DNA of 64,000 nt from contig NZ_CP017448.1 in NCBI RefSeq assembly GCF_001753165.1, positions 1,010,462-1,074,461 of the forward strand, given 5' to 3'. Below the pieces are notes generated by a model that saw only the letters and a list, made by a program, of their open reading frames with translations, did not search any database and was not told where the DNA came from. Source of the stretch: Acidihalobacter aeolianus (GTDB lineage: Bacteria > Pseudomonadota > Gammaproteobacteria > DSM-5130 > Acidihalobacteraceae). Below are positions 1 through 64,000 of the stretch, in pieces. A program made the translations under genes and the position numbers. Each line of letters opens with the position of its first letter. Within the stretch, counting starts at the first letter, position 1.

Positions 1-198
1 CCAGGTGACCCAGAGGTCTTCATAGACCACCTGCAGGCCCCAGATCTGGTCGTAGCGCATGCAGTCGTATTTGGGCAGGATGATTTCGACCGCATTGCCG
101 CGTATTTCCAGTTCGCGGCTCAGTCCGAAGACCACGTCGCCGAGACCGCCTACCTTGGCGACTGGGGCGCATTCCGATGCAACCATCACGATGTACAT
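1..198 (-). CDS. glgA: Glycogen synthase, N-terminal part (cut by window edge)
   Basis: The reverse strand reads 66 codons from an ATG at 198 to the window edge. The translation opens MYIVMVASECAPVAKVGG and continues with LGDVV, then PKYD. This is the N-terminal ADP-glucose-binding region of GT5 glycogen/starch synthases (K-x-G-G-L-G-D-V), which elongate alpha-1,4-glucan from ADP-glucose in the cytoplasm. The GH57 gene lies 142 bases upstream on the same strand, so the two probably share a glycogen operon. The shine-dalgarno is weak (GAGG about 11 bases before the ATG). The rest of the gene lies outside the window. Confidence 0.9.
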   Translation of the reverse strand, partial: MYIVMVASECAPVAKVGGLGDVVFGLSRELEIRGNAVEIILPKYDCMRYDQIWGLQVVYEDLWVTW

Positions 199-340
199 GA
201 CTCGGTCCAACCTCGTTGTGCGGATTTGTATGAAGTTCTGAGTTCGGCGGCGGGGATTCGTTCGCGCCCACGTTGCGCCGGCTGATTAATTTTCCTGATG
301 ATTGTGTGTCTGAGTGGGGCTGGGTTCCTGTATAACCGAA

Positions 341-1513
341 TCAGCCGCGGGCAGGAAGTCGGCCGAGGTTCGCGAGCCGTTCGCTCACCGCGTCGAGGTC
401 GGCATGACAGCGGTGCACCCAGGCCTCGCCCCAATAGAAATGGCAGCTCGTCTGCGCACGGAGGATGCGCCAGTAGGCGTCTTCCAGAAGGTCCTCGTGC
501 ACTTGTCCCAGCCGGCTGCGGAGGGCGTGCCAGGCCGCGCTGAGCTCGGCTGCGCGAGCCAGCGCATCGCGCTGTGCCTGCGAGCCGGTCCATTGCACGA
601 AGCCCGTGCCGTGGTGCCAGCCGGTGTTCCAGGCGCCGGTTTCGACATGTACCTCGCCGTGGGCGCCGAAGCGGTCGAGATAGTCGTCGATGAATGTGGG
701 TCTGACCGTGGCGTCGGGCGCAGCGGCTCGGTCGAGTAGGTCGCGGTAAAACGAGGACCAGAAATTCGCGCCTTCGGTGGTGTTGCGGAACCAGCCCCCG
801 TTGTCGCCGTCGGTTGCGGTGGTCACCAGAGGCGGGAAGTCGCACCAGCGCGTGCGTTCGGCGATTTCGCACTCGAACCAGGCGGCCTCCAGCCCGGACT
901 CCTGGGCGTTCGACAGGTCGCGGTCGCGCACCACCACGACGATTTCCTCGCCTTGATAGCGCGCTATATGCGGCCGATAGCGCAGCTCCTCCCAGCGCAT
1001 CGGAGTCACCGCGCGCACATGCTCGCTGTCGACCAGCACGTAGCGGTAGCCGAATCGGCGCAGCAGAGGAATCATCTCCATGCTGAAGCCCATCTCGGGC
1101 GGCCAGAAACCGTCGAAGCGGTCGCGCCAGAAGAGGTGGCGGGCAAGTCCCTGCCAGCGTTCCAGGTGAGCCGCCCGGTCCGTCTCCGGAATCAGCGGTA
1201 TTACCGGATGGTAGTAGCCGGTGCCGAGGATGCGGAAAAGACGCTCGTTCTGCAGATGCCAGAGCAGGGCGCCGACGTCCACGATGCCGTACACGCGCTG
1301 CTGGAACGCCGGGTCGGCCAGGGTTTCGAGCAGTGTGCCCGACAGTGCGAGATGCACGCGCGCCGTTTCCTCCCGACCCCATAGCGATCGCGGCATACGG
1401 TCGAGGGCGAACAGGATTTCATGGGTTTCCCAAGGTTGGGTGTCCAGCAGGTCCTGCAGATTACCGGACGGCTGATGAAAGTTGAGTACCAGCGCATGGT
1501 GGGCCTGCTGCAT
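341..1513 (-). CDS. Glycoside hydrolase family 57 protein
   Basis: 390 residues. The family hallmark HQP sits at residues 13-15 (LNFHQP), FWPPEMGFS with a candidate catalytic Glu140 follows, and ATDGDNGGW near 233-241 matches the conserved GH57 Asp motif. GH57 enzymes act on alpha-glucans (amylase, branching enzyme, 4-alpha-glucanotransferase, amylopullulanase). The glgA neighbour points to glycogen synthesis or turnover, but the exact activity cannot be read from motifs. The start is backed by GGAG about 9 bases upstream. There is no signal peptide, so it should be cytoplasmic. At 390 residues it is shorter than most GH57 branching enzymes (over 500), so a compact hydrolase or transferase is plausible. 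Confidence 0.85.
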   Translation of the reverse strand: MQQAHHALVLNFHQPSGNLQDLLDTQPWETHEILFALDRMPRSLWGREETARVHLALSGTLLETLADPAFQQRVYGIVDVGALLWHLQNERLFRILGTGYYHPVIPLIPETDRAAHLERWQGLARHLFWRDRFDGFWPPEMGFSMEMIPLLRRFGYRYVLVDSEHVRAVTPMRWEELRYRPHIARYQGEEIVVVVRDRDLSNAQESGLEAAWFECEIAERTRWCDFPPLVTTATDGDNGGWFRNTTEGANFWSSFYRDLLDRAAAPDATVRPTFIDDYLDRFGAHGEVHVETGAWNTGWHHGTGFVQWTGSQAQRDALARAAELSAAWHALRSRLGQVHEDLLEDAYWRILRAQTSCHFYWGEAWVHRCHADLDAVSERLANLGRLPARG

Positions 1514-1591
1514 CTGCTTTCGCTCCAGGGGGTGGAAGGATTGTGCCGCGGCCCGCTGCCGGACCGCGGCGATGTCATGGCGTTACCGGCT

Positions 1592-2080
1592 TCAGCTTAC
1601 GGAGACGCTGTGCCGTTTTGCTTTTTCCAATTTGGGCAGCGTGATCTCCAGTACGCCGTTGTCCATGCTCGCCTTAGCACTGCCGCCGTTGACCGGCGAC
1701 GGTAGCGCCACGGTGCGGCTGAACGAACCGCGGGTGATTTCGCTGCGGTAATAGTCGCCTTTTTCGTCCTTGCTCTCGTGCCGGGTTTCGCCCTTGATGG
1801 TGACGGCGTTTTCACCGACCGAAATGTCGATATCCTTCTTGTCGACGCCCGGCAGTTCCGCGCGCACGACCACCTCGGATTCGCGGTCGATGACGTCAAC
1901 CTTGGGCAGCTTCATGTCGGGCAGTGACATTTCTGGCGTGTTTGGCCATTCGAATCGCCAGGGTCGCATCCACCCGCGGCGCATGAACTGGTTGAACAGC
2001 TGATCCATTTCCTCGAACGGGCTGAGGGCCCGCGTGGGCTGGGCCGGTTGCACATCCTGCTTTTTCGGCTCTTTGGCCAT
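1592..2080 (-). CDS. Hsp20 small heat-shock protein
   Basis: 162 residues. A variable N-terminus (MAKEPKKQDVQ, then SPFEEMDQLFNQFMRRG) precedes an alpha-crystallin domain at about 55-155 that contains RAELPGVDKKDIDI and the closing A-x-x-x-n-G-V-L signature (KASMDNGVLEITLPK). It is an ATP-independent holdase that binds unfolding proteins. A strong shine-dalgarno (AAGGAGGT) six bases before the ATG at 2080 sets the start and rules out a longer frame to 2155. The GH57 gene follows 78 bases downstream on the same strand. I found no clear sigma-32 promoter in the 345 bases upstream. Confidence 0.93.
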   Translation of the reverse strand: MAKEPKKQDVQPAQPTRALSPFEEMDQLFNQFMRRGWMRPWRFEWPNTPEMSLPDMKLPKVDVIDRESEVVVRAELPGVDKKDIDISVGENAVTIKGETRHESKDEKGDYYRSEITRGSFSRTVALPSPVNGGSAKASMDNGVLEITLPKLEKAKRHSVSVS

Positions 2081-2172
2081 GGCTACACCTCCTTGCTTCG
2101 GTCGCACAACTGACAGTTCGGCCATGTCATGGGCGGCGCGCCTGCCAGCAAGCATGCGCGCCGCTATCCGAA

Positions 2173-2198
2173 CCCGGCGTGGTCGCGCCCACGCCGGG
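2173..2198. repeat. 10-bp perfect inverted repeat between GNAT and hsp20 genes
   Basis: CCCGGCGTGG at 2173-2182 and CCACGCCGGG at 2189-2198 enclose a six-base loop. No T-run follows on either strand, so it is a weak terminator candidate at best; it may be an operator or mRNA hairpin. It is the only clear structure in the gene-free stretch 2081-2425, where I see no convincing gene and no sigma-32 consensus. Confidence 0.5.
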
Positions 2199-2425
2199 CT
2201 TGCGTGCTGCGTGTCGTCCCGACGTCATCGCCGGGTGGCCGGCGACCCGCGTGCGCAAAGTCAATAGAGTGTAGTTCGCGTCGCATGCTGCGCCTGTTGC
2301 AGTGCGGCACTTAAAAATACCGAAATCAGGCAAGTAACGTCATCGGGAATCAGCCTGCACGAAGTTTTTTGAAAACTCGTGACATAGCGCAAATTAGGCG
2401 CACGCCGGCCTGGCCTGTACTCGGC

Positions 2426-2905
2426 TCAGGCGAGCGATTTCGTCATGGGGATTTCTATGGGTTGTCCGTCCTGTATGACGGGGGAGCCGCTGGGAGTGAA
2501 TCCCTGCCGTACATAAAAAGCTCGGGCAGTAGTCGTGCTCGATGTCGCGAGCTTGTCCAGTCCCCAGGTGCGAGCGGTCTGCGTCAGGTCGGCAAGCAGA
2601 GCGCGGCCGCAACCCTGGCCCAGATATTCCGGGATGACGTAGCACAGCAGGATTTCCCCGGACCGTGCCACGCAGGTAGCGCCGACGATTTCCTCCGGAT
2701 CGCCGGTACAGGCGACCGCAAAATACAGCGCGGGATTGGCGATCCAGGTCGCGACATTCTCCGGCGTCTTGTTAGCCAGCCAGTCTTCGACAAAGCCATC
2801 CAGGGATGCGTAATCCGGGCCGCAGACCTCGGCAATCGAGCGTCGCAGCACGGTGCATGCTGAAGCGGCGTCGGCTGGGCTGGCCGGTCGTACGGTTACG
2901 GTCAT
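2426..2905 (-). CDS. GNAT family N-acetyltransferase
   Basis: 159 residues. Opens MTVTVRPASPADAAS and carries the acetyl-CoA-binding motif A (VIPEYLGQGCGRALLADL, with Q/R-x-x-G-x-G/A) followed by motif B ending ARAFYVRQGF. Acceptor substrate unknown. The ATG at 2905 overlaps the stop of the VOC gene in an ATGA junction, so the two genes are translationally coupled and probably form a small operon. A longer frame to 3091 exists but would run through the VOC gene. Confidence 0.85.
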   Translation of the reverse strand: MTVTVRPASPADAASACTVLRRSIAEVCGPDYASLDGFVEDWLANKTPENVATWIANPALYFAVACTGDPEEIVGATCVARSGEILLCYVIPEYLGQGCGRALLADLTQTARTWGLDKLATSSTTTARAFYVRQGFTPSGSPVIQDGQPIEIPMTKSLA

Positions 2906-3303
2906 GTCGGTTTTTCGCTGTGTGGCGCCTGGTTCGATATCTCGATCAGATTGCCGTCCGGGTCGCGGCAGTAGATGGAGACGATGGGGCCGCTGGCGCC
3001 GGTCCGGGCGACGGGGGCGCCGAGCATTTCGACGCCGCAGCTTGCGAGATGGCGGCCGACCGCGGCGATCGGTGTCGAGGTCAGAAAACACAGATCGGCC
3101 GATCCCGGAACCGGCTGCCGGGCCTTGGGCTCGAATTCGTGTCCGTGGGCATGCAGATTGATTTTCTGCGTACCGAAACGCAGCGCCTTGCGCCCCGCGC
3201 CGAAGGTGACGACCTGCATGCCCAATGCTTCGGTGTAAAAGGCGCAGCTGGCGTCGATGTCCTGCACGGTCAGCACGAGGTGGTCGAGACTGTCGATGTT
3301 CAT
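2902..3303 (-). CDS. VOC family protein (glyoxalase/bleomycin-resistance fold)
   Basis: 133 residues. Starts MNIDSLDHLVLTVQD with the typical first beta strand and metal-binding His, then FYTEALGMQ, and ends YCRDPDGNLIEISN with the conserved final metal Glu. Members are metal-dependent isomerases, dioxygenases or drug-binding proteins; this compact single-repeat form resembles virulence-associated and lyase-like VOC proteins. Coupled to the downstream GNAT gene by a 4-base overlap. Substrate unknown. Confidence 0.85.
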   Translation of the reverse strand: MNIDSLDHLVLTVQDIDASCAFYTEALGMQVVTFGAGRKALRFGTQKINLHAHGHEFEPKARQPVPGSADLCFLTSTPIAAVGRHLASCGVEMLGAPVARTGASGPIVSIYCRDPDGNLIEISNQAPHSEKPT

Positions 3304-3315
3304 GGTCTGCCTTGG

Positions 3316-3349
3316 TTTTTATTGAAACTGCGATTTTTATTGAAACTGC
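3316..3349. repeat. Two tandem copies of a 16-base sequence
   Basis: TTTTTATTGAAACTGC occurs at 3316-3331 and again at 3334-3349, an 18-base period, directly upstream of the VOC start at 3303. It sits in a 204-base gap. It looks like a local duplication in the leader of the VOC-GNAT pair, and its A/T tracts could affect promoter strength. Confidence 0.7.
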
Positions 3350-3507
3350 ATTATTCGGCTACGCGATCGGTATGCTGTAGATACAGGCACACGCCGTTCG
3401 GTTCCGTCCGGTATTTGAGCATACCGATATGTTCGACATGCGGCTGCGTCAGTCGGTTCGGCGGGAGAAATTCGGCAGGCCGACAACGGGGCGAGGCAAC
3501 GCTACGA

Positions 3508-3993
3508 TTACCCGGCCAGGGTCCGTTGCATGATGGTCACGCGAACGTTTCTGTACGTGCAGTCTTCCACCCATGACCAGCCGCGTTTGGCGTAAAACCG
3601 CGACGCCGTGTCGGTGTAGAGATGGAGTGTCGGAATCCCGAGTGACGTGGCCTCCTGTTCGATCCGTTCGATGAGCTTTGTCGCGATGCCCCGCCGACGA
3701 AACTCGGGTATGACGAGCACGCCGGCCAGCCAGGGTGAAATGTCCGGCCGGGTGCTCATGTCGTGATCGACCAGCATCGCGGAACCCAGCAGGATGCCGC
3801 CCTGCGTGGCGATGACGGTGGTGGGAACCGTACGCCCGAGACTGCAGCGCTGGAGGTTTGCGATGCGCTCGTCGAGGGTCCGCCCAGAGTTGAAGCGCCC
3901 CCACTCGGCATGTTGCAGACGGGCGAGTTCCGGCAACAGCTCCGGTCGATCCGCGAGGTAATCGATCTGCAGGGGCGAGTCAGTCGCGCGCAT
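3508..3993 (-). CDS. GNAT family N-acetyltransferase
   Basis: 161 residues from the ATG at 3993; a GTG two codons upstream (3999) is equally in frame. Contains GVLVIPEFRRRGIATKLIERI, the motif A acetyl-CoA loop (R-R-x-G-x-A), and DTASRFYAKRGWSWVE as motif B. The start overlaps the last 14 bases of the GrpB-like gene, so translation is probably coupled. The acceptor substrate cannot be inferred. Confidence 0.85.
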   Translation of the reverse strand: MRATDSPLQIDYLADRPELLPELARLQHAEWGRFNSGRTLDERIANLQRCSLGRTVPTTVIATQGGILLGSAMLVDHDMSTRPDISPWLAGVLVIPEFRRRGIATKLIERIEQEATSLGIPTLHLYTDTASRFYAKRGWSWVEDCTYRNVRVTIMQRTLAG

Positions 3994-4525
3994 TGTCACG
4001 CCGCTTCGCGCGCTGTTCTGCCGCGCGTAATGCCAGGGCCCTTTGTTCGTGATGTTTGACGAAGGCGTCCTTGCCGGCGCAGTACGCGTCGATATCGTTG
4101 TTGCAGCTGGCGGCCAGCCCGATTTTCAATTCCGCGTAGCGGACGCGCACGTCGGGGTTCGATATCAGGTAATCGCGAAACGCGAGGTGCCTGAGTATGT
4201 TTTCGTCGCCGGTCGCGAAGGCGTGGATCTGATGCGTTCTGCGCATCCCCCCTTTGCGGAAATAACGTCTGCCCGCAATGCCGTATTCGCCGAGCGCCTC
4301 GTAACCAAGCGCGGCGAGCGATTCCGCGGCGGCGTCCAGTTCGCGCAGGCTGCGCACTTCCATGAGCATGTCGATGATGGGTTTGGCGGCGAGTCCCTCG
4401 ACCGAGGTGCTGCCGATATGGTGGACGGCTTCGATCACGGCGGGCAGCGCCTCGAACAGGGCATCTCGCTCGCGTTCGAAGTGCGCCGGCCATGCCGGGT
4501 CGTAAGGCACCACTTCGACGATCAT
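3980..4525 (-). CDS. GrpB-like nucleotidyltransferase-fold protein (UPF0157)
   Basis: 181 residues. MIVEVVPYDPAWPAHFERER, then HHIGSTSVEGLAAKPIIDM, matches the GrpB/UPF0157 family, whose G-S-T-S-x-x-x-x-x-x-K-P-I-D-I/M motif is that of the nucleotidyltransferase superfamily. The biochemical role is unknown. The ATG at 4525 lies 11 bases past the stop of the YciI-like gene, and the end overlaps the next GNAT gene, making an YciI-GrpB-GNAT operon. The frame stays open far upstream, but the homology begins at this ATG. Confidence 0.85.
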   Translation of the reverse strand: MIVEVVPYDPAWPAHFERERDALFEALPAVIEAVHHIGSTSVEGLAAKPIIDMLMEVRSLRELDAAAESLAALGYEALGEYGIAGRRYFRKGGMRRTHQIHAFATGDENILRHLAFRDYLISNPDVRVRYAELKIGLAASCNNDIDAYCAGKDAFVKHHEQRALALRAAEQRAKRRDNARD

Positions 4526-4536
4526 GGCGCTGGGAT

Positions 4537-4821
4537 TCACGCAAGTGTCGAGCCGACGACGACCGTCCACTCGCGAATACGCCATCCGGTCACCAGACGG
4601 TTGCGCACGTAAGGATCGTTTGCGACGAAGGATTCCACCCGGCTGCGGTCCTCGGTCTTGAAGATCAGCGCCGCACCGTCCGCCGGATCGGCATACGCGC
4701 CGCCCAGCAGCAGTTCGCCGCGGCGGACATATTCTTCGGTGAGCGCCAGATGGGCCTGCCTGAACGGCGTGCGCCGCTCGATGATGTTTTCGACGTAATC
4801 GTAGAAGAGGATGTAATGCAT
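4537..4821 (-). CDS. YciI family protein
   Basis: 94 residues. Short ferredoxin-like alpha/beta protein starting MHYILFYDYVENIIERR, with LLGGAYADPADGAALIF and the C-terminal RIREWTVVVG typical of YCII domains. The family has a conserved His-Asp pair and is thought to be enzymatic in some fusions, but is mostly uncharacterised. First gene of the YciI-GrpB-GNAT run. Confidence 0.85.
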   Translation of the reverse strand: MHYILFYDYVENIIERRTPFRQAHLALTEEYVRRGELLLGGAYADPADGAALIFKTEDRSRVESFVANDPYVRNRLVTGWRIREWTVVVGSTLA

Positions 4822-4875
4822 GTCGTTTGCCTGATGGAGCGATTCGTGAGCGGGCGGTCGCTAGGCTCCGAATGC

Positions 4876-5427
4876 TTATTTTACGGGTTTCGGCGGCAGC
4901 TGGCGCATGGCGGCCTTCCAGGGCGGCTGGTCCCATTCGGGATGTTTTTTCCACTCATCCTTGAGCGCCGCGATCCATCGCCTGTACGCGGAAGGGGAGG
5001 GTATCAGCGGGGTATGGCTGAGTTCGAAATGGATGCCTGTGTAAGGATCGTTGAAGAACACGGCGTAATAGCCGGGCGTGTAGACGGCGTATTCGGCGGG
5101 CGGGTCCGAAACCTCGATACCGTTAGGCAGCAAGAATCCCTGGTAGAAATCGTCGATTTCGCGTCGGTTTCTGGCCCACAGTGCCACGTGGTGAATGCCG
5201 GGCAGATGTTGCTCCGGGTCCAGTCTGTCTCCGCCCGACGCCGGCTGGATGCCGACATAGCTGTGGAAAAAGGGGAAGCGCGCCATGTAGTACGTCGACC
5301 GGTAGCCGATGTCCAGCGTCCAGAAACTCTTGTAGCCAAGCCAGCCGAACATGGCGTCGAAGAAGCGGACGGACTTCTCATATTCGAGCACCGAAAACTC
5401 GACGTGATGAATGCCTTTCCAGCGCAT
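4876..5427 (-). CDS. VOC family protein
   Basis: 183 residues from the ATG at 5427 (MRWKGIHHVEFSVLEYEKSV). Paired beta-alpha-beta modules with LPGIHHVALWARNR in the middle and FFNDPYTGIHFELSHT near the end, which supply the His/Glu metal-binding pattern of the VOC superfamily. The C-terminal extension is rich in Trp, Lys and Pro (WKKHPEWDQPPWK). Function unknown. Upstream in-frame residues look non-coding and a GGGGGT stretch precedes this ATG, so I chose the shorter start. Confidence 0.8.
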   Translation of the reverse strand: MRWKGIHHVEFSVLEYEKSVRFFDAMFGWLGYKSFWTLDIGYRSTYYMARFPFFHSYVGIQPASGGDRLDPEQHLPGIHHVALWARNRREIDDFYQGFLLPNGIEVSDPPAEYAVYTPGYYAVFFNDPYTGIHFELSHTPLIPSPSAYRRWIAALKDEWKKHPEWDQPPWKAAMRQLPPKPVK

Positions 5428-5510
5428 TGGGACCCCCGGTTTTCGCTGCGTCGGCGTTTTTCCCTTTATACCAGCATCGTCATGCGGCATGCGCGCTGCG
5501 TGTCGTTCTG

Positions 5511-5894
5511 TCATGCGCTTCGCAACGGGTTGTCACCCAGTCCTTGCGCGAAATCCGCCACGAATTGCTCGATGGATTCGGCGAACTCCTGCTCGACGGT
5601 TTTGTCGTCGATGGTGCAGTGCACGACGAGTGCGCGCGGATTTTCGTGCAGGGCCACGGTCCACGCCAGTGCATGAGGGCAGTTCAGCAAGGAAAAGCGT
5701 ACGCCATTCTGGATAGGCTCGCGCGCGACGCGGAAGCGGCCCCACACACAGTAGATCTCACCGTATCCGTCCGGGGTGGACGACAGCACGGATTCGATCG
5801 AGGCGCACAGGTCTGGTAGACGCTCGATGGTCACGGTCTGGCGAATGTGGTCGATGGAAGTGTCGGGGTCCGGGATTTCGGCAAAGAATTCCAT
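5511..5894 (-). CDS. Conserved hypothetical protein
   Basis: 127 residues from the ATG at 5894 (MEFFAEIPDPDTSIDHIRQ). Mixed alpha/beta, soluble and acidic, with no signal peptide or membrane segment. I do not recognise a family. Segments such as DGYGEIYCVWGRFRVAREPI and EFAESIEQFVADFAQGL look well ordered. It lies about 80 bases upstream of the VOC gene on the same strand, so it may be cotranscribed. No strong shine-dalgarno at the chosen start. Confidence 0.6.
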   Translation of the reverse strand: MEFFAEIPDPDTSIDHIRQTVTIERLPDLCASIESVLSSTPDGYGEIYCVWGRFRVAREPIQNGVRFSLLNCPHALAWTVALHENPRALVVHCTIDDKTVEQEFAESIEQFVADFAQGLGDNPLRSA

Positions 5895-6189
5895 GGCAGG
5901 CTCGCAGGGTGATGAACGGGTGTTGGTCTGGCGCACGTGGGTAGGGATAGGTACCCGGCAGGTTAGGGGCGATCGGATCTGACGATCACGCAAAGCACTT
6001 TCTCCAGTGCGGGTTCGACAAGGTATGGCGTGACTTGTTCGAACATGTTTTGGGGCGTGAAGGACAGGAACTCAGTTCGCAGGACGGGGTGGCATTCGCC
6101 ACAATTGTCAGAAGATTCTTGCGCTAGTCGTGGGTGCCGAAGTTCGTCTTTTCTGGGAGCATTTCGATACTGAGGTCTATGCGCCGGAC
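5895..6189 (-). other. Intergenic stretch with a coding-like fragment
   Basis: No complete gene. On the minus strand, roughly 6127 down to the stop at 5963 reads as plausible protein (CGECHPVLRTEFLSFTPQN, then MFEQVTPYLVEPALEKVL). There is no convincing start or ribosome-binding site. It may be the tail of a decayed gene. Confidence 0.3.
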
Positions 6190-6696
6190 TCAAGATGCAA
6201 GAATCGCCCAGCGTTCGTGATCGCGCCAGCGCCCCCCGATCTTGAGGTATCGCGGGGAATAACCTTCCTTGTTGAAGCCGCACGATTTGACCAGGGCGAT
6301 CGACGCCGCATTCGTGGGCTGAATGTTCGCCTCCAGCCGATGCAACTTGAGCCTCTTGAAGGCGTGCCGTATGACCAATATGAGCCCGGCTCGCATCAGG
6401 CCCTGGCGTTCGTGGCCGGCGAATGCGTAGTAGCTGAGATATCCGCTATGAAAGAAGGCGCCGAGTACGATGTTGCTGATATTGACCACCCCGACGATGG
6501 TGCCTGTATCAGCCTTGCAGACGAGGAAGCCGTGATTCATCGGTTCTCGAATCCGCAGCATGTAGGCTGCGTACTGCTCCGGCGTCGAGGGCGCGGTGAT
6601 CCACGGGCTGTGCAAGGCGCGGCTAGCACGCGCCAGTTCCAGAAATTCAGCTTGATCTTCTGGTTCCGGATTGCGCAGGGTGAGACGTGGTTTCAT
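6190..6696 (-). CDS. RimJ/RimL-type GNAT N-acetyltransferase
   Basis: 168 residues. Starts MKPRLTLRNPEPEDQAEF; contains YYAFAGHERQGLMRAGLILV (motif A) and LHRLEANIQPTNAASIALVK followed by SCGFNKEGYSPRYLKIGG. The H-R-L-E-A-x-x-x-P-x-N-x-x-S pattern is that of ribosomal-protein alanine acetyltransferases (RimJ/YdaF-like). Acceptor unknown; many such enzymes acetylate N-termini of ribosomal or other proteins. The gene is isolated on the minus strand. Confidence 0.88.
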   Translation of the reverse strand: MKPRLTLRNPEPEDQAEFLELARASRALHSPWITAPSTPEQYAAYMLRIREPMNHGFLVCKADTGTIVGVVNISNIVLGAFFHSGYLSYYAFAGHERQGLMRAGLILVIRHAFKRLKLHRLEANIQPTNAASIALVKSCGFNKEGYSPRYLKIGGRWRDHERWAILAS

Positions 6697-6877
6697 GGTG
6701 CCTGGTGTCGTGGGTAATGAACGTGGCGGGATAGGCCTCGATGCGATAAGCGCATGAGGGCGTTTGCGTTTTGTGGATGGGCGATGGGGTGAAGTATAAA
6801 GGGGGCGTCTTTCTGATGTCGTAGTTTCGTGCAGCCGATGTGTCGAGCGGCGATGGGTTGCTGTGCGATCGTTGCGG

Positions 6878-7411
6878 TTATTTCAGTTCCAGCATTGAAA
6901 TGAGTTTGGCCACGGTATTCCAGTTTCTGGCCGTCGTCGATACTCCCAAGGCCTTTTCCGCGCTTGCCGCCAGTCTTGAGCGACCGACACCGTCCGGTGC
7001 ATGCAGATAGAACACCCTGTCGCCAAGATGGAAGGTCTCGGTATCGGCTTTCGCCGATTCCAATTGCGCGATATCGGGCCGTTCCGCACGCGATTCCAGA
7101 AAAAAGAAATGCAGGGCCTTTCCGTTGTCGGTTGGGAAAGGATTGTTTTCAATCGCCGTGCCCAGTTCCGCTGAAGTCAGGAGCAGGATTTTCGGTTCGA
7201 ATCCCTTCGCTTGCAGAATGCGTTTGGCGATGATCGCGGTGTCGCGCTCATCCAGTTTGCGTCTGTTTTGAAATACGACATTGCCGCTTTGGACATAAGT
7301 CTTGACGCCTTCGCAGCCCATTTCTTCGAAATAACTTGCAAGCTCATGCATCGGGAGCGAGTTTTTCCCTCCCACGTTGATGCCTCGTAGGAGCGCAATG
7401 TAGGTGTTCAT
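6878..7411 (-). CDS. DUF1697 family protein
   Basis: 177 residues. The N-terminus MNTYIALLRGINVGGKNSLP with the R-G-I-N-V-G-G signature, YVQSGNVVFQ, and the C-terminal ARNWNTVAKLISM are diagnostic of DUF1697, a widespread soluble alpha/beta family without known function. Complete length for the family. Transcribed away from ispF, sharing the 297-base gap 7412-7708. Confidence 0.92.
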   Translation of the reverse strand: MNTYIALLRGINVGGKNSLPMHELASYFEEMGCEGVKTYVQSGNVVFQNRRKLDERDTAIIAKRILQAKGFEPKILLLTSAELGTAIENNPFPTDNGKALHFFFLESRAERPDIAQLESAKADTETFHLGDRVFYLHAPDGVGRSRLAASAEKALGVSTTARNWNTVAKLISMLELK

Positions 7412-7708
7412 GGCATTTCCTGGTGGGCATGAGATGGCGGGCTGGGAGTGGGAATGTCCGGAATATGCTTGCTCATCAGTGCCGCGATCTGTGGTGGAAG
7501 ATATTGAAGCGCGCGAGGGTTGGGTAACAGGGTCTGATCTGTCATGTCAATCATGCTTGGCGGGTGCCTCCTCGCCAGGCTGCAAATGCGTCTGTCCGAC
7601 AGCAGATGAACTCGGAGCGCCGCACGAGGATTTCAAGTTGCGGTCGCGCAATTGCACGCAGCGGGAATGCGTCGATAATGTGCTGAATTTCGTTGGGAGC
7701 TGGCAGTC
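7412..7708. other. Divergent intergenic region between DUF1697 gene and ispF
   Basis: 297 bases with no recognised gene, RNA or clear promoter pair. In many gammaproteobacteria ispD would lie directly upstream of ispF; it is absent here. A shine-dalgarno (GGGAG) for ispF lies at the right end. Confidence 0.4.
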
Positions 7709-8191
7709 ATGACCGACATGCGTATCGGCCACGGTTACGACGTGCACGCCTTCGAGGCGGGCGATCATCTGATGTTCGGCGGGGTGCGCATCGCGCACGA
7801 CCGGGCGTTCAAGGCGCATTCGGACGGCGACGTGCTGATCCACGCGCTGTGCGACGCGCTGCTGGGCGCGGCGGCGCTGGGCGACATCGGGCGGCATTTC
7901 CCGGATACCGATCCGCGCTATGCAGGGGCGGACAGTCGCGCGCTGCTGCGGGCGGTGTTGCAGAAGCTGGTGGAGCACGGCTGGCGGGTGGGCAATGTGG
8001 ACTGCACCATCATCGCCCAGGCGCCGAAACTCGCGCCTCACGTGGAAGAGATGCGCGTGCATCTGGCGGCCGACCTCGCGATCGAGGTGGGGCGGGTGAA
8101 CGTGAAGGCGACGACCACGGAGCGGCTGGGTTTTGCGGGGCGCGAGGAGGGCGTCGCGGCGCACGCCGTGGCGCTGTTGCTGCCGGCCTGA
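7709..8191 (+). CDS. ispF: 2-C-methyl-D-erythritol 2,4-cyclodiphosphate synthase
   Basis: 160 residues, full length. [11 protein letters not shown] with the zinc-ligand D-x-[21 protein letters not shown] with the third ligand His, and [16 protein letters not shown] at the C-terminus are signatures of IspF, the trimeric zinc enzyme that converts CDP-ME 2-phosphate to MEcPP and CMP in the non-mevalonate isoprenoid pathway. GGGAG eight bases upstream supports the ATG. It is separated here from ispD. Confidence 0.97.
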
Positions 8192-8272
8192 GGGCTTGCC
8201 GGCCCGGCGTGTGGGCGGCGGCGTATAGGCGTATACTGTTCGGCCTTTCTGCACGCTTTCCCGAGGGCGACG

Positions 8273-9529
8273 ATGTTTTCGATTCACATGAGCATTTCCG
8301 ATTACGATTCCGAACTGTGGGGCGCCATCGAAGGCGAAGCCCGACGGCAGGAGGAATACATCGAGCTGATCGCCTCGGAGAACTACGCCAGCCCCCGCGT
8401 GCTGGAGGCCCAGGGTTCGGTGCTGACCAACAAGTACGCCGAGGGCTATCCGGGCAAGCGCTACTACGGCGGCTGCGAGTTCGTCGACATCGCCGAGCAG
8501 CTCGCCATCGACCGCGCCAAGCAGCTCTTCGGCGCCGCGTATGCCAACGTGCAGGCGCATTCCGGTTCACAGGCCAACGGCGCGGTGTTCATGGCCCTGC
8601 TCAATCCGGGAGACACCGTGCTCGGCATGAGCCTCGCCCACGGCGGCCACCTGACCCACGGCGCCAAGGTCAATTTTTCCGGCAAGACGTACAACTCGGT
8701 GCAGTACGGCATCGACGCGACGAGCGGCGAGATCGACTACGACGAGGTACGCCGACTGGCGCTGGAGCACCGTCCGCGCATGATCGTGGCCGGCTTCTCG
8801 GCGTACTCGCGCATCGTCAACTGGCAGCGTTTCCGCGACATCGCCGACGAGGTGGGCGCCTACCTGATGGTGGACATGGCGCACGTGGCCGGTCTGGTCG
8901 CCGCCGGCGTCTACCCGAGCCCGGTCGCGATCGCCGACGTGACCACCTCGACCACGCACAAGACCCTGCGCGGCCCGCGTGGCGGTCTGATTCTGGCGAA
9001 GGCCAACCCCGAGATCGAGAAGAAGCTCAATTCCGCGATCTTCCCCGGTATCCAGGGTGGCCCGCTGATGCACGTGATCGCGGCCAAGGCGGTGGCCTTC
9101 AAGGAGGCGCTGGAACCCGCATTCAAGGACTACCAGAAGCAGGTGGTGGAGAACGCCCGCGCCATGGCCGGCGTATTTATCCGCCGCGGTTACGACGTCG
9201 TTTCCGGCGGCACCGACAATCATTTGTTCCTGCTCAGCCTGATTTCGCGCGGGCTGACCGGCAAGGATGCCGAGGCGGCGCTGGAACGCGCGCATATCAC
9301 GGTGAACAAGAATGCGGTGCCCAACGATCCGCAGAAGCCCTTCGTCACCAGCGGCCTGCGCATCGGCACGCCGGCGGCCACCACGCGCGGTTTCGGCGAA
9401 TCCGAATGCACGGACCTCGCCGGCTGGATCTGCGACGTGCTCGACGACCTCGGCAACGAGATCGTGGAGGCCGGCGTGCGCGAGCAGGCGATGGCCCTGT
9501 GCCGTCGCTTCCCGGTCTACGGCGAGTGA
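8273..9529 (+). CDS. glyA: Serine hydroxymethyltransferase
   Basis: 418 residues. PLP enzyme that interconverts serine and glycine with tetrahydrofolate. [33 protein letters not shown] and the PLP lysine in [15 protein letters not shown] are all present. GAGGGCGACG before the ATG at 8273 supports this start; an ATG five codons on is the alternative. A TATACT box at 8232-8237 may be the -10 of its promoter, but no good -35 is visible. nrdR and the riboflavin genes follow, the common proteobacterial order. Confidence 0.98.
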
Positions 9530-9550
9530 TCCGGCGGGGCCTGCGGAACC

Positions 9551-10072
9551 GTGCACTGCCCCTTCTGTCAGCATGCGGACACGCGTGTCATCGACTCGCG
9601 CCTGTCCAATGACGGCGACCAGGTTCGCCGCCGCCGCGAGTGCGCGGCCTGCGGCGAACGTTTCACCACCTACGAAACCGCTGAGCTGAATCTGCCGCGC
9701 GTGATCAAGCGCGGCGGCGCGCGCGAGCCGTTCAGCGAGGCCAAGCTGCGCGGCGGCATGCTGCACGCGCTGGAAAAGCGTCCGGTGGCGACCGAGCTGG
9801 TCGAGGCCGCGATCAACCGCATCAAGCGCCACGTGCTCGCCCAGGGCGAGCGCGAGGTGGCGGCGGAACGCATCGGCGACTGGGTGATGGACGAACTGCG
9901 CGCGCTGGACGAGGTGGCCTACGTGCGCTTCGCCTCGGTGTACATGAGCTTCGAGGACGTCGCCGCCTTCCGTGAGGTCATCGAGCGGCTCGAACGCGAG
10001 CCCTCGCCCGAGGCCCTCGAAAACCAGATTCCGCTGCTGGACGAGGACGCACGGCCCCGCGCCGGCGACTGA
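9551..10072 (+). CDS. nrdR: Transcriptional repressor of ribonucleotide reductase genes
   Basis: 173 residues from a GTG start. The N-terminal zinc ribbon ([17 protein letters not shown] and later [12 protein letters not shown], four Cys) is followed by an ATP-cone ([19 protein letters not shown]). NrdR senses ATP/dATP through the cone and represses nrd promoters. Lies 21 bases after glyA and one base before ribD. The only ribonucleotide reductase gene in the window is a pseudogene (56543-58343), so its real target lies elsewhere. Confidence 0.97.
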
Positions 10073-10073
10073 G

Positions 10074-11207
10074 ATGGCATTCACGCCCGCCGATGCCGAA
10101 TTCATGGCCCGCGCCCTGCAGCTCGCGCGGCGCGGTCTGTACACCACTCACCCCAATCCGCGCGTCGGTTGCGTGCTGGTGCGCGACGGCAAGATCGTGG
10201 GCGAGGGTTTCCATGCCCGTGCGGGCGAGGCGCATGCCGAAATCCGCGCGCTACAGGCCGCCGGCAAGCAGGCGCGTGGGGTCACGGCCTATGTGACCCT
10301 GGAGCCCTGCAACCATCATGGACGCACCCCGCCGTGTACCGAGGCGTTGATCGATGCGGGCGTGGCGCGCGTGGTCGCGGCCATGCGCGATCCCAACCCG
10401 CTGGTGGCGGGCGGGGGGCTCGCGGCGCTGTCGGCAGCCGGCATCGAGGTCGCCAGCGGTCTGCTGGAGGGATCGGCGCAGGCACTCAACCCCGGCTTCA
10501 TCAGCCGCATGACCTACGGCGTGCCGTGGGTGCGGGTGAAGAGCGCGATGAGTCTGGACGCCTGCACCGCACTCGCCTCGGGCGAAAGCCGCTGGGTCAC
10601 CGGCGCCGCCGCGCGCCGTGACGTGCAGCGCTGGCGCGCGCGGGCGGATGCGATTCTCACCGGCATCGACACGGTGATTGCCGACGACCCGAGCCTCAAC
10701 GTGCGTCTCGACGCCGCCGATCTGGGCATCGAAGGTGCGGTGGCCCAGCCGTTGCGCGTGGTGCTCGACAGTCGCCTGCGTATCTCGCCGGAGGCGCGGC
10801 TGTTCCGCCTGCCGGGCAAGGTGCTGGTGATTGCCGCCGAGGGGCGGGTCGGCGCCGCTGCGCGGGCCGCGCTCGAGGCGCGCGGGGCCGAGATCGCCAC
10901 CGTGCCGGCGGCCAAGTCGGGACGCGGACTGAATCTCGCCGAGGTGCTGCGCCTGCTCGGACGGCGCGGCATCAACGAGGTGCACGTGGAGACCGGAGCC
11001 ACGCTGGCCGGCGCGCTGATCCGCGAAGGGCTGGTCGACGAACTGGTTATCTTCGTCGCCTCGCACCTGCTTGGCGGCGGCGCGCGCGGGGTGTTCCTGC
11101 TGCCCGCGATCGAAACCATGGGCGAGCGCACGCATCTGGAGATCACCCAGACGCGACGCGTCGGCGACGACTGGCGTCTGATCGCCCAGCTGCGGAGGGA
11201 CGACTGA
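10074..11207 (+). CDS. ribD: Bifunctional riboflavin biosynthesis deaminase/reductase RibD
   Basis: 377 residues. The N-terminal cytidine-deaminase-fold domain has HAEIRAL and PCNHHGRTPPC, which supply the zinc ligands and catalytic Glu. The C-terminal NADPH reductase domain begins near residue 145 (VRVKSAMSLDACTALASG) and ends with VDELVIFVASHLLGGGARG. It carries out the second and third steps from GTP-derived pyrimidine to ArPP. The ATG follows the nrdR stop directly, so the genes are coupled. Confidence 0.97.
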   Translation: MAFTPADAEFMARALQLARRGLYTTHPNPRVGCVLVRDGKIVGEGFHARAGEAHAEIRALQAAGKQARGVTAYVTLEPCNHHGRTPPCTEALIDAGVARVVAAMRDPNPLVAGGGLAALSAAGIEVASGLLEGSAQALNPGFISRMTYGVPWVRVKSAMSLDACTALASGESRWVTGAAARRDVQRWRARADAILTGIDTVIADDPSLNVRLDAADLGIEGAVAQPLRVVLDSRLRISPEARLFRLPGKVLVIAAEGRVGAAARAALEARGAEIATVPAAKSGRGLNLAEVLRLLGRRGINEVHVETGATLAGALIREGLVDELVIFVASHLLGGGARGVFLLPAIETMGERTHLEITQTRRVGDDWRLIAQLRRDD

Positions 11208-11208
11208 G

Positions 11209-11871
11209 ATGTTCACCGGAATCATCCAGGCTGTGGGGTCGCTGCGGCGCGTGGAGCCGCGCGGCGGCGATGCGCGCATGCTGATCGACGCGGCGGGGCT
11301 GGATCTTGCGGGCGCCGCGCTGGGCGACAGCATCGCGGTCAACGGTGTGTGCCTGACCGCGGTGGCCTTCGAGGGCGGGGCCTTCGCCGCCGACGTGTCC
11401 GCCGAATCCCTGTCGCGGACCACGCTGGGCGGGCTCGCCGCAGGCTCGCCGGTAAACCTGGAGCTGGCGATGACGCCGACCACGCGGCTCGGCGGACATC
11501 TCGTCAGCGGCCACGTCGACGGCGTCGGAGAAATCGTCGCGCGTCGTGCGGACGGTCGTTCCGTGCGCTTCGAAATTCGTGCGCCGGATCGCCTGGCGCG
11601 CTACATCGCGGAAAAGGGCTCGATCTGCCTTGACGGCATCAGCCTCACGGTGAACGGCGTCGACGGTGCCCTGTTCGATATCAATATCGTGCCCCATACC
11701 CTGGACATGACCACCCTGGGCCAGGCCCGCGTCGGCCAGGCGGTGAACCTGGAAGTGGATGTCATCGCACGCTATCTGGAGCGGCTGCTGCTCGGCGACG
11801 ACGCGGCTCGCCCCGAAAGCGGGGGGATCACCCGGGACCTGTTGGCCAGACACGGCTATCTGACGGATTAA
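11209..11871 (+). CDS. ribE: Riboflavin synthase, alpha chain
   Basis: 220 residues. MFTGIIQAVGSLRRVEPRGG and two tandem lumazine-binding barrels, the second starting at GGHLVSGHVDGVGEIV. It dismutates two 6,7-dimethyl-8-ribityllumazine into riboflavin plus the pyrimidine precursor. The ATG lies one base after the ribD stop region (TGAG-ATG). The gene is called ribC or ribE depending on the organism. Confidence 0.96.
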   Translation: MFTGIIQAVGSLRRVEPRGGDARMLIDAAGLDLAGAALGDSIAVNGVCLTAVAFEGGAFAADVSAESLSRTTLGGLAAGSPVNLELAMTPTTRLGGHLVSGHVDGVGEIVARRADGRSVRFEIRAPDRLARYIAEKGSICLDGISLTVNGVDGALFDINIVPHTLDMTTLGQARVGQAVNLEVDVIARYLERLLLGDDAARPESGGITRDLLARHGYLTD

Positions 11872-11888
11872 GGACTGAACGCAGCATT

Positions 11889-12998
11889 ATGAGCCTGAAC
11901 AGCATCGAGGAAATCCTGGACGATCTGCGCCAGGGCAAGATGGTCGTCATCGTCGACGACGAGGACCGCGAAAACGAGGGCGACCTGCTGATGGTGGCCT
12001 CGCTGGTGCGTCCGGAGGACATCAACTTCATGGCGCGCTACGGGCGCGGCCTGATCTGCCTGCCGATGACGCGCGAGCGTTGTCGTCAGCTCAACCTGCC
12101 GCTCATGGTGGCGAGTACCGACGACCGTCACGGCACCAATTTCACGCTCTCGATCGAGGCCGCGGAAGGGGTGACCACCGGCATTTCGGCCTACGACCGC
12201 GCACATACGGTGCGCACCGCGGTGGCGCCCAACGCGCAGCCGTCGGACATCGTCCAGCCCGGGCACATCTTCCCGCTAATGGCGCAGCCCGGCGGAGTGC
12301 TGACCCGCGCCGGCCACACCGAGGCCGGCGTCGATCTGGCGCGGCTCGCGGGCTTCGAGCCGGCGGCGGTGATCGTCGAGGTGCTCAACGAGGACGGCAG
12401 CATGGCGCGTCGTCCGGATCTCGAAATCCTCGCCGCAGAACACGGCCTCAAGATGGGCACCATCGAGGACTTGATCCGCTATCGCCTGGCCAACGAACAC
12501 TCGGTCGAGCGCGTCGCGGAAACCGCGGTGGAAACCGAATTCGGCGAATTCTTGCTGACCGCCTACCAGGAAACCGGCACCCGCGCGGTGCACATGGCGC
12601 TGCGCCGGGGCTCGGTGCATCCGGAGGAGCCGACGCTGGTGCGCGTGCACGTGACCGATGCGATCAATGATCGCATCCCCTTCGTCACTTCGCCGCTCGG
12701 CTGGCCGCTGCGCGATGCCCTGCGCCGCGTGGGCGAGGAGGGCGGCGTGGTGGTCGTGCTGTGCCATCCCGAGGATCCGCGCGAAATGGTCAGGCGCATC
12801 CGCAGTCTCGGTTTGATGGACGCCGACGCAGCGCATGAAGACAAGCCGGCGACGCCGCAGGAATTGCGTACCTATGGGATCGGCGCGCAGATCCTGCGCG
12901 ATCTCGGGGTGCGGCGCATGCGTCTGCTGAGCGCGCCCAAGCGCATGCACGGCCTGGGCGGCTTCGGTCTGGAAGTGACGGAATACGTCAGCGCCTGA
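11889..12998 (+). CDS. ribB: 3,4-dihydroxy-2-butanone-4-phosphate synthase with degenerate GTP cyclohydrolase II-like domain
   Basis: 369 residues. The N-terminal RibB domain is intact: VIVDDEDRENEGDLLMVA, GLICLPMTRERC, and DRHGTNFTLSIEAAEGVTTG with AGHTEAGVDLARLAG. The C-terminal part (about 205-369) aligns with the RibA fold but has no Cys in the zinc-site region where active GTP cyclohydrolase II has C-x10-C-x-C; after position 205 the only Cys is in VVVVLCHPEDPR. That domain is therefore probably not a cyclohydrolase (RibBX-type), and the cell needs a separate ribA. Confidence 0.93.
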   Translation: MSLNSIEEILDDLRQGKMVVIVDDEDRENEGDLLMVASLVRPEDINFMARYGRGLICLPMTRERCRQLNLPLMVASTDDRHGTNFTLSIEAAEGVTTGISAYDRAHTVRTAVAPNAQPSDIVQPGHIFPLMAQPGGVLTRAGHTEAGVDLARLAGFEPAAVIVEVLNEDGSMARRPDLEILAAEHGLKMGTIEDLIRYRLANEHSVERVAETAVETEFGEFLLTAYQETGTRAVHMALRRGSVHPEEPTLVRVHVTDAINDRIPFVTSPLGWPLRDALRRVGEEGGVVVVLCHPEDPREMVRRIRSLGLMDADAAHEDKPATPQELRTYGIGAQILRDLGVRRMRLLSAPKRMHGLGGFGLEVTEYVSA

Positions 12999-13016
12999 GG
13001 GCTGCGCCGCGCGGAT

Positions 13017-14282
13017 TCAGACGAAATCGGCGAAGGGTTCGACCGTCACCCATTCGCCGGCTTCGACCGGTCCCCGGGCCTCATCGAGCACCACGAAACA
13101 GTCCGCGCGGCTCATCGAATGCAGCAGCCCCGAGCCCTGCGCCCCGGTCAGGGCGACGCAGAGGCTGCCGTCGTCGGCGGTGGACAGCACGCCGCGCTGG
13201 AACTCGGTGCGTCCAGGGCTTTTACGCATCGCCGCCAGCGCCCGCGCGCGTTGCCGGCGGCGCACCCGCGGTTCGGTGCCGCTCAGGCGTTCCAGGGTGG
13301 GCAGCACAAGTTGGTAAAAAATCACCAGCGCCGCCACCGGGTTGCCCGGCAGCCCGAAGAACAACGCCCCGCCCAGCCGCCCGAAGGCCAGCGGCCGCCC
13401 GGGGCGAATCGCGACGCGCCAGAAATCCACTTCGCCCAGTTCCGCGAGCACGCCGCGGGTATGGTCGGCGTCGCCGGCGGATACGCCGCCGCTGCTGACG
13501 ACGGCATCGTAGCCGGCGGCGGCTTCAGCCAGCACTGCACGTAGTGCCTCCGGGCGGTCCTCCACCGTGCCGAGATCGTGCGCATCCACGCCCAGGCGCC
13601 CTAGGGCCGCGAGCAGCGCGTAGCGGTTGCTGTCGTGAATCTCGCCCGCGCGCAGTCGTTCGCCGAGTCCGCGCAGTTCGTCGCCGGTGGACAGCAGCGC
13701 CACACGCGGGCGTCTCACGACATCCGTTTCAGTCAGGCCTATGGCGGCTAGCAGGCCGATGTCCGCGGGCAGCAGGCGGCGACCGCGTGCGAGCACGACG
13801 GCGCCGCGCGCCAGATCCTCGCCGGCGCGGCGGATGTTTTCCCCGACGACATGCCCGCCGCTGACGACGATCCGACCGTCTCCCACCTCGACTTCCTCCT
13901 GCATCACCACGGTGTCGGCGCCTGGCGGCATCGCCGCGCCGGTGGTGATGCGTATGCACTCACCCGGGGCGACGGTAGCGCCGCCCACGGGGCCGGCGAG
14001 GACCTGGCCGGTCAGGTGCAAGGCGATGCGACGTTCGGTTTCGGCGGGCAGGTCGGCGGCTCGCAGAGCGTAGCCGTCCATCGCCGCGTTGTCGTGCGGC
14101 GGGACGTCGTACGGGCTGGCCGCATCGGCTGCGAGGATGCGCCCCGAGGCGGCGCGCAGCGATACCCGTTCGACGGCGTCGAGCGGTCGTACGGCATCGA
14201 GCATGCGCTGCAGGGCCTGAGCGAAGGGCAGGTCGCCGGTCGGGGCGTTGCGCCCGGAGGGGCGGGCGGGCAGGGCATTCAT
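13017..14282 (-). CDS. moeA: Molybdopterin molybdenumtransferase
   Basis: 421 residues. MoeA inserts molybdate into adenylylated molybdopterin to form Mo cofactor. Visible signatures: PPHDNAAMDGYALRAADL, ITTGAAMPPGADTVVMQEE, RPRVALLSTGDELRG, SSGGVSAGDADHTRGVLAEL and FGLPGNPVAALVIFYQLVLP. The ATG overlaps the mobA stop by four bases, so mobA-moeA are coupled. The pair sits inverted inside the riboflavin gene order, convergent with ribBA (18 bases between stops). Confidence 0.97.
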   Translation of the reverse strand: MNALPARPSGRNAPTGDLPFAQALQRMLDAVRPLDAVERVSLRAASGRILAADAASPYDVPPHDNAAMDGYALRAADLPAETERRIALHLTGQVLAGPVGGATVAPGECIRITTGAAMPPGADTVVMQEEVEVGDGRIVVSGGHVVGENIRRAGEDLARGAVVLARGRRLLPADIGLLAAIGLTETDVVRRPRVALLSTGDELRGLGERLRAGEIHDSNRYALLAALGRLGVDAHDLGTVEDRPEALRAVLAEAAAGYDAVVSSGGVSAGDADHTRGVLAELGEVDFWRVAIRPGRPLAFGRLGGALFFGLPGNPVAALVIFYQLVLPTLERLSGTEPRVRRRQRARALAAMRKSPGRTEFQRGVLSTADDGSLCVALTGAQGSGLLHSMSRADCFVVLDEARGPVEAGEWVTVEPFADFV

Positions 14283-14992
14283 GATCCGGTTCTCCGTGGT
14301 GCCGCGTTCAGCTCGGCGGCGAGGGCAGCGAGTTCGTCGGCGTCGTTGACGTTGCGGAAGGCCGAGGGGCAGTCGCTGAAGTCGACGTCAACGCACTGTA
14401 TGCGGTTCAGCCATTCTCCGACCTTACGCCCGCCGCTCGCCAGATACGCTTCGAGGTCGGCGTGGCGTTCGCGGCGCAACAGGGCGCAGACCGGATGTCG
14501 GCGCGTGCCGTCATGGGCGGCGGCGGCGCCGGCGGCAGTGTCGGCCTGCAGCGTCCGGTACAGCCGCTCGGCAAGGTCGCCGGGCAGCAACGGTGCGTCG
14601 CAGGGAGCGGTCAGCAGCAGCGGCGCGCCGGCACAGGCGAGGGCGGCCGAGACGCCCGCGAGCGGCCCCTGGAAATCCGCCAGGGCGTCGGATACGACGT
14701 CGGCGCCGAGCGCGGCGTAGTCGTCGCGATGGCGATTCGCGCTGATTAGTACCCGACCGACCTGCGGCGAGAGTCGCTGCAATACGTGCGCCGCCATGGG
14801 CCGTCCGGCCAGGGGCAGCAGCCCCTTGTCGCGACCGCCCATGCGCCGCCCGCGCCCTCCGGCGAGGATCACGGCGGCGATCTGTTTGCGTTGTTCTGAC
14901 GTAAGCGGTGGCAAGGGCGGCGACCGTTGGGTTGGAAAAGCGCCAACGGTATGCCCGAGCAGTCGATGAATCAAGCATGTGCAGACGCGCAA
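14279..14992 (-). CDS. mobA: Molybdenum cofactor guanylyltransferase
   Basis: About 200 residues of recognisable MobA beginning at IAAVILAGGRGRRMGGRDKG, the nucleotide-binding loop, with DFQGPLAGVSAAL and TAPCDAPLLPGDL further on. It transfers GMP from GTP to Mo-molybdopterin. The start is uncertain: the frame is open to a TTG at 14992, but homology begins near codon 38, and the 28-base inverted repeat at 14923-14950 suggests the real start is downstream of it, perhaps a TTG near 14912. Coupled to moeA by a 4-base overlap. Confidence 0.9.
   Translation of the reverse strand: MRVCTCLIHRLLGHTVGAFPTQRSPPLPPLTSEQRKQIAAVILAGGRGRRMGGRDKGLLPLAGRPMAAHVLQRLSPQVGRVLISANRHRDDYAALGADVVSDALADFQGPLAGVSAALACAGAPLLLTAPCDAPLLPGDLAERLYRTLQADTAAGAAAAHDGTRRHPVCALLRRERHADLEAYLASGGRKVGEWLNRIQCVDVDFSDCPSAFRNVNDADELAALAAELNAAPRRTGS
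14923..14950. repeat. Perfect 8-bp inverted repeat upstream of mobA
   Basis: ACCGTTGG at 14923-14930 and CCAACGGT at 14943-14950 with a 12-base spacer, centred just upstream of the likely mobA start and between the divergent mobA and ribH genes. No T-run follows, so an operator or 5-prime leader hairpin is more likely than a terminator. Confidence 0.55.
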
Positions 14993-15085
14993 ATCCCGTT
15001 CCTCTGGCGTCGTGAGTGCGGGTTCGGATTGCGTGCTGTGCTATGATTCGCGCCCATTGCATCGCGATCAGGCGGGAACGGGATC

Positions 15086-15562
15086 ATGTCACAACTTAAG
15101 GTTTTCGAAGGCGATTTCCACGCCGGGCATGCGCTTTTCGGGATCGCCGTCACGCGCTTCAACGGCTTCATCGTGGAGCGCCTGCTGGAAGGTGCGCTGG
15201 ATGCGCTCAAGCGTCACGGGGTGGCCGAGGCCAATATCGAGGTCGTGCGCGTGCCGGGCGCCTTCGAGCTGCCGCTGGTGGTGCAGTCGATGGCACGTCG
15301 CGAGCGCTATCACGCGATCATCGCCCTGGGGGCGGTGATTCGCGGCGCCACGCCGCACTTCGACTATGTCGCCAGTGAAAGCGCCAAGGGCCTGGCCGGC
15401 GTGTCGCTGCAGGTCGGCTTGCCGGTGATCAACGGCGTGCTGACCACGGACTCGATCGAGCAAGCCATCGAACGCGCCGGCACCAAGGCCGGCAACAAGG
15501 GCTGGGACGCCGGTATGGCGGCATTGGAAATGGTCAGCCTGCTGCGGCAGTTGAATGACTGA
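15086..15562 (+). CDS. ribH: 6,7-dimethyl-8-ribityllumazine synthase
   Basis: 158 residues. [35 protein letters not shown], and [17 protein letters not shown] (catalytic His) are conserved in RibH, the icosahedral or pentameric enzyme that condenses ArP with DHBP to give lumazine. Preceded by a possible TATGAT -10 at 15042-15047. No FMN riboswitch (RFN element) is visible upstream. The 3-prime end overlaps nusB by eight bases. Confidence 0.97.
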
Positions 15563-16019
15563 GCCTGAAGCCCCCCGTAAGACCGCCCGCCAGATCAACC
15601 GCGCACGCCATGCCGCGCGCCGGCTGGCGGTGCAGGCACTGTACCAGTGGCAGCTCACCGGCGATCACCCCAAGGACATCCTCGCCCAATTCCGCGAGGA
15701 GCGCCCGTTGGGAGACGCTGACATGGACTATTTCCGCGAACTGCTGCTGGGCGTGCCGGAACACGTCGAAGCGATCGACACGGCAGTCGAGCCGTATCTG
15801 GACCGCCCGCTGGACCGGGTAGACCCGGTCGAGCGCGCGATCCTCAGGCTCGCTGTCTACGAGATGATGCAGCGTCTGGACGTGCCCTACCGCGTGGTGA
15901 TCAACGAGGCGGTGGACCTGGCCAAGGTCTTCGGCGCCGAGCAGGGGCACCGTTTCGTCAACGGTGTGCTCGACAAGGCCGTGCGCCAGCTGCGCTCGGT
16001 CGAGCTGGGCAGTCGCTGA
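15555..16019 (+). CDS. nusB: Transcription antitermination factor NusB
   Basis: 154 residues, all-alpha. [38 protein letters not shown] and the C-terminal [18 protein letters not shown] with [15 protein letters not shown] are the NusB signatures. It forms a complex with NusE (S10) on boxA of rrn leaders. The start lies inside ribH (ATGACTGA overlap), the usual ribH-nusB coupling. Confidence 0.97.
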
Positions 16020-16041
16020 GGCGGTCCGCCGCGCCGCCGCC

Positions 16042-16998
16042 ATGTCCGGCGAATTCGAACTCATCAATCGCCACTTCAGGCGTCGCTCACCGCGTGACGA
16101 CGTCGTGCTTGGCGTGGGCGATGATGCCGCACTGTTGCGACCGCCGGCCGGTCAGGTACTGGCGGCGACGGTTGATACCCTGATCGCCGGGGTGCATTTC
16201 CCCGAGCAGACGGACCCGGCCGACATCGGCTACAAGGCGCTGGCGGTCAACCTCAGCGACCTGGCCGCCATGGGCGCGGAGCCGACCTGGGTTACGCTTG
16301 CGCTTTCGCTGCCGCACGCCGACGAACACTGGCTGCACGCCTTCGCCGAAGGATTCCATGCACTGGCCGCCCGCCATCGGGTGGCTCTGGTCGGTGGCGA
16401 TACCACGCGCGGCCCGCTCAGCATCACGGTGCAGGCGCTCGGCTGGGTGCCGGAGGGGCAGGCGCTGCGCCGCGACGGCGCGCGCCCGGGCGACGATCTC
16501 TACGTCACCGGCACGCTGGGCGACGCCGGACTGGGGCTGGCCGTGCTGCAGGGCCGGGCCCAAGTGGCAGCGCAATACCGTGCCGCGCTGCTCGAACGTC
16601 TCAACCGCCCAGAACCCCGCGTCGAGGCGGGTCTCGCCCTGCGCCGCCTGGCCAGTGCTGCGATCGATATCTCCGACGGGTTGGCCGCCGATCTCGGTCA
16701 TCTGCTGGCGGCAAGCGGCGTCGGTGCGCTGGTGGAGCTGCCCAGTCTTCCGCGCGGCGATGCCGTGCTCGTAGCCGATCCTCACGGACAGCTGGCGATG
16801 ACCGCCGGCGACGATTATGAACTCGCCTTCACCCTCCCGCCGGGGCGCGAGGGGGAACTGGCCGCACTGGCCGGGCGATTGCCGCCGGTGACCCGGATCG
16901 GTCGCATCGAGGCCTCGCCGGGTCTGCGCCTCGTCGACGCCGTGGGCGATCCCGTCGCCTTCAGCCTGCAAGGTTACGACCACTTTCGGGAATTCTGA
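16042..16998 (+). CDS. thiL: Thiamine-monophosphate kinase
   Basis: 318 residues. GEFELINRHFRRRSPRDDVV then GVGDDAALLRPPAGQ, LAVNLSDLAAMGAEPTWV, VGGDTTRGPLSITV and AIDISDGLAADLGHLL are ThiL motifs (PurM-like ATP-binding fold). It phosphorylates TMP to the cofactor TPP. The gene lies 22 bases after nusB, in the common nusB-thiL-pgpA order. No clear shine-dalgarno, suggesting translational coupling in the operon. Confidence 0.96.
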   Translation: MSGEFELINRHFRRRSPRDDVVLGVGDDAALLRPPAGQVLAATVDTLIAGVHFPEQTDPADIGYKALAVNLSDLAAMGAEPTWVTLALSLPHADEHWLHAFAEGFHALAARHRVALVGGDTTRGPLSITVQALGWVPEGQALRRDGARPGDDLYVTGTLGDAGLGLAVLQGRAQVAAQYRAALLERLNRPEPRVEAGLALRRLASAAIDISDGLAADLGHLLAASGVGALVELPSLPRGDAVLVADPHGQLAMTAGDDYELAFTLPPGREGELAALAGRLPPVTRIGRIEASPGLRLVDAVGDPVAFSLQGYDHFREF

Positions 16999-17001
16999 CC
17001 C

Positions 17002-17493
17002 ATGCGACCCTTCGAACAGCCGCCCGCCCGTACCGTATTCGGCCACCCGGCCCATTTCCTTGCCTTCGGTTTCGGTTCCGGCCTGTCGCCGGTGGCACCC
17101 GGCACTGCCGGGACGCTCGTGGCGATTCCGCTCTATCTGCTGCTCGAGCAGCTGCCGCTTGTCGGCTATATCGCGGTGACGCTGTTCGCCATGGTGGCCG
17201 GTTTCTGGATCTGCGGGCGCTCCTCGGCGCTGCTCGGCGTGCACGATCACCGCGGCATCGTCTGGGACGAGATTGTCGGTTACTTCATTACCATGGCGGC
17301 GGCGCCGCGCGGCTGGGCCTGGGTGCTGGCAGGCTTCGTGCTGTTCCGCATTTTCGATGTGCTCAAGCCCTGGCCGGCCAACTGGGCCGACCGGCAGCTG
17401 CACGGCGGCGTCGGCATCGTCATGGACGACGTGTTTGCCGGGATCTACGCCCTGATCGTGATGCAGGTCGCGGCGCACTCGGGCTGGTTCTAG
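17002..17493 (+). CDS. pgpA: Phosphatidylglycerophosphatase A
   Basis: 163 residues, four predicted membrane segments. [20 protein letters not shown] and [10 protein letters not shown] with [16 protein letters not shown] are PgpA motifs. It dephosphorylates PGP to phosphatidylglycerol at the inner membrane. It begins three bases after the thiL stop. The short lead [14 protein letters not shown] is more polar than the rest. Confidence 0.95.
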
Positions 17494-17575
17494 GCTCCAG
17501 GCATGGCCGCCCCGCTGCGCGCCGGGCCGCGGGTTTGCTACTATCCCGGCCTTTCCCGAACCGAACCGAACTGCC

Positions 17576-18982
17576 ATGACCGTCCGCACCCGCTTCGCCC
17601 CCAGTCCGACCGGCTACCTGCATATCGGCGGCGCGCGCACCGCGCTGTTTTCCTGGCTGCATGCCCGCAAGCACGGTGGCGTCTTCGTGCTGCGTATCGA
17701 GGACACCGACCTGGAGCGCTCCACGCCCGAATCCGTGAACGCGATTCTCGAGGGCATGGCCTGGCTGGGGCTGGAGTACGACGAAGGGCCGTTCTACCAG
17801 ACCCAGCGCTTCGACCGCTACAAGGAAGTGGTGCAGCAGCTGCTCGACGCAGGGCATGCGTATCACTGCTATTGCAGCCGCGAGGAGCTGGACGAGATGC
17901 GCGAGGCGCAGCGCGCGCGCGGCGAGAAGCCGCGCTACGACGGCCGCTGCCGCAACCGTACGGCGCCGCGCGAGGGCGTCGATCCGGTCGTGCGTTTCCG
18001 CAATCCGACCGAGGGCAAGGTGGTGGTCGACGACCTCATCCACGGCCCCATCGTGTTCGACAACGCCGAGCTGGACGATCTCATCATCGCCCGCTCGGAC
18101 GGCACGCCGACCTACAACCTCACCGTGGTGGTCGACGACATGGACATGGCCATCACCCACGTCGTGCGCGGCGATGACCACATCAACAACACCCCGCGGC
18201 AGATCAACATCCTGCGCGCACTGGGAGCCGAGACCCCGCACTATGCCCACGTCGCCATGATCCTCGGCGAGGACGGCAAGAAGCTGTCCAAGCGGACCGG
18301 CGCGGCCAGCGTGATGGAATACCGCGACATGGGGCTGCTGCCCGAGGCGGTGCTCAACTACCTCGTCCGCCTGGGCTGGTCGCACGGCGACCAGGAGGTC
18401 TTCAGCCTCGACGAGATGATCGAGCTGTTCGATCTCAACGCGGTGAACAAGGCCGCTTCGGCGCTGAATCACCAGAAGCTCCTGTGGCTGAACCAGCACT
18501 ACTTCAAGACCAGCCCGCCGGAGCATGTGGCGCGTCACCTGAGCTGGCACCTGGGGCAGCTGGGCGTCGACCCGAGCGCGGGTCCGGCGCTGGAAAGCGT
18601 GGTCGAGGCCCTGCGCGAACGCGCCAAGACTCTGGTCGAGATGGCTGAGTCCAGCGTGATCTTCTACCGCGATTTCGAGACCTACGAGGAAAAGGCCGCC
18701 GCCAAGCACCTGACCGTGGCGGCAGAGCCCGTACTCAGGGCGCTGCACGAGGCCCTAGCGGTGTTGCCCGAGTGGGTCGCGTCGGAGATCCACGGTGTCG
18801 TCGAGCGGGTGGCGGGCCATCTGGAGCTGGGCATAGGCAAGGTCGCCCAGCCGTTGCGTGTGGCCTGTACCGGCGCCGGCGTATCGCCGCCCATCGACCA
18901 GACGCTGGTGCTGCTGGGCCGCGAGCGCAGTCTCGCGGGCATCGCGCGTGCGCTGGAATATATTGCAGATCATCGGGGTTGA
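17576..18982 (+). CDS. gltX: Glutamyl-tRNA synthetase
   Basis: 468 residues. Class I signature [18 protein letters not shown] and the KMSKS-type loop [11 protein letters not shown], with [16 protein letters not shown] and the C-terminal anticodon-binding helical domain. Charges tRNA-Glu, and a tRNA-Glu gene lies 380 bases downstream. The stop codon lies inside the -35 hexamer of the tRNA-Ala promoter. Regulated only as a housekeeping gene as far as the sequence shows. Confidence 0.97.
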
Positions 18983-19007
18983 CGGTTTCGGGGGCAGCAT
19001 TTAAAGT
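18979..19007 (+). promoter_or_regulatory. Sigma-70 promoter for tRNA-Ala
   Basis: TTGACG (18979-18984), 17-base spacer, TAAAGT (19002-19007), ending 18 bases before the tRNA. The -35 overlaps the gltX stop codon. Near-consensus spacing and hexamers make this a strong call. Confidence 0.75.
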
Positions 19008-19025
19008 ACGCGCCTCCGTTCGCAC

Positions 19026-19101
19026 GGGGCTATAGCTCAGCTGGGAGAGCGCCTGCATGGCATGCAGGAGGTCGGCGGTTCGATCCCGCCTAGCTCCACC
19101 A
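19026..19101 (+). tRNA. tRNA-Ala (GGC)
   Basis: 76 bases including an encoded CCA. The acceptor stem GGGGCTA pairs with TAGCTCC and includes the G3:U70 wobble that defines alanine tRNAs. The anticodon arm CCTGC-ATGGCAT-GCAGG gives anticodon GGC, and the T-loop TTCGATC is normal. Confidence 0.98.
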
Positions 19102-19124
19102 AATTTTGAGGGCGGAGAGCCGGA

Positions 19125-19316
19125 ATGCGCCGTTTGGGTAGAGTCCTGGCATACCTGGGCGTGGCATTGACGGCGATCGGTATCATTGCCGGTTTTTACT
19201 ACATGGTGCGCGGAGACGAACGGCCCGCGGAGTTTTTCTTCACCATTGTGCCGGTCGGGTTTCTGACCCTGTTTACCGGCGTGATGACCGCCCTGCTTTT
19301 CGGTCCGCGTCGCTGA
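19125..19316 (+). CDS. Small two-helix membrane protein between two tRNA genes
   Basis: 63 residues. MRRLGRVLAYLGVALTAIGI starts a first membrane helix, then a short charged loop (RGDERPAE), then a second helix (FFFTIVPVGFLTLFTGVMTA), ending FGPRR. A shine-dalgarno (GGAGAG) precedes the ATG. Positive ends and the acidic loop suggest both termini are cytoplasmic. The family is not recognised. It shares the transcript unit tRNA-Ala to terminator at 19484, so its mRNA would be released by tRNA processing. Confidence 0.75.
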   Translation: MRRLGRVLAYLGVALTAIGIIAGFYYMVRGDERPAEFFFTIVPVGFLTLFTGVMTALLFGPRR

Positions 19317-19358
19317 CGAAAAGAAGAAGACGTCAAGGCGAGCGTGACCAGTATCATT

Positions 19359-19434
19359 GTCCCCATCGTCTAGAGGCCCAGGACACCGCCCTTTCACGGC
19401 GGTAACAGGGGTTCGAATCCCCTTGGGGACGCCA
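19359..19434 (+). tRNA. tRNA-Glu (TTC)
   Basis: 76 bases with encoded CCA. Acceptor GTCCCCA pairs with TGGGGAC; the anticodon arm CCGCC-CTTTCAC-GGCGG gives anticodon TTC; the T-arm GGGGTTCGAATCCCC is perfect. No own promoter is obvious, so it is likely cotranscribed from the tRNA-Ala promoter. Confidence 0.98.
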
Positions 19435-19447
19435 TACATGATCATCA

Positions 19448-19484
19448 CGGGCCGGGCTGCGACTGCAGCCCGGCCCGTTTTTTT
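19448..19484 (+). terminator. Strong Rho-independent terminator after tRNA-Glu
   Basis: A perfect 13-bp GC-rich stem (19448-19460 with 19465-19477) with loop GACT is followed by seven T. This ends the tRNA-Ala to tRNA-Glu unit and marks the boundary to the AT-richer accessory patch. Confidence 0.95.
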
Positions 19485-19867
19485 ATGTGATTGAGTATTG
19501 GCTTATGAAATCAACGGCGAAGCGATTCAGTACATTCTTGGTAAATCTCAGAGCCCAGCGTTGATCTAAAACGGCAGGACTCGACCCCATGCGGCCACTC
19601 AGAATGAGCCCGGCTTTGTGGCAGAAAACTGGGGACAGCAGACGTTCGATCAATCAACATTCACACAGCGGCTTCACCTCAACAGCACCAACTCTGGCAA
19701 AGCATCCGCACCACAAAAGATGATTACGTTCTGCGCATAACGCCTTCCCAGTGACTTGGCCGCTTCAAGCGCCAGATTCAGCTGCGGATTTAATGCACAC
19801 GCTGGGGTAAAGGATCGACTTGTAACTGTTATTCAGTTACCATCCGGCAAACCTACAGGTTCTCTAG
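19485..19867. other. AT-richer intergenic stretch upstream of hicA
   Basis: 383 bases, visibly lower in GC than the flanks. No intact gene. On the minus strand 19806 to a stop at 19674 reads as plausible protein (CALNPQLNLALEAAKSLGRR, then YAQNVIIFCGADALPEL), possibly the tail of a decayed gene. I saw no repeat of the tRNA-Glu 3-prime end that would mark an integration site. The hicAB operator lies at 19822-19840. Confidence 0.35.
19822..19840. promoter_or_regulatory. Palindromic operator candidate for the hicAB operon
   Basis: GTAACTG, five-base spacer TTATT, CAGTTAC: a perfect 7-bp dyad ending 27 bases before the hicA start. Toxin-antitoxin operons of this family are autorepressed by HicB binding a palindrome over the promoter, so this is the natural candidate. 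Confidence 0.6.
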
Positions 19868-20134
19868 ATGTCCAAGCACAAGAAAACTCTTGAAAAGCTA
19901 AAGTCTCCACAGACACCGTCTGACCTGAAGTGGAGCGAGTTATCCGGACTTCTAAGGCACCTCGGCTATGAAGTTCTGAAGAACAGCGGTTCAAGGAGGA
20001 AGTTTATTAATAGGGAAACAAATGCATTGATCATCTGTCACGAACCACATCAACCAGAGTGCGTAGACAAGGGCTGCGTTGCTGATGTGGTTGAACACCT
20101 GAAAGCCAACAACATTATAAAGTCCGGAGACTGA
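19868..20134 (+). CDS. hicA: HicA-family toxin
   Basis: 88 residues. The core KWSELSGLLRHLGYEVLKNS, GSRRKF and IICHEPHQPE follows the HicA dsRBD-like pattern (G-S-R variant with a downstream H-x-P-H), then DVVEHLKANNII. HicA proteins are mRNA interferases that cleave translated mRNA. An N-terminal extension of about 18 residues (SKHKKTLEKLKSPQTP) is Lys-rich. It precedes the antitoxin by two bases. Codon use and GC are unlike the surrounding housekeeping genes, pointing to horizontal transfer. Confidence 0.88.
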   Translation: MSKHKKTLEKLKSPQTPSDLKWSELSGLLRHLGYEVLKNSGSRRKFINRETNALIICHEPHQPECVDKGCVADVVEHLKANNIIKSGD

Positions 20135-20136
20135 GC

Positions 20137-20604
20137 ATGGACTATATGACCTACAAGGGATACCACGGCTCCTGTGATACCGATATGGCTCAGGAAGTCT
20201 GCCGCGGGAAAATTCTTTTTATCGACGACCTGGTTACATATAAAGCTGATTCGGCCAAGGAGTTGCGGACTGCTTTTCATGAGGCAGTCGATGACTATAT
20301 TGAAACGTGCAAACTTGTAGGCAAAGAGCCTCAAAAGCCTCTAAAAGGGCAATTCAATGTCCGAATCCCGAAAGAGTTGCACAGGGAAGCTTATCTTAGA
20401 TCGATTCAAGATGATGTCTCACTGAATGAGGTGGTCGCACGATCAATGCGAGCATACCTGCACGGTAACCTAGAGGTTGTACATAATCACAAACATAATG
20501 TTTCCGTGACAATGGGTTCTCGAGAAGATTCACAGTGGCAAACAGGCCAGACCACCACAGCCAAAGATCTTGATTGGACCGGAGAGCATCATGCCAAGCA
20601 CTAA
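20137..20604 (+). CDS. hicB: HicB-family antitoxin with C-terminal ribbon-helix-helix
   Basis: 155 residues. N-terminal partial RNase H-like HicB fold (YKGYHGSCDTDMAQEVCRGK, DLVTYKADSAKELRTAFHEA) ending VDDYIETC, then a linker and an Arc/MetJ-like segment (GQFNVRIPKELHREAYLRS, SLNEVVARSMRAYL). It neutralises HicA and binds the operon operator. GGAG eight bases upstream sets the ATG. The Ser/Thr/Gln-rich tail overlaps the next gene by 14 bases. Confidence 0.9.
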   Translation: MDYMTYKGYHGSCDTDMAQEVCRGKILFIDDLVTYKADSAKELRTAFHEAVDDYIETCKLVGKEPQKPLKGQFNVRIPKELHREAYLRSIQDDVSLNEVVARSMRAYLHGNLEVVHNHKHNVSVTMGSREDSQWQTGQTTTAKDLDWTGEHHAKH

Positions 20605-20920
20605 ACAGCCATCCCCCATTGTTTCTGAGACACCCTCACCAGTCGAACCACCTCTTATGCTGGCAGACTTAGCCAAGGTTTTGGTCCAACACTACCAATT
20701 GCATGAAGGGAAATATGATCTGTGGTTTGAATTCCAAATTGGGCTGGGAAATGTAGGACCAAATAAAGAACAGGCTTTCCCTGGAGCTGCTTTTGGTCTC
20801 AAGCGTGTGGGGCTTTCACCATCAAAAACTGATAATCCTTTCACGGTAGATGCTGCACTAGTCAACCCAAAGAAAGAGAAAAGACACCGCGGCCCTACCC
20901 CCAAGAAAGTCGGGGAATAG
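20591..20920 (+). CDS. Unknown third protein of the hicAB operon
   Basis: 109 residues from ATG 20591, which lies inside the end of hicB (14-base overlap), so it is translationally coupled. The N-terminus is Pro/Ser-rich; the middle (LADLAKVLVQHYQLHEGKYD, FEFQIGLGNVG) looks folded; the C-terminus is Lys/Arg-rich (KKEKRHRGPTPKK), suggesting nucleic-acid or RNA contact. No family recognised. Its last codons form the left arm of the 16-bp inverted repeat. A third component of the toxin-antitoxin module is inference from coupling only. Confidence 0.65.
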   Translation: MPSTKQPSPIVSETPSPVEPPLMLADLAKVLVQHYQLHEGKYDLWFEFQIGLGNVGPNKEQAFPGAAFGLKRVGLSPSKTDNPFTVDAALVNPKKEKRHRGPTPKKVGE

Positions 20921-20954
20921 CCTTGTAGCATGGCAAGAGGCTATTCCCCGACTT
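20907..20954. repeat. 16-bp perfect inverted repeat at the end of the hicAB operon
   Basis: Arms AAGTCGGGGAATAGCC (20907-20922) and its reverse complement (20939-20954) enclose a 16-base spacer; the stop codon of the third operon gene lies inside the left arm. No T-run follows on the plus strand, so it is not a classic terminator. It could be a Rho-independent stop without U-tract, an RNase barrier, or the end of a mobile segment. Confidence 0.75.
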
Positions 20955-21136
20955 ACGGCAGTAAAATCTCATCCCGATCCCCGCCCTTAGTCTTCATCCC
21001 CTGAATCGCCACCAGTTCTCTAGGCATTTTTCGAGGCGTACTTTGTTTCTGCCGGATTATGACTGTTCTGCAATCAGAAGCAGGCGATCCAGAGACGTGA
21101 TTGGAAAAAGGTGCGACGCCCGCTTTTGGCCGAGAG
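20953..21136 (-). other. Coding-like fragment of unknown origin
   Basis: The minus strand is open for about 60 codons and ends SGSPASDCRTVIIRQKQ, then MPRELVAIQGMKTKGGDRDE, before a TAA at 20953-20955. The last 24 residues from the internal ATG look protein-like. No good start or ribosome-binding site and no family recognised; possibly a remnant of a transferred gene. Confidence 0.25.
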
Positions 21137-21162
21137 TCGCCGCATCACGCTACTCCTGCCGT

Positions 21163-22188
21163 TCACTTCTGGCGCTTCAGCATGTCGATCTGTTTGAGCA
21201 AAGCGTTCAGCTTGGCGTCGGAGGGGCGCGCGTAGGCAATATCTTCGGCGTAGATGGTGGCAAGCTGAGATTGCGCTTGGCGCAAGGCACTCAACTCAAC
21301 TTGCGCTTCGGTTAAGAATCCTTTGTACACTGAGCCAGTCGGCTCGTATTGTGCGCAGGTAGTTTTTTTCTCGTATTGGCAGACCTGATAGATGGCCCGC
21401 AACACCCCGGGAGTCTGCTCCTGGATTGCGCGCAGTTTCTTGATCAGCCTGTCGCCCCTGTCTTGAATCATCTGGTTAGTGTGGACGAGCACCTTGAGTG
21501 CGCCCGCGGACCCGTAGTTGACGCCGAACTTGGTCCCATCCGCGTTGATGCAAGCGCGTGGTAAATACCATCCGTGATCTGGTATATGTGCCTCAGCATT
21601 CATCCGCTCCAATGCTCGCACGCACACTTGATCGTTCCTAATGCCGCGATCATAGAAGGCACGCACGTCAGCCTGGCGCGCTCGGTGCACGGAGACGCTA
21701 TCGTGGTATTGTTTGGCCGCCTTCATAAAGCGTTTCAGCTTAGAGTAATAAGCCTTGGCTTCGCGCATCTGTAGGATGAGCCAGTCATACCGCATTCGCG
21801 TGGCTTGATACTGCGACTGCGTGGCCTGGCGAAAGGTGAGCACGTGGGCGCCAATGCCTAGCTGGAGATCCAGTCCCAGCGTTCCGGTCCAGGTGGCGGC
21901 GGCAACATGCAGGGCCACCGTCGAGCCATCGACCTGCCCATGCACGTTCGCCATCTGTTCGTGCGTCGTGAGTGAAGGATCGGCGCTCGTGTCGATCATG
22001 GTGCCGAGCACCTTTCCCCCTGAGACTTCGGCCAGGCGTAGAGCGATGATGCCGGTGGTGTCATGGTAAACCCATAGCCCGGTGATCGAGCTGGCCGCGG
22101 CCACCTGGCCTGCCAGCATCAGGCTGGTGAGATATACCCACAGCAGGGCCATGACCATCCTAATCGTCATAGTTGCCTTCATTTGCAT
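21163..22188 (-). CDS. Secreted protein of unknown function
   Basis: 341 residues from the ATG at 22188; ATGs at 22182 and nearby also fit. Signal peptide: hydrophobic VMALLWVYLTSLMLAGQ ending AAA. The first mature third resembles a beta-rich DUF2147-like fold (SITGLWVYHDTTGIIALRLA, GGKVLGTMID). The rest is helical with Lys/Arg and several Tyr and Cys (CVRALERMNAEAHIPDHGW, CQYEKKTTCAQYEP). Likely periplasmic. No operon partner. Lies in the accessory patch. Family not recognised with confidence. Confidence 0.7.
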   Translation of the reverse strand: MQMKATMTIRMVMALLWVYLTSLMLAGQVAAASSITGLWVYHDTTGIIALRLAEVSGGKVLGTMIDTSADPSLTTHEQMANVHGQVDGSTVALHVAAATWTGTLGLDLQLGIGAHVLTFRQATQSQYQATRMRYDWLILQMREAKAYYSKLKRFMKAAKQYHDSVSVHRARQADVRAFYDRGIRNDQVCVRALERMNAEAHIPDHGWYLPRACINADGTKFGVNYGSAGALKVLVHTNQMIQDRGDRLIKKLRAIQEQTPGVLRAIYQVCQYEKKTTCAQYEPTGSVYKGFLTEAQVELSALRQAQSQLATIYAEDIAYARPSDAKLNALLKQIDMLKRQK

Positions 22189-22191
22189 CAA

Positions 22192-22544
22192 GCGAAGGAA
22201 AGAGCCCTGATGATAGCCCGGGCAAGGACATTCGCGTTCGGCCTATTATGTATCTGACACTTTGCCTGAATACCCGCGACAGCCATTCCCTAATTTAGCC
22301 TATTTATTCCTTGGTGTTCGCCAATATCCATCCAGCATGACGGCGGCCTTATCCCATGGATAGACTAATGACTGGTTCCCGTTGCAATGCAGCCGTCCAA
22401 CGGCTTGATCTGGAAGGAATATGGACGGCCGGATATGGCCGATAGCAGTCTCGCAGGATACCCAATCAATTCCGATCCAATTCAAGGATGGAGCGCTGTG
22501 ATGTCAGCGTCTGGTTTCCGAACTGGATTCCGGATACCCGCTCT
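22192..22544. other. Gene-free stretch between secreted-protein and peroxidase genes
   Basis: About 350 bases of mixed composition. Short open frames on both strands (for example 22300-22485 minus) lack ribosome-binding sites and show no family resemblance. I see no RNA gene or repeat. Marks the right edge of the AT-richer patch. Confidence 0.4.
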
Positions 22545-24008
22545 CTATCGCTCATTCTTGTGGTGTCCCGACATGTTTGCTTTTTCACCCACTGATGCTT
22601 GTGCGTCAGGCCGATCGGTCAGCGTGCCGAGGAAGGCGACGATGTCCTGCATGTCGCGGCGGGTGAGGGCGGGGTGTTCGCCGGCGTGGCGGTTGAGGGG
22701 CGGGTCGACGGTATCGACGTTGCCGCGGTCGGCGGCCGGGAGGTCGTTGAATTTCTCGACGCGGCCCTGTGCGTCGCGCGGATAGATCCGTTCTGGGTCG
22801 GTATCGCGGAAGTTGTAGAACGCCAGCACTTGCATCAGGGTGTGGTAGACCCCGTTGTGGAAGAACGTGTGGCGCGTGGCAACGTTGCGCAGCGTGGGCG
22901 TGAGGAACAGGCCGCAATATCGGTGCTGCCGGGCAAGATCCTTGCGGAAGGGCCCGCATAGACCGAGGTCGTAGTAGTGCGGATTCCGGTTGGCCGGGAT
23001 GGCGGGGTTGCGCGGCACGCCGAGCGCCTCGTACTGATGGTCGGTGAAGAGCGGCGGCAGGCCGTCGGGTGTCGGTCGGTCCACATGACAGGCCGCGCAG
23101 TCGCCCTTGGCGGGATCGTTGAACAGGAGATAGCCGCGCAGTTCGGCATCGTCCAGTCGGGCCTTGCCGGCCAGCCAGGCGTCGTAGCGGCTGCGGTAGG
23201 GGTGGAAGCTCGGGTCCTCGATCTGGTAGCGGGCGAGCGCCAAAAGCGCCTCGGACACCAGGAAATTCGGATTGTCGAAGATGCCGGGGCCGAACAGGCG
23301 ACGGAAATCACCGGCATAGGGCGAGACGGCGAGCCGTGCGGCGACCTGCTGCGGCGAACCCGCGTCCATCTCGAAGGTGTTGAACAGCGGTCCGTCGGCC
23401 TGCTGCTGCAGGGTATTGACGCGTCCGTCCCAGAACAGACCGCCCTGTGGCACGAGGTTGTGCGCGGTGCCGGCGGTGTCTCCGGCGGTCTTGGTCAGAC
23501 GTGGGGCGCCGACGCTGCGCACGATCTTCTGGCGCAGGGTGAGGGTCTCGTTGACCGCGTTGTCAGGCCCGACGCTGAACGGTGGTTGTCGTTCCAGGTA
23601 CATCAGGCTGGGTACGGCACGGTAACCGGGGGACTGACCGTCCGGGCCGCCGAGCATGACCGCAGCGTTGCCCGGCGGGCCAAAGGCATGCTGCGGGCTG
23701 TGGCAGCTGGCGCAGGACATGCGTCCGGAGCCGGACAGGGTGCGGTCGTAGAAGAGGTCCCGGCCTAGCCGGGCCATGGCCGACAGCGGCGCGACGGGTG
23801 GGCGCATCAGGCGGATCGGGTGCGGGTTCTCGCCGTGGGCAAGGCGCCAGGTGTCGGCGGGGTGGTGCAGCCAGGCGGCGAGCGGAATCAGCGGGTAGAA
23901 GGCGACGACGGGTTCGATCAACGCATAGGCGCCGGCGAGCAGCGCGAATACGGCCGCGACACCCAGCGTGCGGCGCAGCCGGCGGCTCGGTCGGTCGTGA
24001 CGAAACAT
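22545..24008 (-). CDS. Di-heme cytochrome c peroxidase family protein (MauG/CcpA-like)
   Basis: 487 residues. The N-terminal membrane anchor or signal (LGVAAVFALLAGAYALIEPV) exports it to the periplasm. Two c-type heme sites: CASCH at 99-103 and CAACH at 304-308. Adjacent features fit di-heme peroxidases (GRDLFYDRTLSGSGRMSCA, GGLFWDGRVNTLQQQADGP, FLTPTLRNVATRHTFFHNG). It reduces H2O2 or acts as a MauG-type oxidase. The secreted phosphoesterase gene lies 55 bases upstream on the same strand. About 100 residues longer than classical CcpA. Confidence 0.9.
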   Translation of the reverse strand: MFRHDRPSRRLRRTLGVAAVFALLAGAYALIEPVVAFYPLIPLAAWLHHPADTWRLAHGENPHPIRLMRPPVAPLSAMARLGRDLFYDRTLSGSGRMSCASCHSPQHAFGPPGNAAVMLGGPDGQSPGYRAVPSLMYLERQPPFSVGPDNAVNETLTLRQKIVRSVGAPRLTKTAGDTAGTAHNLVPQGGLFWDGRVNTLQQQADGPLFNTFEMDAGSPQQVAARLAVSPYAGDFRRLFGPGIFDNPNFLVSEALLALARYQIEDPSFHPYRSRYDAWLAGKARLDDAELRGYLLFNDPAKGDCAACHVDRPTPDGLPPLFTDHQYEALGVPRNPAIPANRNPHYYDLGLCGPFRKDLARQHRYCGLFLTPTLRNVATRHTFFHNGVYHTLMQVLAFYNFRDTDPERIYPRDAQGRVEKFNDLPAADRGNVDTVDPPLNRHAGEHPALTRRDMQDIVAFLGTLTDRPDAQASVGEKANMSGHHKNER

Positions 24009-24063
24009 GTCGCGCGAAGCCGTGGCCCGGCACCGCGTCGCTGCGGTGCCGGGCCGGTCGGGA

Positions 24064-25680
24064 TCAGCTGTGGACGACCGGCGTGCCGGTCTTTTCGTTC
24101 AGGAACAGCTTGGGCGCGTCGCCTTTGCCGGTGAAGTCGAACATGTCCATGATGCTGCCCGCGCTGGCGTCGAACGAGCCGCCGCCGAGGCGCGTGCCGC
24201 CGAGCCAGTTGTCCTCGATGAAGCGCACCACCGAGGCCTGCGAGATACGCGTGTGGGCCACGTAGTTCTGCTTGGCCCAGGGCGAGATCACCAGGAAGGG
24301 GATGCGCGTGCCGGGGCCGCAACGGCCGTTGACCGGCTTGCCGCGCAGGCCCGCCATCGGCGTGCCGCGTCCGCAATGGCCGGCGCCGTCGAGCTGGTCG
24401 GCCTGCGGGTCGAAGGACGGGTTGGTGGTGTAGGCGAAGGCATGGTCGTACCAGCCGTCGGAGTCGTCCCAGGTCACGATCACGGCGGTGTCCTTCCAGC
24501 CGGGCTGGTGCTCGAGGAAGTTAACCACGCGGGTGACGAAGGCCTGTTCGTCCAGCGGATCGGAATACCCGGCGTGGCCGTCCTCGTAGGCCGGCGCCTT
24601 GAGGTAGCTCACCGCCGGGTAGTTGCCCGCCTTGACCGCGGCGAAGAAGTCGCGCAGCGCGTACTCGTGGTTGGCCGGATCGCGCTTGTGCGTGCCGGGT
24701 TCGTAGGTGCGGCCGATGGCGGCGATCGAGCTGGGTCGCGCGTGGGTCGGATTGGCGGTCGACTTGAAGTACTGGAACCAGTCGTGGTGCGGGATGTAGT
24801 CCTTCACAGTGCGGTGTACGGTGGCCGAATAGGTGCTGCGCCCGCAGCCGGTGGTGCCGTTGGCGTTCTTGGCCTTGAGGTCGAAGCCGCCCATGAAGCC
24901 GCCCCAGGTGACGTCCTTGGCGTTGAGCAGGTCGCCGATGTTGCGGCCTTCAAGCATCACTTGGTTCTTGGCGTTGGAACACACGTCGTAGGCCGGATCG
25001 ACGTCGTTGATCAGGGTGTAGCCGCCCTGGCCGTCCTTGATGTAATAGGAGTGGGCGTCCATGCGGAACGGCTTGTGCGTGGTGTGCACGAGCCTGAGTC
25101 CGTCGGTCTGCCCCGAGACCACTTCCAGTGCGCCCGGCGTCGACGGGCCGTAGGTGTCGGTATAGGCGTTGTCGCTCATGGCGAAGTGCTGGGCGTACTG
25201 CCACATGGCCATCACCGTGTTGCCGTCGAAATAACCCATGACCTGGCCCTTGGTGCCGAAGGCGCCGGCGCCGCCGGACGTAGCCTTGCCGGTGTATTTC
25301 GGGAACAGGTCGGCCTTGCCGCCGTCGTAGGCCATCTGCTCGGCGGTGTAGGCGTGATTCTGGTCGGCGGTCGCCGCCTGCGTGCGGTCGAGACGGAAGG
25401 GCTCGGCGGCGTCCGCGCCGTTGACCGGGTTGAGTGCGTTGGGGTTGTGTGTCAGCAGTCCCGTACGGGCGAGGTTGTTCACCTCGGGCGTGCCCGGCAG
25501 CGCATGGAAGGCCGGCTCGCCCGGTGGGTTGGTGGCCTTGGGGTAGGTCGCGAAGTAGTGATCGAAGGAGACGTTCTCCTGGTAGATCACCACGAGATGT
25601 TTGATCGGGGTTAGGGTGTCGGCGTGCGCCGTTCCGGATGCGAGCAGTAGCATGGGGACGAGGGCGTGGGCGAAGCGCAT
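24064..25680 (-). CDS. Secreted phosphoesterase (phospholipase C/acid phosphatase AcpA family)
   Basis: 538 residues. Signal peptide MRFAHALVPMLLLASGTAHA. The alkaline-phosphatase-like superfamily pattern begins IKHLVVIYQENVSFDHYFAT with the metal/nucleophile region ENxSFDHYF, and later has VIVTWDDSDGWYDHAF and PFLVISPWAKQNYVAHT. These enzymes hydrolyse phospholipid or phosphomonoester substrates in the periplasm or outside. AGGAG seven bases upstream of ATG 25680 sets the start. Cotranscribed with the di-heme peroxidase. Confidence 0.88.
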   Translation of the reverse strand: MRFAHALVPMLLLASGTAHADTLTPIKHLVVIYQENVSFDHYFATYPKATNPPGEPAFHALPGTPEVNNLARTGLLTHNPNALNPVNGADAAEPFRLDRTQAATADQNHAYTAEQMAYDGGKADLFPKYTGKATSGGAGAFGTKGQVMGYFDGNTVMAMWQYAQHFAMSDNAYTDTYGPSTPGALEVVSGQTDGLRLVHTTHKPFRMDAHSYYIKDGQGGYTLINDVDPAYDVCSNAKNQVMLEGRNIGDLLNAKDVTWGGFMGGFDLKAKNANGTTGCGRSTYSATVHRTVKDYIPHHDWFQYFKSTANPTHARPSSIAAIGRTYEPGTHKRDPANHEYALRDFFAAVKAGNYPAVSYLKAPAYEDGHAGYSDPLDEQAFVTRVVNFLEHQPGWKDTAVIVTWDDSDGWYDHAFAYTTNPSFDPQADQLDGAGHCGRGTPMAGLRGKPVNGRCGPGTRIPFLVISPWAKQNYVAHTRISQASVVRFIEDNWLGGTRLGGGSFDASAGSIMDMFDFTGKGDAPKLFLNEKTGTPVVHS

Positions 25681-25943
25681 GTTTATTCTCCTGTTTTGTC
25701 CATGGCGCGATAGCATCCCTTCATGGAGGTGACATGGACTTGCGGTGTCCGGGGCGGGGTGCAGTGGCGCCGCACAGCATGAGGCCAGTGTGTGATGTTT
25801 TTATTTCGCGCCCAACGTAACGAGGTCCGTCCGGCCGGGGGAGCGTCGGCACTGCAGTACATTACCGTCGGGACTAGCGATAGGAACGAAGGCCGTGGAC
25901 AGGCATTCGGGATGCTGGATTCTCAGGAATGCGCTTGGGAAAT

Positions 25944-25969
25944 CCCTGCGTGCTTAATTACGCGCAGGG
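25944..25969 (-). terminator. Weak hairpin terminator candidate after the chemoreceptor gene
   Basis: CCCTGCG (25944-25950) and CGCAGGG (25963-25969) with a 12-base loop, 10 bases past the chemoreceptor stop on the minus strand. Only a short T-stretch (ATTT) follows, so termination is uncertain. Nothing else is recognised in 25681-25979. Confidence 0.4.
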
Positions 25970-25979
25970 GCACGGCCGG

Positions 25980-27590
25980 CTACACCCTGAATTTCGATAC
26001 GAGCTGCTGCAATTCCGCCGCCAGGGTTGACATTTTCCTGCCAGCTTCGGCGATCTGATGAGCGGATTCCTCGGTCTGCTCTGTCGCGAGACTGATATTG
26101 GAAATGTTTTTATTCATTTCCTGAGAGACAGAGCTCTGTTCCTCGGCCGCGGTGGCAATTTGCGAGGTCATGTTGGATATGGTGCCCACCGAGTTGGAAA
26201 TGGCGGTCAGCCGGTCGCCCGAGGTGGCGGCGAGATCGACGCTTTGCCCAACGGTTTTCTGACTGGCGGTCATGGCCTGTACGGCATTTTGTGCGGCGGT
26301 TTGCAGCGTGGATATCATGTTCTGAATTTCCTGGGTCGACTGCTGCGTCCGCGTCGCCAGGGTTCTGACTTCATCTGCCACCACGGCAAAACCCCTGCCG
26401 GCCTCCCCGGCGCGAGCGGCCTCAATGGCCGCATTCAATGCCAGGAGGTTGGTTTGATCGGTAATTTCACGTATCACGTCGAGGATGCTGCCGATATTGA
26501 CGCTGCTTTCGTCGACCTGATGGATGACGTTGGAAACGTGTTCGATATCTCGCGCCACGGCGCGGATCGCCTGGACGGCTTCGCTCACGGCCTGATTGCC
26601 TTCGACAACGTCCTGATTGGCCTTATGGGCTGCGGATGCCGAGTCGTTGGCATTCTTGGCCACTTCATGCGAGGTGGCACTCATTTCATGCATCGCTGCC
26701 GCGATCTGGGATACCTCGGAGACCTGGTTTGATATCGCTGTTTCGGTATTTCCGATCGAGCCAGCCAGTTGTTCGGAGAATTCGGCAATACGCTCGGCCG
26801 ACTGCGTCACGTTGTGCATGATTTCCTTGAGCTGGGCGCGCATGGCGTTCAGGCCGACGCACAATTGCCCGATCTCGTCGTTGCTGGTGTGGGTCAGATC
26901 CTTGCCACCGAGGTCGCCGGCAGCAATGCGCTTGAGTTCGGAGGATACGACCGGGATTTTCCTGATCGTGCGGGTGAGCAGGACGGCGACGACGGCGAGC
27001 AGTGCGATCATGGCCACGAAGGTGATCAGCAGCGTCCATTGCGTTCCGACGACGGCGTGTCGTTGCTGCAGCAGCAGATGGTGCGCCTTGTTCTGGGCGT
27101 CCCTGACGAAGGGGTCGACGACGTTGAACAGGGCGCTGGCAGCCTGATCGAAGCTGTCCATCATTCGATTGCCGGCATCGGTTCCCTGATTGACGTAGGC
27201 GTCGGCCATTTTTTCGCCGACCTGATAGTAACGATTGAATTTCTCGAGCATCTCGGCGTACTGCGCCTTGTTTTCGGGCGATAGCGCGCTCAGCTTGGCG
27301 ATCAAATCTCGAAAGCGACCGGCATACTGATTCGCCGATTTGATATCGTCACGCAGACTGTCTGCCTGACGAGTCGCGCCGGCATCGGAGAAAAACTGCT
27401 GCACCTGGATTACGGAGATCTGCATTTCGTATGCATACTCCATCGTGGGGATATCCAGGTCACGCAATTTGGCGCTGTCCGTGCGTATGCCGTTGGTGTT
27501 GTACAGGATGAACGTCGCGGCAATCAGCATGGTCACGGCCACTGCAAGGCCCATGATGGCGAATTTGAACACAAGCGATGCGTTTTTCAT
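25980..27590 (-). CDS. Methyl-accepting chemotaxis protein
   Basis: 536 residues. TM1 at about 8-30 ([19 protein letters not shown]), a helical periplasmic sensor of about 155 residues, TM2 ([20 protein letters not shown]), then HAMP ([18 protein letters not shown]) and the long signalling coiled coil with the hairpin tip [20 protein letters not shown]. Ligand unknown; the four-helix sensor has no PAS or Cache look. No CheR-docking pentapeptide at the C-terminus. GGGGCGATCC before ATG 27590 supports the start. Driven by a sigma-28-like promoter upstream. Confidence 0.95.
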
Positions 27591-27715
27591 GGATCGCCCC
27601 GTTCGTATAGTTATGGTTTGAATCGCCCGGCTGTTCTGGGACGTGGAGTTCATTTCTAAAAAGGTTGTACGGTGCGCCTGCGGCCCTGCCGAGAACCTTT
27701 TGTCTTGGTTATAGC

Positions 27716-27742
27716 GTATCGGCCGCGACGTGCTTTTATTGA
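27716..27742 (-). promoter_or_regulatory. Sigma-28 (FliA)-type promoter of the chemoreceptor gene
   Basis: On the minus strand TCAA (27742-27739), 15-base spacer, GCCGATAC (27723-27716). This matches the flagellar/chemotaxis consensus TCAA/TAAA-N15-GCCGATAA at 11 of 12 positions, 126 bases before the start codon. Confidence 0.7.
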
Positions 27743-27874
27743 GTAGGGAGTTCGGCGTTGATGTGAACGTCCCGGTGGGAGCGCAACGCATTTTCTGGGA
27801 GAGCGGAACGGAGAGGAAGGCAGGTGCCTAAGGTGCTACAGGGGAGATGAGAAGGTTGGAATGGGTTTGCGGCG

Positions 27875-27961
27875 TGGTGCCGAGGAGAGGACTTGAACCT
27901 CCACGGGGTTTCCCCCACTAGCACCTGAAGCTAGCGCGTCTACCAATTTCGCCACCTCGGC
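27875..27961 (-). tRNA. tRNA-Leu (CAG)
   Basis: 87 bases with long variable arm and encoded CCA. Acceptor GCCGAGG pairs with CCTCGGC; anticodon arm CTAGC-TTCAGGT-GCTAG gives anticodon CAG; class II variable arm TGGGGGAAACCCCGT; T-arm GGTTCAAGTCC. Confidence 0.97.
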
Positions 27962-27989
27962 ATGGCAGCGTTGCCGCAAACGAGCGCGC

Positions 27990-28018
27990 AATCTACAGCG
28001 CCCCTTTCTTATTGTCAA
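27990..28018 (-). promoter_or_regulatory. Sigma-70 promoter for tRNA-Leu
   Basis: On the minus strand TTGACA (28018-28013), 17-base spacer, TAGATT (27995-27990), 28 bases upstream of the tRNA. Perfect -35 and ideal spacing. Divergent from rnr. Confidence 0.8.
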
Positions 28019-28099
28019 TCCATTATGATGCGGACATCGTATGCCCGCCCGCTGGGCGAAAGTCGGGCGCGGGCGATCGCTATTTAACATTGGAAGGTT

Positions 28100-30361
28100 A
28101 TGAGTAAACGTAAAAAAACGACTTTGAAGGACCCCTATCAGGATCGCGAGGCGTCGAAATACGAACGCCCGATTCCCAGCCGCGAACTGATCCTGCAGGT
28201 GTTGGCCGAGGGCGAGGGGCCGATGCGATTCGACGATCTGTGCGCTGTTCTGCAGCTCAGCGAACCGGTCGACCTGGAAGCGTTGGATCGACGCCTGCGC
28301 GCGATGCAGCGTGACGGCCAGTTGGTGCGTAACCGGGTCGGGGCCTTTCTGCCGGTGACGGAAAAGGGGCTGATCCGCGGTCGTGTCATCGCGCATCCTG
28401 ACGGTTTCGGATTCCTGGTGCCGGACGAGGGTGGTGACGATGTGTTCCTGTCGCCGCGGCAGATGAGTGGCTTGTTCCATGGCGACCGTGCCGTGGCCCG
28501 CGTGATGGGGCTGGATCACCGTGGCCGGCCCGAGGGTGCGGTGGTCGAGGTGCTCGAACGCAATACCCGCCAGGTCGTCGGACGTTTCAGCGAGGAGCGC
28601 GGCATGGGCTTCGTGGTGCCCGACAACAAGCGAATCCCGCTCAACGTGATGATCCCCCCGGACGACCGCGCCGGGGCGCGTCAGGGCCAGATCGTGCTGG
28701 CCGCGATCGTCGAACAGCCGACCAAGCATGCGCCGCCGATCGGGCGGGTGGTTGAGGTCCTGGGCGAGCACATGGACCCCGGCATGGAGATCGACATCGC
28801 GATCCGCAGCCACGAATTGCCGCATGAGTGGCCGGAGGCGGTGCTGGACGAAGCGCAGCGATTCGGTGACCGGGTGGCGTCGGGCGCCAAGCGCTACCGC
28901 GAGGATTTACGCGAAACGCCGCTGGTCACCATAGACGGCGAGGATGCCAAGGACTTCGACGACGCGGTCTACTGCGAACCGGACGGCGAGGACGGTTGGC
29001 GACTCGTCGTGGCGATTGCCGACGTGAGCCACTACGTCGCGCCGGACAGCGCTCTGGACAAGGAAGGCCGTTGCCGCGGTACCTCGGTCTATTTCCCCGG
29101 GCAGGTGATACCGATGCTGCCCGAGATGCTCTCCAACGGGCTTTGTTCGCTGAATCCCAAGGTCGACCGTCTTGCCATGGTGGCCGACATGCGTGTTTCG
29201 AAAGGAGGCGCGCTCAAGGACTTCCGGTTTTATGAGGCGGTGATTCGTTCTGCCGCGCGGCTGACCTATACCCAGGTGGCTGCGATGGTCGTGGCGCGCG
29301 ACACCAAGGTTCGCGCGGCGCATGCCGGGCTGGTCGAGCATCTGGACAATCTGCATGCCCTGTTCCGCGCACTTGAAAAGGCGCGGCGCAGGCGCGGGGC
29401 GATCGATTTCGATACCCAGGAAACGCGCATCGTGTTCGGCGAGGGCCGCAAGATCGAGCGTATCGTGCCGGTACAGCGCAACGACGCCCATCGCCTGATC
29501 GAGGAGTGCATGATCCTGGCCAACGTGGCGGCTGCGCGTTTTCTGGCCAAGCACAAGATGCCGGCGCTGTATCGCATACACGGCGGCCCCAAGGCGGACC
29601 GGATCGACGAGCTGCGCGCCTTCCTGGCGGGGCTGGGGTTGAACCTCGGTGGCGGTGAGACACCCAAGCCCAAGGATTTCTCCGCGGTGCTCAAACTCGC
29701 CACAGCCCGGCCGGAGGCGGAACTGATCCAGACCATGCTGCTGCGCAGCCTGCAGCAGGCGGTCTACAGCCCGGACAACGAAGGGCATTTCGGATTGGCG
29801 CTGCCGGCCTATGCCCATTTTACTTCGCCGATCAGACGTTACCCGGATCTTCTGGTGCATCGCGCCATCCGCCACGTCCTGCAGGGCGGCAAGCCTGGTG
29901 ATTTCGCCTATAACCGCAACGATATGGTCGGCCTGGGCGAGCACTGCTCGATGGCCGAGCGCCGCGCCGACGATGCGGTGCGCGATGCCGTCGACTGGCT
30001 CAAGTGCGAATTCATGCTCGACAAGGTCGGTCAGGTCTTCGAGGGCATGGTCAGCACGGTCACCGGTTTCGGTGTGTTCGTGCAGTTGCGCGACGTTTAT
30101 GTCGAAGGGCTGGTCCACGTCACCGCGCTGAGCAACGACTACTACCGCTTCGATCCGGTGGGGCAATGCCTACGCGGTGAGCGCAGCGGGCGTGTCTACC
30201 GCATCGGCGACCGGCTGGACGTGCGGGTCGCCCGGGTGGATCTCGACGAGCGCAAGATTGATTTCGTGCCCGAGGAGGAAGTGCAACGAAAGACCAACGA
30301 GGAACCGGATAAATCGCCGCGACCCAAGCGTCGGCGCAAGTCGCGCAGGAGTCGTCGATGA
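28100..30361 (+). CDS. rnr: Ribonuclease R
   Basis: 753 residues. Order: N-terminal helix-turn-helix/RNB-N (ILQVLAEGEGPMRFDDLCA), cold-shock domains (GRVIAHPDGFGFLVPDEGG), the RNB catalytic core with its Asp cluster at about 277-290 (TIDGEDAKDFDDAVYCE), an S1 domain (GMVSTVTGFGVFVQLRD) and a basic Lys/Arg tail. It is a processive 3-prime to 5-prime exoribonuclease for structured RNA. GGAAGG five bases before the ATG. Coupled to rlmB by an ATGA overlap. Confidence 0.97.
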   Translation: MSKRKKTTLKDPYQDREASKYERPIPSRELILQVLAEGEGPMRFDDLCAVLQLSEPVDLEALDRRLRAMQRDGQLVRNRVGAFLPVTEKGLIRGRVIAHPDGFGFLVPDEGGDDVFLSPRQMSGLFHGDRAVARVMGLDHRGRPEGAVVEVLERNTRQVVGRFSEERGMGFVVPDNKRIPLNVMIPPDDRAGARQGQIVLAAIVEQPTKHAPPIGRVVEVLGEHMDPGMEIDIAIRSHELPHEWPEAVLDEAQRFGDRVASGAKRYREDLRETPLVTIDGEDAKDFDDAVYCEPDGEDGWRLVVAIADVSHYVAPDSALDKEGRCRGTSVYFPGQVIPMLPEMLSNGLCSLNPKVDRLAMVADMRVSKGGALKDFRFYEAVIRSAARLTYTQVAAMVVARDTKVRAAHAGLVEHLDNLHALFRALEKARRRRGAIDFDTQETRIVFGEGRKIERIVPVQRNDAHRLIEECMILANVAAARFLAKHKMPALYRIHGGPKADRIDELRAFLAGLGLNLGGGETPKPKDFSAVLKLATARPEAELIQTMLLRSLQQAVYSPDNEGHFGLALPAYAHFTSPIRRYPDLLVHRAIRHVLQGGKPGDFAYNRNDMVGLGEHCSMAERRADDAVRDAVDWLKCEFMLDKVGQVFEGMVSTVTGFGVFVQLRDVYVEGLVHVTALSNDYYRFDPVGQCLRGERSGRVYRIGDRLDVRVARVDLDERKIDFVPEEEVQRKTNEEPDKSPRPKRRRKSRRSRR

Positions 30362-31116
30362 GCGAGTTGCTCCACGGCATCAATGCCGTCGAGTCCGCTC
30401 TGCGCAACGATCCCGAGCGGGTCAAGACCCTGTGGCTGGACGATGCGCGCGACGATCGGCGTCTGCGTGCTTTGATCGAGCTGGCCGAGCAGGTAGGAGT
30501 TTCGGTCCAGTGCGCCTCGAAAAAGGCCTTGGATCGCCGTGTTCCAGACGGCCGACACCAGGGCGTAGTGGCCGATTACAATCCGCCGCCGCCGTTGGCA
30601 GAGAGCGAATTGCTGGCGCGCGTGGAGGCTGCGACGGAGCCCATGCTGCTGGTGCTCGACGGAGTGACGGACCCGCATAACCTGGGGGCCTGTCTGCGCA
30701 CTGCCGCTGCGGCTGGTGCGCTGGCCGTGATCGCACCCCGCGACCGCGCGGCGTCGCTGACGCCGGCCGCGCGTAAGGCGGCCTCGGGCGCGGCCGATGT
30801 CGTGCCCTTCGTCCCGGTCGCGAATCTGGCACGCACCCTGTCCGCCTTGAAGTCGCTCGGTGTATGGGTCGTCGGGACGGCTGCCGATGCGCCGACCAGT
30901 CTGTATGCGCAGGACCTGACGGGAGCGCACGCCTTCGTACTGGGTGCAGAGGGAGATGGGCTGCGACGGCTTACCCGGGAGGCGTGCGATGCCGTGGTGA
31001 GCATCCCCCTCGCACTGGCGATGGAAAGTCTCAACGTGTCGGTGGCGGCCGGGGTCTGCCTGTTCGAGGCGGTGCGGCAGGCACGCTTTGCAGAGGCGTT
31101 TGAGTCAAATCGGTAA
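30358..31116 (+). CDS. rlmB: 23S rRNA (guanosine-2'-O-)-methyltransferase RlmB
   Basis: 252 residues. N-terminal substrate-binding domain (LLHGINAVESALRNDPERVK) and C-terminal SPOUT/TrmH knot with motif 1 DPHNLGACLRTAAAAG, motif 2 FVLGAEGDGLRRLT and motif 3 IPLALAMESLNVSVAAG. It methylates G2251 of 23S rRNA in E. coli numbering. rnr-rlmB is a standard gammaproteobacterial pair. Confidence 0.96.
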   Translation: MSELLHGINAVESALRNDPERVKTLWLDDARDDRRLRALIELAEQVGVSVQCASKKALDRRVPDGRHQGVVADYNPPPPLAESELLARVEAATEPMLLVLDGVTDPHNLGACLRTAAAAGALAVIAPRDRAASLTPAARKAASGAADVVPFVPVANLARTLSALKSLGVWVVGTAADAPTSLYAQDLTGAHAFVLGAEGDGLRRLTREACDAVVSIPLALAMESLNVSVAAGVCLFEAVRQARFAEAFESNR

Positions 31117-31176
31117 TACCGCAGTATGTAAAGTCTATAGTTGCGCGATATTCTATGACCATGAACGGGCTAAGGT

Positions 31177-32670
31177 ATGGCTAACGGGGATGGTAATGGC
31201 GGACTGTCCGGCGAAGTCGTGAATGACGACGGGTATCGCGAGCGCTATCGACAGTTGGTCCAGGAGTTCGATGCTGCTGAGGCTGAATGGAAGCGCGACC
31301 GCGCTGTCGGTATGCAGCTGTTGGCCAATATGATTTTGCGCCTGTCGGGCGCGCACCCGGATCTCGCTGGGGTGCTGAAATCCTTCGGCGATGCCTTGCA
31401 GGCGGGGCGTTTCGAGGCCGATGCCGCATCCCTGAGTTCCATGATCGAAACCTTGCCCATAGTACCTGGCCCGGCTGCCGCCGAAACCGGGGATATTGGA
31501 AGTCTCGTGCGCGCTGTCGTCAGTCTGGAAGCCTTGACCGACAGTCATTCCACGTTGCCTGGCGAACTGCATGATCTGCAGGATATTGAGCGTGCGCTGA
31601 AGCAGATGGAGCTCGAGGTCGGCGAGCGTCTGCGCCAGTTGCGTACTAGCCTGGAAACGCTGGCTGTGTCGATCTACGAAGCCAAGGGTTGGCCGCGACA
31701 GCTCGATACGGAGCGCGAAGAGCAGCGCAGCCAGTTTGCCGCCGGTGATCGCACGGTGGATGCGGATAAATTGGCGGGACTGCTAGGACGCGGGTTTCAA
31801 TGCGTTGAGCAGGAACGTAACGAAATCCGGTGTTTTCTCGCCGATCTGATCGATCGCCTGGATGTGTTGGAGCGCACATTCGGGGAAGGAAACGATCGGC
31901 GGCGCGATTTACTGCGACAAGCTGGGGAGGTCAATCGCCAGATCGAATCCTCGGTGCGTGATCTGATGACGGAAAGCCAGGTGGCTACCGATTTCGATAG
32001 CCTGCGTGCGGCGATCGATGCGCGATTGCACAATCTGACCGACGACCTGTTGACCCTGCGTGGATTGGGGGACGACATGCTGCATCAGTCAGATGTGGAT
32101 GCGGCGAAGTTGACTGAGCGGCTTAAGGTGTTGGAGGTCGAGCGTGACCAGTTGAGCCGCAGACTCGAACAGACATATTCGGAAGCCCGTGTCGACAGCC
32201 TGACGGCACTGCCCAATCGCCGCGCAATCGACGAGCGCTTGGAGGAGGAGGTCGCGCGCGTAAGACGATCGGGCGGGGATTTCTCGATCGCCTTGGTGGA
32301 TGTCGATCATTTCAAGCAGATCAACGATCGCTACGGTCATGCCAGCGGCGACCGTGCGTTGCAGATTATCGCCCGGTTGCTGAGTGTGCAGCTGCGCCGA
32401 TCAGACGTGGTGGGGCGCTGGGGTGGGGAGGAATTCTTGTTCCTGTTTCCCGGGGCTTCTGCGGAGACTGCGCGCGAGGTGGTGGATCGTGTGCGACGAG
32501 GATTGTGTGAGGCGCCGACTCATTTCAAGGGTGAGCGGGTTTCGTTAAGTGCTTCTTTTGGCATCGCTACCTGGGAGGGTGAAGCGGATACATCAGCTGC
32601 ACTGATGCAGAGAGCCGACGAAGCCCTTTATGCGGCCAAGCAGGCTGGGCGTAACGCCTTGCGGGGTTGA
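31177..32670 (+). CDS. Diguanylate cyclase with long coiled-coil N-terminus
   Basis: 497 residues, no membrane segment. About 330 N-terminal residues are helical and acidic (LQDIERALKQMELEVGERLR, LKVLEVERDQLSRRLEQTY), resembling the soluble DgcP/SiaD-type regulatory region. The GGDEF domain begins at DSLTALPNRRAIDERLEEE; the active-site motif is GGEEF near residue 415, preceded by the inhibitory site RRSD exactly five residues upstream. It makes c-di-GMP from GTP and should be product-inhibited. Sits alone between rlmB and rpsF. Confidence 0.95.
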   Translation: MANGDGNGGLSGEVVNDDGYRERYRQLVQEFDAAEAEWKRDRAVGMQLLANMILRLSGAHPDLAGVLKSFGDALQAGRFEADAASLSSMIETLPIVPGPAAAETGDIGSLVRAVVSLEALTDSHSTLPGELHDLQDIERALKQMELEVGERLRQLRTSLETLAVSIYEAKGWPRQLDTEREEQRSQFAAGDRTVDADKLAGLLGRGFQCVEQERNEIRCFLADLIDRLDVLERTFGEGNDRRRDLLRQAGEVNRQIESSVRDLMTESQVATDFDSLRAAIDARLHNLTDDLLTLRGLGDDMLHQSDVDAAKLTERLKVLEVERDQLSRRLEQTYSEARVDSLTALPNRRAIDERLEEEVARVRRSGGDFSIALVDVDHFKQINDRYGHASGDRALQIIARLLSVQLRRSDVVGRWGGEEFLFLFPGASAETAREVVDRVRRGLCEAPTHFKGERVSLSASFGIATWEGEADTSAALMQRADEALYAAKQAGRNALRG

Positions 32671-32704
32671 TCGACTCTGAGGTCGTGTTTTTTGCGCAGA
32701 AGCC

Positions 32705-32733
32705 TTGCGGTTGGGGGCTAGTCCTCGTAGAAT
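32705..32733 (+). promoter_or_regulatory. Sigma-70 promoter of the rpsF operon
   Basis: TTGCGG (32705-32710), 17-base spacer, TAGAAT (32728-32733). Predicted leader of about 83 bases before rpsF. Confidence 0.6.
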
Positions 32734-32764
32734 TACCGCCTTTTTATGCGCCGATATTCCCAGC

Positions 32765-32800
32765 GCCTCCTTGCCTCACCGCCGCACTGTTGCGGGAGGC
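32765..32800 (+). promoter_or_regulatory. Candidate S6:S18-binding leader hairpin upstream of rpsF
   Basis: GCCTCC (32765-32770) pairs with GGAGGC (32795-32800); the loop side contains CACCGCCGC, with an inner CCGC/GCGG pairing possible. Bacterial rpsF leaders commonly carry an S6:S18 autoregulatory hairpin with a conserved ACCG/CCG bulge that mimics 16S rRNA; the position and ACCG fit. Exact match to the motif is not verified. Confidence 0.45.
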
Positions 32801-32822
32801 TGCCAATCCATAAGGGGTTAGT

Positions 32823-33236
32823 ATGTCCATGCGTCACTATGAAGTGGTTTTTCTGGTCCATCCCGACCAGAGCGAGCAGGTACCTGCCATGATCGAGCGC
32901 TACCGCGGGATGATCGAGGGCGACGGTGGTACGATCCATCGCCTCGAAGATTGGGGGCGCCGTCAGCTAGCGTACCCGATCAACAAGGTGCACAAGGCGC
33001 ACTACGTGCTCATGAATATCGAATGCACGGATGCCGCGCTGGCCGAAATCGAGACCGCCTTCCGCTTCAACGATGCGGTGCTGCGCAAGCTGGTGATCCG
33101 CGAAAATCAGGCGATCACCGAGGCGTCGCCGCTTGCCAAGTCCAAGGACGAAGGTGATTCCGGCGACACCCGTGCGTCGCGGGAAAGTGATTCCGATAGT
33201 GACGATTCACGCGACGGCGACGATTCCGCCGCCTGA
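32823..33236 (+). CDS. rpsF: Ribosomal protein bS6
   Basis: 137 residues. [40 protein letters not shown] and [20 protein letters not shown] are the S6 core, a small-subunit platform protein that pairs with S18. After about residue 100 comes an acidic Ser/Asp/Arg-rich tail ([19 protein letters not shown]). Start supported by AAGGGG. First gene of the rpsF-rpsR-DUF2232-rplI operon. Confidence 0.97.
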
Positions 33237-33277
33237 TTCCAGTCACACCGCACTCCATTCGATCGAGGTACAGCATC

Positions 33278-33502
33278 ATGTCGCGTTTTTTCCGTCGTCG
33301 CCGTTACTGCCGTTTCACCGCCGAGGGTATTGCACGGATCGATTACAAAGATCTGAACATGCTCAAGGGCTATATCACCGAGACCGGTAAGATTGTACCT
33401 AGCCGCGTGACCGGCACCAGCGCGCGCTACCAGCGCCAGTTGGCACAGGCCGTGAAGCGCGCACGCTATCTGGCGCTGCTGCCGTATTCGGATCAGCACT
33501 GA
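33278..33502 (+). CDS. rpsR: Ribosomal protein bS18
   Basis: 74 residues. [20 protein letters not shown], then [20 protein letters not shown] and [20 protein letters not shown], the classic S18. GAGG nine bases before the ATG. Heterodimer partner of S6. Confidence 0.98.
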
Positions 33503-33538
33503 TCCGATAGGCCGTCTGCCGAAGTTCGTGCGGAGCTG

Positions 33539-34444
33539 ATGCGCCGTCTTGCCGCCTTTGTGATGTCGGGACCGGCGCAGGCCGTCGCGGTGGTCGTGCT
33601 AACCGCGGTAGGCGGTGTGTTGTTCCCGCCGATAGCCCTGTTGAGCGCGGCCGCTGTGGCCTTGGTGGTACTACGCCATGGCCTGAATCAAGGGCTGATC
33701 GTCGCAGGTTGGAGTGCCTTGGTCCTGGCAGTCTTGGCCGGTCTGGCCACAGGCACTCCCTCCGCGGCAGTAGCTGGGTTGCTGTATGCGGCCATCCAGT
33801 GGTTGCCGACAATCGTGGTTGCCTTGGTATTACGGCAAACCGCTTCGTGGCGCAATGTGATGACCGGGCTCACGCTGTTTGCGGTAGCCGGGGTGATCGG
33901 TGTCCACCTTTGGGTGCCCGATATCACCGAGAAGTGGCTGGATGTGTTGCAGCGTTCCGTGAGCGGGCTGCTGCAACGTGCAGGAATGTCGCCGATGGAG
34001 GTTTCCGCGGCGATTGAGCGTGCGGCGCATTACGCTACTGGCGTTTTCGCCATGTCGTTCGTGCTGAGTGTTGCGCTGAGTCTGATGCTGGCGCGTGCTT
34101 GGCAGGCGCAGTTATACAACCCGGGCGGTTTTCGGGACGAGTATACGAGCTGGCGACTGAGTTATTGGCTGGCTGGCGTTGCTGTATTGCTGGTGGCGTT
34201 GGTGCTGCTGATGCAAAATGACATGCTGATCGAACTGGCCATGGTGGTACTGACCCCGTTCCTGCTTCAGGCCATCGGCCTGATACATGGTGTGGTCAGG
34301 CAGACGGGGATCAGTGTGGGCTGGCTCGTGGGGATGTATGTGTTATTGGTTTTGGCGCCGCCGCAGATGGGCAGCTTGCTGGCTGCAGTCGGCGTCGCCG
34401 ACAGTTTCACGGACTTGCGCGGGCGGTTTGGCCGCGGCGCATGA
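33539..34444 (+). CDS. DUF2232 multi-spanning membrane protein
   Basis: 301 residues, about eight hydrophobic helices. Starts MRRLAAFVMSGPAQAVAVVV; ends DSFTDLRGRFGRG. The fold and position between rpsR and rplI match the YybS/DUF2232 family found there in many proteobacteria. Role unknown; several relatives are predicted energy-coupling or membrane-integrity proteins. GGAG precedes the ATG. Confidence 0.85.
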   Translation: MRRLAAFVMSGPAQAVAVVVLTAVGGVLFPPIALLSAAAVALVVLRHGLNQGLIVAGWSALVLAVLAGLATGTPSAAVAGLLYAAIQWLPTIVVALVLRQTASWRNVMTGLTLFAVAGVIGVHLWVPDITEKWLDVLQRSVSGLLQRAGMSPMEVSAAIERAAHYATGVFAMSFVLSVALSLMLARAWQAQLYNPGGFRDEYTSWRLSYWLAGVAVLLVALVLLMQNDMLIELAMVVLTPFLLQAIGLIHGVVRQTGISVGWLVGMYVLLVLAPPQMGSLLAAVGVADSFTDLRGRFGRGA

Positions 34445-34484
34445 TTTGGTGAAGCTTTTTTGTTGAATCATTAGGGTAGCTATC

Positions 34485-34940
34485 ATGGAAATCATTCTGC
34501 TGGACAAGGTGGAGAACCTGGGTGGTCTCGGCGAGAAGGTCAAGGTCAGGCCGGGGTATGCCCGTAACTACCTGATTCCGACGGGCAAGGCCAAGTATGC
34601 GACGCCGGCGAATATCGCCGAATTCGAGGCGCGTCGTGCCGAATTGGAAAAGGTTGCTGCCGAAGCACTGGCCGCAGCCGAAGCTCGCAGCGCCAAACTG
34701 GACGGCATGGTCGTTACGTTGACCGCATTGGCCGGCGCCGAGGGCAAGTTGTTCGGCTCGATCGGTACCCAGGACATCGCTGATGCGGTGACTGCGGCGG
34801 GTGTCGAGGTCGAGCGCAAGGAAGTGCGGCTCCCCGAAGGCGCGCTGCGCCATGTCGGAGAGTACGATGTGGAAGTGCATCTGCATTCCGACGTCGACGC
34901 GACCATCAAGGTCGTCGTCAACGGCGAAACCGCCGCCTGA
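34485..34940 (+). CDS. rplI: Ribosomal protein bL9
   Basis: 151 residues. [20 protein letters not shown] then [13 protein letters not shown], the N-terminal L9 domain; a long connecting helix ([20 protein letters not shown]); and the C-terminal domain with [15 protein letters not shown]. Binds 23S rRNA near L1 and affects frame maintenance. Confidence 0.97.
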
Positions 34941-34960
34941 TTACCTGATTCGGTCGAAGG

Positions 34961-34985
34961 CGGAGGACGCTCATGGCGTCTTCCG
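34961..34985 (+). other. Hairpin between rplI and dnaB
   Basis: A 10-bp stem with one G-U pair (34961-34970 with 34976-34985) and a five-base loop. No U-run follows, so it may be a weak terminator or mRNA 3-prime barrier ending the ribosomal operon. Confidence 0.4.
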
Positions 34986-35079
34986 TACTTCGGTTATCTT
35001 CGCGAGTTCAGGTTTCGCGGTACGATGGCGCGTACACCTCATTACGCCCTGCCGGTCAGGATAACCGTCGTATGAAAAC

Positions 35080-36480
35080 ATGGCCGAAGTGATCCCGAAG
35101 CCTCTAGGTGAACGTAACGCCACCGATGCGTTGCGCATACCACCGCATTCCATCGAAGCCGAACAGGCTGTCATCGGTGGACTCATGCTCGACAATGCGA
35201 CCTGGGATCAGGTAGCAGATCGCATCAACGAAGCGGATTTTTATCGCTTCGACCATCGCCTGATCTTCCGCGCCGTCGAGAAGCTGGCCGCACAAAACCA
35301 CCCGATAGACGTCGTCACGCTTTCCGAGGCGCTCGAACGTACCGGCGAACTGGAACAGGCTGGCGGGCTGGCCTATCTGGGCGTTCTGGCCCGCGATACG
35401 CCGAGTGCGGCCAATATCCGCACGTATGCCGACATCGTGCGCGAGCGCTCAATTCTGCGCCAGCTGATCAGTGTCGGAACGCGAGTGGCAGACAGTGCCT
35501 TCAATCCCGAGGGACGAGATTCCAAGGCGCTGCTGGACGAAGCGGAAAAGGCGGTTTTCGAAATCGCCGAGAAAGGCGTGCGCGGTCGGGAGGGGTTCTC
35601 CAGCGTCAAGCAACTGTTGCGACCGGCCTTGGAACGCATCGAGATGCTGCATGAGCGCCAGGATGCAGTTACCGGCGTCGCCACAGGCTACGACGAGATC
35701 GACGAGCGTACCTCAGGTCTGCAGGCCGGCGATCTTGTGATCGTCGCCGGTCGTCCCTCGATGGGCAAGACGAGCTTCGCCATGAACATAGCGGAGTATG
35801 CTGCCGTCAAACACAGCACCCCGGTCGCCATCTTCAGCATGGAAATGCCCGGCGAGCAGCTGACCATGCGTATGCTGTCTTCGCTCGGGCGCATCGATCA
35901 GCATCGACTGCGTACCGGTCGGCTGGACGAGCAGGATTGGCCGCGTCTCACCAGTGCCGTGCAGATGCTGACGGACGTGCCTATGTACATCGACGATACC
36001 CCGGCGCTGACCCCGACCGAGCTGCGCGCACGTGCGCGCCGGCTCAAGCGCGAACATGGGCTGGGTCTGATCGTGATCGATTACCTCCAGCTGATGCAGG
36101 TGCCGGGCACGCGCGAGAACAGGGCGACCGAGATATCGGAAATTTCACGCTCCCTAAAGGCCTTGGCAAAAGAGCTGGGGGTACCCGTGATTGCATTGTC
36201 GCAGCTCAATCGCAGTCTTGAGCAGCGCCCCAACAAACGTCCGGTGATGTCCGATCTGCGCGAATCCGGGGCTATCGAGCAGGACGCCGATCTCATCGCC
36301 TTCATCTACCGCGACGAGGTGTACAACGAGGATAGTCCCGACAAGGGTACGGCCGAGATCATCATCGCCAAGCAGCGTAATGGCCCCATCGGCATGGTAC
36401 GTCTGACCTTCCTCGGTCAGTACACCCGGTTTGAAAACCATATATCCGACGTCTACGGAGGCGACGGAGGCTTCGGATGA
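35080..36480 (+). CDS. dnaB: Replicative DNA helicase DnaB
   Basis: 466 residues. N-terminal primase-interacting domain (PPHSIEAEQAVIGGLMLDNA), linker helix, and RecA-like ATPase with Walker A in VAGRPSMGKTSFAMN, Walker B in LIVIDYLQLM, and SDLRESGAIEQDADLIAF. Hexameric 5-prime to 3-prime helicase of the fork. No intein. Overlaps alr by ATGA. Confidence 0.98.
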   Translation: MAEVIPKPLGERNATDALRIPPHSIEAEQAVIGGLMLDNATWDQVADRINEADFYRFDHRLIFRAVEKLAAQNHPIDVVTLSEALERTGELEQAGGLAYLGVLARDTPSAANIRTYADIVRERSILRQLISVGTRVADSAFNPEGRDSKALLDEAEKAVFEIAEKGVRGREGFSSVKQLLRPALERIEMLHERQDAVTGVATGYDEIDERTSGLQAGDLVIVAGRPSMGKTSFAMNIAEYAAVKHSTPVAIFSMEMPGEQLTMRMLSSLGRIDQHRLRTGRLDEQDWPRLTSAVQMLTDVPMYIDDTPALTPTELRARARRLKREHGLGLIVIDYLQLMQVPGTRENRATEISEISRSLKALAKELGVPVIALSQLNRSLEQRPNKRPVMSDLRESGAIEQDADLIAFIYRDEVYNEDSPDKGTAEIIIAKQRNGPIGMVRLTFLGQYTRFENHISDVYGGDGGFG

Positions 36481-37568
36481 GCTTTTTACCGCGCGCTGCC
36501 GAGGCCATGATTGACCTCGATGCCCTGCGGCACAATGTCGGCCGCGTGCGCACGCTGGCACCGCGGAGTCGCATTCTCGCCATGGTCAAGGCCGATGCCT
36601 ACGGTCACGGCCTGATCGCCGTGTCGCGCGTTCTGTCGAATGAGGCCGACGGTCTGGGAGTGGCTTGCGTCCCGGAAGGACTGGCGCTGCGCGAGGCCGG
36701 TCTGGGTGGGCGCGTCGTGGTGATGCAGGGCTGTAAGAACGACGATGAACTGGCGGCTGCGCATGCCGCAGGACTGGATCTTGTCGTACACGAACCCGGG
36801 CAGGTAGAGCGTCTTGAGCGATACGCTGCTGGCGCCGCACCACTGACGATCTGGCTCAAGGTCGACACGGGTATGCATCGTATCGGTTTCGAGCCCGAGG
36901 AAATCCCCGCCCTCAGCGCACGGCTGCAAGGTATGCCCGCCGTCGCTCCTGGGCTGCGCTATGTGACCCATTTTGCCTGCGCAGACGATCCGGCGGCACA
37001 GGCGGTTACGGATCGCCAGGTCGCTCGATTTCGCGCGGCCACGGACGGACTGCAAGGCGAGCGCAGCCTGTGCAACTCGGCTGGTATCCTCACCAGAGCC
37101 GACGCGCATGCCGATTGGGTTCGCCCCGGCATCATGTTGTACGGCGCTTCTCCGTTATTGGGGACGACGGCTATGGAGCTGGACTTGAAACCGGTGATGA
37201 CGCTGCAGGCACCGCTGATCGCGATTCGCATTTGTCGTGCCGGCGAGCCGATCGGTTATGGCGGCGTCTACACCTGCGACCACGATACACGTGTTGGTAT
37301 TTTGGCTATTGGGTATGGCGATGGGTATCCGCGGCATGCCCCCAGTGGTACACCGGTTTCCGTTGCTGGTCAGGTTTGCACCGTAATTGGGCGTGTGTCT
37401 ATGGACATGCTGGCGGTCGACCTTGGCGCGGTGGATTGCAAACCAGGTGATAAGGCTGTTTTCTGGGGCGGTAATCCAGCGGTTGAGGTTGTCGCGCAAG
37501 GCGCCCAGACCATCAGCTATGAACTGCTTTGTGCGGCGGGTTCGAAGGCGCGCAGAGTTTACATTTAA
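36477..37568 (+). CDS. alr: Alanine racemase
   Basis: 363 residues. Fold type III PLP enzyme; the PLP lysine is in MVKADAYGHGL, the C-terminal domain has GYGGVYT and AIGYGDGYPR and SMDMLAVDLG. It makes D-alanine for peptidoglycan. Downstream partner of dnaB by a 4-base overlap, the usual proteobacterial pair. Confidence 0.97.
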   Translation: MSFLPRAAEAMIDLDALRHNVGRVRTLAPRSRILAMVKADAYGHGLIAVSRVLSNEADGLGVACVPEGLALREAGLGGRVVVMQGCKNDDELAAAHAAGLDLVVHEPGQVERLERYAAGAAPLTIWLKVDTGMHRIGFEPEEIPALSARLQGMPAVAPGLRYVTHFACADDPAAQAVTDRQVARFRAATDGLQGERSLCNSAGILTRADAHADWVRPGIMLYGASPLLGTTAMELDLKPVMTLQAPLIAIRICRAGEPIGYGGVYTCDHDTRVGILAIGYGDGYPRHAPSGTPVSVAGQVCTVIGRVSMDMLAVDLGAVDCKPGDKAVFWGGNPAVEVVAQGAQTISYELLCAAGSKARRVYI

Positions 37569-37615
37569 TTCCCGCGATAATTATCTTAGAAATCCCCCTC
37601 CTGGCTGTTTATTTC

Positions 37616-37822
37616 CAGAATATTCAAGGCTACGTTCTGTGGAGAAGGGGCGTTCGACCTCTAAAAACAGCGACATCTATAAACACTTCGAAGGGAAGTA
37701 TTAATTACATAAATGCAGGTGGTTTTACAAACGCCAGAATATTAGAGGATGCTGTTTGACATTTTTGCGACAAGGTTTAGTCTTGTCTCGCAAACAAATG
37801 CAGGGCTAATCAGAATATTAGA
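37616..37822. repeat. Three direct repeats of CAGAATATT upstream of the porin gene
   Basis: CAGAATATT occurs at 37616-37624, 37735-37743 and 37811-37819; the last two extend to CAGAATATTAGA (12 bases). They lie in the AT-rich 303-base leader of the FadL-type gene and flank the hairpin at 37764-37794. The pattern suggests binding sites for one regulator. Confidence 0.65.
37764..37794 (+). promoter_or_regulatory. Inverted repeat downstream of a TTGACA box in the porin leader
   Basis: TTTGCGA-CAAG (37764-37774) pairs with CTTG-TC-TCGCAAA (37782-37794), with one two-base bulge. It begins two bases after TTGACA (37756-37761) and would overlap the -10 region, so it looks like an operator. No good -10 hexamer is visible at 17 bases. 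Confidence 0.5.
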
Positions 37823-37871
37823 CAAAACTAATAATTATGGTTTTGAGTATACACAGAACCCGGAGGATTCG

Positions 37872-39215
37872 ATGAAACTCAATTTGAAGCATTCTTTGAT
37901 TGCCAGTTCGATTGCTGCCGCGCTGGGATTTGCCGGCGCCGCACATGCTACCAATGGTTACAATTTGATCGGTATTGGCGCTTATCAGATGGGTATGGCC
38001 GGAGCCGTCGTATCCGATCCGGGTTCTGCCATGACTGCAATTTCCAACCCGGCCGGCATGACGGAAGTTCGTCCGCAGACCGATTTCAGCATGGAAGCCT
38101 TCCTGCCCAAGCGTGACGTGAACTTCACCGCGACCGGCGGGCAGAAAATTTCCAGCGACAGCAACATGTACGGCGTGCCTGCACTGGGCTGGTCCGCCCC
38201 GACCTCCAGCGGTTCCAATGTCTATTTCGGTGGCGGCATGTACGGCACCTCCGGCATGGGCGTTGACTATCCCTACACGGCCAATGGCGTGATGCCTCAG
38301 AGTCAGGTACCGCCCGGGCAAGATGCGTCATTTAATGGTTTCAGCAATATTGCGTTGTGGCAGATGGCTCCGGCGCTGGCCTGGAAGGTCAACGATCAGT
38401 TGAGCCTGGGTGTGGCGCTCGATATCGGCTACATGTCGGCCTCGTTCCTGCAGTCCTATGGTTTTGCGGCCGCACCTTCTCCTGCTGGTGGAACGGCCTA
38501 CGGCCCGTACAGCATCAACATGACCCGATCGGCCAGTGCCTTCGGCCTAGGTGCAACTGTTGGCCTACTGTACAAGATCAATCCGATGTGGACGGTGGGT
38601 GCTGAATATACGAGCTCCCAGACTTACAAGCTCAATTACAACTTGGCTCCCGGAGATATCACAGTACCTGGTGGTGCCAGCCCGTTCGCACCTGCCGGTT
38701 ACGCGTTCCCTGGCGGCAAATACACGCTGACGATGAAGACGCCGCAGACAGCCTCCCTCGGTGTCACGATGAACCCCACGAGTACGTTGGCGGTGAGCGC
38801 GCAGGTGAAATGGATCGACTGGAAGGATGTGATGAACAATCTAAGCATCACCGGTCCGATGGATTTCACAGGCTTCACACCGAAATGGAAGAGTCAAACG
38901 GTAGTGGCTGTGGCTGCTAATTATTACGTCACCCCGAAATTCCAGGTGCGTGCAGGTTACAACTACGCCAAATCGCCGATCGACAGCAACGCGGTAGCCT
39001 ACAACCTCATTCTGCCAGCGGTCGTAGAAACCCATTACACGGCGGGTTTCACCTATGATCTGAACAAGCGCTGGACGATTGGCGGTGCATACATGATTGC
39101 GCCGCAGAAATCCTATACCGCACCGATGACTGCCAGCATGACCGATCCGAGCAAGGGTCAGAAAGTTTCCCTTTCCGAGCAGGCGGTATCGTTCAATATC
39201 GGCTACAAGTTCTGA
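37872..39215 (+). CDS. FadL/OmpP1/TodX family outer-membrane porin
   Basis: 447 residues. Signal peptide MKLNLKHSLIASSIAAALGF ending AHA, then TNGYNLIGIGAYQMGMAGAV and the conserved AISNPAGM (the NPA hatch motif of FadL). The remainder is an aromatic-rich beta barrel ending in Phe (SFNIGYKF). FadL-type porins pass hydrophobic molecules across the outer membrane. GGAGG seven bases before the ATG. Monocistronic, ended by the terminator at 39245. Substrate unknown. Confidence 0.92.
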   Translation: MKLNLKHSLIASSIAAALGFAGAAHATNGYNLIGIGAYQMGMAGAVVSDPGSAMTAISNPAGMTEVRPQTDFSMEAFLPKRDVNFTATGGQKISSDSNMYGVPALGWSAPTSSGSNVYFGGGMYGTSGMGVDYPYTANGVMPQSQVPPGQDASFNGFSNIALWQMAPALAWKVNDQLSLGVALDIGYMSASFLQSYGFAAAPSPAGGTAYGPYSINMTRSASAFGLGATVGLLYKINPMWTVGAEYTSSQTYKLNYNLAPGDITVPGGASPFAPAGYAFPGGKYTLTMKTPQTASLGVTMNPTSTLAVSAQVKWIDWKDVMNNLSITGPMDFTGFTPKWKSQTVVAVAANYYVTPKFQVRAGYNYAKSPIDSNAVAYNLILPAVVETHYTAGFTYDLNKRWTIGGAYMIAPQKSYTAPMTASMTDPSKGQKVSLSEQAVSFNIGYKF

Positions 39216-39244
39216 GGTTTCCTGTTTCTCTGAGCTGTATTTTC

Positions 39245-39272
39245 AAGGGCCATGGAAACGTGGCCCTTTTTT
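39245..39272 (+). terminator. Rho-independent terminator after the porin gene
   Basis: A 10-bp stem (39245-39254 with 39259-39268, one G-T wobble) with GAAA tetraloop overlaps a six-T run. Confidence 0.92.
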
Positions 39273-39327
39273 ATACCAGAGCAAAGTACCGGCTTTGCCA
39301 ATAACTAAAATATAGATGGAGGATAAA

Positions 39328-40272
39328 ATGTCCTTTATGGGAAATCTGTTGCGGAGTTTATTTGCAGTGGCATTTTTATCTGCAGTTACATTCAGTGCGA
39401 ATGCTGCGGAAAATTACAAGCCGTTTATTCTTGCCACGGCAGGTAACGGCGATTTTCACACACAGGTGGAAAAGGTTCAGGCGGCATTGACCCAAGCGGG
39501 TTTCAAGATCGTGGGCACATACAATCCGGACTTAAGCACTTTCCATCCCTATCAGGCCGCGACGATTTTTATCGTGACCAACCCGACGCTACTGGCCGAC
39601 GCGGCGAAAACTCCGCGTGGCGGATACGGCGCCGTGATGCGGGTTGCCGTGACCCAGACGAATGATCAGGTTCAGGTGGCCTACGTCAATCCGGTGTACG
39701 TGCAATACGCTTACCGCATGAAGGCTGATCTGGCACCGGTGAAGGCCGAACTTGCCAAGGCGCTGGGTGATCAACAGTCCTTCGGCGCAAAAGGCCTGAC
39801 TGCAGATGCACTTGAGCATTATCACTACACCTTCGGCATGGAATATTTCAACGAACCCTACCAACTCAACAGCTTTGGCTCGCATGCGCAGGCAGTTGCC
39901 AAGGTCAAATCCCTGCTGACCAAGGGTGTCAATGGTCTGCATTACTTGTATGAGTTGAATATTCCCGGGACCGATCAGACGGTTATCGGCGTCGCTATGG
40001 ACGACAAGGACAATAAAAACGTCAACGATGCCTATCAGATGTCGGTCGTCGATTTCCATAAGCTCAAGGGAACGGCTTATTTGCCTTATCAGATTCTGGT
40101 GAAAGGATCGAATGTCGAGGCATTAAATATGCGCTTCAGGATGGCGGTGTTCTTCCCTGATCTGTCGATGATGGGCGATCACTCGTTTATGACCTTGATG
40201 TCGGCGCCGGCCGCGCTCCATCGTGCATTAGCCAAGGCGACTGGGACCACTTACAGTGAGCCGTTATTCTAG
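39328..40272 (+). CDS. Secreted DUF302-like protein
   Basis: 314 residues from ATG 39328, chosen because GGAGG lies seven bases upstream. Signal peptide MSFMGNLLRSLFAVAFLSAV ending ANA. Residues about 30-140 (VEKVQAALTQAGFKIVGTYN, TIFIVTNPTLLADAAKTP, QVQVAYVNPVYVQYAY) resemble DUF302, a small alpha/beta domain often secreted. The second half (LHYLYELNIPGTDQTVIG, MRMAVFFPDLSMMG-like region) is not recognised. Own terminator at 40298. Function unknown. Confidence 0.75.
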   Translation: MSFMGNLLRSLFAVAFLSAVTFSANAAENYKPFILATAGNGDFHTQVEKVQAALTQAGFKIVGTYNPDLSTFHPYQAATIFIVTNPTLLADAAKTPRGGYGAVMRVAVTQTNDQVQVAYVNPVYVQYAYRMKADLAPVKAELAKALGDQQSFGAKGLTADALEHYHYTFGMEYFNEPYQLNSFGSHAQAVAKVKSLLTKGVNGLHYLYELNIPGTDQTVIGVAMDDKDNKNVNDAYQMSVVDFHKLKGTAYLPYQILVKGSNVEALNMRFRMAVFFPDLSMMGDHSFMTLMSAPAALHRALAKATGTTYSEPLF

Positions 40273-40297
40273 AGTCATGCCTTCGCATTAAGCTTTC

Positions 40298-40325
40298 AAA
40301 CCCCGGCAAGTCCGGGGTTTTCTTT
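40298..40325 (+). terminator. Rho-independent terminator after the DUF302-like gene
   Basis: AAACCCCGG (40298-40306) pairs with CCGGGGTTT (40312-40320) with five-base loop CAAGT; followed by TTCTTT. Confidence 0.9.
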
Positions 40326-40374
40326 GTCTGGTCTATCGTCCAGAATGATCCTCCGAACAATTTCGGAGCTCGCT

Positions 40375-40806
40375 ATGAAGTCGATCAAGATCAGCAATCT
40401 GGGCGAAATTCGCAACGAGTTGAACAAATACAAAAAGGGCAAGAAATTCGACATCCATCAGTTCAATCAGATGGCGCGGCTCGCTTGGCTTGGCAAGATC
40501 GTGATGCAGCCGCTCGATCCGCTCGATGAGAAATGCGAGTCTTTTTTGCTCTATTGCGACTACCCGGACGAATTCCAGTCTCATTTTCTCGATCCAGATC
40601 AAGATCTGGTGGGGCAGATGCATATCGTGGATGGCGAGCAGGCGCTGGCACTGTCGCGCATCATGCAGCGCGGCGTCGAGGAGCGTGCATTGCTCTATCA
40701 GGATCTGCGTCAGCGCGATTTCTATTTCGATGAATTCTATCGCCCGAAGAAACAGGGTGGCGAGCAGTCTCCCGATGAAGCCGCGGATCCTGCCGGCGAC
40801 ACCTGA
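40375..40806 (+). CDS. Conserved hypothetical protein upstream of the lipoate-ligase-like gene
   Basis: 143 residues. MKSIKISNLGEIRNELNKYK; helical, soluble, charged; segments QFNQMARLAWLGKIVMQPLD and EERALLYQDLRQRDFYFDEF look ordered; the tail (GGEQSPDEAADPAGDT) is acidic. No signal peptide. GGAG nine bases before the ATG. The next gene starts 16 bases after its stop, so they are likely an operon. Family not recognised. Confidence 0.7.
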   Translation: MKSIKISNLGEIRNELNKYKKGKKFDIHQFNQMARLAWLGKIVMQPLDPLDEKCESFLLYCDYPDEFQSHFLDPDQDLVGQMHIVDGEQALALSRIMQRGVEERALLYQDLRQRDFYFDEFYRPKKQGGEQSPDEAADPAGDT

Positions 40807-40821
40807 TTCCAGGCCCCGGGA

Positions 40822-41841
40822 TTGCTTCGGCTCAATTACCACGATGCGGGCTGGCTGACGCCTTATGCCTTGCATGCCTGTTACGCGGGTCTGGCGGCGT
40901 CGCTGAGCGCCGATGATCCTCTCTGGCTAGTCATAGCGCGCGCTGATCGCGGCCATATCGCACTCGGTGCCAGCCAGTATGCCGACGCCGAACTGGACCT
41001 GGGCTACTGCCGCATGCGGGGTATCCCGGTCGTTCAGCGTGCTCTGGGCGGCGGTACGGTCTGGGTGGATCGTGACCAGTTGTGTGTGTTTTTCCTCTGG
41101 CCGCGGCATGCTGCGCCACGCACCCATGCGGATCTGTTCGACGAATGCCTGGCGTTGCTGGCCGCGGCATTCGCGCAGATAGGTCTACAGACGATGCGCA
41201 TAGGTGGGCAGGATCTCTGGTGTGGCGGACGCAAGTTGTTGGGTAGCGGCGCTGCAACGATCGGCCACACGATGGTGTTCGGTGCGAGCCTCTTGGAACG
41301 TTTCGCAGCCGACAGCTTTGCCGCCTGCGTGCATAGCCCGAGCCAGGGCTTCAGCGAGTGGCTGCGCGATGCATTGGCCGCCGGCATGACCGATCTGTCC
41401 TCCCTGGGGCAGGCCGAGAGTACTCCTGCCCTGGTCGATGCGTTGCGTGCAAGCTGTGCGGCACGCTGGGATGTCGATGCGTCTTCACCCGACAAACTAC
41501 AGCGTGCAGCGATGTTCGAAGCGGAATGCGAATTGCGCGAGCCGCTGGAATTGGGCGGTCGGCGTCTGGTGCGTGGTGGCATCAAGATCAACCGCGAGAC
41601 CTATCTGCTGGAAGATGCCGCTGCGCCTTGGCTGCGCCTGCTGTGGCAGTCAGGGCGTCTGCGTCGTGCCGCCTGCGCCGATCCCGAGGCTGACCTGCTG
41701 CTGCAGGATTGCCTGGATATGCCATGGGATGGCAGTCTGCTGTTCGACCGCGCGGCGTCGCACGATCTGGCTGAGTCCGCCGTGCGGACGCTTGCGCAGC
41801 GTATCGATGCCCTGTGTGCGACGTTGCCGAGTGCGGCATAA
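40822..41841 (+). CDS. Lipoate-protein ligase A-like protein
   Basis: 339 residues from a TTG start (MLRLNYHDAGWLTPYALHAC). Biotin/lipoate transferase fold: VVQRALGGGTVWVDRDQLCV corresponds to the R-R-x-G-G-G-x-V-x-H-D loop (here Q-R and V-D variants), QDLWCGGRKLLGSG contains the expected lysine of G-x-K-x-x-G-S, and a C-terminal accessory part follows. LplA proteins attach lipoate to lysines of carrier proteins. Sulfur-oxidising bacteria have specialised ligases for the sHdr system, but no sHdr gene is visible here, so the target is open. Confidence 0.8.
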   Translation: MLRLNYHDAGWLTPYALHACYAGLAASLSADDPLWLVIARADRGHIALGASQYADAELDLGYCRMRGIPVVQRALGGGTVWVDRDQLCVFFLWPRHAAPRTHADLFDECLALLAAAFAQIGLQTMRIGGQDLWCGGRKLLGSGAATIGHTMVFGASLLERFAADSFAACVHSPSQGFSEWLRDALAAGMTDLSSLGQAESTPALVDALRASCAARWDVDASSPDKLQRAAMFEAECELREPLELGGRRLVRGGIKINRETYLLEDAAAPWLRLLWQSGRLRRAACADPEADLLLQDCLDMPWDGSLLFDRAASHDLAESAVRTLAQRIDALCATLPSAA

Positions 41842-41863
41842 CACTACATAAACGGAACTGTCC

Positions 41864-42253
41864 ATGAGCCAACCGACCATAGCTGCTCGTCTTGAGCGCA
41901 AATACATCGCGATGACTGCGGATGAGGAGACCAAGCGTCGCCTGGATGCCGTTACCCCGGAGACCTGGACCTGTGTGGCGGTGGCCGATCTCGAACAGCT
42001 CGGCGAGTGGCACGAGATCCTGCTGCACCGTTTCCTGCTGTTGGATCTGGACGAATTCGAGGCCTTTGATCCGCTCGACGTGATTCGCATCCTGCGTCAG
42101 CAGTACCAGATCAATATCCCGGTTTTCTGCTTCGGCGGCGAAGAGGATATTCGGGACGAAATGCGCCTGGCCCGTGCGGACCGGTTCTTCGACAAGGATG
42201 AAATGATCGAGCGGCTACCGGAGTTCTTCCGGCAGTACGATTGGGGCGGGTAA
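41864..42253 (+). CDS. Degenerate receiver-like protein
   Basis: 129 residues. HRFLLLDLDEFEAFDPLDVI, YQINIPVFCFGGEEDIRDEM, and RADRFFDKDEMIERLPEFFR follow the beta-alpha pattern of response-regulator receivers, with D-L-D near the phospho-Asp strand and a Lys in FDKDE. The N-terminal acidic pair and the Thr/Ser position are not clear, so phosphorylation is doubtful. 22 bases after the lipoate-ligase-like gene, probably same operon. Could be a stand-alone signalling adaptor. Confidence 0.6.
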   Translation: MSQPTIAARLERKYIAMTADEETKRRLDAVTPETWTCVAVADLEQLGEWHEILLHRFLLLDLDEFEAFDPLDVIRILRQQYQINIPVFCFGGEEDIRDEMRLARADRFFDKDEMIERLPEFFRQYDWGG

Positions 42254-42295
42254 GTCGGTGCGCGGCCGCCGGTGCGGCAGCCGCGCACGCGCGTG

Positions 42296-42613
42296 TCAGC
42301 CGATCCAGGCGTGCTCGACCACGTCGACGCGGATGTCCTGGGAATAGGTCTCGCCGTTGCCTTCGATGGACAGCTTGCCCACGTAGGAGCCGGGGGTCTT
42401 GTAGCTGAATTTGCACTCGAAGGTGCCCGGCAGATTCACCGTGGCGTCGCACTTGCTCTCGCCGTCGACCGTGAAACTGCACTTCGCGCTGCCCTGGCCG
42501 CCGAGCAATGCCTGCAGGCGGAACTCCTGATTGACGGGGCGGCGATAAACATTCGGGTCGCGGTTCGCGTTGTACTGCAGATTGTTGAGCTTGACGAGTT
42601 TGACCAGTTTCAT
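42296..42613 (-). CDS. Unknown small beta-sandwich-like protein
   Basis: 105 residues. MKLVKLVKLNNLQYNANRDP, then LLGGQGSAKCSFTVDGESKC and GTFECKFSYKTPGSYVGKLS; ends VVEHAWIG. Alternating hydrophobic beta strands with three Cys resemble an Ig-like or SoxZ-like sandwich, but no family is certain. No signal peptide. GGGAG eight bases before ATG 42613. Divergent from the operon at 42731 across 117 AT-rich bases that hold the likely shared promoters. Confidence 0.7.
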   Translation of the reverse strand: MKLVKLVKLNNLQYNANRDPNVYRRPVNQEFRLQALLGGQGSAKCSFTVDGESKCDATVNLPGTFECKFSYKTPGSYVGKLSIEGNGETYSQDIRVDVVEHAWIG

Positions 42614-42730
42614 GGTGACTCCCGTTGTTAGGGTATTGCCTAGCATATTAGTAGGTTATGATATAAACGTGAAATAATACCACGTGCGGTGAAATATTCA
42701 CCCCTGTCCGCCAACACGATTAAACCTCGC

Positions 42731-43138
42731 ATGGATAGAAACGCACAACTCGCCGAACGCCTGTCAGCGATAGACGTCAGGATACGCGCACTGGAAAGCG
42801 ACATTGCCCGGGAAGGCGCCGAGAGCAATTTGGAGGCGGTGCTGATTCAGGCGACACATTGCATCAAGGATCTGCTGACGGCCTATGCCCATCACGCTGG
42901 CAAGCCCGTGCCGGAGACAGACGATCCGCTCGAGGTCTTTCGCGCCTTCGTCAAGGGCGACCCGAGCCTGAATGCGGTCCGCGACAATGTTCGGGAACTC
43001 GTGTACTACCGCAATTGCCTAGACATGGACAGGGCCGATGCCTTGCCGGCTAGGCCGGAGCGCATGGCCGTGCGTACCGCGAGGCACGTTTACCTGTACC
43101 TGTACACCCGCTGCACCCAGGAGGGACGCCTCTCCTGA
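42731..43138 (+). CDS. Unknown helical protein upstream of the MoxR-VWA operon
   Basis: 135 residues from ATG 42731; a GTG at 42689 is in frame. MDRNAQLAERLSAIDVRIRA is a coiled-coil helix; VLIQATHCIKDLLTAYAHHA and RTARHVYLYLYTRC are further helices. Soluble, not recognised. No clear ribosome-binding site. 95 bases from its stop to the ATPase gene; a short coding-like frame (ending QAQASA) fills that gap. Probably belongs to the same transcript. Confidence 0.65.
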   Translation: MDRNAQLAERLSAIDVRIRALESDIAREGAESNLEAVLIQATHCIKDLLTAYAHHAGKPVPETDDPLEVFRAFVKGDPSLNAVRDNVRELVYYRNCLDMDRADALPARPERMAVRTARHVYLYLYTRCTQEGRLS

Positions 43139-43233
43139 TCGAGTGCATCATCAGCCAGGTCGGGGCGTCGAACTCCGACCGCATCCATTCGAGCGTGCGC
43201 CGACAGGCGCAGGCCAGCGCATGAGGAAAGATC

Positions 43234-44085
43234 ATGGATAACAGGGTCAAGCACGAGCGCGGTGTCGAACGCGACGTGATTCAGCAGCCGGTGGCCACCC
43301 GGGCGCCGTTTTATCTGCCGCAGGCCGACGAGGTCGAGATCTTCCGCGCGGCGTACTCACGTCGTCTGCCGGTCATGCTCAAGGGCCCCACCGGCTGCGG
43401 CAAGACACGCTTTCTGGAGCACATGGCGCACAGCCTGCGACGGCCGTTGGTCACGGTGGCCTGCCACGAGGATCTGACCAGCTCCGATCTCGTCGGACGT
43501 TTCCTGCTGCAGGGCGATGAAACCGTCTGGCAGGACGGGCCGCTGACGCGCGCGGTGAAGGAAGGCGCCATCGCCTACCTCGACGAAATCGTCGAGGCGC
43601 GTACCGATACCACCGTGGTCATCCATCCCCTGACCGACCACCGCCGCCAGCTTCCGCTCGACAAGAAGAGCCGCTTCATCGAGGCGCACGACGATTTCAT
43701 GCTGGTGATCTCCTACAACCCGGGCTATCAGACCGCGCTGAAGGATCTCAAGCCCTCGACCAAGCAGCGCTTCGTCGGCATCGGCTTCGATTATCCGGGC
43801 GAGGAGCTCGAGCGTCGCATCGTCGCCGGCGAATCGGGCTGCCAGGATACCGCGCTGATCGAGCGTCTGGTCGCTGCCGGCCGTCGTGCGCGGGCGCTTA
43901 AGGAGCACGGCCTGGAGGAGGCGACCTCCACCCGCGCCCTCTGCTACGTCGCCGAACTGATCGCTGGCGGACTGTCGCCGCGCGTCGCGGCCCGGGCCGC
44001 CATGATCGCGCCGATCACCGACGATCCCGCGCTGATCGAGGCGCTGGAGGAAATCTTCGAGGCGCATCTCGGCGCCGAAGCCTGA
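43234..44085 (+). CDS. CbbQ/NirQ/NorQ-type MoxR AAA+ ATPase
   Basis: 283 residues. Walker A GPTGCGKT at 51-58, Walker B YLDE at 115-118, and the family-typical [20 protein letters not shown] and [16 protein letters not shown]. These hexameric ATPases work with a VWA partner to remodel a client enzyme (RuBisCO for CbbQO, nitric oxide reductase for NorQD). Here the VWA gene starts one base after the stop, but no such client is nearby. GAGG precedes the ATG. First gene of the five-gene operon. Confidence 0.95.
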
Positions 44086-44086
44086 G

Positions 44087-46627
44087 ATGAGTTCGGCATC
44101 CGACGAAGCGGAAACGCTGGTCCGCTGCGAGGAGGTCCTGCAGCACCTGGAGGACATCAGCTTCGTGGCCCAGCGCGATGCGCGGGCGGCACTGCCGACG
44201 CTGGAAGGCGTCGATGCGCCGACCCGGCTGTACTGGCTCGAGGCCGCGCGCGATCTGTTCTTCCACGACCGCGAGGCGGGCAAGGCCTTCATGCGCAGGA
44301 CGCCCGATCTGGTCGCGCTGTGGTCGGACGTGCGGCGCTGGACCGATCAGGCGCAGTCCTTCCGCCAGTGGGTGAATTCCTGGGCGGCGCTGGACGGATT
44401 CCTGGCCCAGGCGGGGCAGGTCTATGCGGCCTGGGGCGAGGCCGGCGAGCGCGGCTGGTACGACATCGGCATGCGTTGGTGCACGCGCAGCGTGGAGGAC
44501 GGGCGCACCTATTTCGAGGCCGACTACGAAAACCTCGCGGATGGCGAGGGTCTGGCCGGGATCGAGGCGTTGATGGCGCCGGCCGATGCCCTGTACGAAG
44601 CGCGCCGGTTGACCCTGGAGACCTATCTGCCGGGCGCGCTGATCGCGCGCAAGGTCGTCGGCACGCCGGGGCTCGAGCCCTGGGCGCGCCGTGGCGCCGA
44701 TCTGATGCAGTCCGGCCGTGCGCGCGGCGAGGCCTATTTCCAGCTGGCCACCGAAGAGGGCGTGCGCTACCTGCTTGACGAGCTGCCCGGCTACCGCCCG
44801 CGTCAGCATGCCAAGTTCCTGCAGCTCCTCCTGCTCGCCTGGTTCGACGAACTGATTCCGCTGGCGGACAGCGACTGGCGCCCGGGCAAGGGGCAGCCGA
44901 TGATGCTCTGCGACGGGCGCTCGCTGCTGATGCCCGCGGTGATGGAAGACCGCGACGAGGTCATCGTCGCCGCTCTGCACACGGCGGCGCACCTGCGTTT
45001 CGACACCTACGCCCAGGCCGAGATAGAGACCTTGTTCGAGGTGGCCGGTTCCCAGCCCCCGCCGCTGGACGACGACCAGCGCATGACCTGGCGTCCCCTA
45101 TTCGCCGCGTACGGCGAGCGCATGTTCCGTTTTCAGGCTCTGTTCGACCTGTGCGAGGACATTCGGGTGGACAGCCGCCTGGGTGCCCTGGTGCCCGGTT
45201 TCCTCAGTCGACTCGGCCGCCTGCTCGATCGGGCCGAGACACCCGAAGGTGCCCCCGGGCATTTCCACGCCTTCGCCTGCGCCCAGTTGCGGGCCCTGAT
45301 CGCCGGGCAGGGGCTGGATGCGCGCCTCGCCTCGCTCACCTTGCCGCAGGCGCGTCTCAGCGACGCCTTTGCCGTAGCCCGGGAGCTGTTCGCCGATGCG
45401 GACTTCCCCGAACTGGCGGCCGGCGAGCGCGACCGGTCCTACCCGCCGGCGCACGGCCTGAATACCGGGCCGGCTGTCTATCCGCGCCCACGCTACGACG
45501 AGCTGCACGATGCACCGCATGCCGACGCCTATGCCGAAAACAAGGCCACGCGCGAGCGTCAGCGCGAGGATCAGCCGCAACAGGCGCCGGGGCAGCGTCA
45601 GGACGACCCCGACGCGGACATCAACCTGCCGCGCGAGAACACCTCCGGCAGCGGCGGGCGCATCGGTTCGGGCATTCCCATGCCGGCCAAGAACATCCGT
45701 GGCCGCGGCGCGACGCTGGAGACGCCGCCGGGCGGCATTCCCTACCATGAATGGGACTACCGCGAGCAGCGTTATCTCAACGAGTGGGCCAAGGTCCACG
45801 AGGCGCGCCTGACCGAGACCGAGTCGAACCGCGCGGCACGCATCCTGGAGGACCACGCGGGGGTGCTCAAGCGAATGCGCGCCGCCCTGGAAATGCAGCG
45901 GCCCAGCCGGCCCGCGCCACTGCGGCGGCAGCCGGAGGGCGACGAACTCGACATGGAGGCAACGGTGGCCTACGTGGTCGAGAAGCGGGCCGGCCTGTCG
46001 CCGGAAGGCCTGATCTACCGCCGGCGTGCGGTACAGCACCGCGACACGGCCGTGCTGTTGCTCGCCGACCTGTCCACCTCGATCATGGCACGCCATCCCG
46101 GCGGGCACGGCAAGGTCGTGGACCGCATCCGTTCCGGGTTGATCCTGTTTTCCGAGGCGATCACCAGCCTCGGCGATCCGTACGCGATCTGCGGCTTCGC
46201 CTCCAAACATCACGACAACGTCAACTACTACGTGATCAAGGACTTCGCGGAGCCGCGCGACCATGAGCTGAATGCGCGCCTGGCCGCGCTGTCCGGACGC
46301 CTCGCCAGCCGCATGGGGGCGGCTATCCGACACTCGATCAAGCGTTTCGCCGAGGTCGATGCCCATCACCGCCTGCTGCTGCTGCTCACCGACGGTCGCC
46401 CGGCGGATTACGACGATGGCGGCGATGCGCGCTATCTGCAGGACGACACGCGCATGGCGATGAAGGAGGCGCGCGATGCCGGCGTACACCCCTTCTGCAT
46501 CACCCTCGACCCGAGCGGCGGGGAATATCTGCCGGCCATCTTCGGGCCCGGGCACTTCACGCTGGTCGACAGCGTCGACGACCTGCCCGCACGGCTGCCC
46601 GAGATCTACCTGAGGCTGCGCCGGTGA
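44087..46627 (+). CDS. CbbO/NorD-type VWA domain protein
   Basis: 846 residues. N-terminal helical region of about 500 residues, a low-complexity acidic/Gln linker (RERQREDQPQQAPGQRQDD), and a C-terminal von Willebrand A domain with MIDAS D-L-S-T-S at 661-665 and TDGRPADYDD. It is the adaptor for the ATPase, binding client through the metal site. Slightly longer than CbbO (about 780). The stop overlaps the GTG of the next gene by four bases. Confidence 0.93.
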   Translation: MSSASDEAETLVRCEEVLQHLEDISFVAQRDARAALPTLEGVDAPTRLYWLEAARDLFFHDREAGKAFMRRTPDLVALWSDVRRWTDQAQSFRQWVNSWAALDGFLAQAGQVYAAWGEAGERGWYDIGMRWCTRSVEDGRTYFEADYENLADGEGLAGIEALMAPADALYEARRLTLETYLPGALIARKVVGTPGLEPWARRGADLMQSGRARGEAYFQLATEEGVRYLLDELPGYRPRQHAKFLQLLLLAWFDELIPLADSDWRPGKGQPMMLCDGRSLLMPAVMEDRDEVIVAALHTAAHLRFDTYAQAEIETLFEVAGSQPPPLDDDQRMTWRPLFAAYGERMFRFQALFDLCEDIRVDSRLGALVPGFLSRLGRLLDRAETPEGAPGHFHAFACAQLRALIAGQGLDARLASLTLPQARLSDAFAVARELFADADFPELAAGERDRSYPPAHGLNTGPAVYPRPRYDELHDAPHADAYAENKATRERQREDQPQQAPGQRQDDPDADINLPRENTSGSGGRIGSGIPMPAKNIRGRGATLETPPGGIPYHEWDYREQRYLNEWAKVHEARLTETESNRAARILEDHAGVLKRMRAALEMQRPSRPAPLRRQPEGDELDMEATVAYVVEKRAGLSPEGLIYRRRAVQHRDTAVLLLADLSTSIMARHPGGHGKVVDRIRSGLILFSEAITSLGDPYAICGFASKHHDNVNYYVIKDFAEPRDHELNARLAALSGRLASRMGAAIRHSIKRFAEVDAHHRLLLLLTDGRPADYDDGGDARYLQDDTRMAMKEARDAGVHPFCITLDPSGGEYLPAIFGPGHFTLVDSVDDLPARLPEIYLRLRR

Positions 46628-47898
46628 CCGCCGGAGCCGATGCCGGTTCGCCGCGCGCGGTACTCATCGCCGCCGCGCGCTACCGCCGCCACAGCTACGG
46701 CAACAACCATCCGCTGGACATCCCGCGCGTGTCGCTGACCCTCGATCTCATCCGCAGCTACGGTGCGCTGAACGAGGCCGAGTACCTGGAATCGCGCCGC
46801 GCACTGCCGGCCGAGCTGGAATGGTTCCACACCCGCGACTACGTGAGCGCCATGCAGCGCTGCGAGGCGCTGGGCAAGGTCACCGACCGTTACCGGCAGC
46901 GACACAACATCGGCAATCTCGAGAATCCGTACTTCCAGGACTTCTTCGCCACCCCGGCGACCGCCACCGGCGGCAGCATCCAGGGCGCCGAGCAGCTGCT
47001 GGCCGGGCGGGTGGCCTTCAGTCCCGCGGGCGGCATGCACCATGCGATGCCCGACCGTGCGCAGGGATTCTGTTTCTTCAACGATGCGGCGCTCGCGGTC
47101 ATGCGGCTGCGCCGCGCCGGCCTGCGCGTGCTCTACGTGGACATCGACGCGCACCACGGCGACGGCGTGGAGCATGCCCTGCGCGACGATCCCGAGGCTT
47201 TCACCCTGTCGCTGCACATGGACACCGAGAAGGCCTATCCCTTCGCCGGCGGGGGTATAGAGGACGTCAGTGGGGGCAACGCCGTCAACCTGCCGCTGCC
47301 CCCGGGTACTCACGACGACGAATACCGCCATGCCTTCGCCCGCGTGTGGCCCGCGGTGATGGACGCGGTGCGTCCGGATGCGGTGGTGCTGCAGGCGGGC
47401 ACCGACCCGATCATGCCCGACCCACTGGGCAAGTTCCGGCTCTCGACCCAGGCCTTTGTCGATGTCGTCGCGCAGATCCGGGACGACGCGCCAAGACACG
47501 CGAACGGCACGCCGCGTCTGCTGGTGATCGGCGGAGGCGGCTATCATCCCCTGGTGCTGGCGCGCTGCTGGACCGGCCTCTGGGCGCTGCTCAGCGGGCG
47601 TACGCTGCCGGCCGAGATCCCGCCGGACGGGCAGGCCCTGCTGGCGGAGGTGCGCTGGGGCGCCGAGGATCCGGACGACGACGACGACGACGAGGAAGAA
47701 CAGGTCGAACGTTTCGGCACGCCCTATCATGAACTGCTGAGCCGCCGTTTCGACCGCCCGCAGCACGGGCCGCTGCGCGCGGAGGTGGTACAACGGGTCG
47801 ACCGGCTGCTGGACAGCCACCCCCTGTTTCGCCAGGCCGCGTCGCGCCCCGCCGCGGCGGCCTCAACCATTACGCCGAGGAGCCCTGAACTGCCGTGA
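46624..47898 (+). CDS. Histone deacetylase-like (AcuC/AphA) amidohydrolase
   Basis: 424 residues from a GTG start. Zinc-dependent arginase-deacetylase fold with catalytic His139-His140 (SPAGGMHHAMPD), zinc ligands Asp175 and His177 (YVDIDAHHGDG), Asp271 (LQAGTDP), and the transition-state Tyr307 (IGGGGYHP). All key residues are present, so it is probably active on an acetylated lysine, polyamine or small molecule. An acidic stretch (DPDDDDDDEEEQ) follows the domain. Overlaps both neighbours by four bases. Confidence 0.93.
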   Translation: MTAGADAGSPRAVLIAAARYRRHSYGNNHPLDIPRVSLTLDLIRSYGALNEAEYLESRRALPAELEWFHTRDYVSAMQRCEALGKVTDRYRQRHNIGNLENPYFQDFFATPATATGGSIQGAEQLLAGRVAFSPAGGMHHAMPDRAQGFCFFNDAALAVMRLRRAGLRVLYVDIDAHHGDGVEHALRDDPEAFTLSLHMDTEKAYPFAGGGIEDVSGGNAVNLPLPPGTHDDEYRHAFARVWPAVMDAVRPDAVVLQAGTDPIMPDPLGKFRLSTQAFVDVVAQIRDDAPRHANGTPRLLVIGGGGYHPLVLARCWTGLWALLSGRTLPAEIPPDGQALLAEVRWGAEDPDDDDDDEEEQVERFGTPYHELLSRRFDRPQHGPLRAEVVQRVDRLLDSHPLFRQAASRPAAAASTITPRSPELP

Positions 47899-49067
47899 CC
47901 GACGAATCGACCACCGCCGCCACCCTCATGCCGGGCTATGCCAACGCCAAGGCGACCCAGGCCTACGCGCGTGCACACATCGAGGCCGGAGAGACCGCCG
48001 AGGGCCACTACAGCGACTTTCTGCGCGCCCGCATCCAGCTTTCCAGCCTGGGCGTGGGCAGTTTCGGCGGTGCGGCCGACCCGGTGGTCGATGCGCAGAT
48101 CTCGGCGATCGTCGCCGAGGCGCTGATCAAGGGCGTCAACGTGATCGACACCGCCGCGCACTACCGCTACGGCCGCTCCCTGGCCGCGGTCGGCGCCGGG
48201 GTGCGCGCCGCGGCGGCCCAGGGCGTACCGCGCGAGGCCATGTTCCTGATGTCCAAGGGCGGTTTCCTGACCCTGCGCGGCGGACCGCCGGCCGACATGG
48301 CCGGTTGGTTCGAGCGCGAGATCGTCGCCGCCGGCCTGGGCACGCGCGAGGACCTGGCCAAGGGCGTGCACCTGCTGACGCCCGAGTACATCAATTACCA
48401 GCTCGAGCTTTCGCGTCATCTGATGGGCGTCGAAACGCTCGACGCCTTCCTGGTCGACCAGCCCGAGGTGCATATCCCGGAGATCGGCAAGGAGGCGGCG
48501 CACGAGAGGCTCGCGGCCGTGTTCCAGACCCTGGAGCGCGCGGTGCAGGAGAAGCGTCTGCGGGTTTACGGCATCAGCACCTTCGAGGGCTTGCGCGTGG
48601 AAACCGACAGCCCGATGTTCGAATCGCTCACCGCGATGGTCGGCCTCGCCGAACGCGCCGCCCAGCTGGCGACCGGCGACGAGCACGCCCGCCATCACTT
48701 CAAGATAGCGATGATGCCCTTCAATCAGGTGATGAGCGAGGGCTTCACGCGCTTCAACACGGCCACCGGCCAGGGCAACGTCGCCTCGCCGATCCAGGCG
48801 GCGTACCAGCTCGAGGTCTACGTCATGGCCAGCCATACCCTGTTCAAGGGGCATCTCGCCGCGCAGTCGGTGGGTCCGGTGGACGAACACCTGCCCGATC
48901 TCGCCAATCCCGCGCAACGGGCGATGCAGTTCAACCGTTCCACGCCGGGCCTCGGCACTTCGCTGGTCGGCATGAGCACGCCGGATCATCTGGCCGACCT
49001 GCTGGCCACCGCCCAGGTGCCGCCGATGCCGCGCAAGGACTACCTGGCGATGTACCAGAAGGCCTGA
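47895..49067 (+). CDS. Aldo/keto reductase-like protein lacking the active-site His
   Basis: 390 residues from a GTG start. TIM-barrel AKR pattern: SSLGVGSFGG, NVIDTAAHYRYGRSL (Asp and Tyr of the tetrad), FLMSKGGFL (Lys). The fourth residue, normally His in L-I-H, is replaced (AFLVDQPEVH), so reductase activity is doubtful. C-terminal NRSTPGLGTSLVGMSTPDHL resembles the cofactor-binding end. An insertion of about 60 residues near the middle (AERAAQLATGDEHARHHFKI) is unusual. Fourth gene of the operon. Confidence 0.88.
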   Translation: MTDESTTAATLMPGYANAKATQAYARAHIEAGETAEGHYSDFLRARIQLSSLGVGSFGGAADPVVDAQISAIVAEALIKGVNVIDTAAHYRYGRSLAAVGAGVRAAAAQGVPREAMFLMSKGGFLTLRGGPPADMAGWFEREIVAAGLGTREDLAKGVHLLTPEYINYQLELSRHLMGVETLDAFLVDQPEVHIPEIGKEAAHERLAAVFQTLERAVQEKRLRVYGISTFEGLRVETDSPMFESLTAMVGLAERAAQLATGDEHARHHFKIAMMPFNQVMSEGFTRFNTATGQGNVASPIQAAYQLEVYVMASHTLFKGHLAAQSVGPVDEHLPDLANPAQRAMQFNRSTPGLGTSLVGMSTPDHLADLLATAQVPPMPRKDYLAMYQKA

Positions 49068-49094
49068 GCCCCGGGTCTACGCAGGAGGACACTC

Positions 49095-50663
49095 GTGCAA
49101 GCCGATCTCAAACCGCTGGAATTCCATGCCATCCGCCGCCTGCTGGAACGCCTGACCGCGACGCCCTATGGCGCCGACGCCGCCCGCGGCCTGGAGCCCG
49201 CGCCCGACGCCGAGGTGGCGCGTCGCATGCAGGGCGCCGTGGACGCCGCACGCCGACTGCTCGACGCCGGCCGCCGTCCGCCGCTGGGCGCGTTGCCGGA
49301 CGTGCGCGCGGCGCTGCGGCAGGCCTCGACCGTTGGCGCCTCGCTGTCGGGGCAGGCGTTGTTCAATCTGCAGGAGGTGATGGCGGCCTGCGCCAGGCTG
49401 GCCGAGGCCCTGCGCGAGGATGCGGGCATCTATCCCGGCCGCCTCGACGACCTGAGGCCGCCAGCCCCGCTGGTGGAGCGTCTCGAGCGCACTCTGGTGG
49501 GCGCCGGCACGCTGCGCGATGACGCTAACGAGGCGCTTGCCGCGCTGTTCGCCGAGCGTCGGCAGCTGCGCGACGAAGCCGAGTCGGTGGTACGCCAGCG
49601 CATGCAGCGCGCCGACATCGCCGCGCTGTTCGCCGACGGCGGCAAGGTGGGCTGGCACAACGAGCGCGCGGTGCTGAGCGTGCGTGCGGCCGAAGCGGAG
49701 CGGATCAAGGGCGTGCGTCGCGGCAGTGCGCTCGGCGGTCGCGACGTGGTGGTGGAGCCGATGGAGGCGGTGCCCGCGAATAACCGTCTGGAAACCGTGA
49801 TGGGACGCATCGGCACCGAGCAGCAGCGCTTGTTCCGCGACGTGACCGCCCAGGTGCGCGAACACGTCGAGGCCCTGCAGGCGATGCTTTCGGCGCTGAC
49901 CTGGATCGACCTGGCGCTGGCCGCCGGGCGCATGAGCCAGGCGATGAACGCGCACGCACCGCGCCTGAGCGATGCCGCCGAGGTCGAGCTCAACGATGCC
50001 TATCACCCGCTGCTGCTGGTGCAGTTCGCCGATGGCAGCGGGGTACAGCCCGTACCGCTGACGATCCGTCTCGATCCGCAGGACCGCCTGTTGGTGATCA
50101 CCGGGCCGAACACCGGCGGCAAGACGGTGGCGCTCAAGACCCTGGGGCTGCTGGTGGCGATGGCGCATTGCGGTCTGCACATCCCGGCGGAGCGGGACTG
50201 CGTCGTGGGATGCTATACGCGCCTGATCGTGGACGTGGGCGATCATCAGAGCCTGTACCACCACCTCTCGACCTTCGCCGGACATGTCGAGGTGCTCAAG
50301 CGGGTGCTCGACGAGGCGGACGGCAGCACGCTGGTGCTGCTCGACGAACTGGGTACCGGCACGGACCCGGAGGAGGGCGCCGCGCTGGCGATGGCGGTGC
50401 TCGACGAACTCGGTGCGCGTGGCGTGCAGGGCGTGGTCAACACCCATCTGTCGCCGCTCAAGGAATATGCCGCCGACCGGCCTGGCGTGCGCAATGCCTC
50501 GATGCATTTCGACACCGAGACCCTGCGCCCGACCTACCGGTTGCGCATTGGCGTGCCGGGCAAATCCCTCGGCTTGCTCATCGCCGAGCAGAACGGTCTG
50601 CCCGCCGCGCTGGTGGCCGGCGCGCGCGAGCATCTGCAGCGCCTGGCCGACGGACACGGCTGA
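49095..50663 (+). CDS. MutS2-like ATPase without Smr domain
   Basis: 522 residues from a GTG start. Helical core/lever region and a MutS-type ATPase: Walker A ITGPNTGGKTVALK near 335-348, signature and Walker B STLVLLDELGTGTDPEEG, then VVNTHLSPLKEYA. MutS2 proteins are usually about 780 residues with a C-terminal KOW and Smr nuclease; here the protein ends soon after the ATPase (LQRLADGHG). It may bind branched DNA or collided ribosomes without cutting. Last gene of the operon, 27 bases after the AKR-like gene. Confidence 0.9.
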   Translation: MQADLKPLEFHAIRRLLERLTATPYGADAARGLEPAPDAEVARRMQGAVDAARRLLDAGRRPPLGALPDVRAALRQASTVGASLSGQALFNLQEVMAACARLAEALREDAGIYPGRLDDLRPPAPLVERLERTLVGAGTLRDDANEALAALFAERRQLRDEAESVVRQRMQRADIAALFADGGKVGWHNERAVLSVRAAEAERIKGVRRGSALGGRDVVVEPMEAVPANNRLETVMGRIGTEQQRLFRDVTAQVREHVEALQAMLSALTWIDLALAAGRMSQAMNAHAPRLSDAAEVELNDAYHPLLLVQFADGSGVQPVPLTIRLDPQDRLLVITGPNTGGKTVALKTLGLLVAMAHCGLHIPAERDCVVGCYTRLIVDVGDHQSLYHHLSTFAGHVEVLKRVLDEADGSTLVLLDELGTGTDPEEGAALAMAVLDELGARGVQGVVNTHLSPLKEYAADRPGVRNASMHFDTETLRPTYRLRIGVPGKSLGLLIAEQNGLPAALVAGAREHLQRLADGHG

Positions 50664-50675
50664 GAGGCGGGGCAC

Positions 50676-50704
50676 CCTGAAGCGCCCTGCGCGCTCCCTT
50701 CAGG
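50676..50704. terminator. Hairpin between convergent MutS2-like and APC transporter genes
   Basis: CCTGAAG (50676-50682) and CTTCAGG (50698-50704) with an inner GCGC pairing; right arm includes the transporter stop codon. No long T-run, so it is a weak bidirectional terminator candidate. Confidence 0.45.
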
Positions 50705-52022
50705 ATATCGGGGTCTGTCTGCCCATGTGGATGCTGCGCCCACTCAACCGGCGGTAGAACAATTCCGTTGCGACCGAGAATGCGATCAAGGCGACCAGGC
50801 CAGCGATCTGCCAGCGCGTATGCGGATCTTCGATGACCTGGGCGCACAGGGCGGCAAGGGCAGTCAGGCACGCTGCGACGCCGATGGCGGCCAGCCTGGG
50901 GTTCGCCTGGGTTTCGCGTGCAAGGCGCAGGTTAGCCAGATTGACCGCGGCGAATACCAGCAAGAACCCGGCACTGCCCAGCGTTGCGATGGCCGACAGC
51001 GGCACGCCGTTGACTAGGAGCAAGGCAAGTGTGGCGAACAACGCGAGCCCCTCGACCGGCTGGTTGCGGATGTCGTGCTCGAAGGCGGACGGGAGTTCGC
51101 CGTACTTGGCGATGAGATAGGTGAGCCGCCCCGAGCCGTAGAAGGTGGCGTTGATTGCCGAGGCGGTCGCGGCCAGCGCGGCGACGATGATGGCTAGGGA
51201 GCCGCCATGGCCCAGGATCTGCCCGGCGGCGACGGAGAGCACGTCATCGCGGTGCGCAGCGATCGCGCCGAATCCCAGGTGCAGCAGCACGGCGGCGGCG
51301 ATGCACAGGTAGACCAGGATCACGATGGCGACGCCGCCGAGATAGGCAATGGGCAGGGAACGGCGGGGGTTGACCGCTTGCGGCGCAGCGTTGGCGATCA
51401 GCTCGAAGCCTTCGTAGTTGAGGAAGACGATCATTGCGCCGGCTATCAGCGGCAGTGGGCTGACCCACTGAGCGGGTGCTAGGCGTGCCGGGTCGCCGGG
51501 CAGGGCCAGGCCGGCGACGATGAACCCGGCGAGCAGGATCAGCTTGAGCAGGTTGAGGCTGTTTTCACTGCGGATCACGATGTGCGGCCCGAGGAAGTTG
51601 AGCAGTGCGAGCACGAGCAGCACCCCGCTCGCAAGCATGCTACGTGCTGCCGCTCCGCCATGGAACAGATCGACGGCATAGGTGCCGAAGGCATAGGCAT
51701 AGATCGCAAGCAGGATGACGTAGCTTAGGCACAGCAGGATGTTGAGCGCCCCCGTGAACACGCCGGGCCCGTAGGCGCGGTTGAGGAATTCCACGGTGCC
51801 GCCTGAGCTGGGGTAGCGCAGCGTGAGCTTGAGGTATGACCAGGCGGTGAGCAGTGCGACCGCTCCGGCGAGGGCGAAGGCGAGCGGTGCGGCACCACGC
51901 GTGAGCTGAATCGTCAGACCGGTGACGGCAAAGATGCCGCCACCGATCATGCCGCCGATGCCGATAGACAGCAGCGCAGCGGTGCCCAGCGGCGTTTTCG
52001 CCGAGGCAGCCGTTTCAGCCAT
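50700..52022 (-). CDS. APC family amino acid permease
   Basis: 440 residues, about 12 membrane helices. The N-terminal LSIGIGGMIGGGIFAVTGLT is the APC substrate-backbone-binding helix. Start chosen at ATG 52022 (MAETAASAKTPLGTAALLS), which overlaps the end of gadB by eight bases, so it is coupled to the decarboxylase. It likely exchanges or imports an amino acid for the acid-resistance system; GABA or glutamate are candidates. It is less like GadC than the permease at 54258. Confidence 0.9.
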   Translation of the reverse strand: MAETAASAKTPLGTAALLSIGIGGMIGGGIFAVTGLTIQLTRGAAPLAFALAGAVALLTAWSYLKLTLRYPSSGGTVEFLNRAYGPGVFTGALNILLCLSYVILLAIYAYAFGTYAVDLFHGGAAARSMLASGVLLVLALLNFLGPHIVIRSENSLNLLKLILLAGFIVAGLALPGDPARLAPAQWVSPLPLIAGAMIVFLNYEGFELIANAAPQAVNPRRSLPIAYLGGVAIVILVYLCIAAAVLLHLGFGAIAAHRDDVLSVAAGQILGHGGSLAIIVAALAATASAINATFYGSGRLTYLIAKYGELPSAFEHDIRNQPVEGLALFATLALLLVNGVPLSAIATLGSAGFLLVFAAVNLANLRLARETQANPRLAAIGVAACLTALAALCAQVIEDPHTRWQIAGLVALIAFSVATELFYRRLSGRSIHMGRQTPIS

Positions 52023-53388
52023 GATGAAAATGTCCGTCGGCCTGCCTGGGGCGGGCAGGTGGGGCAGCATCGAGATCGGCGACCACCTGGGCGAGATCGG
52101 TGAGCAGCAGGTCCGCCATGTCGCGCGAGAAACCCTCGCGCACCACCACGCGCAGCACGGCGACGCTTTCGGCGTCCGGCGGCATGGTGTAGGCAGGCAC
52201 CTGCCAGCCGCGCACGCGCAGGCGTTCGGACACGTCGTACACGGAGTAGTGCGTGGTGTCCTTGAGGCGAAAGGCGAACACGGGGATGCTCGAGCCGTCG
52301 CTGAGCAGTTCGAAGGGGCCGAGGTCGGCGATCTTCGCCGATAGTTCGGTGGCGACCTCGCGCAGTGTGGTCATGATGCGCGTGTAGCCAGCGCGGCCGA
52401 GGCGCAGGAAGTTGTAGTACTGGCCGACGATCTGGTTGCCGGGGCGCGAGAAGTTGAGGGTGAAGGTCGGCATGTCGCCGCCGAGGTAGTTGACATGAAA
52501 CACGAGGTCCTCGGGCAGGTGCTCCTGATTGCGCCACACGGCCCAGCCGACGCCGGGATAGACCAGCCCGTACTTGTGGCCCGAGGCATTGATCGAGACC
52601 ACGTTGGGCAGACGGAAGTCCCAGCGCAGGTCGGGGTGGATGAAGGGCGCGACGAAGCCGCCGCTGGCGGCGTCGATGTGCAGCGGCACGGCGAGTCCGT
52701 GCGCCGCGTTGTGCGCGACCACGGCGTCGTGGATGGCCTCGATGGGCTCGAACTCGCCGGTGAAGGTGGTGCCGAGAATGGCGACCACGCCGATGGTGTT
52801 CTCGTCGATGCGCTCGACCACCTCCTCGGGCGTGATCACGTAGCGTCCCTCGCGCATGGGGATGTAGCGCGGCTCGACCTCCCAGTAGCGGCAGAACTTC
52901 TCCCACACCACCTGCACGTTGGCGCCGAGGATCAGGTTGGGTTTGGCGGCGGACTGGCCTGCGGCCTCGCGGCGCGCACGCCAGCGCCACTTGAGCGCCA
53001 TGCCGGCGAGCATCACCGCCTCGCTGGAGCCGATCGCAGACACGCCTACCGCCGCGCCGTCGTCGGGCGCATTGAACAACCGCGCGATCATGTTGACGCA
53101 GCGCGTTTCGATCTCCGCGGTCTGCGGGTACTCGTCCTTGTCGATCATGTTCTTGTCAAAGGTCTCGGCCATCAGCCGTTCGGCCTCGGGTTCCATCCAG
53201 GTGGTGACGAAGGTGGCGAGGTTGAGGCGCGCGTTGCCGTCGAGCATGAGTTCGTCATGAATCAGTTGGTAGGCGGTCTGCGATGGCAGCTCCCCTTCCG
53301 GCAGGGTGTATTTGGGTACCGGCTCGGACATGGCGCGGGAGCCGTAGGTGGGCGCCAGGGCGGCGTCGGGCAGCAGTTTCTTGACCAT
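52015..53388 (-). CDS. gadB: Glutamate decarboxylase
   Basis: 457 residues from ATG 53388, chosen because GGAG lies 11 bases upstream; a GTG at 53400 is the alternative. Strong match to bacterial GAD: DELMLDGNARLNLATF, GSSEAVMLAGMALKWRWR, HIDAASGGFVAPF and the PLP lysine in NASGHKYGLVYPG. It turns glutamate into GABA, consuming a proton. The C-terminus ends with several His (ADGHFHHG), reminiscent of the pH-sensing tail of E. coli GadB. Third gene of the gad operon. Confidence 0.97.
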   Translation of the reverse strand: MVKKLLPDAALAPTYGSRAMSEPVPKYTLPEGELPSQTAYQLIHDELMLDGNARLNLATFVTTWMEPEAERLMAETFDKNMIDKDEYPQTAEIETRCVNMIARLFNAPDDGAAVGVSAIGSSEAVMLAGMALKWRWRARREAAGQSAAKPNLILGANVQVVWEKFCRYWEVEPRYIPMREGRYVITPEEVVERIDENTIGVVAILGTTFTGEFEPIEAIHDAVVAHNAAHGLAVPLHIDAASGGFVAPFIHPDLRWDFRLPNVVSINASGHKYGLVYPGVGWAVWRNQEHLPEDLVFHVNYLGGDMPTFTLNFSRPGNQIVGQYYNFLRLGRAGYTRIMTTLREVATELSAKIADLGPFELLSDGSSIPVFAFRLKDTTHYSVYDVSERLRVRGWQVPAYTMPPDAESVAVLRVVVREGFSRDMADLLLTDLAQVVADLDAAPPARPRQADGHFHHG

Positions 53389-53425
53389 GGTCGTGATCAC
53401 TCCGTTGTGGCGGGTGAGGCGGGAA

Positions 53426-54172
53426 TCAGTGCGGGCGGACGAGCAGTCTGCGCAGGCGTGGAAGATGGCGGGTCAGTCGAGCCAGTTCGTCGTCGACTTC
53501 GTGTTCGACCTGGACTTCCGTCCGTCGCAGTGCCGACAGAAAGGCGATGCGGCGTTCGATGAAGTAGAGGTAGAGCATGCCGCTGACCAGCGCGGCATAC
53601 AGGCACCACAGGGCCGTGAAGGCGTACTGGGCGATCAAATAGACGACGACCAGGCCGATCAGATTCAGCCAGCCGAAGAGCTGGATAGTGACGCTCCGGC
53701 TGAGGATCAGAGAGCCGCAAGTGGTCAGGATGTACAGCAGCGCGATCCACAGGTGCGCTATGGACGCATTCGCATAGACCAGCGACACGTGATGCACGTA
53801 GACCTGCGTCGGATAGTGCGCGAGGCCCCAGCCGACGTAGACGGCCAGCAGCGCACCGATCAGGACCAGCGAAGCGAGCAGGTCGCGCTTCGGACCTCGG
53901 GCTTCCAGCAGCCAGACGGCAAGCGGCACCAGTACGGGCAACACGGCCTGGGCATAGAAGACGAACAGCTGGGCGGCGACATGTAGAACGTGCGTGTCGA
54001 CGACGTGTAACAGTCCCAGCCAGACGATGCCTTGATCGAACTGATGCAGTCCGAACAGTAGGGGCAGGCTGGCGAAAACCCATTCGCCCGCATGGCTGAC
54101 TTTCTTCAGCGTCAGGACGCCGATGGTCAGCAGCACGCCTGCTAGGGTGAAATTCAGAACGATGAAAATCAT
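53426..54172 (-). CDS. DUF6629-like multi-spanning membrane protein
   Basis: 248 residues, seven predicted helices. MIFIVLNFTLAGVLLTIGVL, then PLLFGLHQFDQGIVWLGLLH, match the DUF6629 pattern (PLLFGxQQ-x4-G-x-W). Role unknown; the helical core has several His in loops (LHVVDTHVLHVAAQ). The C-terminal cytoplasmic tail is basic (LTRHLPRLRRLLVRPH). Lies between gadC and gadB with short gaps (85 and 37 bases), so its cotranscription with the acid-resistance genes is likely. Functional link is inference. Confidence 0.8.
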   Translation of the reverse strand: MIFIVLNFTLAGVLLTIGVLTLKKVSHAGEWVFASLPLLFGLHQFDQGIVWLGLLHVVDTHVLHVAAQLFVFYAQAVLPVLVPLAVWLLEARGPKRDLLASLVLIGALLAVYVGWGLAHYPTQVYVHHVSLVYANASIAHLWIALLYILTTCGSLILSRSVTIQLFGWLNLIGLVVVYLIAQYAFTALWCLYAALVSGMLYLYFIERRIAFLSALRRTEVQVEHEVDDELARLTRHLPRLRRLLVRPH

Positions 54173-54257
54173 GCCGGTACTCGTCTGTCTTCGTGATGTA
54201 CTTATTCTGTCGCGCCGACCATTCGTCGAAGTGGGAATGAGCCATTGCCACTATGGT

Positions 54258-55679
54258 TCATTCCGTCGCCATGCGCCATTGCGGTCGGCGCAGGCGGTTG
54301 AGCAGCAGGGGAACAGCGAGCATCAGCGCGAGGGTGGAGAGCATGGCAGGGGCGTAGACGCCTTCCGACACCCCGCCGCCGGGCGGCAGCAGACCGATAA
54401 GCAGGCAGGCGAGGGTGGTGACGAAGCCGGTGCCGGCCACCAGCCACAGGCCCCAGGTGCGCCCGCCGGGCACGCGGTAGGGGCGCGGGGTGTCGGGTTC
54501 GGCGTAGCGCAGGCGGATGGCGGCGGCGAACAGCATCAGGTACATGGCGGCATACAGCACTACTGCCGCCGAGGTGAGCAGCAGGAACGCGGTGTCGACC
54601 GAGGGCACCAGCAGGAACACCAGCGCCACCGCACTCATGGCCAGTGCCTGTACGAGGAGCAGGTTGCGCGGCACGCCCTGCGCGTTCACCTCCTGCAGCG
54701 CCGGCGGCAGGTTGCCCGCACAGCCGGCAGCCCACAGGCCCTTGACCGGGCCGACCACCCAGGTGCTGACCTGCCCGGCAGCGCCGAGCGCAACCAGCAG
54801 CGCGGCGACCGGCACCAGCGCGCCCAGCCTCCAGGTGTCGAACAAGGCCTGCAGGGCCTGTACGCTGCCGGACACGAGGTCGAGCTGTGCCTTGGGCACC
54901 ACTGCGGCGACCGCCAGCCCGCCGGCGAGGGTGACGACGAAGCCGAGCACGGCGGCGGCGAACACCGCGATGGGATAGTTGCGGCGCACGTCGCGCACCT
55001 CGCGGGCATGGCTGGCCGAGACCTCGATGCCGACGACGCCGAAGATGAAGCTCAGGAACAGCACCAGCGACTGCTGAGGATGGGCAAGCGGCAGCCAGTT
55101 GCCGAGCGTAGGCGCGAGGTCGAGATGCACGGGGCGGCCCTGTCCGACGTAGACCACAGCAAGGGCGATCAGCACCGCACTCGGCAGCAGCACGCCGGCG
55201 CCGAGGCACACGCTGGAGATCAGCCCCGAGGCGCGCGTGCCGCGCAGGTTGGCCAGCGTCGCCGCCCAGTACACGGCGAGAATCACCGCAACGATGAAAT
55301 AGCGATCGTGCGCGAGCCGCGGGTCGAAGGCGTAGGCCAGGCTGGCGGCGACGTAGGACAGGATCGAGGTGATGCCGAACAGGCTCTGCACCCACTGCAG
55401 CCAGACTGCGGTGAAGCCCCACTGCGTGCCGAAGGCCTCCTCGACCCAATGGAATACGCCGTTGCGCGGCCAGGCGGTGGCCAGTTCCGCCGAGACCAGG
55501 GCGATGGGGATCAGGAAGGCGAATACCGTGACGGCGTTGAAGAACACCATCTGCAGCCCGGTCGCGGCCATCATCGGCATGTTGCGCAGGGTCAGGAACA
55601 GCGCCGCGGTCATCAGCGTGAGCGTGACGATGCCGAGTTGGTTGGTCTTGCTGCCGGGTGTCGCTGAGCGGTCTGACAT
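54258..55679 (-). CDS. gadC: Glutamate/GABA antiporter-like APC transporter
   Basis: 473 residues, 12 helices. Starts MSDRSATPGSKTNQLGIVTL; contains LRNMPMMAATGLQMVFFNAV, the GadC-type first helix, and FSFIFGVVGIEVSASHAREV-like region. GadC swaps external glutamate for internal GABA. GGAAAG before ATG 55679. First gene of the operon with DUF6629-like, gadB and the second APC gene. Symbol given by context and resemblance; substrate specificity is not proven. Confidence 0.85.
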   Translation of the reverse strand: MSDRSATPGSKTNQLGIVTLTLMTAALFLTLRNMPMMAATGLQMVFFNAVTVFAFLIPIALVSAELATAWPRNGVFHWVEEAFGTQWGFTAVWLQWVQSLFGITSILSYVAASLAYAFDPRLAHDRYFIVAVILAVYWAATLANLRGTRASGLISSVCLGAGVLLPSAVLIALAVVYVGQGRPVHLDLAPTLGNWLPLAHPQQSLVLFLSFIFGVVGIEVSASHAREVRDVRRNYPIAVFAAAVLGFVVTLAGGLAVAAVVPKAQLDLVSGSVQALQALFDTWRLGALVPVAALLVALGAAGQVSTWVVGPVKGLWAAGCAGNLPPALQEVNAQGVPRNLLLVQALAMSAVALVFLLVPSVDTAFLLLTSAAVVLYAAMYLMLFAAAIRLRYAEPDTPRPYRVPGGRTWGLWLVAGTGFVTTLACLLIGLLPPGGGVSEGVYAPAMLSTLALMLAVPLLLNRLRRPQWRMATE

Positions 55680-55727
55680 GTTCTTTCCGATACCCCTCGC
55701 CTGGGAAAGGTTCAATCCGATCGGGTC

Positions 55728-55756
55728 TTGCCGGAACCGCGCGGATGATCTTTAAA
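55728..55756 (+). promoter_or_regulatory. Promoter candidate for the VIT-family gene
   Basis: TTGCCG (55728-55733), 17-base spacer, TTTAAA (55751-55756), 44 bases upstream of the ATG. Lies in the 120-base divergent region shared with gadC. Confidence 0.45.
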
Positions 55757-55799
55757 TAGCCCTCCGCACGGCACCCTCGTACTCTTGGAGACGCATCGC

Positions 55800-56498
55800 A
55801 TGCCAGTCCACCACCGCGAAATCCATCGCACCCATCGCATTGGCTGGCTCCGCGCTGCCGTGTTGGGCGCTAACGATGGCATCATATCCACCGCCAGTCT
55901 GATTCTTGGCGTTGCGGCTTCCTCGGCCTCGCATGGCGCGATCTTGGTTGCGGGTGGCGCTGGCCTGATGGCGGGTGCGATGTCGATGGCAGCGGGCGAA
56001 TATGTTTCGGTGAGTTCGCAGTCGGATACCGAACGAGCAGACATCGAACGGGAGCGCCTGGAACTGGCCGCCGACGAGGCGCACGAGCATGCCGAGCTGG
56101 TTTCGATCTATATCTCGCGTGGACTTGACAGGCCGCTGGCGGAGCAGGTGGCCGATCAGCTCATGGCCCATGACGCGCTTGCCGCCCATGTGCGCGACGA
56201 GTTGGGCATCTCGGAGGTGCTCAACGCCCGGCCGGTGCAGGCTGCAGTGACCTCGGCGCTGACCTTCGCCGTCGGCGCGGCGCTGCCGCTCCTCACTGCC
56301 CTGTTCGCCCCTATATCCGGGCTCGGTTACTGGGTCGCGGGCGTGTCGCTGGTTTCGCTCGCCGGTCTGGGCGCGCTGGCGGCGCAGACCGGCGGCGCCC
56401 CGATGACGACCGGCGCCTGGCGCGTGGCGTTCTGGGGTGCGCTGGCCATGGCGGTCACGGCGGGCGTGGGCGCGCTGTTCCACGCCGGAGGCGTCTAG
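55800..56498 (+). CDS. VIT1/CCC1 family Fe2+/Mn2+ transporter
   Basis: 232 residues from ATG 55800 (GGAG nine bases upstream). HRIGWLRAAVLGANDGIIST is the first VIT helix; MAGAMSMAAGEYVSVSSQSD is the conserved G-E-Y-V-S-V-S-S-Q motif; then a cytoplasmic metal-binding helix (IERERLELAADEAHEHAELV) rich in Glu/His, and three more helices. The family exports or sequesters ferrous iron or manganese. Divergent from gadC. Confidence 0.95.
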   Translation: MPVHHREIHRTHRIGWLRAAVLGANDGIISTASLILGVAASSASHGAILVAGGAGLMAGAMSMAAGEYVSVSSQSDTERADIERERLELAADEAHEHAELVSIYISRGLDRPLAEQVADQLMAHDALAAHVRDELGISEVLNARPVQAAVTSALTFAVGAALPLLTALFAPISGLGYWVAGVSLVSLAGLGALAAQTGGAPMTTGAWRVAFWGALAMAVTAGVGALFHAGGV

Positions 56499-56542
56499 TC
56501 TCTCCTTATGGCGCGCCGCCTGCCGCGCCGATGTGAGGTGAC

Positions 56543-58343
56543 ATGCACCAGGCAATGACCCCGCTTGCCCGCCATGTGTGGGAGACCCGCTACCGCCAGG
56601 CGGACGAGCGGTTCGTGGAGGACTCCTGGCAGCGCGTCGCGCGTGCCGTGGCACAGGTCGAGCGCGATGTCGGCGATTGGACGGCGCGTTTCCGCGAGAT
56701 TCTCGAGGATTTTCGCTGCCTGCCCGGCGGGCGCATTCTCGCCGGAGCAGGTGCCGCGTACGAGGCGTCGTTGTTCAATTGCTCCGTGATGGGCGATATC
56801 GAGGATTCCATGGACGGCATCTTCGATGCGCTGCGCGAAGGGGCGCTCACCCTGCAGTCGGGCGGGGGCATCGGCTACGACTTCTCGACCTTGCGGCCGG
56901 CCGGCTTCCCTGCCGAGCGCCGCGGCACGCTGGCCTCAGGCCCGGTTTCGTTCATGCGCGTGTGGGACAGCATGTGCGCCACCCTGGTTTCCACCGGTTC
57001 TCGCCGCGGCGCCATGATGGCCACGCTGCGCTGCGACCATCCCGATATCGAATCCTTCGTCGAGGCCAAGCGCGAACCCGGTCAGCTGCGCCACTTCAAT
57101 CTATCCGTGCAGGTCGACGACTCATTCATGCGCGCGGTTGCGGCGGACGGGCCTTGGGCGCTGGTGTTCCCCGACCCGCAGCGGCGACGTGGCGCGGCCC
57201 AGTCTGTCGTGCGTGACTGGCCGGGCCATCGGGAGCCGGTCGCTTGTGCGGTGGTGCGCACGGTGTCGGCCCGCGCGCTGTGGGAGCGCATCACGCGCGC
57301 AGCCTATGACCCTATGACGCGGCCGAGCCGGGCGTGCTGTTCATCGACCGCATCAACCGCCTGAACAACCTCCACTACCGGGAGCGGATCGGCGCCACCA
57401 ACCCCTGCGGGGAGGTGCCGCTGCCGCCCTACGGCGCCTGCGACCTGGGTTCGATCAATCTCGTGCGCTTCGTGCGCGCACCGTTCACCACGCAGGCTAC
57501 GCTCGACCTGGAGGGCATCGAAGCGACCGCGCGCGTGGCGGTGCGTTTCCTGGACGACGTCATCGACGCGAGCCGCTTCCCCCTCCCGCGCCAGGCCGAG
57601 GCAGCCCGCGAGACGCGGCGCATCGGACTGGGCGTGACCGGACTGGCGGACGCGCTGGCCATGCTCGGTCTGCATTACGCATCACCGCAGGCCCGGCAAG
57701 CCGCTGCGGGCATCCTCGAACGTCTATGTCACGCGGCCTACCGCAGTTCCGTCGAGCTTGCGCGTGAGAAGGGCGCCTTTCCCGCGTTCGAGGCCGCTCC
57801 GTATCTTGCCGGCGAGTTCGTCAGTCGCCTGCCGCCGGACATCCGCGAGGCCATCGCGTGTCACGGCATCCGCAACAGCCATCTCCTCGCCATCGCGCCC
57901 ACCGGCACCATCAGCCTCCTGGCCGGTAACGTCACCAGCGGCATCGAACCTGTGTTCGACCTCGCCTACGAGCGGCGGGTGCGGCAGGCGGACGGTCGGC
58001 GCGAAGCCTTTCGGGTCGCGGATTGCGCCTGGGCCCTCTGGCGCGGGCAGAGCGGTGCCGGCGACCCACCGCCGAACTGCCGCCGGAGGCGCATCTGGCC
58101 ATGCAGGCGGCGCTGCAGCCTTACGTGGACAACGCGATCTCCAAGACCGTCAACGTCCCCCGCGATTATCCCTTCGAGGCCGTCCGCGGCATCTACCGAC
58201 AGGCCTACGAGCTGGGGCTCAAGGGCGTCACCGTGTTCCGCCCCAATCCGGTCACCGGCGAGGTGCTCGTCGCCGACAGCAGCCAGCGCTGCTGCACCTT
58301 ACCCGAGACGCCCGGGGTTCTAGCGGACCCCTCGCAGGCCTGA
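56543..58343 (+). pseudogene. nrdJ: Class II (adenosylcobalamin-dependent) ribonucleotide reductase, frameshifted twice
   Basis: Reads as one NrdJ protein in three successive frames. Frame one (56543-57310): LARHVWETRYRQADERF, LFNCSVMGDIEDSMDG (active-site Cys region), STGSRRGAMMATL. An exact tandem copy of CCTATGAC (57303-57310 and 57311-57318) shifts the frame; frame two then gives [20 protein letters not shown] (active-site N-x-C-x-E) and [21 protein letters not shown] single-base deletion near 58060-58072 moves to frame three ([34 protein letters not shown]), ending 58343. Without the defects it would be about 597 residues, somewhat short for the family. Confidence 0.9.
57303..57318 (+). 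repeat. 8-bp tandem duplication that breaks the nrdJ reading frame
   Basis: CCTATGAC is present twice in direct succession. Removing one copy restores the expected [17 protein letters not shown] reading, which shows that the duplication is the lesion. Confidence 0.9.
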
Positions 58344-58411
58344 CCGCGCCGCACCCGCGGCGGTGATACACTCCGCGTATTCAAAAGATGCTCAATGCAC
58401 GGAGTCGAGAC

Positions 58412-60268
58412 ATGCCGAAGTATCGTTCCCATACCACCACCCACGGTCGCAACATGGCCGGCGCCCGCGCCCTGTGGCGCGCCACAGGGATGAAGGACGC
58501 CGACTTCGACAAGCCAATCATCGCCGTCGCCAATTCCTTCACCCAGTTCGTACCGGGACACGTGCATCTCAAGGACCTCGGCCAGCTGGTCGCGCGCGAG
58601 ATCGAGAAGGCCGGCGGGGTGGCCAAAGAATTCAACACCATCGCCGTGGACGACGGCATCGCCATGGGCCACGGCGGCATGCTGTACTCGCTGCCCAGCC
58701 GCGAGCTGATCGCCGATGCGGTCGAGTACATGGTCAACGCGCATTGCGCGGATGCGCTGGTGTGCATCTCCAACTGCGACAAGATCACCCCCGGCATGCT
58801 GCTGGCGGCGATGCGCCTCAATATTCCGGCCGTGTTCGTGTCCGGCGGGCCGATGGAGGCCGGCAAGGTCATCGCCAAAACGCCGGGCGCGGAAAAGATC
58901 ATCCACCTCGATCTGGTCGACGCCATGGTAGCCGCCGCGGACGACAGCAACAGCGACGAGAAGGTCGAGGAATACGAACGCTCGGCCTGCCCGACCTGCG
59001 GTTCGTGCTCCGGCATGTTCACCGCCAATTCGATGAACTGCCTGACCGAGGCGCTCGGCCTGTCGCTGCCGGGCAACGGCTCGCTGCTCGCCACCCACGC
59101 CGAGCGCGAGAAGCTGTTCCTGGAGGCCGGGCGACTGGTCGTGGACATCGCCAGACGCTACTACGAGCAGGACGACGCCAGCGTGCTGCCGCGCAGCATC
59201 GCCAGCTTCGACGCCTTCGAGAACGCCATGAGCCTCGACATCGCCATGGGCGGCTCGACCAATACCGTGCTGCACCTGCTCGCCGCCGCACAGGAGGCGG
59301 GCGTTGACTTCGACATGAAGGACATCGACCGCCTGTCGCGCCGCGTGCCCAACCTGTCCAAGGTCGCGCCGTCCAGCCAGTACCACATGGAGGACGTGCA
59401 CCGTGCCGGCGGCATCATGGCCATCCTCGGCGAGCTGGATCGCGGCGGCCTGCTGCACCGCGACGTGCCCACCGTGCACAGCCGCACCCTGGGCGAGGCC
59501 ATCGAACGCTGGGATGTGCGCCGCGCCGCCGAGGCCGAGCAGGCGCTGTTCTACGCCGCGCCGGGCGGCGTGCCGACCCAGGTCGCGTTCAGCCAGTCCG
59601 CGCGCTGGGATGCGCTCGATCTCGACCGTGAGAACGGCTGTATCCGCGACATCGAACACGCCTACTCCAAGGACGGCGGGCTGGCCGTGCTCTACGGCAA
59701 TCTGGCCGAGGACGGCTGCATCGTGAAAACGGCCGGCGTCGACCAGAGCATCCTGGTGTTCGAGGGGCCGGCGCGCATCTTCGAGTCCCAGGACGCCGCC
59801 GTCGAGGCCATCCTCGCCGATCGCATCCAGGCCGGCGACGTGGTGCTGATCCGCTACGAAGGCCCCAAGGGCGGGCCGGGCATGCAGGAAATGCTCTATC
59901 CGACCTCGTACCTGAAGTCCAAGGGCCTGGGCAAGGCCTGCGCCCTGGTCACCGACGGCCGCTTCTCCGGCGGTACCTCGGGGCTGTCCACCGGTCACGT
60001 CTCGCCCGAGGCGGCCGAGGGCGGCAACATCGGCCTGGTCGAGGAAGGCGACATCATCGCCATCGACATCCCGCATCGCAGCATCCGCATCGCGATTAGC
60101 GACGGGGAACTGGCCGCGCGCCGCGCGCGCATGGAGGCCCGCGGCAGCGATGCCTGGAAGCCGGTCGGCCGCAATCGTCCGGTCAGCGCCGCGCTGCGCG
60201 CCTACGCCGCCATGACCACCTCCGCCGCCAAGGGCGCGGTGCGCGACGTGAGTCAGGTCGAGCGCTGA
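58412..60268 (+). CDS. ilvD: Dihydroxy-acid dehydratase
   Basis: 618 residues from ATG 58412 (GGAG seven bases upstream; an upstream ATG at 58388 is less likely). Iron-sulfur enzyme of valine, isoleucine and leucine synthesis; the cluster Cys are in [11 protein letters not shown] and [39 protein letters not shown] and [20 protein letters not shown] are also diagnostic. Near-identical length to E. coli IlvD (616). Confidence 0.98.
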
Positions 60269-60313
60269 GCGCTCGACGGGATCTATCGCTGATACGGCCG
60301 GGACAGCGGCGTC

Positions 60314-60955
60314 ATGGATTCGACCTCGAACTGGCTGTTGTTTCTGTCCGCCGCGCTGGCGATCAACATCTCGCCGGGACCGGATCTGATCTACGTCCTG
60401 TCGCGGACGGTGGCGGAAGGCCGCAAGGTCGGTTTCGCGTCACTGCTGGGTATCTGGACCGGCGCCCTGGTGCACGTGTCGGCCGCCGCGTTGGGTCTGG
60501 CGGCCCTGCTGGCCGCCTCGGGCGTCGCCTTTGCGGTGGTGAAGTACGTCGGCGCGGCCTATCTGGTATACCTCGGACTGCGCGCGTGGCGTGCGCAGGC
60601 GCCGGTGCTGGACAAGGAGCAGAAACCTGATAGGCGCGTCACGCCATGGATGGCGTACCACCAAGGTGTGGCGGTGGACCTGCTGAATCCCAAGGCGGCG
60701 ATCTTTTTTCTGGCGTTCCTGCCACAGTTCGTGCGTCCGGAAGCCGGGCACGCGCCGGCCCAGATCATGCTGCTCGGCGTGCTGGTGATCGCGGTTGCCG
60801 TGGTGGTGGAATCCGCCGCCATACTGCTCGCGTCGCGACTGACCCGAACGCTGCGCGGCAACGCACGCGTTGCGCGCTGGCTGCAGCGCCTGCTCGGCTC
60901 GGTCCTGGTCGGGCTGGGCGTCCGGCTGGCCTTGATCGGTCACCGCTCAGCCTGA
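60314..60955 (+). CDS. LysE/RhtB family amino acid exporter
   Basis: 213 residues, six predicted helices. LSAALAINISPGPDLIYVLS with the P-G-P signature, VGFASLLGIWTGALVHVSAA, VDLLNPKAAIFFLAFLPQFV. The family exports amino acids such as lysine, threonine or homoserine lactones. 45 bases after ilvD; a shared transcript is possible. Confidence 0.93.
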   Translation: MDSTSNWLLFLSAALAINISPGPDLIYVLSRTVAEGRKVGFASLLGIWTGALVHVSAAALGLAALLAASGVAFAVVKYVGAAYLVYLGLRAWRAQAPVLDKEQKPDRRVTPWMAYHQGVAVDLLNPKAAIFFLAFLPQFVRPEAGHAPAQIMLLGVLVIAVAVVVESAAILLASRLTRTLRGNARVARWLQRLLGSVLVGLGVRLALIGHRSA

Positions 60956-60997
60956 AGCGATGCGGTCATCAAGCATCTTCGCTACCGGGGTAAGGCC

Positions 60998-61777
60998 ATG
61001 ACCCAGCGTGCTCCCAGCCTGTTCGTCTCGCACGGATCGCCGCTGCTGGTGCTCGAGGCTGGTCCGGCGCACGATGCCGTGTGTGCGCTGGGTGCGGAAT
61101 ACCGCTCGCAGGCCGTCGTTTGCGCCTCGGCACACTGGGAGACCGCTTCGCCTCGGGTGGGTGCGTCGATGCAGCCGCAGACGATCCACGATTTCTACGG
61201 TTTCCCGGCGGAGCTTTATCGCCAGAGGTACACGACGACCGGCGATGTCGCCCTGGCCGGTCGGGTGGCATCGTTGTTGCGCGAGGCCGGATTCCCGGCG
61301 GAAATCGATCCTGACCGGGGACTGGATCACGGGGCCTGGGTGCCGCTGAAGCTGATGTATCCGCAGGCGGGCATTCCGGTCGTGCCGATCTCGGTGCAGC
61401 CCGGACGGGACGCGGCGTGGCATCTGCGCCTGGGCGCCGCATTACGTGGGCTGCGCGACGAGGGCGTGATGATCCTCGGCAGCGGCAGCGCGACGCACAA
61501 CCTGCGCGATCTGCGCATGCCGCCGGACGACGACCCGCCGGCCGCCTATGCCGCGGGTTTCGACGACTGGCTGAACGCTGCCGTCGAGGCGGGGGATAGG
61601 GAGGCGCTGACCGGCTATCTGACGCAGGCGCCGGAGGCAAGGCGGAATCATCCGACGCCCGAGCATTTCCTGCCGCTGCTCGTCGCCCTGGGTGCAGCGT
61701 ACGATCCGCGGGGTCGCGCGGTGCATCGTTCCTTTGCCTTCGGCACCCTGTCGATGAGCAGCTTTGTCTGGGATTGA
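60998..61777 (+). CDS. DODA-type extradiol aromatic ring-opening dioxygenase
   Basis: 259 residues. LFVSHGSPLLVLEAGPAHDA, CASAHWETASPRVG, DRGLDHGAWVPLKLMYP and LGSGSATHNLRDLR carry the His/Glu metal ligands of the YgiD/DODA family (class III extradiol, LigB-like). Homologues open catechol rings such as DOPA using Zn2+ or Fe2+. Physiological substrate unknown. Possibly cotranscribed with the LysE gene (42 bases). Confidence 0.93.
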   Translation: MTQRAPSLFVSHGSPLLVLEAGPAHDAVCALGAEYRSQAVVCASAHWETASPRVGASMQPQTIHDFYGFPAELYRQRYTTTGDVALAGRVASLLREAGFPAEIDPDRGLDHGAWVPLKLMYPQAGIPVVPISVQPGRDAAWHLRLGAALRGLRDEGVMILGSGSATHNLRDLRMPPDDDPPAAYAAGFDDWLNAAVEAGDREALTGYLTQAPEARRNHPTPEHFLPLLVALGAAYDPRGRAVHRSFAFGTLSMSSFVWD

Positions 61778-61789
61778 GCGCTCGGGTCT

Positions 61790-62374
61790 TCAGTGATTGA
61801 TCACGTGCTCGAGCTCGGCCACGCTGTGCGCGACGCCGGGAAGTTCCAGCGCTTTGCCGAGCTGACGCGCGATCTGGCTGAGCGAGAACACGCCACGGAT
61901 TGCTTCGCCGTCAGCGCGTTCCTCCGCTACCAGCGCATGCTGGCGACCGGTCTCGCGCAGCAGGGCCACTACATCGCTGACGCTGGCATGTGCGACTTCG
62001 TTCAGCGGGACAACCTGGATTTCCTCGGTGGGCGTCATCACGTGCTCGACGCGCAACTGATCGTGCGAGACCTGCTCGCGGGTGGCGACCGCCATGGGCT
62101 TTTCGCCCAGCAGGTCGGTGGCGGTGAGCAGGCCGGTGACGCTGCTTTCTCGGTCGAGTACCAGCAGCATGCGTACACCGGTATGGATCATGCGCTGATG
62201 CGCGCTCTCCAGCGTGGCTCCGCCGACCGTGGTCACGGCGCGGCTGCGGCGCAGGTCGGTCATGACGTCCAGCGCAGGGCTGTCCGGGCGGACGAGTTCC
62301 GGCAGGCCGTGGTCGTGAGCGACGATCATAGTTCCCCGGCGTAACGGACGGGGATGTAGCTTGGGTATGGACAT
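61790..62374 (-). CDS. Tandem CBS-domain protein
   Basis: 194 residues from the ATG of MSIPKLHPRPLRRGTMIV; a longer start at 62416 is open. Two CBS motifs: ALDVMTDLRRSRAVTTVGGA with LVLDRESSVTGLLTATDLLG, and VEHVMTPTEEIQVVPLNEVA with AIRGVFSLSQIARQLG. CBS pairs bind adenylates and usually regulate a partner; this is a stand-alone protein. Convergent with the dioxygenase gene and divergent from uup. Confidence 0.9.
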   Translation of the reverse strand: MSIPKLHPRPLRRGTMIVAHDHGLPELVRPDSPALDVMTDLRRSRAVTTVGGATLESAHQRMIHTGVRMLLVLDRESSVTGLLTATDLLGEKPMAVATREQVSHDQLRVEHVMTPTEEIQVVPLNEVAHASVSDVVALLRETGRQHALVAEERADGEAIRGVFSLSQIARQLGKALELPGVAHSVAELEHVINH

Positions 62375-62469
62375 GACGAGTACCTCGCACGGTACGGCAG
62401 GCCCGTTCGGCGGCATATCGGCGTCTGCTAAGATAGCCCTCCGCCCCCGGGTCTCCGGAATTATCCCCT

Positions 62470-64000
<1,531 letters not shown>

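Follow-up and report, generated by a model that had tools for sequence, protein, structure and literature searches.

A conserved ATTAG-N6-CTAAT dyad in the leader of an Acidihalobacter FadL-type porin gene as a candidate operator of a persulfide-sensing ArsR repressor

The leader of a FadL-type porin gene of Acidihalobacter carries an inverted repeat, ATTAG-N6-CTAAT, that is conserved in the leaders of five genomes, is enriched in a spacing-specific manner before other FadL homologues, is present before ArsR sensor genes and has a second copy in the same genome before a YgaP-like gene. From these sequence comparisons we infer that the dyad would be bound by a persulfide-sensing two-cysteine ArsR protein, and we consider it likely that this protein represses fadL and that sulfane sulfur induces the gene. 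The initial annotation of this DNA had pointed to three copies of a short repeat in the leader and to a dedicated regulator sensing the cargo of the porin. The regulatory region that it saw is best read as genuine, and the unit that it named as the wrong one: a specific regulator of the leader is well supported by the comparisons below, and the element it would recognize is the 16-bp dyad and not the named repeats.

The analysed stretch, here called the window, covers 64,000 nucleotides of a genome (G000) of 3.53 Mb in two contigs. Abstracts describe the Acidihalobacter group as iron and sulfur oxidizers. The porin gene is preceded by alr, and its product covers positions 5-415 of the 421 of the PF03349 profile, which places it in the FadL/OMPP1/TodX family. 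The features of the region are as follows.

37616 to 37624, + strand: first copy of CAGAATATT, without a counterpart in the alignments of the relatives, where this part aligns poorly
37741 to 37756, + strand: candidate weak operator O1, ATTAG-AGGATG-CTGTT, with 2 mismatches to ATTAG-N6-CTAAT, from the alignments
37756 to 37761, + strand: -35 element TTGACA, kept in 5 of 5 aligned family members
37767 to 37791, + strand: bulged inverted repeat GCGACAAG...CTTGTCTCGC over the -10, read from the sequence
37778 to 37783, + strand: probable -10 element TAGTCT, 16 bases past TTGACA, from the alignment, with TATTCT at this place in G003
37817 to 37832, + strand: candidate main operator O2, ATTAG-ACAAAA-CTAAT, with half-sites invariant in five genomes and a variable spacer
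37862 to 37866, + strand: ribosome-binding site GGAGG, from the sequence
37872 to 39215, + strand: FadL/OMPP1-type outer-membrane protein of 447 aa with no cysteine by count, PF03349 at E 2.2e-30
39245 to 39268, + strand: terminator-like stem followed by a T run, one of 3 such sites in the region against 2.6 expected
39328 to 40272, + strand: conserved partner gene behind fadL, whose product matches neither Pfam nor NCBIfam at E 0.001

The terminator-like stem behind the gene suggests that fadL is probably monocistronic. The TTGACA-N16-TAGTCT promoter is conserved across the five aligned leaders, G003 with its variant included, and the pair was not among the outputs of a consensus promoter scan. 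Both the TTGACA box and the bulged inverted repeat over the expected -10 had been noted in the initial annotation and are present, the latter covering the probable TAGTCT. The inner CAAG/CTTG of this repeat is kept within the genus only and its outer arms are not retained in the leader alignments of G003 and G004; as a conserved element it was rejected since it is not kept beyond the genus.

The three copies of CAGAATATT also lie in the leader as described (37616, 37735 and 37811), and the two at 37735 and 37811 extend to CAGAATATTAGA. In the window these copies are the sole ones on either strand (0.07 expected; at most 2 copies in any of 100 window shuffles), exact CAGAATATTAGA occurs genome-wide at just the two leader places, and 2000 dinucleotide shuffles of the 303-base leader gave any 9-mer three times in 3 cases and any 12-mer twice in 5. 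The genome scan proposed with the repeats placed 3 of 22 copies in this one leader, and the 19 others elsewhere in the 3.53 Mb. That their number exceeds chance speaks for the original view, in which a dedicated regulator binds to the repeats as such. Against that view, CAGAATATT is found on the coding strand in 0 of the 4 orthologous loci (G001-G004), the very absence that had been named as its refutation, and the part that is kept is ATATTAG with its partner CTAATA. The dyad overlapping the third copy passes the same comparison and is kept in all five leaders. We regard the copies as regulator sites as barely credible; the orthologous leaders rule out CAGAATATT as the binding unit, and its first copy is probably a chance occurrence.

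The conserved dyad O2 takes in part of the third CAGAATATT and can be written as an 18-mer, TATTAG-N6-CTAATA, at 37816-37833, whose completing CTAATA had been overlooked. It is placed at about +27 to +42 of the predicted transcript, downstream of the promoter, and its spacers in the five aligned family leaders are ACAAAA, ACAAAA, ACATAA, ATTAAT and AAAACC. A 6-bp dyad with spacer 6 arises in 9.3% of shuffles of the leader and is by itself unremarkable; the case for the dyad rests on its conservation and on other genomes. The second candidate, O1, overlaps the first base of the -35 and contains the end of the second CAGAATATT; the centres of O1 and O2 are 76 bp apart. The same frame is seen in G001 (ATTAG-TGAAGC-CTGTT) and G002 (ATTAG-CGAAGC-CTGTT) and was not seen in the leader alignments of G003 and G004. 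O1 is possibly a weak second operator at the level of the genus, and its CTGTT may be kept merely by adjoining the -35.

The motif was derived from the Acidihalobacter-type family and then tested on the leaders of FadL homologues outside it. Thirty loci from a genome search (L027-L056) contributed 26, with L038, L042, L049 and L055 left out as partial or second pieces, and 63 related loci (L072-L134) contributed 58, with L080, L101, L127, L128 and L131 left out for a start near a contig end or a partial match; L084, L086, L105 and L133 also dropped out of the leader count as no start codon was accepted. The 80 leaders counted comprise 6 from Acidihalobacter (L072 repeats L031) and 74 others, of which 56 are non-redundant. 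At no more than one mismatch ATTAG-N6-CTAAT occurs in 12 of these 56 outside leaders, exactly in 3, as compared to a mean of 0.68 and a maximum of 3 in 200 dinucleotide-shuffle sets of the same leaders. Spacings from 0 to 15 other than 6 were found in 0-3 outside leaders each and the 29 other permutations of the half-site in at most 2 each; among 140 half-sites of similar composition the runner-up was ATAAG, one letter from ATTAG, with 6 leaders. The positive leaders belong to Halothiobacillus, G048, G023, G052, G013, G037, G005, L093 and L114. Since the 12 include three from Halothiobacillus and two from one genome (L039, L053), the independent positive lineages are at most about nine. The dyad is absent from the other 44 of the 56, Thiomonas and Hydrogenophaga included. 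In Halothiobacillus, where an alignment of six leaders also supports it, the dyad lies further upstream, at -217 to -239; at such a distal site activation is as possible as repression. In the leader count some start codons assigned for Halothiobacillus are too far upstream, and the distances recorded there are shifted accordingly.

An indication of the type of regulator comes from G048, in which fadL and a divergent two-cysteine ArsR gene are separated by 144 bases that contain an exact dyad. A cysteine pair (ILC..., LYC) is present in the product of this gene, and the solved structures nearest to it are HlyU, NolR, the Biofilm growth-associated repressor (BigR), an ArsR entry (6o8l-6o8o, which we take to be SqrR) and YgaV. 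Relatives of this regulator, taken at E <= 1e-18, were found in 27 of 274 genomes of the class (28 genes). Upstream of these BigR/HlyU-class arsR genes the dyad is present at no more than one mismatch in 16 of 22 regions (23 parsed minus one redundant), 9 of them exact, with any other spacing in at most 2 and half-site permutations in at most 1. A further five such genes, for which the 260 bases before the match and not before the start codon were scanned, showed it in 3 of 5, 2 exact, giving a total of 19 of 27 genes, one of which is the shared G048 region. In 16 of the 23 parsed genes the site lies within 100 bases of the start codon. Such sites close to arsR, together with the G048 site between fadL and arsR, fit autoregulation. 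The neighbours of these arsR genes are, by eye from translations, rhodanese-like, flavoprotein (SQR-like) and metallo-lactamase-fold genes. Tandem exact dyads, 16-48 bases apart, stand before four BigR/HlyU-class arsR genes (L177, L182, L185, L193). Among other ArsR genes none of the 28 parsed (29 fetched) has a site at no more than one mismatch, neither the 10 of the YgaV-like class nor the other 18.

Genome-wide, the exact 16-mer is found twice each in G000, G001 and G002 and three times in G004, with controls at 0-1 per genome. The only copies in G000 are in the fadL leader and before a YgaP-like_TM gene (PF11127, E 1.2e-12) which sits, by eye, between citrate-synthase-like and release-factor-like genes; the dyad also directly precedes what by eye is the same gene in G001 and G002, with the spacers CAAACA, ATTTCA and ATTTTA in G000, G001 and G002. 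In G004 an exact dyad lies 25 bases before a rhodanese gene and another near a permease-like gene (by eye). As G000, G001 and G002, all of the genus, have this exact dyad ahead of a YgaP-like gene and G004 has it ahead of a rhodanese gene, a regulator dedicated to the porin is not supported. E. coli offers a parallel, as passages of PMC9774250 describe YgaV as a repressor of ygaVP, with ygaP being rhodanese-like. Another exact site stands in both G023 and G052 ahead of a gene whose small product resembles sulfur oxygenase reductase below the match threshold (E 0.006 and 0.004).

The genes with this weak SOR-like match (L201 1549-1980 and L210 1539-1985) begin 32 and 22 bases past the exact dyad, and their genomes belong to different families. 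At up to 2 mismatches the controls for TATTAG-N6-CTAATA exceed the real counts in each of the five genomes (28 in G000 versus 46 in the control), so that only exact matches are informative on the genome scale. Exact matches in G023, G048, G013, G037 and G052 number 2, 11, 5, 1 and 11 versus 0, 6, 0, 1 and 4 in controls, and several of the 15 inspected among these 30 places are inside genes and look like chance. Within the window, TATTAGTAGGTTATGATA at 42646-42663 has 2 mismatches to the dyad and identical 18-mers at matching distance behind fadL in G001 and G002; the two genes that flank it are divergent, and it may be part of a promoter or a weak site. About 145 kb from fadL an sHdr-type cluster (L232, G000:C1:888000-906000) contains, by eye, rhodanese-like, LbpA-like and lipoate-ligase-like genes. 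These 18 kb contain no site at up to 2 mismatches; fadL is thus not linked to the core oxidation genes by the operator, and co-regulation of the sHdr genes with fadL was rejected.

Nine ArsR-like matches were found in G000. That at G000:C1:233596-233910 (L216; match 233632-233898, start codon 233596) has a cysteine pair and the helix SQSNISQHLA, and its closest structures are BigR (E 5.7e-18) and YgaV, so that this genome does encode a two-cysteine ArsR of the BigR/YgaV class. Close relatives of it occur in all five genomes, and by eye a rhodanese-like gene lies downstream of it; a second two-cysteine ArsR (G000:C1:2248903-2249259) is less similar. Upstream of the candidate gene there are only sites with 2 mismatches, in a constant place (ATCGG-N6-CTAAT in G000, G001 and G002; 3 mismatches in G004), and simple autoregulation is disfavoured since none of the 10 parsed genes of its YgaV-like class, from this and other genomes, has a site at no more than one mismatch. 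The five family genomes hold no close relative of the G048 regulator (best E 4e-15 to 4e-14 at 32-34% identity, none at 1e-18), which leaves room for another regulator. We put the proposed assignment of this ArsR to fadL at about even chances.

In the mechanism that we propose, a sigma-70-type promoter, TTGACA-N16-TAGTCT, would be under the control of a two-cysteine ArsR repressor of the BigR/SqrR/YgaV/HlyU class, most likely the one whose gene is followed by a rhodanese-like gene. A repressor dimer would sit on ATTAG-N6-CTAAT at 37817-37832, near the predicted transcript's 5' end (first 45 bases), possibly aided by the weaker site at the -35 (37741-37756), and would block initiation or early elongation. 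Sulfane sulfur in the cytoplasm would then bridge the two cysteines and release the repressor, and the porin would be made. Most likely the porin would pass hydrophobic zero-valent sulfur (S8, polysulfanes), and the system would act as a feed-forward uptake switch. Our confidence in the ArsR-operator reading is slightly lowered by the stricter NolR motif, to which the dyad does not conform, and by the lack of own sites in the class of the local candidate.

This lack also speaks for an operator of another family, for example LysR-type (T-N11-A), MarR/SlyA-type (TTAG..CTAA) or Lrp, in which case the sites at arsR genes would reflect a shared higher regulator. Indeed a 16-bp ATTAG/CTAAT dyad is compatible with several consensus types, the generic LysR box T-N11-A included, and the Halothiobacillus site is far upstream of the start codon. 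The proximity of the sites to the start codons of BigR/HlyU-class arsR genes and the G048 site between fadL and arsR argue against it, as do the fit of the dyad to the published NolR consensus and its absence, at no more than one mismatch, from all 28 parsed other ArsR genes, and we hold a different family to be unlikely. That the inverted repeat functions at the RNA level, as a hairpin of the 5' UTR (for stability, as a roadblock or as a small-RNA target), instead of as a protein-binding DNA site appears very unlikely. The dyad does lie in the predicted 5' UTR of five family members (G023 by eye) and forms a stem in the predicted fold, but with z -0.36 the fold is no more stable than expected by chance, 69 of 200 shuffles being equally or more stable, and there is no Rfam match, and in G048 and Halothiobacillus the dyad is apparently upstream of the likely promoter (by eye). 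A structured RNA element or Rfam family was rejected on the same two grounds of fold stability and Rfam search.

As to the cargo, the ArsR-operator reading leads us to propose, tentatively, that in sulfur oxidizers the FadL porin is the outer-membrane gate through which elemental sulfur or polysulfane enters, and that a persulfide sensor in the cytoplasm switches its synthesis via ATTAG-N6-CTAAT. If this were true, the first sulfur atoms arriving would open the gate wider in a feed-forward loop, and it would be plausible to speak, with the initial annotation, of a regulator sensing the cargo of the porin. We infer the import of zero-valent sulfur from the gene neighbourhood. Among 93 FadL loci, which include duplicates (L031/L072 and L042/L054 are the same genes), 21 have a homologue of the partner gene, in Proteobacteria and Acidobacteriota, and the product of 39328-40272 is possibly a partner of the porin. 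Beyond it lie a conserved small gene and a lipoate-ligase-like gene (PF21948); in G030 a FadL homologue adjoins relatives of these two along with a radical-SAM gene that presumably resembles LipS. Of nine loci in MAGs of Planctomycetota and Acidobacteriota (L073-L081), 8 have an ArsR gene no more than about 1 kb from FadL; in the loci with a nearby ArsR gene the dyad was not found (best 3-4 mismatches). Further genes of the L073 cluster encode TusA, FlpD and two FAD/4Fe-4S proteins of HdrA-like appearance, and similar genes are seen by eye in other loci. FadL near ArsR and TusA/FlpD/Hdr-like genes was noted in MAGs of both phyla (L073-L078, L080, L081), which suggests either that a sulfur-oxidation cluster has passed from one phylum to another or that the bins are contaminated. 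Overall, the FadL neighbourhoods appear to point to sulfur.

The operator may also be as we read it and the cargo something else, fatty acids or other hydrophobics, with the porin being part of a sulfide or oxidative stress response; this alternative, too, we can put forward only tentatively. Members of the FadL family are known mainly for fatty acids and aromatics (compare the PF03349 description). Passages of PMC9774250 describe control by E. coli YgaV of genes well beyond sulfur, for example those of anaerobic respiration, and in an excerpt of PMC10487802 FadL of acid-stressed A. thiooxidans is interpreted as a membrane-lipid gene. Indirect evidence against such a cargo is given by the lipoate-ligase-like neighbour, by the TusA/Hdr-like clusters in other phyla and by the rhodanese and YgaP-like co-targets. 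Among the open-access papers searched we found none that connects FadL with sulfur uptake or with an ArsR sensor; the transporter described in passages of PMC10812762 is YedE1E2 and not FadL, and for sulfur a review of Acidithiobacillus (PMC6335251, passage) names only 'special outer-membrane proteins'. A FadL porin under what looks like a persulfide-sensor-type operator in several gammaproteobacterial lineages would be a concrete candidate for the route by which solid, insoluble sulfur enters sulfur oxidizers through the outer membrane. The dyad ATTAG-N6-CTAAT is moreover a searchable operator that connects BigR/HlyU-class regulators with targets in genomes.

Among known regulators, the ArsR/SmtB protein NolR of Sinorhizobium has a consensus close to the dyad. 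The dyad conforms on both strands to its loose form, (A/T)TTAG-N9-A(T/A) (PMC12445080 and PMC8960804, excerpts), as ATTAG-ACAAAACTA-AT, and on neither strand, by eye, to the stricter (A/T)TTAG-N8-GA(T/A)G; the loose consensus has 308 sites in S. meliloti according to the same excerpts. The linked regulators have NolR among their nearest solved structures, yet as described in these excerpts it serves nodulation genes and is without cysteines, whereas the linked regulators here have two and their other targets are sulfur-transfer genes. HlyU of Vibrio cholerae, the closest solved structure to the fadL-linked ArsR of G048, binds an AT-rich 17-bp dyad of similar size, TAATTCAGACTAAATTA (PMC4330345, excerpt), which differs in spacing and letters, and is described there as an activator of a haemolysin gene. 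In Hyphomicrobium denitrificans, a thiosulfate oxidizer, sHdrR and SoxR are ArsR repressors freed by sulfane sulfur (passages of PMC12423496 and PMC10451225). Their targets are sox and shdr genes, and the sHdr region of G000 is without the dyad; neither a word starting with 'porin' nor the phrase 'outer membrane' occurs in the main text of PMC12423496. The SqrR site ATTC-N8-GAAT (PMC9774250, in the passages cited) shares with the dyad the outer ATT/AAT and the N10 spacing, but not the exact site, the inner letters here being AG/CT instead of C/G. The persulfide sensors SqrR, YgaV and BigR are two-cysteine ArsR proteins with YgaP-like and rhodanese targets, as here, and the targets described in the passages cited include no outer-membrane porin. 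The mechanism is best read as that of a known repressor class, with the novelty in its link to a FadL porin as a target.
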